A stretch of 19,709 bases of DNA from Anaerolineales bacterium UBA6668 (lineage in GTDB: Bacteria > Chloroflexota > Anaerolineae > Anaerolineales > UBA6668), in assembly GCA_002455215.1 (NCBI GenBank), contig DKKK01000201.1, positions 72,262 through 91,970 of the forward strand. The letters run 5' to 3'. The notes under the pieces were generated by a model. It did no database searches. It was not told the DNA's origin and saw only the letters and a list, made by a program, of their open reading frames with translations. How positions within the stretch are numbered: position 1 is the first letter of the stretch; every line of letters begins with the position of its first letter. Below, piece after piece: positions 1 to 19,709 of this stretch. The position numbers and the translations under genes were made by a program.

Positions 1-2
1 AA

Positions 3-932
3 AAAGCTTTATTGGATGCTACCCGTTTTGGTGCGGGGGTGGCTTGGTCACGGCGTGAGCGCCCCGAACATGCCGCGCTGGAAAATTCCTTGTGGAGAGA
101 GCATCCACTGGCTCGCAAATTACATGCCAAAGCTTGGGAACAACTTGGCACCAGTGGTGGCGGCAATCACTTTGTGGAGTGGGGCGCGTTGCAACTGCTC
201 AAACCCGATGAACGGCTCGGCTTACCGGAAGGGCGCTACTTGGCATTGCTTTCGCATTCTGGCTCGCGTGGTTTTGGCGCACAGGTTGCCAATCACTTCA
301 CCAAACTTGCCCGCGATGCTCATCCCACCCTGCCCAACGAAGCCGCTCATTTGGCGTGGCTTTCCCTATCCGGTAGCGCCGGTGCGGAATATTGGGCATT
401 GATGGAACTTGCCGGGCAGTACGCCGCCGCCAACCATGTCATTATCCACCAACGGGTACTGCAAGCAGTTGGCTTAACGGCTTCGGCAAGCGTGGAAAAT
501 CACCACAACTTTGCTTGGCGCGAACATTTGCCGGATGGAACGCCGGTCATTGTTCACCGCAAAGGCGCGACTCCGGCAGGGGCGGGCGTGCTCGGCGTGG
601 TGCCCGGCAGTATGGCAGATCCCGGCTATGTCGTGCGCGGTTTGGGCAACCCCCTATCCCTCAATAGCGCTTCGCATGGAGCAGGGCGCAAGCTAGGGCG
701 CAACCAAGCCTTCAAACGCTTGTCACGTGCCAATATGGAGCGGTACTTAAAAGAAAATAACGTGCGCCTAATGGGTGGAGCGTTGGACGAAGCGCCAATG
801 GCATACAAAAACATTGACGAAGTGCTGACTGCCCAAAGCGACTTAGTGGAAATTTTGGCGCGTTTTACTCCGCGCATTGTGCGCATGGCATCCGATGGCG
901 ACTCCAAAGGTAAGGGGGGCGATGGTGAGTAA
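3..932 (+). CDS. rtcB: RNA-splicing ligase RtcB family, C-terminal part (5' end outside window)
   Basis: RtcB joins RNA 2',3'-cyclic phosphate or 3'-phosphate ends to 5'-OH ends using GTP and Mn2+, acting in RNA repair or tRNA splicing in the cytoplasm. The reading frame is open from the window edge, so the N-terminus is missing; the TTG at 12 is internal and not a start. Family signatures appear in the expected order: GTSGGGNHF, HSGSRGFG, ENHHNFAWRE, VHRKGATPAG, GVVPGSMADPGY and NSASHGAGR. The His of SHGAGR (codon 675-677) matches the histidine that is guanylylated in characterised RtcB enzymes, and the other His residues match the metal ligands. The C-terminal ALDEAPMAYKNIDEV segment is also typical. 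The stop at 930-932 overlaps the next gene by 11 bases, so translation is probably coupled. I see no archease gene in the window. Confidence 0.93.
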   Translation, partial: KALLDATRFGAGVAWSRRERPEHAALENSLWREHPLARKLHAKAWEQLGTSGGGNHFVEWGALQLLKPDERLGLPEGRYLALLSHSGSRGFGAQVANHFTKLARDAHPTLPNEAAHLAWLSLSGSAGAEYWALMELAGQYAAANHVIIHQRVLQAVGLTASASVENHHNFAWREHLPDGTPVIVHRKGATPAGAGVLGVVPGSMADPGYVVRGLGNPLSLNSASHGAGRKLGRNQAFKRLSRANMERYLKENNVRLMGGALDEAPMAYKNIDEVLTAQSDLVEILARFTPRIVRMASDGDSKGKGGDGE

Positions 933-3219
933 GGCTCGCTTCTTATGGCAAGCTCTTGCCAAGCGGCTCGACTGGCAAATCATCCGGCATTTGGCAATTT
1001 TGGCAACGCTATGGTTTTTATTCTTTTGGCGTTTTTGGGCAAGCCATCCTGCCGACCAATGGCAATATGCCGATGGCGATTTTACCCAGCAATTTGGGTT
1101 GTTCCGCGACTTAACTTACCGCCAACTGCACGCCGGGCAACTGCCGCTGTGGTGCGATTGCATCATGGCGGGCTATCCCCTGCACGCCGACCCACAAACC
1201 CAGCTATTTTATCTTCCTAGCTGGCTGACCTACCTAAGTTTGCACTTGCTTGGCTATGGGCATTACCCGTTGGCGGCGCTCACACTGGAAGCCAACCTGC
1301 ACTACCTACTCATCAGCATTCTGCTGTACTTCTTTCTACGGGGTGAACTCAAACAGCCACTAGCGGCGTTACTTGGCACGCTGGTCTTTAGCTATGGTGG
1401 CTATCTGACCAGTTTTCCGGTCTTGCAAACCGCCACCATTGCTACCCTAGCTTGGATCCCGGCTATTTTGATGTGCCTAAAACGGGCTGTGTTCCAAACT
1501 ACCCGCTTAGCAAGCGCCAAATGGTTGGCAGGCGCTTCGGCGCTCTTGGCAATTAGCTATTTGGGTGGGCATCCGCAAACGTTTGTCTATACGCTCATCC
1601 TTGCGCTCAGCTTGTTTTTTTATTGGCATTGGCAAAACAGCACAGAAAAGAACCTGCAGGCGTGGTGGAAACCAGCCCTAGCGGGATTGTTCTTGCTCGG
1701 TGGGGCTACTTTCCTGCTGGCGGCAGTGCAACTCTTGCCAAGCGCTCATTTTATTCTCAACAGCACGCGTGCCAGCATTGCCTTCAGCGCAGGGGCAAAT
1801 GGCTATCAATTCCAAGATATCTTGCAAATTTTTGCCCCCGGCATCTTCACCCACTGGCAAAACCTGTATTTGGGGATTTTGCCGCTGGGCTGGGTGGCTT
1901 TGGCAGTGGCAAAGCCACCCCAAAAGGTGGTGTGGGTGTGGCTTGGCTTGGCAATCAGCGCGTTACTGCTGACCCTAGGCACCAAAGCCGCCGTTTACGA
2001 TGCCGCCTACTGGTTTGTGCCGATTTTGCGCCTGTTTCGTGGGCAAGAGCATTTTGTCCTGATTTGGGCATTTGCCAGCAGTGTGTTGGCAGGCTATGGC
2101 GTTGACCACTTGCTCAGCCACCCCCAGCCCCGCCCCGCCCTTCTGCGCTTCCACCTAGCTCACGCACTCTTTGCCACCGTATTTGTCTTTGCCTTGACCT
2201 TTTTAGCGCAAACCTCCTCGCCCACCGAAGATTTGAGCAACGCTATCCGCAATTTTGCCATGACCGCGCTCTTTGCTGGCTTGGCAGGTAGCGCAATGTG
2301 GTTGGCGGGACGGGTGCAAATGCGCGGTTTTGGCTGGCTTTTGCTCGTTTTACTGGTGACGGATTTATTCAGCCACAACCGCGGACAGGACGTGCGCCCA
2401 CCGTATGCGGTGTACCCGCCTTCCCCACTGGTTGAACCGATATTAGCCGAGCCGGGCTTTTTTCGCGTGCAAGACGATTATCAATTGCCCGGTCATGCTG
2501 GGTGTGGCTACGGGTTTGCCGCCGTAGAATCCATTACACCCTACAAAATCGCCCGCTACCAACGCTTTTTTGAATACGCCCCCGAAGCAGTGCGCTACAG
2601 CTTGCTAGGGGTGCGCTTTGTAGTAACTTGGCGGCAGGACTTGCAAACTTGGCAGGGCGCTCACCCATCCGCTGAACTGGTGGCAAGCGCCCCAAGCGCC
2701 ACTGGCGTACCGAACACTGCCGGTATCAGCAAAGTCTGGCGATTGGCGCAAGAACCAGCCCGCGCATGGTGGGCATATTCTGCCACTGCTTACGCATCCC
2801 CAGCTAGCCTATACGAGCGGCTGGCGCTGGTGAAGGATGTGCGCAATCAAATTTTTATCGAAAGTGAGAGCGAACTGCCTGCCTCCACGGGCACGGGCAC
2901 GGGCACGGGCACGGTGCAAGTATTGCAAGACCAGCCGGGTATTCTACACTTGCAGGTGACATCCGACAAAGCGGGCTGGGTGGTGGCGAGTCAGGCTTGG
3001 TTCCCCGGTTGGCGGGCGCTTCTGGATGGGCAAACTGTGCCACTCCACATTGCCAACGATACACTGCCTGCGGTTGCTGTTCCGGCAGGTACGCACACCT
3101 TACAATTGGTGTACCAATCTAACCCGCTGTGGGTGGGCGCTGTGTTGAGCGGCTTGACCTTACTCACGTGCTTTGTGCTTTGGTTCGTCATTAAGCAACG
3201 CACTATGACTGACCGATAA
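922..3219 (+). CDS. YfhO-family polytopic membrane protein (GT-C-like)
   Basis: A 765-residue integral membrane protein of the bacterial YfhO family. Members are predicted GT-C fold proteins, and some Gram-positive relatives are linked to glycosylation of wall polymers; the substrate here is unknown. I chose the ATG at 922 because AAGGTAAGGGGGG, a strong ribosome-binding site, lies just upstream; GTG at 877 would only add 15 polar residues. After a first membrane helix near residues 20-38 comes the loop with ADGDFTQQF and LPLWCDCIMAGYPLHADPQ, the conserved acidic/Gln region of the family. Many helices follow up to about residue 490. A soluble C-terminal domain then ends with the family-typical SQAWFPGWRALLDG and VPAGTHTLQLVY segments and a last helix. 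A run of TG dipeptides near residues 655-664 comes from a hexamer repeat. It overlaps rtcB. Confidence 0.88.
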   Translation: MVSKARFLWQALAKRLDWQIIRHLAILATLWFLFFWRFWASHPADQWQYADGDFTQQFGLFRDLTYRQLHAGQLPLWCDCIMAGYPLHADPQTQLFYLPSWLTYLSLHLLGYGHYPLAALTLEANLHYLLISILLYFFLRGELKQPLAALLGTLVFSYGGYLTSFPVLQTATIATLAWIPAILMCLKRAVFQTTRLASAKWLAGASALLAISYLGGHPQTFVYTLILALSLFFYWHWQNSTEKNLQAWWKPALAGLFLLGGATFLLAAVQLLPSAHFILNSTRASIAFSAGANGYQFQDILQIFAPGIFTHWQNLYLGILPLGWVALAVAKPPQKVVWVWLGLAISALLLTLGTKAAVYDAAYWFVPILRLFRGQEHFVLIWAFASSVLAGYGVDHLLSHPQPRPALLRFHLAHALFATVFVFALTFLAQTSSPTEDLSNAIRNFAMTALFAGLAGSAMWLAGRVQMRGFGWLLLVLLVTDLFSHNRGQDVRPPYAVYPPSPLVEPILAEPGFFRVQDDYQLPGHAGCGYGFAAVESITPYKIARYQRFFEYAPEAVRYSLLGVRFVVTWRQDLQTWQGAHPSAELVASAPSATGVPNTAGISKVWRLAQEPARAWWAYSATAYASPASLYERLALVKDVRNQIFIESESELPASTGTGTGTGTVQVLQDQPGILHLQVTSDKAGWVVASQAWFPGWRALLDGQTVPLHIANDTLPAVAVPAGTHTLQLVYQSNPLWVGAVLSGLTLLTCFVLWFVIKQRTMTDR
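2886..2914 (+). repeat. Hexamer tandem repeat (CACGGG), 4 copies plus a partial copy
   Basis: Four perfect copies of CACGGG at 2886-2909 followed by CACGG. The repeat lies inside the YfhO-family gene and encodes alternating Thr-Gly in the predicted soluble domain. The six-base unit means copy-number change keeps the reading frame. Confidence 0.95.
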
Positions 3220-3288
3220 ACCAGCCCTTCTTTTTCCCGTGTTTCCTGCTCTTGCTAGCCAGATTTTCTGACCTACTTCAATTCCGTT
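3220..3288. other. Short pyrimidine-rich gap between yfhO-like and signalling gene
   Basis: This 69-base gap is rich in C and T on the plus strand. I see no hairpin terminator and no Shine-Dalgarno site before the ATG at 3289. A separate promoter is not clear, so read-through from the upstream genes is the simplest reading. Confidence 0.5.
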
Positions 3289-4464
3289 ATGCTTCAAGAC
3301 CGCATCCTAATCGCCGACCCATCTGCCGAAGTGCGTGATTTTTTGGCGAACCAAGTGCTTGCCAACCCCAATTTTGTGGTGCAAATCGCCCAAGATGGCA
3401 CTGCCGCTTTACAAGCCTTACTCACCTTCATTCCCGATATTTTGCTCACCAGCCTAGATTTGCCGGGCTTGCGTGGCAAAGACTTACTCGCCGCCATTCG
3501 TGCCCAAGAGTTGGAAACTTCTGCCATTGTGTTGGTAGAAGAGCACACCACAGCTTTTGCACTGGATGCTTTTCGCTTGGGGGCGGTGGATTATCTTGCC
3601 AAGCCCTTGCGCGAAGCCGAAGTGATTACGGCGGTAGACCGGGCGCTTGAGAATATTCGCGTAAGACGCGAACGGGCGCAAATGCACCAACAATTGGAAG
3701 CGACCAACTTGGAACTGGAGCAACGGGTGCGTGAACTGTCTGCTTTGATGGCAGTCGGCAAAAATGTGACCCAGTTCCGCGACCCAGCCGAGTTGTATCA
3801 AATTTTGGTGGATGCCGCTGTGGGTGTGACCAATGCCGATTTTGGCTGGCTGTTGCTCCGCAACGAACAAACGCAAAAACTCCAACTTTCCGCCAGTATG
3901 CGCCTGCCGGAAGCGCTAGGGGTGCGGCAGGGCGATGAGTGGCATAGCGGTGTGGAAGCCAATATCCTCTCGGCAAAGCGTGGACTCAATGTGACCGGAC
4001 CCAGTTTGAATCGGGTGGCGGTGGGCAAGTTTGCACGGAGCATTGCGGGCGTGCCGGTGCTGGTGCGGGAAGACGCAGTGGGGGTGCTGATGGTGGCACG
4101 CCGTGAGATGGTGTCTTTCGCTAGCCGCGAAGTTTTGCTCTTACAGGGCATTGCCGATTATGCCGCTACAGCAGTGGTAAATGCCCGTTTGTTTACCACG
4201 TTGGGCGTGCGTGCGCGTATGTTGCAGAACGCCAACGCCCAATTGCAAGCCGATGACCACGAAAGAACGCAGTTTTTACGGCGGGTGGGCAATGTTTTGC
4301 AAACGCCCCTAACCCAAGCCCAAACGCACCTAAATTTGGCGATTCGTCTCATGGACGGACATACCGCTCCCGCCCAACGAGAAGCGTTATTAACCGCACA
4401 ATTGCAATTGCAATGGGTCTTGCAGGCGGTGGACAATCTGCTAGACCCGACTACCCAACCATGA
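3289..4464 (+). CDS. Receiver-GAF-DHp-like signalling protein lacking both phospho-acceptor residues
   Basis: A 391-residue cytoplasmic protein with three parts. Residues 4-120 form a response-regulator receiver: D10 and K105 (AKPL) are present, but the phospho-Asp position in PDILLTSLDLPG is S55, and the beta-4 Thr/Ser position is E84. Residues 120-150 are a coiled coil, and 155-310 look like a GAF sensor domain ending with the typical LLLQGIADYAATAVVNARL helix. Residues 325-385 resemble a histidine-kinase dimerisation domain: FLRRVGNVLQTPL matches FLANMSHELRTPL, but the His position is N335. The protein ends there with no HATPase domain. It is therefore unlikely to be a working kinase or a normal phospho-switch, and may be a ligand-sensing or scaffold protein; this is inference. 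The 3' end overlaps the next gene at ATGA (4461-4464). No Shine-Dalgarno site is visible. Confidence 0.82.
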   Translation: MLQDRILIADPSAEVRDFLANQVLANPNFVVQIAQDGTAALQALLTFIPDILLTSLDLPGLRGKDLLAAIRAQELETSAIVLVEEHTTAFALDAFRLGAVDYLAKPLREAEVITAVDRALENIRVRRERAQMHQQLEATNLELEQRVRELSALMAVGKNVTQFRDPAELYQILVDAAVGVTNADFGWLLLRNEQTQKLQLSASMRLPEALGVRQGDEWHSGVEANILSAKRGLNVTGPSLNRVAVGKFARSIAGVPVLVREDAVGVLMVARREMVSFASREVLLLQGIADYAATAVVNARLFTTLGVRARMLQNANAQLQADDHERTQFLRRVGNVLQTPLTQAQTHLNLAIRLMDGHTAPAQREALLTAQLQLQWVLQAVDNLLDPTTQP

Positions 4465-5138
4465 GCCGCCTTTCTGACTTAAACCAGCAAATCCCGCAGT
4501 GTGAGCTTTGTCCGCGCTTACGCGTCTATTGTCGGCAGGTGGCGCAAGAACGCAAGAAGCAGTTTGCGCAGGATGAGTACTGGGGCAAGCCGGTGCCCGG
4601 CTGGGGGGATGAGAATGCTCGCATCTTGATTGTGGGGTTAGCGCCTGCCGCGCACGGCTCAAACCGCACCGGACGCATGTTGACGGGTGATGGCACGGAT
4701 GGCATGGGCACAAGCGATTTTTTGGCGGCGAGTTTGTATCGCAATGGGTTGGCGAACCAACCGACTTCGCGCCAAGCAGGGGACGGCTATCAGTTAAATG
4801 GGGTGTATTATTCTGCCATCGCACGCTGTGCGCCGCCCGAAAACAAGCCTACTCCTGCCGAAATTCAAGCTTGCGGGGCATATTTGCAAACTGAGTTGTC
4901 TGCCTTGCCCAACCTGCGGGTGATTGTTGCGCTTGGCAAGTTGGCGTTTGACCAAGTATGGCGGCTTTTGCCTGCCCAGACATTGCCCCGTCCGGTTTTT
5001 GCACACGGTGCGCGGGTGCAAGCAGACGGACAGCCTGTCTTGCTGGGTACTTACCATCCATCGCGCCAGAACACGCAAACTGGCAAGCTCTCTCCTAGCA
5101 TGTTAGACCAAATCTTCCAATTGGCACTGCAATTTTAG
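4461..5138 (+). CDS. Uracil-DNA glycosylase, family 5 (UdgB type) with 4Fe-4S cluster
   Basis: Removes uracil, and in this family often hypoxanthine and other deaminated bases, from DNA to start base-excision repair. The start at 4461 (MSRLSDLN, 225 residues) overlaps the upstream stop as ATGA; the longer in-frame start at 4413 lies inside the upstream gene. Motif 1 at residues 59-72 reads GLAPAAHGSNRTGR, with Ala where families 1 and 4 carry a polar catalytic residue, which is the mark of family 5. Motif 2 is HPSRQNT beginning at H199. Four cysteines, C14, C17, C123 and C138, have the spacing used for the 4Fe-4S cluster of family 4 and 5 enzymes. The length is normal. It is translationally coupled to the signalling gene and is followed after 4 bases by fdhD. 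Confidence 0.9.
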   Translation: MSRLSDLNQQIPQCELCPRLRVYCRQVAQERKKQFAQDEYWGKPVPGWGDENARILIVGLAPAAHGSNRTGRMLTGDGTDGMGTSDFLAASLYRNGLANQPTSRQAGDGYQLNGVYYSAIARCAPPENKPTPAEIQACGAYLQTELSALPNLRVIVALGKLAFDQVWRLLPAQTLPRPVFAHGARVQADGQPVLLGTYHPSRQNTQTGKLSPSMLDQIFQLALQF

Positions 5139-5142
5139 CCGT

Positions 5143-5946
5143 ATGAGTTCAGCTTCGTTACCGATTCAGTATGTGGCACATTGGCGCGGTGGCGCAGAAG
5201 TGCAAAATGGGGAGGTTGTGCATGAAGTATTGGCGTGCCTTTCGGTGAATGGCTTGCAAGTGGCGGAGATGATGTGTTCGCCTGCCAAGCTCGACCAACT
5301 GGCTTTGGGGTTTTTGTACAATGAAGGGATTATCACGCAGTTGGCGGATGTGGCGACCCTGCATATTTCGGAAAGTCATTGTATTGAAGTGTGGCTAAAC
5401 AAGCCGTTTGACGCGCCGAAACGCTTGATTGTGACGGCTGGCTGTGGCGGGGGCACGACTTTTACCGACCCGGAAAGCCAGCGTGCGCCTTTGCAGAGCG
5501 ATTTGACAGTGTATGCCGGACAATTGGCAGAGCGCATGAAGGAACTGCAGTGGGGGGCGGAGACGTATCGCCAAGCGCGTGGCATCCATACGGCAGGGTT
5601 AGCCAATGCCGAGCGGTTATTGCTTCAGGTGGAAGATATTGGGCGGCACAATTGCTTAGACCGCTTGCAGGGGGCGGCAATGCAGGCTGGGATTGCAACG
5701 CCAGGCTTGATTTTGTTTACCAGCGGGCGCATCAGCAGTGAGATGATTCATAAGGCTTGGCGGCTGGGTGTGCCGCTGGTGTGTTCGCGCACGTCTCCTA
5801 CGCAGATTTCGGTGGGGCTGGCGCAAGCATGGGGCATTTGTGTGGTTGGTTATTTGCGCCAAGACCGTATGCGCGTGTATACCCACCCCCAGCGGGTGCT
5901 GGCAGGCGGGTATCACGAGTTAGGCGAGCGAGTAGGGGGAGCGTAG
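5143..5946 (+). CDS. fdhD: FdhD, sulfurtransferase for formate dehydrogenase maturation
   Basis: FdhD passes sulfur from a cysteine desulfurase to the bis-MGD molybdenum cofactor so that formate dehydrogenases become active. The 267-residue protein carries the family blocks GFLYNEGII (56-64), VTAGCGGGT (98-105), GIHTAGL (147-153), EDIGRHNCLDRLQG (164-177), FTSGRISSEM (192-201), SRTSPT (215-220) and RMRVYTHPQRVL. C101 is the only Cys in the loop; E. coli FdhD has a CxxC there, of which one Cys is essential, so C101 is the likely sulfur carrier. The start at 5143 lies four bases after the glycosylase stop, pointing to one operon. No formate dehydrogenase gene is in the window, so its client is elsewhere. 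It runs convergent to the ABC exporter gene on the other strand, with nine bases between stops. Confidence 0.92.
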   Translation: MSSASLPIQYVAHWRGGAEVQNGEVVHEVLACLSVNGLQVAEMMCSPAKLDQLALGFLYNEGIITQLADVATLHISESHCIEVWLNKPFDAPKRLIVTAGCGGGTTFTDPESQRAPLQSDLTVYAGQLAERMKELQWGAETYRQARGIHTAGLANAERLLLQVEDIGRHNCLDRLQGAAMQAGIATPGLILFTSGRISSEMIHKAWRLGVPLVCSRTSPTQISVGLAQAWGICVVGYLRQDRMRVYTHPQRVLAGGYHELGERVGGA

Positions 5947-5970
5947 GGGGGCGGGCTACCCTGCCCCTAC
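5943..5970. terminator. Possible bidirectional hairpin between convergent genes
   Basis: GTAGGGG (5943-5949) pairs with CCCCTAC (5964-5970). Inside this, CGGG (5952-5955) can pair with CCTG (5960-5963) including one G-T pair, leaving a two-base bulge and a four-base loop. It contains the stop codons of both convergent genes. There is no T-tract on either side, so it may act only as a transcription block or RNA 3' end stabiliser. Confidence 0.4.
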
Positions 5971-7797
5971 CGCGCTGATATCTCCCACAACCACTGTATT
6001 TTCCAGTTCTGCCAGACGCTCGGTGCGGAACTGCGTGGTGTACAGCCGATAGTAGTGCCCTTGTGCCTTGAGCAATTCTGGGTGCGAACCGATTTCGGCG
6101 ATACGCCCTTTTTCCAGCACCAAAATACGGTCAGCATTGCGGATGGTACTCAAGCGGTGTGCAATCACAAAACTGGTGCGCCCTTTCATCAGCCGTTCCA
6201 TTGCCTTTTGGATGAGCGCTTCGGTCATGGTGTCTACACTGCTGGTGGCTTCGTCCATGATGAGCAAATCCGGTTGGGCAAGGATGGCGCGTGCCAAACT
6301 GATCAGTTGTTTTTGCCCAGTGGAGAGCAATACTCCGCCTTCGCCGACTTCGGTGTCGTAGCCTTTTTCCAATGCGCTGATAAATTCATGCGCTTCTGCC
6401 ATTTGAGCGGCGGCGATAATCTCTTCATTTGTGGCAGTCAGCCTGCCGTAGCGCAAGTTCTCGCGTACAGTGCCAGAAAACAAATGCGGCGTTTGCAACA
6501 CTACGCCCAGCCGTGAGTGAATGCTATCGAGTGTGTATTGGGTGTAATCTGTGCCGCCAATGCGAATTTTCCCAGCCGTGGGTTCGTAGAAACGACACAG
6601 CAAGTTGACAATGGTGCTTTTGCCCGCTCCCGTTGCGCCAACCAATGCAATGGTTTCGCCCGGTCTAACGGTTAAATTGAAGTGATGAAGCACTGTTTGC
6701 GCGTCTTTGTAGCCAAAAGAAACGTCATCAAAGACAATCTCACCGCGCAAATTAGGCGCGGGTTGCGCTTGGGGTTGGTCGAAGATTTCGGGTTCGGTAT
6801 CTACCAAGCTAAAAATTCGCTCGGCACTGGCAATTGCCCGTTGCATTTCGGCATATACGCGTGCCAACTCTTGGATGGGCCACAGCATGAAGATGACGTA
6901 GCTGACAAATGCCTGAATCCCACCAATGGACAGCCCAAATGCTGTCAAGGTGTTGGCTCCGGCATACCACACAATTACCCCCACCGCGAGCGCACTAATC
7001 ATTTGCACGATGGGCAAGAACAACGCACTCAGCCAAGCGGCGCGGAAGGCGGCGCGGTACATTTCACTGGTCAGGTCTTGAAACTCGTTCAAGTTTTTGT
7101 CTTCGCGTACCAGTGCCTTTACCACGCGCACGCCGGTAATGTTTTCGTTGTAGGCACTGGTAATTTGGCTGTTTACTTTGCGTACTTGACGGTATTCCTT
7201 TAGGATGAGTACTTGAAAGCGACTAGCAACAATCACCAAAATGGGCACGATGAGTAGCACCAACAATGCCAAGCGCCATTGTAGGATGAACATGAAAATC
7301 AGGGTGGAAGTGATGTTCACCACTGTCCAAGTAATGTCCAAAAAGCCCCAACTCACCAAATCGCTCACACGGTCGGCATCGGAATTGCCCCGCGCCATCA
7401 GCCAACCCACCGGTGTTCGGTCAAAATAGCTGAAAGAGAGTGTTTGCAGGCGATTAAACATTTGTTTGCGCAAGTCATATTTAATCCGTTGCCCCAAAAA
7501 GCCGGCAAGCCAGATGAAAATAAACACAGCGAGCGCTTGGAACAGCATAATCACCCCGTATTGCAGGACAATAGACCACAGCACCTGCATATTGCCAGCC
7601 AGAATGCCTTCATCTACAATGCGGCTACCCAGATAGGTGAAATACGCATCCAGCGCCGAAACCGCTGAAACTGCGCCCAAAAAACCGAGTGTCCACAGGA
7701 GATAGGGACGGGTCAGCCCAATGATACGGAGCAAAAGCGCTCTATCTACTTTGGCAGAGTATGTTTCGTCTTCTAATTCGTAATCTACTTCGCTCAT
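5956..7797 (-). CDS. ABC exporter half-transporter, catalytic-site subunit of a heterodimer
   Basis: A 613-residue type-IV (MsbA/LmrA-like) ABC exporter with six membrane helices in residues 30-320 and a nucleotide-binding domain from about 352. The A-loop tyrosine is in FGYKD, Walker A GATGAGKS is at 387-394, the Q-loop is VVLQTPHLF, the signature is LSTGQ (491-495; usual form LSGGQ), Walker B LLIMDE at 511-516 keeps the catalytic E516, and the H-loop is H547. It lies 40 bases downstream of the second half-transporter on the same strand, and the pair most likely forms one heterodimer. Its intact Walker B pairs with the partner's normal LSGGQ to give the working ATP site, while its altered signature pairs with the partner's altered Walker B. 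A role in multidrug or lipid export is likely but the substrate cannot be read from sequence. No clear Shine-Dalgarno site precedes the ATG. Confidence 0.9.
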   Translation of the reverse strand: MSEVDYELEDETYSAKVDRALLLRIIGLTRPYLLWTLGFLGAVSAVSALDAYFTYLGSRIVDEGILAGNMQVLWSIVLQYGVIMLFQALAVFIFIWLAGFLGQRIKYDLRKQMFNRLQTLSFSYFDRTPVGWLMARGNSDADRVSDLVSWGFLDITWTVVNITSTLIFMFILQWRLALLVLLIVPILVIVASRFQVLILKEYRQVRKVNSQITSAYNENITGVRVVKALVREDKNLNEFQDLTSEMYRAAFRAAWLSALFLPIVQMISALAVGVIVWYAGANTLTAFGLSIGGIQAFVSYVIFMLWPIQELARVYAEMQRAIASAERIFSLVDTEPEIFDQPQAQPAPNLRGEIVFDDVSFGYKDAQTVLHHFNLTVRPGETIALVGATGAGKSTIVNLLCRFYEPTAGKIRIGGTDYTQYTLDSIHSRLGVVLQTPHLFSGTVRENLRYGRLTATNEEIIAAAQMAEAHEFISALEKGYDTEVGEGGVLLSTGQKQLISLARAILAQPDLLIMDEATSSVDTMTEALIQKAMERLMKGRTSFVIAHRLSTIRNADRILVLEKGRIAEIGSHPELLKAQGHYYRLYTTQFRTERLAELENTVVVGDISAVGAG

Positions 7798-7837
7798 AAA
7801 AAGTTTGTTTTTTTGCTATTCGTGAAAAAACACACGA

Positions 7838-9631
7838 CTAATTGGCTAATTCTTGTTCGAGTTCGGCTTCCACCTGTGCTTGCACTTCGTAAATGCGGCG
7901 GTATAAGCCGGGCTGTGCCAACAATTGCTGGTGCTTGCCCAATTGCACGATTTGACCTTTGTCCAGCACCACAATTTGGTCTGCCAGCATCACGCTTTGA
8001 ATACGATGGGCAATGATGAAGGTGGTGCGATTGTGCATGATGGTTTTGAGTGCGGCGCGAATTTCTTCTTCCGTCTCACTATCCACTGCACTCGTGGTAT
8101 CGTCTAAAATCAGGATGTGCGGGTTCTTGAGTAAGATGCGGGCAAGCGCTACCCGTTGCTTTTGCCCACCGGACAGCGTCACACCGCGCTCTCCCACCAC
8201 TGTGTAATATTGGTCGGGGAAGGAGAGAATCACATCATGTACGGCGGCGGCGCGGGCGGCGGCGTAAATTTCTTCGTCAGTGGCGGGGCGACCCAAGCCA
8301 TAGGTAATGTTCTCGCGGATGGTGCGGCTGAACAAAAACGGCTCTTGTTGCACAATGCCAATCTGGCGGCGTAAGTAATCGCGCGGATAATCACGCAACT
8401 CTACCCCATCCAGTTGGATACTGCCACTGTTGTAATCGTAGAAGCGTAAGAGCAAATTGACTAGCGAGCTTTTGCCTGCGCCTGTGGGTCCAATCAAGCC
8501 GATGATTTGCCCGCTATGGACGTTCAAGTCAATAGCGTGTAAGACTCCTGCTTTTTCCCCTTCGTATTGGAAGTTGACCTGCTGGAAGCGTACATCTCCG
8601 CGCAAATCGTCCTGTGGCTGATACTTGCCATCATCCAGCGGTTCACGTGTTTGGCTCAATCTTTCCTTAATGCGCCCGTAACTCACCCGCGCTTCGGACA
8701 TGTCAATCAGCAAGCGCCCCAAATTGCGAATCGGGTACAGTAACCAAATCATCAGCCAAGCATAGGCAAGGTAAGTACCGATGGTCAGTTCACCGCGGAT
8801 TACCATACCACCCGCAACCACATAGCCAGTAAGTTGTTGAATGCCAATCATCACATCGGTGATGGGCCAGTACAGCGCGTGAGAAATCAACAACCGCTTA
8901 CCCTGTTCATAGTGCGCATGATTCTTTTCTTCGAATTTGGCGATTTCATATTCCGCACGGTTGAATGCTTTCACCACCCGCACACCGGTCAGGTTTTCTT
9001 GCAAAGCGGTACTTACCTTGCCTTCCAGGCTTTGATACTTTTCATAGCGTTTGCCAATTTCGCGGAAGAAGAGTAGAGAAATGCCGAACACGACTGGAAT
9101 CACAACCACCGAAATTAAGCCCAAGCGCACATTGAGCGAGAGCACCACTGCCCAGATGATAATGAATAACAATACCACCCGCCCGGCTTGAATGGCTTGC
9201 TGGGCAAAAAAGCGCCGAACGGCATCCACATCGGAAGTTACGCGTTGAATCAACTCGCCGGTTTGGGTTTTATCGTGGTAGGTAAAACTCAGATGTTGTA
9301 AGTGGTCATACAAAAAGTCGCGCAGACGCTGGGCAATGCCTTCGCTGGCAAAACCAGCAATGCGCCCGCTCAGATAAGTGGCAAAGCCTTCGAGTGCGGC
9401 AAGCCCAATAAAGCCCAGCGCGATCCACAGCACTTGCCAGCCAAGTTCGGGATGCCCAATCACTTTATCTACAAAATGCTGGAGCAATATGAAGGTAAGA
9501 ATTTTGAAGCCGGCAGAAAAGCCTTGCATCAAATTGGCAACCAAATATTGCCAGCGATAACCACGCATCATTAGCCATAAGCCTTTGATACGGTTTTCAG
9601 TCACAAGTTTTGAATAGTCAATGGATGTCAT
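7838..9631 (-). CDS. ABC exporter half-transporter, degenerate-site subunit of a heterodimer
   Basis: A 597-residue type-IV ABC exporter. I chose the ATG at 9631 (MTSIDYSKL); the frame could extend to 9676, but that stretch falls inside the terminator hairpin and encodes an unlikely N-terminus. Six membrane helices fill residues 25-305. The nucleotide-binding domain has Walker A GPTGAGKS (381-388), a normal LSGGQ signature (486-490), Walker B ILILDD (506-511) in which Asp replaces the catalytic Glu (codon 8099-8101), and H-loop H542. An Asp here marks the non-catalytic ATP site of heterodimeric exporters such as TM287/288 and BmrCD. It is first in a two-gene operon with the 613-residue partner. 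Upstream lie a promoter, a leader ORF and a terminator hairpin ending 20 bases before the ATG, suggesting attenuation control. The C-terminus is rich in Glu and Gln. Confidence 0.9.
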   Translation of the reverse strand: MTSIDYSKLVTENRIKGLWLMMRGYRWQYLVANLMQGFSAGFKILTFILLQHFVDKVIGHPELGWQVLWIALGFIGLAALEGFATYLSGRIAGFASEGIAQRLRDFLYDHLQHLSFTYHDKTQTGELIQRVTSDVDAVRRFFAQQAIQAGRVVLLFIIIWAVVLSLNVRLGLISVVVIPVVFGISLLFFREIGKRYEKYQSLEGKVSTALQENLTGVRVVKAFNRAEYEIAKFEEKNHAHYEQGKRLLISHALYWPITDVMIGIQQLTGYVVAGGMVIRGELTIGTYLAYAWLMIWLLYPIRNLGRLLIDMSEARVSYGRIKERLSQTREPLDDGKYQPQDDLRGDVRFQQVNFQYEGEKAGVLHAIDLNVHSGQIIGLIGPTGAGKSSLVNLLLRFYDYNSGSIQLDGVELRDYPRDYLRRQIGIVQQEPFLFSRTIRENITYGLGRPATDEEIYAAARAAAVHDVILSFPDQYYTVVGERGVTLSGGQKQRVALARILLKNPHILILDDTTSAVDSETEEEIRAALKTIMHNRTTFIIAHRIQSVMLADQIVVLDKGQIVQLGKHQQLLAQPGLYRRIYEVQAQVEAELEQELAN

Positions 9632-9651
9632 ACAAGTCAGAATTAAAATAA

Positions 9652-9685
9652 AAACCGCAAGTGGGGGGAGTACCACTTGCGGTTT
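9652..9685 (-). terminator. Intrinsic terminator, probable attenuator of the ABC exporter operon
   Basis: On the minus strand AAACCGCAAGTGG (9685-9673) pairs perfectly over 13 bp with CCACTTGCGGTTT (9664-9652), with an eight-base loop. The 3' arm runs straight into TTATTTTAATT, so five T residues in a row follow GCGG. It stands between the leader ORF and the exporter ATG, so it should stop leader transcripts unless disrupted. It could also serve as the 3' end of the helicase transcript. Confidence 0.8.
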
Positions 9686-9697
9686 GGTTTACGCAAG
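9676..9697 (-). promoter_or_regulatory. Candidate antiterminator pairing
   Basis: On the minus strand CTTGCG (9697-9692) repeats the core of the terminator's 3' arm and can pair with CGCAAG (9681-9676) in its 5' arm across a ten-base loop. The two pairings exclude each other. The antiterminator is much shorter (6 against 13 bp), so it would need help, for example from a ribosome stalled on the leader ORF; this part is inference. Confidence 0.4.
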
Positions 9698-9720
9698 AAA
9701 ACGGCTGTGCGGGGGAACTG

Positions 9721-9792
9721 TTATCTGTCAGTAGGCGCACCACTCCCAAGGAAAGTGTGTGTAGCTTTGGGGATCATAAGGGACACTATCAT
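9721..9792 (-). CDS. Leader peptide ORF, 23 codons, upstream of ABC exporter
   Basis: A short ORF that starts MIVSLMIPKA and ends SGAPTDR before TAA at 9723-9721. Its ATG (9792-9790) is preceded by AAAGGAG (9807-9801) with eight bases between, a better ribosome-binding site than that of either exporter gene. It lies after a candidate promoter and before an intrinsic terminator. The peptide has no signal sequence, no membrane helix and no cluster of one amino acid that would suggest sensing of a tRNA. Its likely role is as a cis-acting translated leader in which ribosome stalling, for example by a ribosome-targeting drug, changes RNA folding. I do not recognise a known arrest peptide. It might be a chance ORF, but the spacing and context argue against that. 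Confidence 0.6.
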   Translation of the reverse strand: MIVSLMIPKATHTFLGSGAPTDR

Positions 9793-9815
9793 TGGGTTGG
9801 CTCCTTTAAAAATAA

Positions 9816-9835
9816 GATAACGGCGAAAGGTTATC
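9816..9835. promoter_or_regulatory. Palindrome GATAAC-N8-GTTATC, candidate operator
   Basis: A perfect 6-bp inverted repeat with eight bases between the arms (9816-9821 and 9830-9835). It covers the candidate -10 box and start-site area of the exporter leader promoter, where a repressor would act. Alternatively it folds as a small hairpin at the 5' end of the leader RNA. Confidence 0.4.
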
Positions 9836-9856
9836 ATGGTAAGGAAAAACTGTCAA
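9828..9856 (-). promoter_or_regulatory. Candidate promoter for leader ORF and ABC exporter operon
   Basis: A perfect -35 TTGACA (9856-9851) is followed after 17 bases by TAACCT (9833-9828), which keeps the first, second and last bases of TATAAT. It begins eight bases after the helicase stop codon. The predicted start is near 9821, about 30 bases before the leader ATG. The -10 box is weak. Confidence 0.5.
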
Positions 9857-9864
9857 GTAAATTC

Positions 9865-11700
9865 CTACCTTCCTTTTTTTTCTTTCTTGGATTTGCGCAA
9901 AACTGCCGGATGGGGCGATTTACCGCTGGGGCGGGCGGCGGCTTTAGCGGGGCGACCACCCCCCTTACTAGTTCGGAATTCTGCTTTGCCGCTATGGGGG
10001 GCAGACTTGCCAGAACGTAAAGCGGCAGATGCCCCACGCCCGCCCAACTCATCGGCTTGGGCAAGGCGTAAAGAAACCGCTTTGCCGCGTACACTACTAC
10101 GGCTAAGGCGTGACAAAACGACTGTCACTGCCGCCGATGGCACGCCCACCAATGTGTAATCATCCGCAATGTGGATCGGTCCGATAAACTTGCCGGGCAA
10201 GCCGCTCTCATTGGCAATCGCGCCGACAATATCGCCGGGGCGTATGCCCGCCCGCCTGCCAATATCCACATACAAGAATGTGGTGTCGCCAAAGCGTTCT
10301 AGCGCATTCTCGTCAAATTCTGCGGGAGGCAGTGGCTTGCCATACGGGGTGGGCGCTGGCAATTCTTCTTCATCCACTACCCGCTCCAGTGGCTTGGAGC
10401 CACGCGCCAACCAAGCGGCGGCGGCGGCAAGCGAAAGCGCATCTTGCTCACTCTCTGCCATCAATTCTTCCAGCAGTTCCACATATAAGGACAGGTCTTC
10501 CTTCTCTAGGGTAGAGAGAATACGCTCTTTGAAGATGGCACGGCGGCGGGCGGCAACATCCGCTAGGGTGGGCAGTTTGGCTGGGGCGAGTTTTTTGCCG
10601 GTGTAATGCTCGATTTCACGCATCATGCGCATTTCGCGCGGGGTAACAAACAAGATTGCCTTGCCTGCCCTGCCAGCACGTGCGGTGCGTCCGATACGGT
10701 GTACATACGACTCCGGGTCATTCGGGATATCGTAGTTAATAACCCCGCTGATGTGTTCTACGTCCAAGCCGCGTGCCGCCACATCGGTCGCCACCAGAAT
10801 TTCGATTTGCCCATCCTTCATGCGGCGAATCACACTCTCCCGCTGTTGCTGGTTCATATCACCATGCAAGGCATCCACCGCATAACCCCGCGCATCCAAA
10901 CGCTCCACCAGTTCTGCCGCACCGACTTTGGTTCGCACAAAGATGAGGGTGGCGGAATTTTCACTAGACATGGTTTCTAGTACATGGGTCAGCGTGTCTA
11001 GCTTGTTCTTGTCCGAGATTTGCATAAACACTTGCTCTACCGTGGGGACCGTGAGTGTTTTGTGCTTGATTTCGACAAAGGCAGGGTTCTTTAGATAACG
11101 TTCAGCAATGCGGCGAATCTCACGCGGCATTGTGGCGGAGAAAAGCGCAATCTGCTGTTCGCCTTGCGCTTGCTCCAAAATCCACTCCACATCTTCTTGG
11201 AAGCCCATGCGAAGCATTTCGTCCGCTTCGTCTAGGGCTACCATGCGGAGCGCATCAAATTTAAGCGTGCCACGGCGCAGGTGGTCCATCACCCGCCCTG
11301 GCGTTCCTACCACTACGTGCAAGCCCCCTTGCAGGCGGTTGATTTGCTTGCCCATTGAATCGCCCCCATAAATAGGGGCAACTCGCACCTTGCCAAGAAA
11401 TTTGGCGTAGCTGTGAATGGCTTCCGCCACTTGGATGGCGAGTTCACGGGTAGGTGTGAGCACCAACGCCTGCACGGCAAATTGCTCTAGGTTAAGCTGG
11501 TGCAAAATAGGTAGGGCAAAGGCGGCAGTTTTTCCAGTACCGGTCTGGGCTTGCCCTAACACATCGCGTCCTTCCAATAGGTAGGGGATGGTTTGTTGCT
11601 GAATCGGGGTGGGCGTTTCGTAGCCCAAGGCAGTAATTGCTTCCACCAAGGCGGGGTTAAGCCCAAGTGTGGCAAAGGTAGGAGTAGGTTCAGGTTGCAT
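9865..11700 (-). CDS. deaD: DEAD-box RNA helicase, DeaD/CsdA type
   Basis: An ATP-dependent RNA helicase that unwinds short duplexes in ribosome assembly, mRNA decay and cold adaptation. All motifs are intact in the 611-residue product: Q motif F9 to Q34, motif I AQTGTGKT (51-58), PTRELA (83-88), TPGR (133-136), DEAD (157-160), SAT (188-190), VATDVAARGLDV (303-314) and HRIGRTARAGR (334-344). Residues 473-548, with IRPGDIVGAIANESGLPG and IGPIHIADDYTLVGVP, form the DbpA-type RNA-binding domain of CsdA/DeaD. The tail from 549 is rich in Gly, Ser, Lys and Arg and likely disordered and RNA binding. A perfect TATAAT lies nine bases before the ATG and there is no Shine-Dalgarno site, so the mRNA may be leaderless. 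Downstream on the same strand are the exporter leader and its terminator. Confidence 0.94.
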   Translation of the reverse strand: MQPEPTPTFATLGLNPALVEAITALGYETPTPIQQQTIPYLLEGRDVLGQAQTGTGKTAAFALPILHQLNLEQFAVQALVLTPTRELAIQVAEAIHSYAKFLGKVRVAPIYGGDSMGKQINRLQGGLHVVVGTPGRVMDHLRRGTLKFDALRMVALDEADEMLRMGFQEDVEWILEQAQGEQQIALFSATMPREIRRIAERYLKNPAFVEIKHKTLTVPTVEQVFMQISDKNKLDTLTHVLETMSSENSATLIFVRTKVGAAELVERLDARGYAVDALHGDMNQQQRESVIRRMKDGQIEILVATDVAARGLDVEHISGVINYDIPNDPESYVHRIGRTARAGRAGKAILFVTPREMRMMREIEHYTGKKLAPAKLPTLADVAARRRAIFKERILSTLEKEDLSLYVELLEELMAESEQDALSLAAAAAWLARGSKPLERVVDEEELPAPTPYGKPLPPAEFDENALERFGDTTFLYVDIGRRAGIRPGDIVGAIANESGLPGKFIGPIHIADDYTLVGVPSAAVTVVLSRLSRSSVRGKAVSLRLAQADELGGRGASAALRSGKSAPHSGKAEFRTSKGGGRPAKAAARPSGKSPHPAVLRKSKKEKKGR

Positions 11701-11709
11701 AAGGAGTTA

Positions 11710-11740
11710 ATTATAACCTTGAACAGCGGTTTACAGTCAA
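11710..11740 (-). promoter_or_regulatory. Promoter of the DEAD-box helicase gene
   Basis: A perfect -10 TATAAT (11715-11710) with TTGACT (11740-11735) as -35; the 19-base spacer is longer than usual. The -10 box ends nine bases before the ATG at 11700, so transcription should start within about four bases of the start codon. Confidence 0.6.
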
Positions 11741-11880
11741 AATTGGTAATTTGGCATTCGGATAGGACGATTTTTGCTTGATACGGATGAAAGTTGTGCT
11801 TAAGAAAAAACGCAGTTGAATATGGAACGGGTTACTTACAATTGGACAAATACCTTATTTCTGTTTTTTCCCTATTCGTA

Positions 11881-11886
11881 TATAAT
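11881..11886 (+). promoter_or_regulatory. TATAAT box, possible promoter for membrane-protein gene
   Basis: A perfect -10 hexamer on the plus strand in the AT-rich region; the -35 position (TTTCTG, 11858-11863) is poor. Confidence 0.3.
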
Positions 11887-12004
11887 CAGGGGACAAGCGC
11901 TGTTCAATGTTTGGGCTTTTGTCGGGTTTGCATATCGTTTGCAAATGTCTTAACAAGCCTTTTCTGTTCGCTGTATTAACCTATCTTCGCTTCATAATGA
12001 AAGG

Positions 12005-12030
12005 TGCGTTTTTTCTGTGAGAAAAATGCA
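12005..12030 (+). other. Ten-pair hairpin upstream of membrane-protein gene
   Basis: TGCGTTTTTT (12005-12014) can pair with GAAAAATGCA (12021-12030), including two G-U pairs, around a six-base loop. It would lie in the 5' leader about 50 bases before the ATG. Its role is unknown. Confidence 0.35.
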
Positions 12031-12078
12031 GTTCTGTGTCGAATATAGGAGTCAATAGCCATTACGCATTTTAATGTC

Positions 12079-13119
12079 ATGTCCACTTTAGATTCCACTA
12101 CATTTGCAACCAATCAGAGCGGTCAACTCACAAACGAGCAACAACAACTTGTGGTCGGCGAAGGCACGCAGGCGGTTTTTACCAGCGGCTGTGCTACTTG
12201 GGGCATTGTTGTCGGCATTGTTTTCTTCCTGGCATTTTTGGTCACCGCCGGAATTACTTTTGTGCTTTCGAGTGGCGTCCTGCCTATTGAAAAGGTTAAT
12301 TTCAATCCGATGGCCGGATTTATCTTCATAGTCCCCATCATTCTATTTTCTGCTTTTCTGGTTTTGCTGTTTAACGGCTGGCGCTGGCTACAACTCCGCA
12401 ATGATGTTAAGAATCGGCGGATTGACATGGCAGAAGGTATCGTCAAATGGCAAGGGAACCGCTATCAGGGGATTGTAAACGGCAAAAAACTGACATTGTC
12501 ACGCAATAGCGAACTGCGTCCCGGTTATCACTACACCATTTGTTACCTGCCCAATGGTAAATATGCGCTTTCAGCAGTGCAAGGGCATCCCACTGGTGAC
12601 CCAAACCAAGATTACCAAACTATTCTTGCCAAAGTTCTCAAATTTCGTGTGGATGAGTTAAATGATGCGCGGAATGGCAACCTATCCAGCGCGGTCAGGA
12701 GCCGGGCGCTTATGAAAGGTTTGTTGTCTTTGTTGGGCTGGGGAATTTTCGTATTGTTGTTCGCAGGTGGCTTTGTCTATGCCTTCCTTTCCAACGCGGG
12801 TGGTGGCGAGACCGATATAATATTGTTGGTTGTCGCTCTAATTCTTGTTGGAAGCTTAGGCTGGGTGTTGTTCCTACTCTTCCGCGATGTTTACTCGCTC
12901 ATTCGCGCAACCGGTGTTTTGCCAAGTGAAGGGCTGGTGGGTAAATATACCCGCACCACCGGTTCGGGTCGTAGTCGCAGTACTTCCTATTTTTACACGC
13001 TCAACGGCACTTCGTTTAAAGTTTCTTCCCGTGCTTATTACGCTTTGGTTCCCGGACTGCATCGCATTTACGCGCTGAACAACCGCCCGGACTTCATGGT
13101 AGGTATTGAGCCGCTTTAG
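12079..13119 (+). CDS. Hypothetical membrane protein with two homologous halves
   Basis: I do not recognise this 346-residue protein. Four membrane helices are predicted at about 41-64, 79-100, 213-237 and 246-268, arranged as two pairs, each followed by a soluble beta-rich segment. The segments resemble each other: residues 134-150 (NGKKLTLS...LRPGYHY) and 309-328 (NGTSFKVS...LVPGLHR) share NG-x4-S-x5-L-x-PG, so the gene looks like a tandem duplication of one helix-pair-plus-beta unit. In the second copy a Gly/Arg/Ser-rich turn, TTGSGRSRSTS, is inserted. The polar N-terminus (1-35) has no signal peptide. The soluble parts resemble small beta domains of the DUF3592 kind only in general character. 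No Shine-Dalgarno site stands near the ATG at 12079; the AGGAG at about 12047 is too far. The RibD-type gene follows after 40 bases. Confidence 0.8.
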   Translation: MSTLDSTTFATNQSGQLTNEQQQLVVGEGTQAVFTSGCATWGIVVGIVFFLAFLVTAGITFVLSSGVLPIEKVNFNPMAGFIFIVPIILFSAFLVLLFNGWRWLQLRNDVKNRRIDMAEGIVKWQGNRYQGIVNGKKLTLSRNSELRPGYHYTICYLPNGKYALSAVQGHPTGDPNQDYQTILAKVLKFRVDELNDARNGNLSSAVRSRALMKGLLSLLGWGIFVLLFAGGFVYAFLSNAGGGETDIILLVVALILVGSLGWVLFLLFRDVYSLIRATGVLPSEGLVGKYTRTTGSGRSRSTSYFYTLNGTSFKVSSRAYYALVPGLHRIYALNNRPDFMVGIEPL

Positions 13120-13159
13120 AATATGGCGGATGACCTTCTTAATAAAGCGTATATCCTGA

Positions 13160-13825
13160 ATGGAAGAACTATTTAGCGCACTGCAAAGTCCCCCGCTAGC
13201 CAAGCGTCCGTGGGTCACACTGAGCTACGCACAATCATTGGATGGCTGTATTGCGCCACTCTCGCGCCAGCCCCTGATGATTAGCGGTAAAGAGTCGCTC
13301 GTGCTGACTCATCGCCTGCGGGCGGCACATCAAGCCATCCTTGTGGGCATTGGCACGGTGCTATCAGACGACCCCCGGCTAACTGTCCGGCTTGCCCCCG
13401 GCACCCACCCCCAACCTGTCATCTTAGATAGCTTTCTGCGAGTTCCGCTAAACTGCAAACTGTTGACCCAAAGCCGTCCGTGGCTGATTACGACAGAGCA
13501 AGCGGATATTATTCGGCGGGAACAACTGCGCGACATGGGGGCGCAGGTGATCGTGGCAAATCGCAATGGGCACGGGCAGGTGGACTTGGCAGATGCCCTT
13601 CAGCAGATGGCGCGGCGGGGTGTCCGCAGTGTGATGGTAGAAGGGGGAAGTACTGTGCTCACCAGTTTTTTACAGAGTGGCTTGATAGACCATCTGGTGG
13701 TGACTGTTGCGCCGTTGGTGCTGGGCGGGCTTCGTGCCGTCAATGCGCTCTCTACCCCCTTGCCTTTGCAATCTCCACATTGGGAAAGATTCGGCAATGA
13801 TTGGGTATTCTGGGGGCGAGTGTAA
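13160..13825 (+). CDS. RibD C-terminal-type (pyrimidine) reductase, stand-alone
   Basis: A 221-residue protein of the RibD reductase family (dihydrofolate reductase fold), which uses NADPH to reduce the ribosyl group of the aminopyrimidine intermediate in riboflavin synthesis. SYAQSLDG (22-29), the dinucleotide-binding GTVLSDDPRLTVR (65-77) and VMVEGG (158-163) followed by the APLVLGG segment are the hallmark blocks. The length covers only the reductase; there is no N-terminal deaminase domain, and no other rib gene is nearby. It could therefore be the riboflavin reductase working with a separate deaminase, or a family member with another substrate. Dodecin, a flavin-binding protein, lies 3.5 kb away. 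The start at 13160 has no clear Shine-Dalgarno site; co-transcription with the membrane-protein gene is likely. Confidence 0.85.
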   Translation: MEELFSALQSPPLAKRPWVTLSYAQSLDGCIAPLSRQPLMISGKESLVLTHRLRAAHQAILVGIGTVLSDDPRLTVRLAPGTHPQPVILDSFLRVPLNCKLLTQSRPWLITTEQADIIRREQLRDMGAQVIVANRNGHGQVDLADALQQMARRGVRSVMVEGGSTVLTSFLQSGLIDHLVVTVAPLVLGGLRAVNALSTPLPLQSPHWERFGNDWVFWGRV

Positions 13826-13861
13826 ACCCCAATGGCGTGACCTTCTGCTTTGGTTGGGGTT
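13825..13861 (+). other. Inverted repeat after the reductase gene
   Basis: AACCCCAA (13825-13832) and TTGGGGTT (13854-13861) are perfect complements separated by 21 bases. It begins at the last base of the reductase stop codon. No T-tract follows, so terminator function is uncertain. Confidence 0.4.
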
Positions 13862-13952
13862 ATCAATATTCGGCATGGTTTATTCGGTACGCTTCGGGCG
13901 TGCCAAATGTAATATGGAAAAGCGTAATTTTTATGGATGCCCAATATCGCTT

Positions 13953-13982
13953 TTTACAAAATACGCAAAAAAAACGTAAAAC
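13953..13982 (+). promoter_or_regulatory. Candidate fabI promoter
   Basis: TTTACA (13953-13958, five of six -35 bases) and TAAAAC (13977-13982, four of six -10 bases) are 18 bases apart, with an A-rich spacer. The start would be near 13990, leaving a leader of about 45 bases. Confidence 0.35.
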
Positions 13983-14033
13983 TGTTCCGTATTCTTTCTG
14001 GGACAGTCTATTGAAACATTTGGAGTTTTACAG

Positions 14034-14813
14034 ATGGGACTTTTAGAAAATAAAACCGCATTGGTCTTTGGGCTTGCCAATAGCCACTCGATTGCTTGGG
14101 GTATCACCCAAGCCTTGCATCGTGAAGGCGCTAAAATCGGTATCAGCTACGCTGGCCCGATGTTGGAGAAGCGTGTCAAACCATTGGCGCAAGAAGTGGG
14201 GGCAGATTTTGTAGAAGAGTGTGATGTGAGCAGTGACGAAGCGCTAGACCGTGTGTTTGACGAAGCCGCCAAGCGTCTGGGCAAAATTGATATTTTGATC
14301 CACTCGGTTGCATTTGCCAACCGCGAAGAATTGCAAGGCAAATATTACGAAACTAGCCGCGAAGGCTTTAAAACTGCGCTTGATATCAGTTGCTATTCCT
14401 TTGTGGCAATGGTTAGACGGGCGATCCCCTTGTTTAACCCCGATGCTAGTTGCTTAACGGTGAGCTACTATGGAGCGGTCAAAGCCGTACCTTCCTACAA
14501 CGTGATGGGCGTTGCCAAAGCGGCGTTGGAAGCCAGTGTACGCTACTTGGCGGCAGACATGGGTCCATTGGGATACCGCGTGAATGCCATCTCGGCGGGT
14601 CCGATTAAAACTTTGGCCGCCGCGGGGGTCACTGGCTTTAAGAAAATGTATAGCGGATTTGCCGAAGTTGCGCCTTTGCGCCGCAATGTCACGCAAGATG
14701 ATGTGGGCAATGCGGCGGTGTACCTAAGCTCCGACTGGGCGCGTGGCACTACAGGCGAAGTTCACTACGTTGATAGCGGATACAACGTCATTGGTATGTC
14801 TATCGGCGAGTAA
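14034..14813 (+). CDS. fabI: Enoyl-[acyl-carrier-protein] reductase FabI
   Basis: Catalyses the last reduction of each fatty-acid elongation cycle, trans-2-enoyl-ACP to acyl-ACP, with NADH. The 259-residue protein is a short-chain dehydrogenase fold: cofactor-binding [12 protein letters not shown] (13-24), then HSVAFA (90-95), and the FabI catalytic block [19 protein letters not shown], with Y145, Y155 and K162 matching E. coli Y146, Y156 and K163. [18 protein letters not shown] and the C-terminal DSGYNVIGM are also FabI-typical. FabI is the target of triclosan in other bacteria. The start is supported by TGGAG (14021-14025) eight bases upstream. It appears to be a single-gene unit with its own promoter, and ends two bases before the stop of the convergent hypothetical gene. 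Confidence 0.95.
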
Positions 14814-14815
14814 AC

Positions 14816-15112
14816 CTACGCTTTCCAGAGTGTTTGAGAGCCTTGCAATAGCCGCGCATGTAGTTGTTGCAAGGCTTTATATTGTGTACTCGTACGGTCG
14901 GCGTAGAGTGTTTCATCATTGAGTACTTCGCTTAACAGCGTCAAAATATCTGCTGTGTCTTGGCGGGAAAGTGTCAATGGGTCTTCTCCTTCATATTCAT
15001 CTAGCCAATAGGCTAGGGTTTCGTTCTCACTTGCCAAGAGCCAGAGATGTTGTTGTAGTTCAAAGAGTTCATCATTGGATAGGATGATAGATAGCTTTTT
15101 GGTGTCTTTCAT
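14816..15112 (-). CDS. Hypothetical protein, 98 residues, acidic and helical
   Basis: I do not recognise this protein. It is predicted soluble and mostly alpha-helical, with no signal peptide, membrane helix or cysteine. Residues 12-45 (NDELFELQQHLWLLASENETLAYW region) and 50-70 are strongly acidic, while the C-terminal 75-98 is closer to neutral. It starts 50 bases after the third ABC exporter's stop on the same strand, so it is probably co-transcribed with it, and its stop lies two bases from that of fabI on the other strand. No Shine-Dalgarno site is visible before the ATG at 15112. Coding use is supported by the tight fit between neighbours and by the lack of another gene in this stretch. 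Confidence 0.65.
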   Translation of the reverse strand: MKDTKKLSIILSNDELFELQQHLWLLASENETLAYWLDEYEGEDPLTLSRQDTADILTLLSEVLNDETLYADRTSTQYKALQQLHARLLQGSQTLWKA

Positions 15113-15161
15113 AAAGTTTCATTTTTAGAAGGTTGAAAACGCCATGCTGAGTGCGGGAATT

Positions 15162-17135
15162 TCAGTCGTTACGCACCTGTGGTTCGCTCGGTTCGGTTTG
15201 TTGGCGAAACTGCGTGTGATACAGCTCGGCATATAGCCCGTTGTTTGCCAACAACTCGCCGTGTGTGCCTTGCTCCACCAAGCGCCCTTGCTCCATCACC
15301 AAAATTTTATCTGCCGCAAGAATGGTGCTTAGGCGGTGGGCAATGACAATGCTGGTGCGTCCGGCAAATAGCGGTTGTAGCGCCGCTTGAATGAGCGCTT
15401 CCGACTTGCTATCCAACGATGCGGTTGCTTCGTCCAGTACCAAGATGCGTGGGTCTTTCAGCACCACCCGCGCAATAGCAATGCGCTGTTTTTCGCCCCC
15501 GCTAAAGCGGTAGCCACGCTCTCCGACCACTGTGTCCAAGCCTTCGGGCAAAGATTCGATTAATTCCCAGATATTTGCCACGCGACAAGCCTGCTCAATT
15601 TCGGCTGAAGTAGCGGACGGCTTAGCGTAGCGTAAGTTTTCACGCAGGGTGTCATGGAATAGGTACGTCTCTTGTGTGACCATGCCGATATGCTGTGCCA
15701 GATTTTCCAGTTGGAAATCGCGTAGATCCACCCCGTCGAGTAAGATTTTTCCGCTAGTGGGGTCATACAAGCGTGGTAGTAAATAGGTCAGGGTCGTTTT
15801 GCCTGCGCCGCTGGGTCCAACCAAAGCCACCAATTGCCCCGGCGCTATCTCAAAGGCGATCTCTTGTAGGGCTTGCACGCGCCCGCCGGCTGGCACATAA
15901 TCCGGCAGTTTGCCCGACAGCCCTAACCCGCCCGCATAGCCTTCCCGTCCGCGTTCCTGACTGGCTAATCCCAGCACATTGCCGCCCTTTAGGGCTTGTG
16001 CTACTGAATCGGGCAGAATATCATAGCGAAAACCGACATTGGCAAATTGCACCCGCCCCGCCACTTGCGGCAAGGCAACCGCATTGGGTTTTTCTACAAT
16101 TTCTTGCGGTAAGTCCAACACTTCAAAGACGCGTTCAAAACTCACCAAGCTACTTGCCAAATCTACCCGCGCATTGACTAAACTGGTCACGGGTCCATAC
16201 AATTGTGCCAGGTAACTGGCAAATGCCACGATTAGCCCAATAGTGAATGTGCCTTGCAAAACCAGATGTCCCCCCACCCAAAAGACGAGCGCTGTCCCGA
16301 TTGCAGAGATTAAGCTGAAGGTGACAAAGAACCAGCGCCCCACCACTGCCGAGCGCACGCCAATCTCGGCAACATTTTTGCTGTGTTGGTTAAACTGTTG
16401 GCGCAGTTGAGCTTGCCTGCCGAAGATTTTCATCAACAAAATGGCGCTGACGTTCAGCGTTTCATTCATGTGCGTGCTCATTTGGGCATTGAAGCCCATT
16501 GCTTTGCGGGTGATGTCGCGCAAAATGCCGCTCATCCGCTGGGAAGGCAAGATAAATAAGGGGAATAGCGCGATACTGAGCAATGCTAATCGCCATTCCA
16601 ATGAGAACATGACCACTAATGAAACTACCAACGTGATGCTATCTGTGATTAGGCTGATGAAGGTGCTGGTAACGGCACGCTGTGCCCCAACTACATCGCT
16701 GTTTAGGCGTGCCATGATTTCGCCAGTTTTGGTGTTGGTAAAAAAGCGCAAAGACATGCTTTGTAAGTGGGCATAGAGCGCTTGGCGCAAATCTCGAATA
16801 ATGCCTTCGCCAATGCCGGCGCTGAGTCCGCGTTGCCAAGTGCCAATGAGCCCGTTCAGCACCGGAATCGCCACCATTGCCAGCGCCAGCCAATTAAGTT
16901 GGCTGGCTGAGCGTTGGGGAAGTGCTACGTCAATCAGTTGGCGGGTGATGAGTGGCGGAAGCATGGAAAGCCCGGTACTGAGCAAAATTGTGAACAGCAC
17001 GAATACAATCTGCCAAGTAAACGGACGGGCGTATTGCAAAGCGCGTTTGAGAATTGCAAAATTGATAGGTTCTTTGTTTTCTGGCTCAGTGGCGCTCATT
17101 AGGTGTCGCCAATTGCCTGGGGAAGCGTTAAACAT
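15162..17135 (-). CDS. ABC exporter with extra segment in the nucleotide-binding domain, probably homodimeric
   Basis: A type-IV (MsbA-like) exporter of 657 residues, or 645 if the second ATG at 17099 is used; neither has a Shine-Dalgarno site. The membrane part with six helices spans about 40-320. The nucleotide-binding domain has the A-loop GFRYD (368-372), Walker A GPSGAGKT (440-447), signature FSGGE (544-548), Walker B ILVLDE (564-569) with catalytic E569, and H600. All key residues are present, so it can work as a homodimer, unlike the paired exporter at 5956-9631. About 48 residues (373-420), rich in Gly, lie between the A-loop strand and the QALQEIAFEI strand, where most exporters have a few residues. 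Similar insertions occur in some actinobacterial and Chloroflexota exporters, to my recollection. A 98-residue hypothetical protein follows in the same direction. Substrate unknown. Confidence 0.9.
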   Translation of the reverse strand: MFNASPGNWRHLMSATEPENKEPINFAILKRALQYARPFTWQIVFVLFTILLSTGLSMLPPLITRQLIDVALPQRSASQLNWLALAMVAIPVLNGLIGTWQRGLSAGIGEGIIRDLRQALYAHLQSMSLRFFTNTKTGEIMARLNSDVVGAQRAVTSTFISLITDSITLVVSLVVMFSLEWRLALLSIALFPLFILPSQRMSGILRDITRKAMGFNAQMSTHMNETLNVSAILLMKIFGRQAQLRQQFNQHSKNVAEIGVRSAVVGRWFFVTFSLISAIGTALVFWVGGHLVLQGTFTIGLIVAFASYLAQLYGPVTSLVNARVDLASSLVSFERVFEVLDLPQEIVEKPNAVALPQVAGRVQFANVGFRYDILPDSVAQALKGGNVLGLASQERGREGYAGGLGLSGKLPDYVPAGGRVQALQEIAFEIAPGQLVALVGPSGAGKTTLTYLLPRLYDPTSGKILLDGVDLRDFQLENLAQHIGMVTQETYLFHDTLRENLRYAKPSATSAEIEQACRVANIWELIESLPEGLDTVVGERGYRFSGGEKQRIAIARVVLKDPRILVLDEATASLDSKSEALIQAALQPLFAGRTSIVIAHRLSTILAADKILVMEQGRLVEQGTHGELLANNGLYAELYHTQFRQQTEPSEPQVRND

Positions 17136-17212
17136 AGTCTTTTGAATCGTTATATACTATATCCGACACGGATGAAAATTGGCTTTTTTCCTTAAAGAAA
17201 AAGCGCAAATCG

Positions 17213-17236
17213 ATCTTCGGCATGTGTGCCGAAGAT
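17213..17236 (+). other. Perfect 10-bp hairpin upstream of dodecin
   Basis: ATCTTCGGCA (17213-17222) and TGCCGAAGAT (17227-17236) pair around a TGTG loop. No T-tract follows, so it is not a plain terminator. It may be an operator or an RNA hairpin. Confidence 0.55.
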
Positions 17237-17244
17237 AACCCGCG

Positions 17245-17276
17245 CCGAATAGATATTGAACACGGGCACTATTCGG
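17245..17276 (+). other. 8-bp inverted repeat upstream of dodecin
   Basis: CCGAATAG (17245-17252) and CTATTCGG (17269-17276) are perfect complements with 16 bases between, eight bases after the previous hairpin and just before the candidate dodecin promoter. Confidence 0.5.
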
Positions 17277-17342
17277 AACAATGCTTGAACTTGTCGATTC
17301 TAGCGATGTACTCACTCTTTATTCTACCGGAGAAATCATATC

Positions 17343-17597
17343 ATGTCACATCATGTTTACAAACAAATTGAACTGACCGGCACGTCTCCTGACAGCTTGG
17401 AAGATGCCATTCAAACCGCCGTGACGCGTGCCGGCAAAACCCTGCGCAATTTGCGTTGGTTTAATGTAACCGATATTCGCGGTTATATTGAAGGTGGGCA
17501 AGTGGCGCACTGGCAAGTATCGTTAAAGTTGGGCTTTACACTGGATGATATTGACACGACTGACGAAGCGGACACAGCACTCTTGGAACCGTCTTAG
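17343..17597 (+). CDS. Dodecin, small flavin-binding protein
   Basis: Dodecins form hollow dodecamers that bind and store flavins or related cofactors in the cytoplasm. The 84-residue product carries the family core: [36 protein letters not shown], then [22 protein letters not shown]39 matches the Trp that stacks on the isoalloxazine ring and Q58 the Gln that contacts the flavin. Known dodecins have about 68-75 residues; the acidic tail after residue 67 makes this one slightly longer. The start at 17343 is supported by GGAG (17329-17332) ten bases upstream. It appears to have its own promoter in the divergent region. The mre genes begin 113 bases further on, with a separate -10 box, so there is no strong sign of co-transcription. 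Confidence 0.92.
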
Positions 17598-17697
17598 CGC
17601 TTGCTAACCGGACACGGGTAAAACCTTTACAAAAAGTGCGATTTTAATCTGTGTTGAAAATAAAACACTCTTTCATGCAAGATTAAGCCAACTGCAT

Positions 17698-17703
17698 TAT
17701 ACT
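17698..17703 (+). promoter_or_regulatory. -10 box immediately upstream of mreC
   Basis: TATACT (17698-17703; five of six bases) ends seven bases before the mreC ATG, and no Shine-Dalgarno site exists. Transcription would begin at or next to the start codon. No good -35 box is seen. The rest of the 17598-17710 gap holds only short weak repeats such as GTAAA-ACC-TTTAC and GTGTT-N8-AACAC. Confidence 0.45.
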
Positions 17704-17710
17704 TCCTGTC

Positions 17711-18574
17711 ATGTTAGACACAACAACCCAGCGCATTCGCACGGCTGTGGTATTTATTGCCCTGTCGCTGTCACTTCTGTTTTTGGAAGCTCGCGGCGCA
17801 TTGACCTGGTTGCCCAATATCGCCGGTTTGGCGTTTGCGCCTTTTCAAAGTTGGAGCGCTTTTACTTATTTTGCCTTACGCAATCAGTGGCGCGACACAC
17901 AAGCCACCCAACAAGCAAGCGATAGCGAATTGCTTGCCCGCGTGCAGGAATTGGAAGCGCAGGTAGCACAACTTACCGCCGAAAACATCCAACTCAAAGA
18001 AGTGGTGGCAGAACGTGACCGCTTGGCAAAAATTCTTGGGTATGAACAAGCCTTGCCAAACCCTACTTATGCGGTTGCCAATGTGATTGGGGCAGACCCT
18101 AGCCCATTTTTTGGCTATATCTTGCTAGACCGTGGCACAACCGATGGGGTTTTGAAAGGTATGCCGGTTGTATCGGCAGAAGGGTTGGTAGGGGTGGTGG
18201 TGGAAAACTATGCTACCTTTTGCAAGGTCATGTTGATTACCGACCCGCGCATGAAGGTAAACGTGCGTGTTCAGGAAAATCGCACCGATGGCATTGTCAG
18301 TGGGCAGGAAGTGGGCGATTTGCGCTTGCAATATATTGCCCAAACCGCAGAATTGGTGGACGGGCAGACGGTCATCACCAGTGGGCTAGCTGGCTCTTTC
18401 CCAGCCGGTATCCCCATTGGCACATTACGCGCCATTCGTAAACGCCCGTTTGATGTTTTTCAGGAAGCGGACGTGGTGCCGTTTGTAGACTTTCACCGTC
18501 TCGAAACTGCGCTTGTCATCACTGATTTCGAAACGGTAGATATTTCGCCCGCGCTCACTCCAACTGCGCCCTAG
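17711..18574 (+). CDS. mreC: Rod shape-determining protein MreC
   Basis: MreC is the bitopic scaffold of the elongasome; it links MreB filaments and activates PBP2-RodA for lateral wall synthesis. The 287-residue product has a short cytoplasmic N-terminus, one membrane helix at about 11-27, a coiled coil at about 66-107 (SELLARVQELEAQVAQLTAE and onward), and the paired beta-barrel domain of MreC at about 118-275, including LLDRGTTDGVLKGMPVVSAEGLVGVV, typical of the family, and VITSGLAGSFPAGIPIGTL. Length is normal. The start at 17711 is the only sensible one: it gives the right N-terminus, although a -10-like box stands only seven bases upstream. mreD follows five bases after the stop, then mrdA. 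No mreB lies in the window; it may be elsewhere. Confidence 0.95.
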   Translation: MLDTTTQRIRTAVVFIALSLSLLFLEARGALTWLPNIAGLAFAPFQSWSAFTYFALRNQWRDTQATQQASDSELLARVQELEAQVAQLTAENIQLKEVVAERDRLAKILGYEQALPNPTYAVANVIGADPSPFFGYILLDRGTTDGVLKGMPVVSAEGLVGVVVENYATFCKVMLITDPRMKVNVRVQENRTDGIVSGQEVGDLRLQYIAQTAELVDGQTVITSGLAGSFPAGIPIGTLRAIRKRPFDVFQEADVVPFVDFHRLETALVITDFETVDISPALTPTAP

Positions 18575-18579
18575 TTGTT

Positions 18580-19092
18580 ATGCGTAGCCTGCCTGTTGCC
18601 CTGATATTAATTTCGTTGGCAGTCATTCTGCAATCTAGTGTCATTGTGTTTTTACCCAATGTCTTTGGCGGGCATCCACGTCCTGACATCGTTTTTTTGC
18701 TGGTACTGGCATGGGCACTACACGCCCCCGATTTTGACAGTTACGCTTGGGCAATGATCGGGGGTATTTGGGTCGATGCTTTCTCCATTATGCCGCTCGG
18801 AAGCACCAGTTTGGCTTACTTGGTGGTAATTATCCTGATTCAGTGGGTAAAAGCCAGTTTGCAAGAGAGTACCATCATCCTGCCGTTGGTGGGGTGTTTG
18901 TTAGGTACGCCAGTTTTACTGGGTATCTTGTGGCTTTTCTCCACTCGTAGTGGCTGGAACTGGTCTTTAAACGACTTGTTTTTTCAAATTTTGCCTTTTA
19001 CGTTGGTCATTCACTTGCTAGCGATATTCCCGCTGAGTTGGGGCATGGGGCGCTTGGTACGCTCGCTATACCCTGCCGCCATCAAGAGCTAA
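18580..19092 (+). CDS. mreD: Rod shape-determining protein MreD
   Basis: MreD is the small polytopic partner of MreC in the elongasome. The 170-residue product is almost entirely hydrophobic, with five or six predicted membrane helices from residue 5 to 160. The segment GGIWVDAFSIMPLGSTSLAY (61-80) is the conserved MreD loop, with an Asp, a Pro-Leu-Gly turn and a following helix. Order (mreC-mreD-mrdA), size and hydrophobicity all support the call. It starts five bases after mreC and ends three bases before mrdA, so all three genes are one operon. Confidence 0.92.
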   Translation: MRSLPVALILISLAVILQSSVIVFLPNVFGGHPRPDIVFLLVLAWALHAPDFDSYAWAMIGGIWVDAFSIMPLGSTSLAYLVVIILIQWVKASLQESTIILPLVGCLLGTPVLLGILWLFSTRSGWNWSLNDLFFQILPFTLVIHLLAIFPLSWGMGRLVRSLYPAAIKS

Positions 19093-19095
19093 ACC

Positions 19096-19709
19096 ATGTA
19101 TCGTTCTTCCACCGAAAAAGAACCTGCCCCGATTGCAGGCTACCGTGTTTGGGTGTTCTATGTGTTCATCATACTTGGCATATTGGTTTTGAGTTTGCGC
19201 TTGTTTCAATTGCAAATTCTGCAATACAACGACTATTTAACCCAAGCCGACCGCAATCGCACTTTTACGGTCAACATCCCGGCGCAACGTGGGGTCATTA
19301 TGGACCGCAATGGCGTACTCTTGGCAGAGAATATCCCGCAATTCAATGTTACTATTACCCCAGCCTTTTTGCCAACCGAGCAAACGGATGTGGTAAATGC
19401 AATTTTTAGCTACATCTCTCAAAAAACCGGCGTACCGATTGACACGCCGCCACTAGATGCCGGTGAAGCGCGTGGCAATCAAGTGGGGGTAAAATCGCCA
19501 CCGCCCGGCATCCGTGATTTGGTGCGCGTGCAAGACTCGCTCGCTCCTTATACGCCTGTAATCGTGGCAGTGAACATTGACCGTGAGATTGCGCTGGAAA
19601 TCAGCGAGAAATTGCGCGATTTACCCGGTGTCAATGTCGAAGTTTTGCCCGCTCGCAACTACCCTACCGGCGAACTGACGGCGCACATTATCGGCTATCA
19701 GGGACCAAT
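19096..19709 (+). CDS. mrdA: Penicillin-binding protein 2 (MrdA), N-terminal part (3' end outside window)
   Basis: PBP2 is the transpeptidase of the elongasome and works with the RodA glycosyltransferase. Only the first 204 codons are in the window. They encode a short cytoplasmic start, a membrane helix at about 17-36, the class-B PBP signature QRGVIMDRNGVLLAEN (64-79), a pedestal-domain region, and the YPTGELTAHIIGYQG block at the end, which is typical just before the dimerisation segment. The SxxK, SxN and KTG motifs of the transpeptidase domain would lie beyond the window and cannot be checked. Residues 115-140 include a Gly/Pro-rich stretch (DTPPLDAGEARGNQ...) that is longer than in E. 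coli PBP2 as far as I can judge. The ATG at 19096 is three bases after the mreD stop. Confidence 0.93.
   Translation, partial: MYRSSTEKEPAPIAGYRVWVFYVFIILGILVLSLRLFQLQILQYNDYLTQADRNRTFTVNIPAQRGVIMDRNGVLLAENIPQFNVTITPAFLPTEQTDVVNAIFSYISQKTGVPIDTPPLDAGEARGNQVGVKSPPPGIRDLVRVQDSLAPYTPVIVAVNIDREIALEISEKLRDLPGVNVEVLPARNYPTGELTAHIIGYQGP

Follow-up and report, generated by a model that had tools for sequence, protein, structure and literature searches.

Our results indicate that the minus-strand region at 9652-9856 of the window (the whole 19,709-nucleotide stretch of Anaerolineales bacterium UBA6668 DNA that was analyzed) is likely a ribosome-mediated transcription attenuator, and one of a family of such elements in many Anaerolineae. 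This reading of the sequence is favored by a leader ORF that stays open in the relatives, by mutually exclusive helices that covary, by a common promoter form, and by a switch that can be seen in silico. The features of the region and of its neighbors, in the order of transcription, are as follows.

9865-11700, minus strand: DEAD-box helicase-like ORF, named by reading its sequence, ending just before the leader promoter.
9828..9856, minus strand: promoter-like site seen in the sequence, with -35 TTGACA at 9856-9851, 17 nt, and -10 TAACCT at 9833-9828.
9801..9807, minus strand: SD of the leader ORF, AAAGGAG, seen in the sequence.
9792..9800, minus strand: strand A, CCAACCCAA, lying between SD and start codon and pairing with B as anti-antiterminator, around the ORF; from folding and family covariation.
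9721..9792, minus strand: leader ORF of 23 codons, MIVSLMIPKATHTFLGSGAPTDR and stop, seen in the sequence; the frame is open in relatives.
9734..9749, minus strand: strand B, TTGGGAGTGGTGCGCC, within the ORF near its end; its partner is A or C.
9717..9732, minus strand: hairpin P2 (ACTG/CAGT) with the leader stop TAA in its loop, from the sequence and one fold.
9692..9697, minus strand: CTTGCG copy of the terminator 3' arm, seen in the sequence and not conserved.
9652..9685, minus strand: intrinsic terminator of 13 perfect bp with an 8-nt loop, followed by T-rich TTATTTTAAT, from a terminator scan and folding.
9666..9674, minus strand: strand C, GGTACTCCC, the terminator loop with the upper part of its 5' arm; antiterminator pairing with GGGAGT of B.
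7838..9631, minus strand: exporter half 1, 597 aa, with an LSGGQ signature and Walker B followed by D (LDD).
5956..7797, minus strand: exporter half 2, 613 aa, with the altered signature LSTGQ and the normal Walker B end MDE.

Much of this anatomy had been described in the first-pass annotation, and the TTGACA directly past the helicase ORF, the 23-codon ORF with its AAAGGAG, and the perfect 13-bp stem with a T-rich tail 20 nt ahead of the exporter ATG at 9631 are all present in the sequence. That ATG has no evident SD. A plain sigma-70 scan listed no promoter at the leader because TAACCT fits TATAAT at only 3 of 6 positions; it fits the family -10 form TAAACT at 5 of 6, and the whole site agrees with TTGACA/TAAACT at 11 of 12. 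The scan listed 2 terminators in the window against 1.5 expected, so that a terminator as such is unremarkable there. The 200-nt leader gave a folding z of -3.0. P2 is absent from this 200-nt leader fold and appears in another window fold, where GTGCG of B pairs instead with CGCAC of the spacer, enclosing P2.

Taken by themselves, the alternative pairings of the window are within chance. The A:B duplex (-14.8 kcal/mol) is equaled by 256 of 2,000 letter-shuffled A strands and the B:C duplex (-15.6 kcal/mol) by 536 of 2,000 letter-shuffled C strands, and in the register of the covariance model R2 described below, nonstandard pairs make up 3/8 of A:B and 2/4 of P2. It is the relatives that support these pairings.

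Downstream of the leader stand two neighboring half-transporter genes whose ATP sites are altered in complementary ways: half 1 carries LDD, which usually marks the degenerate half, and half 2 carries LSTGQ. These asymmetric sites identify the pair as a predicted heterodimer, in the manner of the heterodimeric ABC exporters TmrAB, BmrCD, and TM287/288. The best PDB matches of half 1 are P-glycoprotein-like (509 bits), with 6raf_B (340 bits) as its best bacterial half-transporter; those of half 2 are plant and animal ABCB chains (568 bits), with 6raf_A (411 bits) as its best. The bacterial half-transporters best matched by the exporter are 6raf/5mkk (presumably TmrAB), TM_0288, and YheI/YheH. 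NCBIfam gave nothing above cutoff for half 1, with MsbA as the best model at 429 versus 602 bits. Another ABC exporter gene, the third in the window (15162-17135, minus strand), has by eye an extra stretch, approximately GLASQERGREGYAGGLGLSGKLPDYV, just ahead of its nucleotide-binding core, and R2 found no element before it.

The evidence from the relatives is broad. Sixty were drawn, none of the window genus, and the resulting 61 genomes, counting the window's own, hold 33 exporter orthologues at 52-59% identity besides that of the window; GTDB contigs added 11 exporter loci, 8 of them at 52-59% identity (Longilinea and other Chloroflexota). Many orthologue upstream regions share one order: first the SD, then a strand (GGCGCACTC, for example) and the ATG of a short ORF, which closes with GAGTGCGCC and a nearby stop, and last a terminator. 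Thirteen such leaders were extracted, including that of the window, and a covariance model, R1, was built from 7 of them, excluding it. R1 found 84 places in at least 57 of 396 genomes of the class, often several per genome, a lower bound because the large searches score 7 candidates per genome. R1, the smaller model, missed the window element. The second model, R2, was built without the window from 71 elements of related Anaerolineae and matches the window at 9809-9649 with 29.6 bits (E = 3.1e-4 in the 3.3-Mb genome, the sole match at E <= 1) and with the order SD-A-ORF-B-P2-terminator. R2 has matches in 38 of the 61 genomes and, directly upstream of the exporter, at 14 of 34 orthologues, the window included. 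The phylum search with R2 gave matches in 35 of 400 genomes, 34 of them within the class; the single outside match is marginal, and its class gave 2 marginal matches among 7 genomes with that one counted. The settings of this 400-genome search were stricter, and with them R2 missed the window element. Judged from these matches, the window leader is a diverged member of a putative attenuator family that stands before many gene types. It had been called an independent example; its layout does differ from that of bmrB, but it is not isolated, being one copy of a larger family.

Of the 84 R1 places, 73 were read (30 loci, 40 fetched, and 3 more), and some weak R2 places were left unread. In all, 117 elements were read and 114 were kept. 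L149 was dropped for a poor B match, a GTG start, and a weak SD; it adjoins an RsgA-type gene. L148 (G026:C125:43313-43456) and L155 (G332:C13:24695-24838) were dropped for their HHHHH leaders; the downstream proteins are HisD- and HisG-like by eye, and these two are apparent histidine attenuators in Anaerolineae picked up by R2. The alignment used below, A5, holds 100 of the 117 elements and omits L029, L037, L046, L047, L050, L076, L087, L097, L105, L109, L138, L140, L148, L149, L155, L159, and L160. B was placed by best match to GGAGTGCGCC, which is wrong in a few elements (L027, L049, and others); statistics on B and on frames use the 105 of 114 elements with at least 8/10 letters, and the in-frame-stop and folding tests are unfiltered.

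The elements share a promoter form and have no Rfam counterpart at the loci searched. TTGACA-16/18-TAAACT at 8/12 or better precedes 104 of the 114 elements against 10.6 expected from letter shuffles, the -10 form TAAACT used in this scoring being derived from the same data. Rfam 15 gave nothing at gathering score for the window or nine other loci; below threshold were ar14 (25 versus 58.8 bits) and, among eight loci, a T-box (37.9 versus 93) at L068:1-197, away from the element.

Other leaders also stand before exporters of this kind. In the window's own family, L011, L017, and L018 have a different short leader ORF, e.g., MTMIFDLTAPAAKAGFAIHAC and stop, with one or two terminators, and perhaps these are a diverged form of the element; all three same-family exporters were expected to carry it, but R2 scores are weak at L017 (23.9 bits) and L018 (17.2 bits), and R2 found none at L011. 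At L002 and L006 the orthologous exporter follows yet another kind of leader, whose terminator uses the inverted repeat ATGCGTGAGG/CCTCACGCAT. L031 and L032 (Longilinea) share a stretch ending ATGA.YCGAGCTCTCAACTAA (MTRALN or MIRALN and stop), possibly a third leader type. In another class, L161 (G460:C52:145475-145586), one of the two marginal matches noted above, has a member-like leader in which GGCGCACCCAT and ATGGGTGCGCC form an A:B helix of 11 bp and the ORF runs through B; its downstream ORF resembles an ABC exporter by eye, and the stretch inspected has no terminator.

Covariation supports both A:B and B:C as helices of the family, and since they share strand B they would be mutually exclusive. 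On A5, which was fitted to the A:B helix with B:C outside the model, A:B is paired in 88.0% of cells with 47 double-change cells versus 13.3 in shuffles, and B:C in 80.4% with 32 versus 14.9; none of 500 shuffles equaled either result. Slid controls reached at most 70.9% and 23 double-change cells for A:B and at most 65.8% and 23 for B:C. P2 is paired in 83.4% of cells, with 42 double-change cells versus 11.1. The number of pairs with a double change says less: the 5 of B:C were equaled by 184 of 500 shuffles and the 4 of P2 by 369 of 500. The outer two pairs of B:C are paired in just 52.5% of cells, and one of its inner pairs, 237:350, does not form in 42 of the 97 sequences. Because the rows of A5 share descent, the shuffle tests are inflated; the slid controls are lower too. 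Individual elements show B and C changing together, as in L157 (B GAGTTTGCC, matching C GGGCAAACTC), L158 (B GAGTGTGTC, matching C GGACATGCTC), and L132 (B TATTGCGCC, matching C GGGCGCAA). The median B:C duplex energy within an element is -14.9 kcal/mol; when the partner of B is one of 62 other terminators from these loci, the value is -7.6 (p = 4e-23), and with the 27 GC-rich ones among them it is -9.5 (p = 7e-12). The complementarity of GGGAGT to the loop ACTCCC, pointed out earlier as a further pairing, is confirmed and is the window counterpart of the conserved B:C helix. The CTTGCG at 9697-9692 is indeed a repeat of the terminator 3' arm, but the antiterminator role once assigned to it is rejected, a spacer 6-mer copy of that arm being found in 5 of 114 elements with 3.3 expected.

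The leader ORF looks translated, judging from an SD and from a frame that is open over a variable length. The start was picked by SD spacing alone, blind to what follows, and 6 of 114 elements lack an ATG there. From this start, 1 of 108 elements has an in-frame stop before the end of B, compared with 86 and 62 in the other frames, over start-to-B distances of 37 to 91 nt; L098 has no ORF through B. Among the elements read, leaders have 16 to 36 codons. The stop codon lies 10 or 13 nt past the end of B in 81 of the 105 elements with a well-matched B, so that a terminating ribosome, given its size, would cover B.

Most leaders end in a PSRSAPVDR form, and the window has GSGAPTDR. This raises the possibility that the end of the leader is a drug- or metabolite-dependent arrest peptide that does the sensing through its own sequence. 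Arrest motifs can be short, P[SC]RSAP recurs at the C terminus before unrelated genes, and CCTTCTCG, which encodes the first part of the motif, is conserved outside the A:B and B:C strands. We consider it improbable, though the strongest of the alternatives. B is read in three frames (89, 11, and 5 of the 105 elements), which speaks against a peptide motif as the sensor, and one subgroup (L126, L132, L133, L136, L139, and L141) reads the same RNA in another frame, CCTTGTCGTATTGCGCC, giving ends such as LSYCACCP. The middle of the peptide is highly variable, and the window itself departs from the motif. The leader peptide sequence is thus probably not the point of the switch.

A riboswitch or a protein-bound leader with an incidental ORF would fit a conserved structured RNA with a terminator and a P2 that covaries. 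It would also leave a role for the otherwise unexplained CCTTCTCG (or CCTTGTCG). This stretch lies just 5' of B at A5 columns 167-174 (TTTCC before TTGGGAG in the window) and is 60 to 92% conserved per column where present, in both reading frames, to an extent that neither A:B nor B:C explains. We hold such a leader to be quite unlikely: strong conservation is confined to the SD, A, B, P2, the terminator, and this short stretch, the ORF frame is kept across variable length, and the stop codon is so placed that a ribosome terminating there would presumably cover B.

Two further explanations have very little chance of being right. An amino acid starvation attenuator of the trp/his type would have the same general layout, and R2 did match the two HHHHH leaders, but no residue exceeds 9% of the variable part of the peptides, and the assigned targets are exporters, ABC-F proteins, acetyltransferases, GTPases, and kinases rather than biosynthesis genes. 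An ordinary helicase terminator with a chance ORF and a separate exporter start, e.g., a leaderless one from the AT-rich TATTTTAAT noted by eye in the terminator tail ahead of the ATG, would suit a terminator that begins 180 nt past the helicase ORF and window pairings within chance, but orthologues and many other genes are likewise preceded by the promoter form, an ORF, and a terminator in that order, the stem-to-ATG gap is just 20 nt, and the scan lists no promoter there.

Ribosome-mediated attenuation would proceed as follows in the element. A freely translating ribosome would reach the stop codon and cover B, and the terminator would form (OFF). A ribosome held at or near the start codon, or queued behind one held in the ORF, would cover A; B would then be free as C emerges, and B:C, forming ahead of the terminator 3' arm, would let transcription continue into the exporter genes (ON). 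With no ribosome, A, which is made before C, may pair with B first, favoring OFF; this is the weakest step. The inducer would most likely be anything that slows early translation, e.g., ribosome-targeting antibiotics. The anatomy, the family membership, the open ORF, the covariation of both helices, the recurrent promoter form, and the kinds of downstream genes are observed, and we infer from them how the steps follow one another, that translation inhibitors are sensed, and that the output is drug resistance.

Folding of transcripts cut before the terminator 3' arm agrees with the main contrast in this scheme. This was done for 113 of the 114 elements, with B of the window set by hand. When the start region is masked, the probability of B:C averages 0.70 and exceeds 0.4 in 101 of 113 elements (0.57 in the window); with a ribosome at the stop, it averages 0.03 and exceeds 0.4 in 4 of 113 (0.00 in the window). 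A ribosome at codon 8 leaves the mean at 0.41, unchanged from that of unmasked transcripts given below, with 56 of 113 above 0.4, although in the window the value rises to 0.32. When unrelated terminators are swapped in with the start masked, 164 of 565 exceed 0.4, at a mean GC content of 0.64 in these controls versus 0.74 in the elements' own C. In silico, then, it makes a strong difference whether the ribosome is at the start or at the stop, and for the mechanism to work a ribosome would have to be at the start codon, either stalled or waiting in a queue. With nothing masked, B:C averages 0.43 and A:B 0.33, and since B:C exceeds 0.4 in 61 of 113 elements, equilibrium folding alone gives no ribosome-free OFF state in the family. 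Unlike the family, the window is already OFF in the unmasked equilibrium fold, with B:C at 0.02. Full-length folds with the start masked keep the terminator (0.79 on average and 0.97 in the window), and ON therefore needs cotranscriptional timing.

The genes that follow the 114 elements are of many kinds. They include 35 BmrCD-type exporters, 9 ABC exporters of a second type, 13 DrrA-type ATPases, 5 ABC-F proteins, two groups of GNAT acetyltransferases (17 and 11), 6 RsgA GTPases, 4 RIO kinases, 5 MFS pumps, and 1 Tet-like MFS protein. Exporters are overrepresented because R1 was seeded from exporter-derived loci. Three of the 114 elements run off the contig; 5 next genes were not placed by BLAST, two of which are GNAT by Pfam (L065 and L121), and 12 of the element-gene links are weaker because more than 350 nt separates the element from the start of the named gene. 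Profiles were run on representatives, and BLAST against these placed the other genes. All five ABC-F proteins pass their cutoff of 380 bits, with scores of 435-455, and the RsgA of L068 scores 214 versus 100; below cutoff are the four DrrA-type proteins scanned (243-257 versus 312) and the Tet-like MFS of L084 (345 versus 750). RIO1-like kinases stand directly after the element at L067, L102, L129, and L146. This set of known or likely antibiotic resistance genes and ribosome-related genes may be regarded as a putative resistance regulon.

In the his and trp leaders, the position of the ribosome selects the terminator or the antiterminator, and charged tRNA is sensed through repeated codons. 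The element resembles them in that ribosome position would decide, and the family lacks their run of repeated codons. The closest mechanism found is that of the vmlR leader of Bacillus subtilis, described as a uORF inside an anti-antiterminator hairpin with a mutually exclusive antiterminator and then an intrinsic terminator, where a ribosome stalled on the uORF switches the gene on; three variants of the uORF were tried, of which two matched or exceeded the wild type and one was less effective (PMC9226507). By analogy, the element family would work like the vmlR leader. vmlR has a three-codon uORF, MIN, and serves one ABC-F gene in Bacilli, whereas the elements have 16 to 36 codons and serve many gene types in Chloroflexota; B within the end of the ORF is likewise a feature of the element family, unlike vmlR.

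The bmrB leader of bmrCD in B. subtilis is also translated and has a terminator and an antiterminator before a heterodimeric ABC drug exporter that is induced by chloramphenicol, erythromycin, and lincomycin and not by kanamycin or gentamycin; its terminator lies inside the coding region, and the role of a predicted anti-antiterminator was left unclear (PMC4191407). The window differs from this layout, since its leader stop is at 9721 and its terminator begins at 9685, past the ORF. In Escherichia coli, the toiL uORF of topAI senses at least five classes of ribosome-targeting antibiotics, and tetracycline is reported to stall ribosomes at the start codon (PMC12121999). The toiL uORF acts on translation with Rho-dependent termination, whereas the window leader has an intrinsic terminator. 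Among the matches listed from the leader and attenuation literature, judged by title and opening of the abstract, none describes the element family. No word starting with Chloroflex occurs in the main text of an article about premature terminators (PMC2965389), and another article lists Chloroflexi-1 and pan in that phylum (PMC2864571). The kind of mechanism is known; what is new, to judge from these matches, is that one putative switch is common to an entire set of resistance-like genes in Chloroflexota.

There is a wider possibility, to which we give about even chances: that one attenuator RNA family is the common switch of a translation stress regulon in Chloroflexota, in which RNA pairing would read stalling with no particular peptide, and which would have spread to positions ahead of resistance and ribosome-related genes that are not related to one another. 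Leaders that sense drugs have as a rule been reported gene by gene, mostly in Firmicutes. The relatives that read the same RNA strand in another frame would offer a clean test of whether a leader peptide is required. If the idea is true, the RsgA-type GTPases, the RIO-type kinases, and several of the acetyltransferases would be unrecognized antibiotic tolerance or ribosome rescue factors. A search for the element, via the switch and not via known resistance proteins, offers a direct route to candidate genes for resistance in a phylum of which few members have been cultured.
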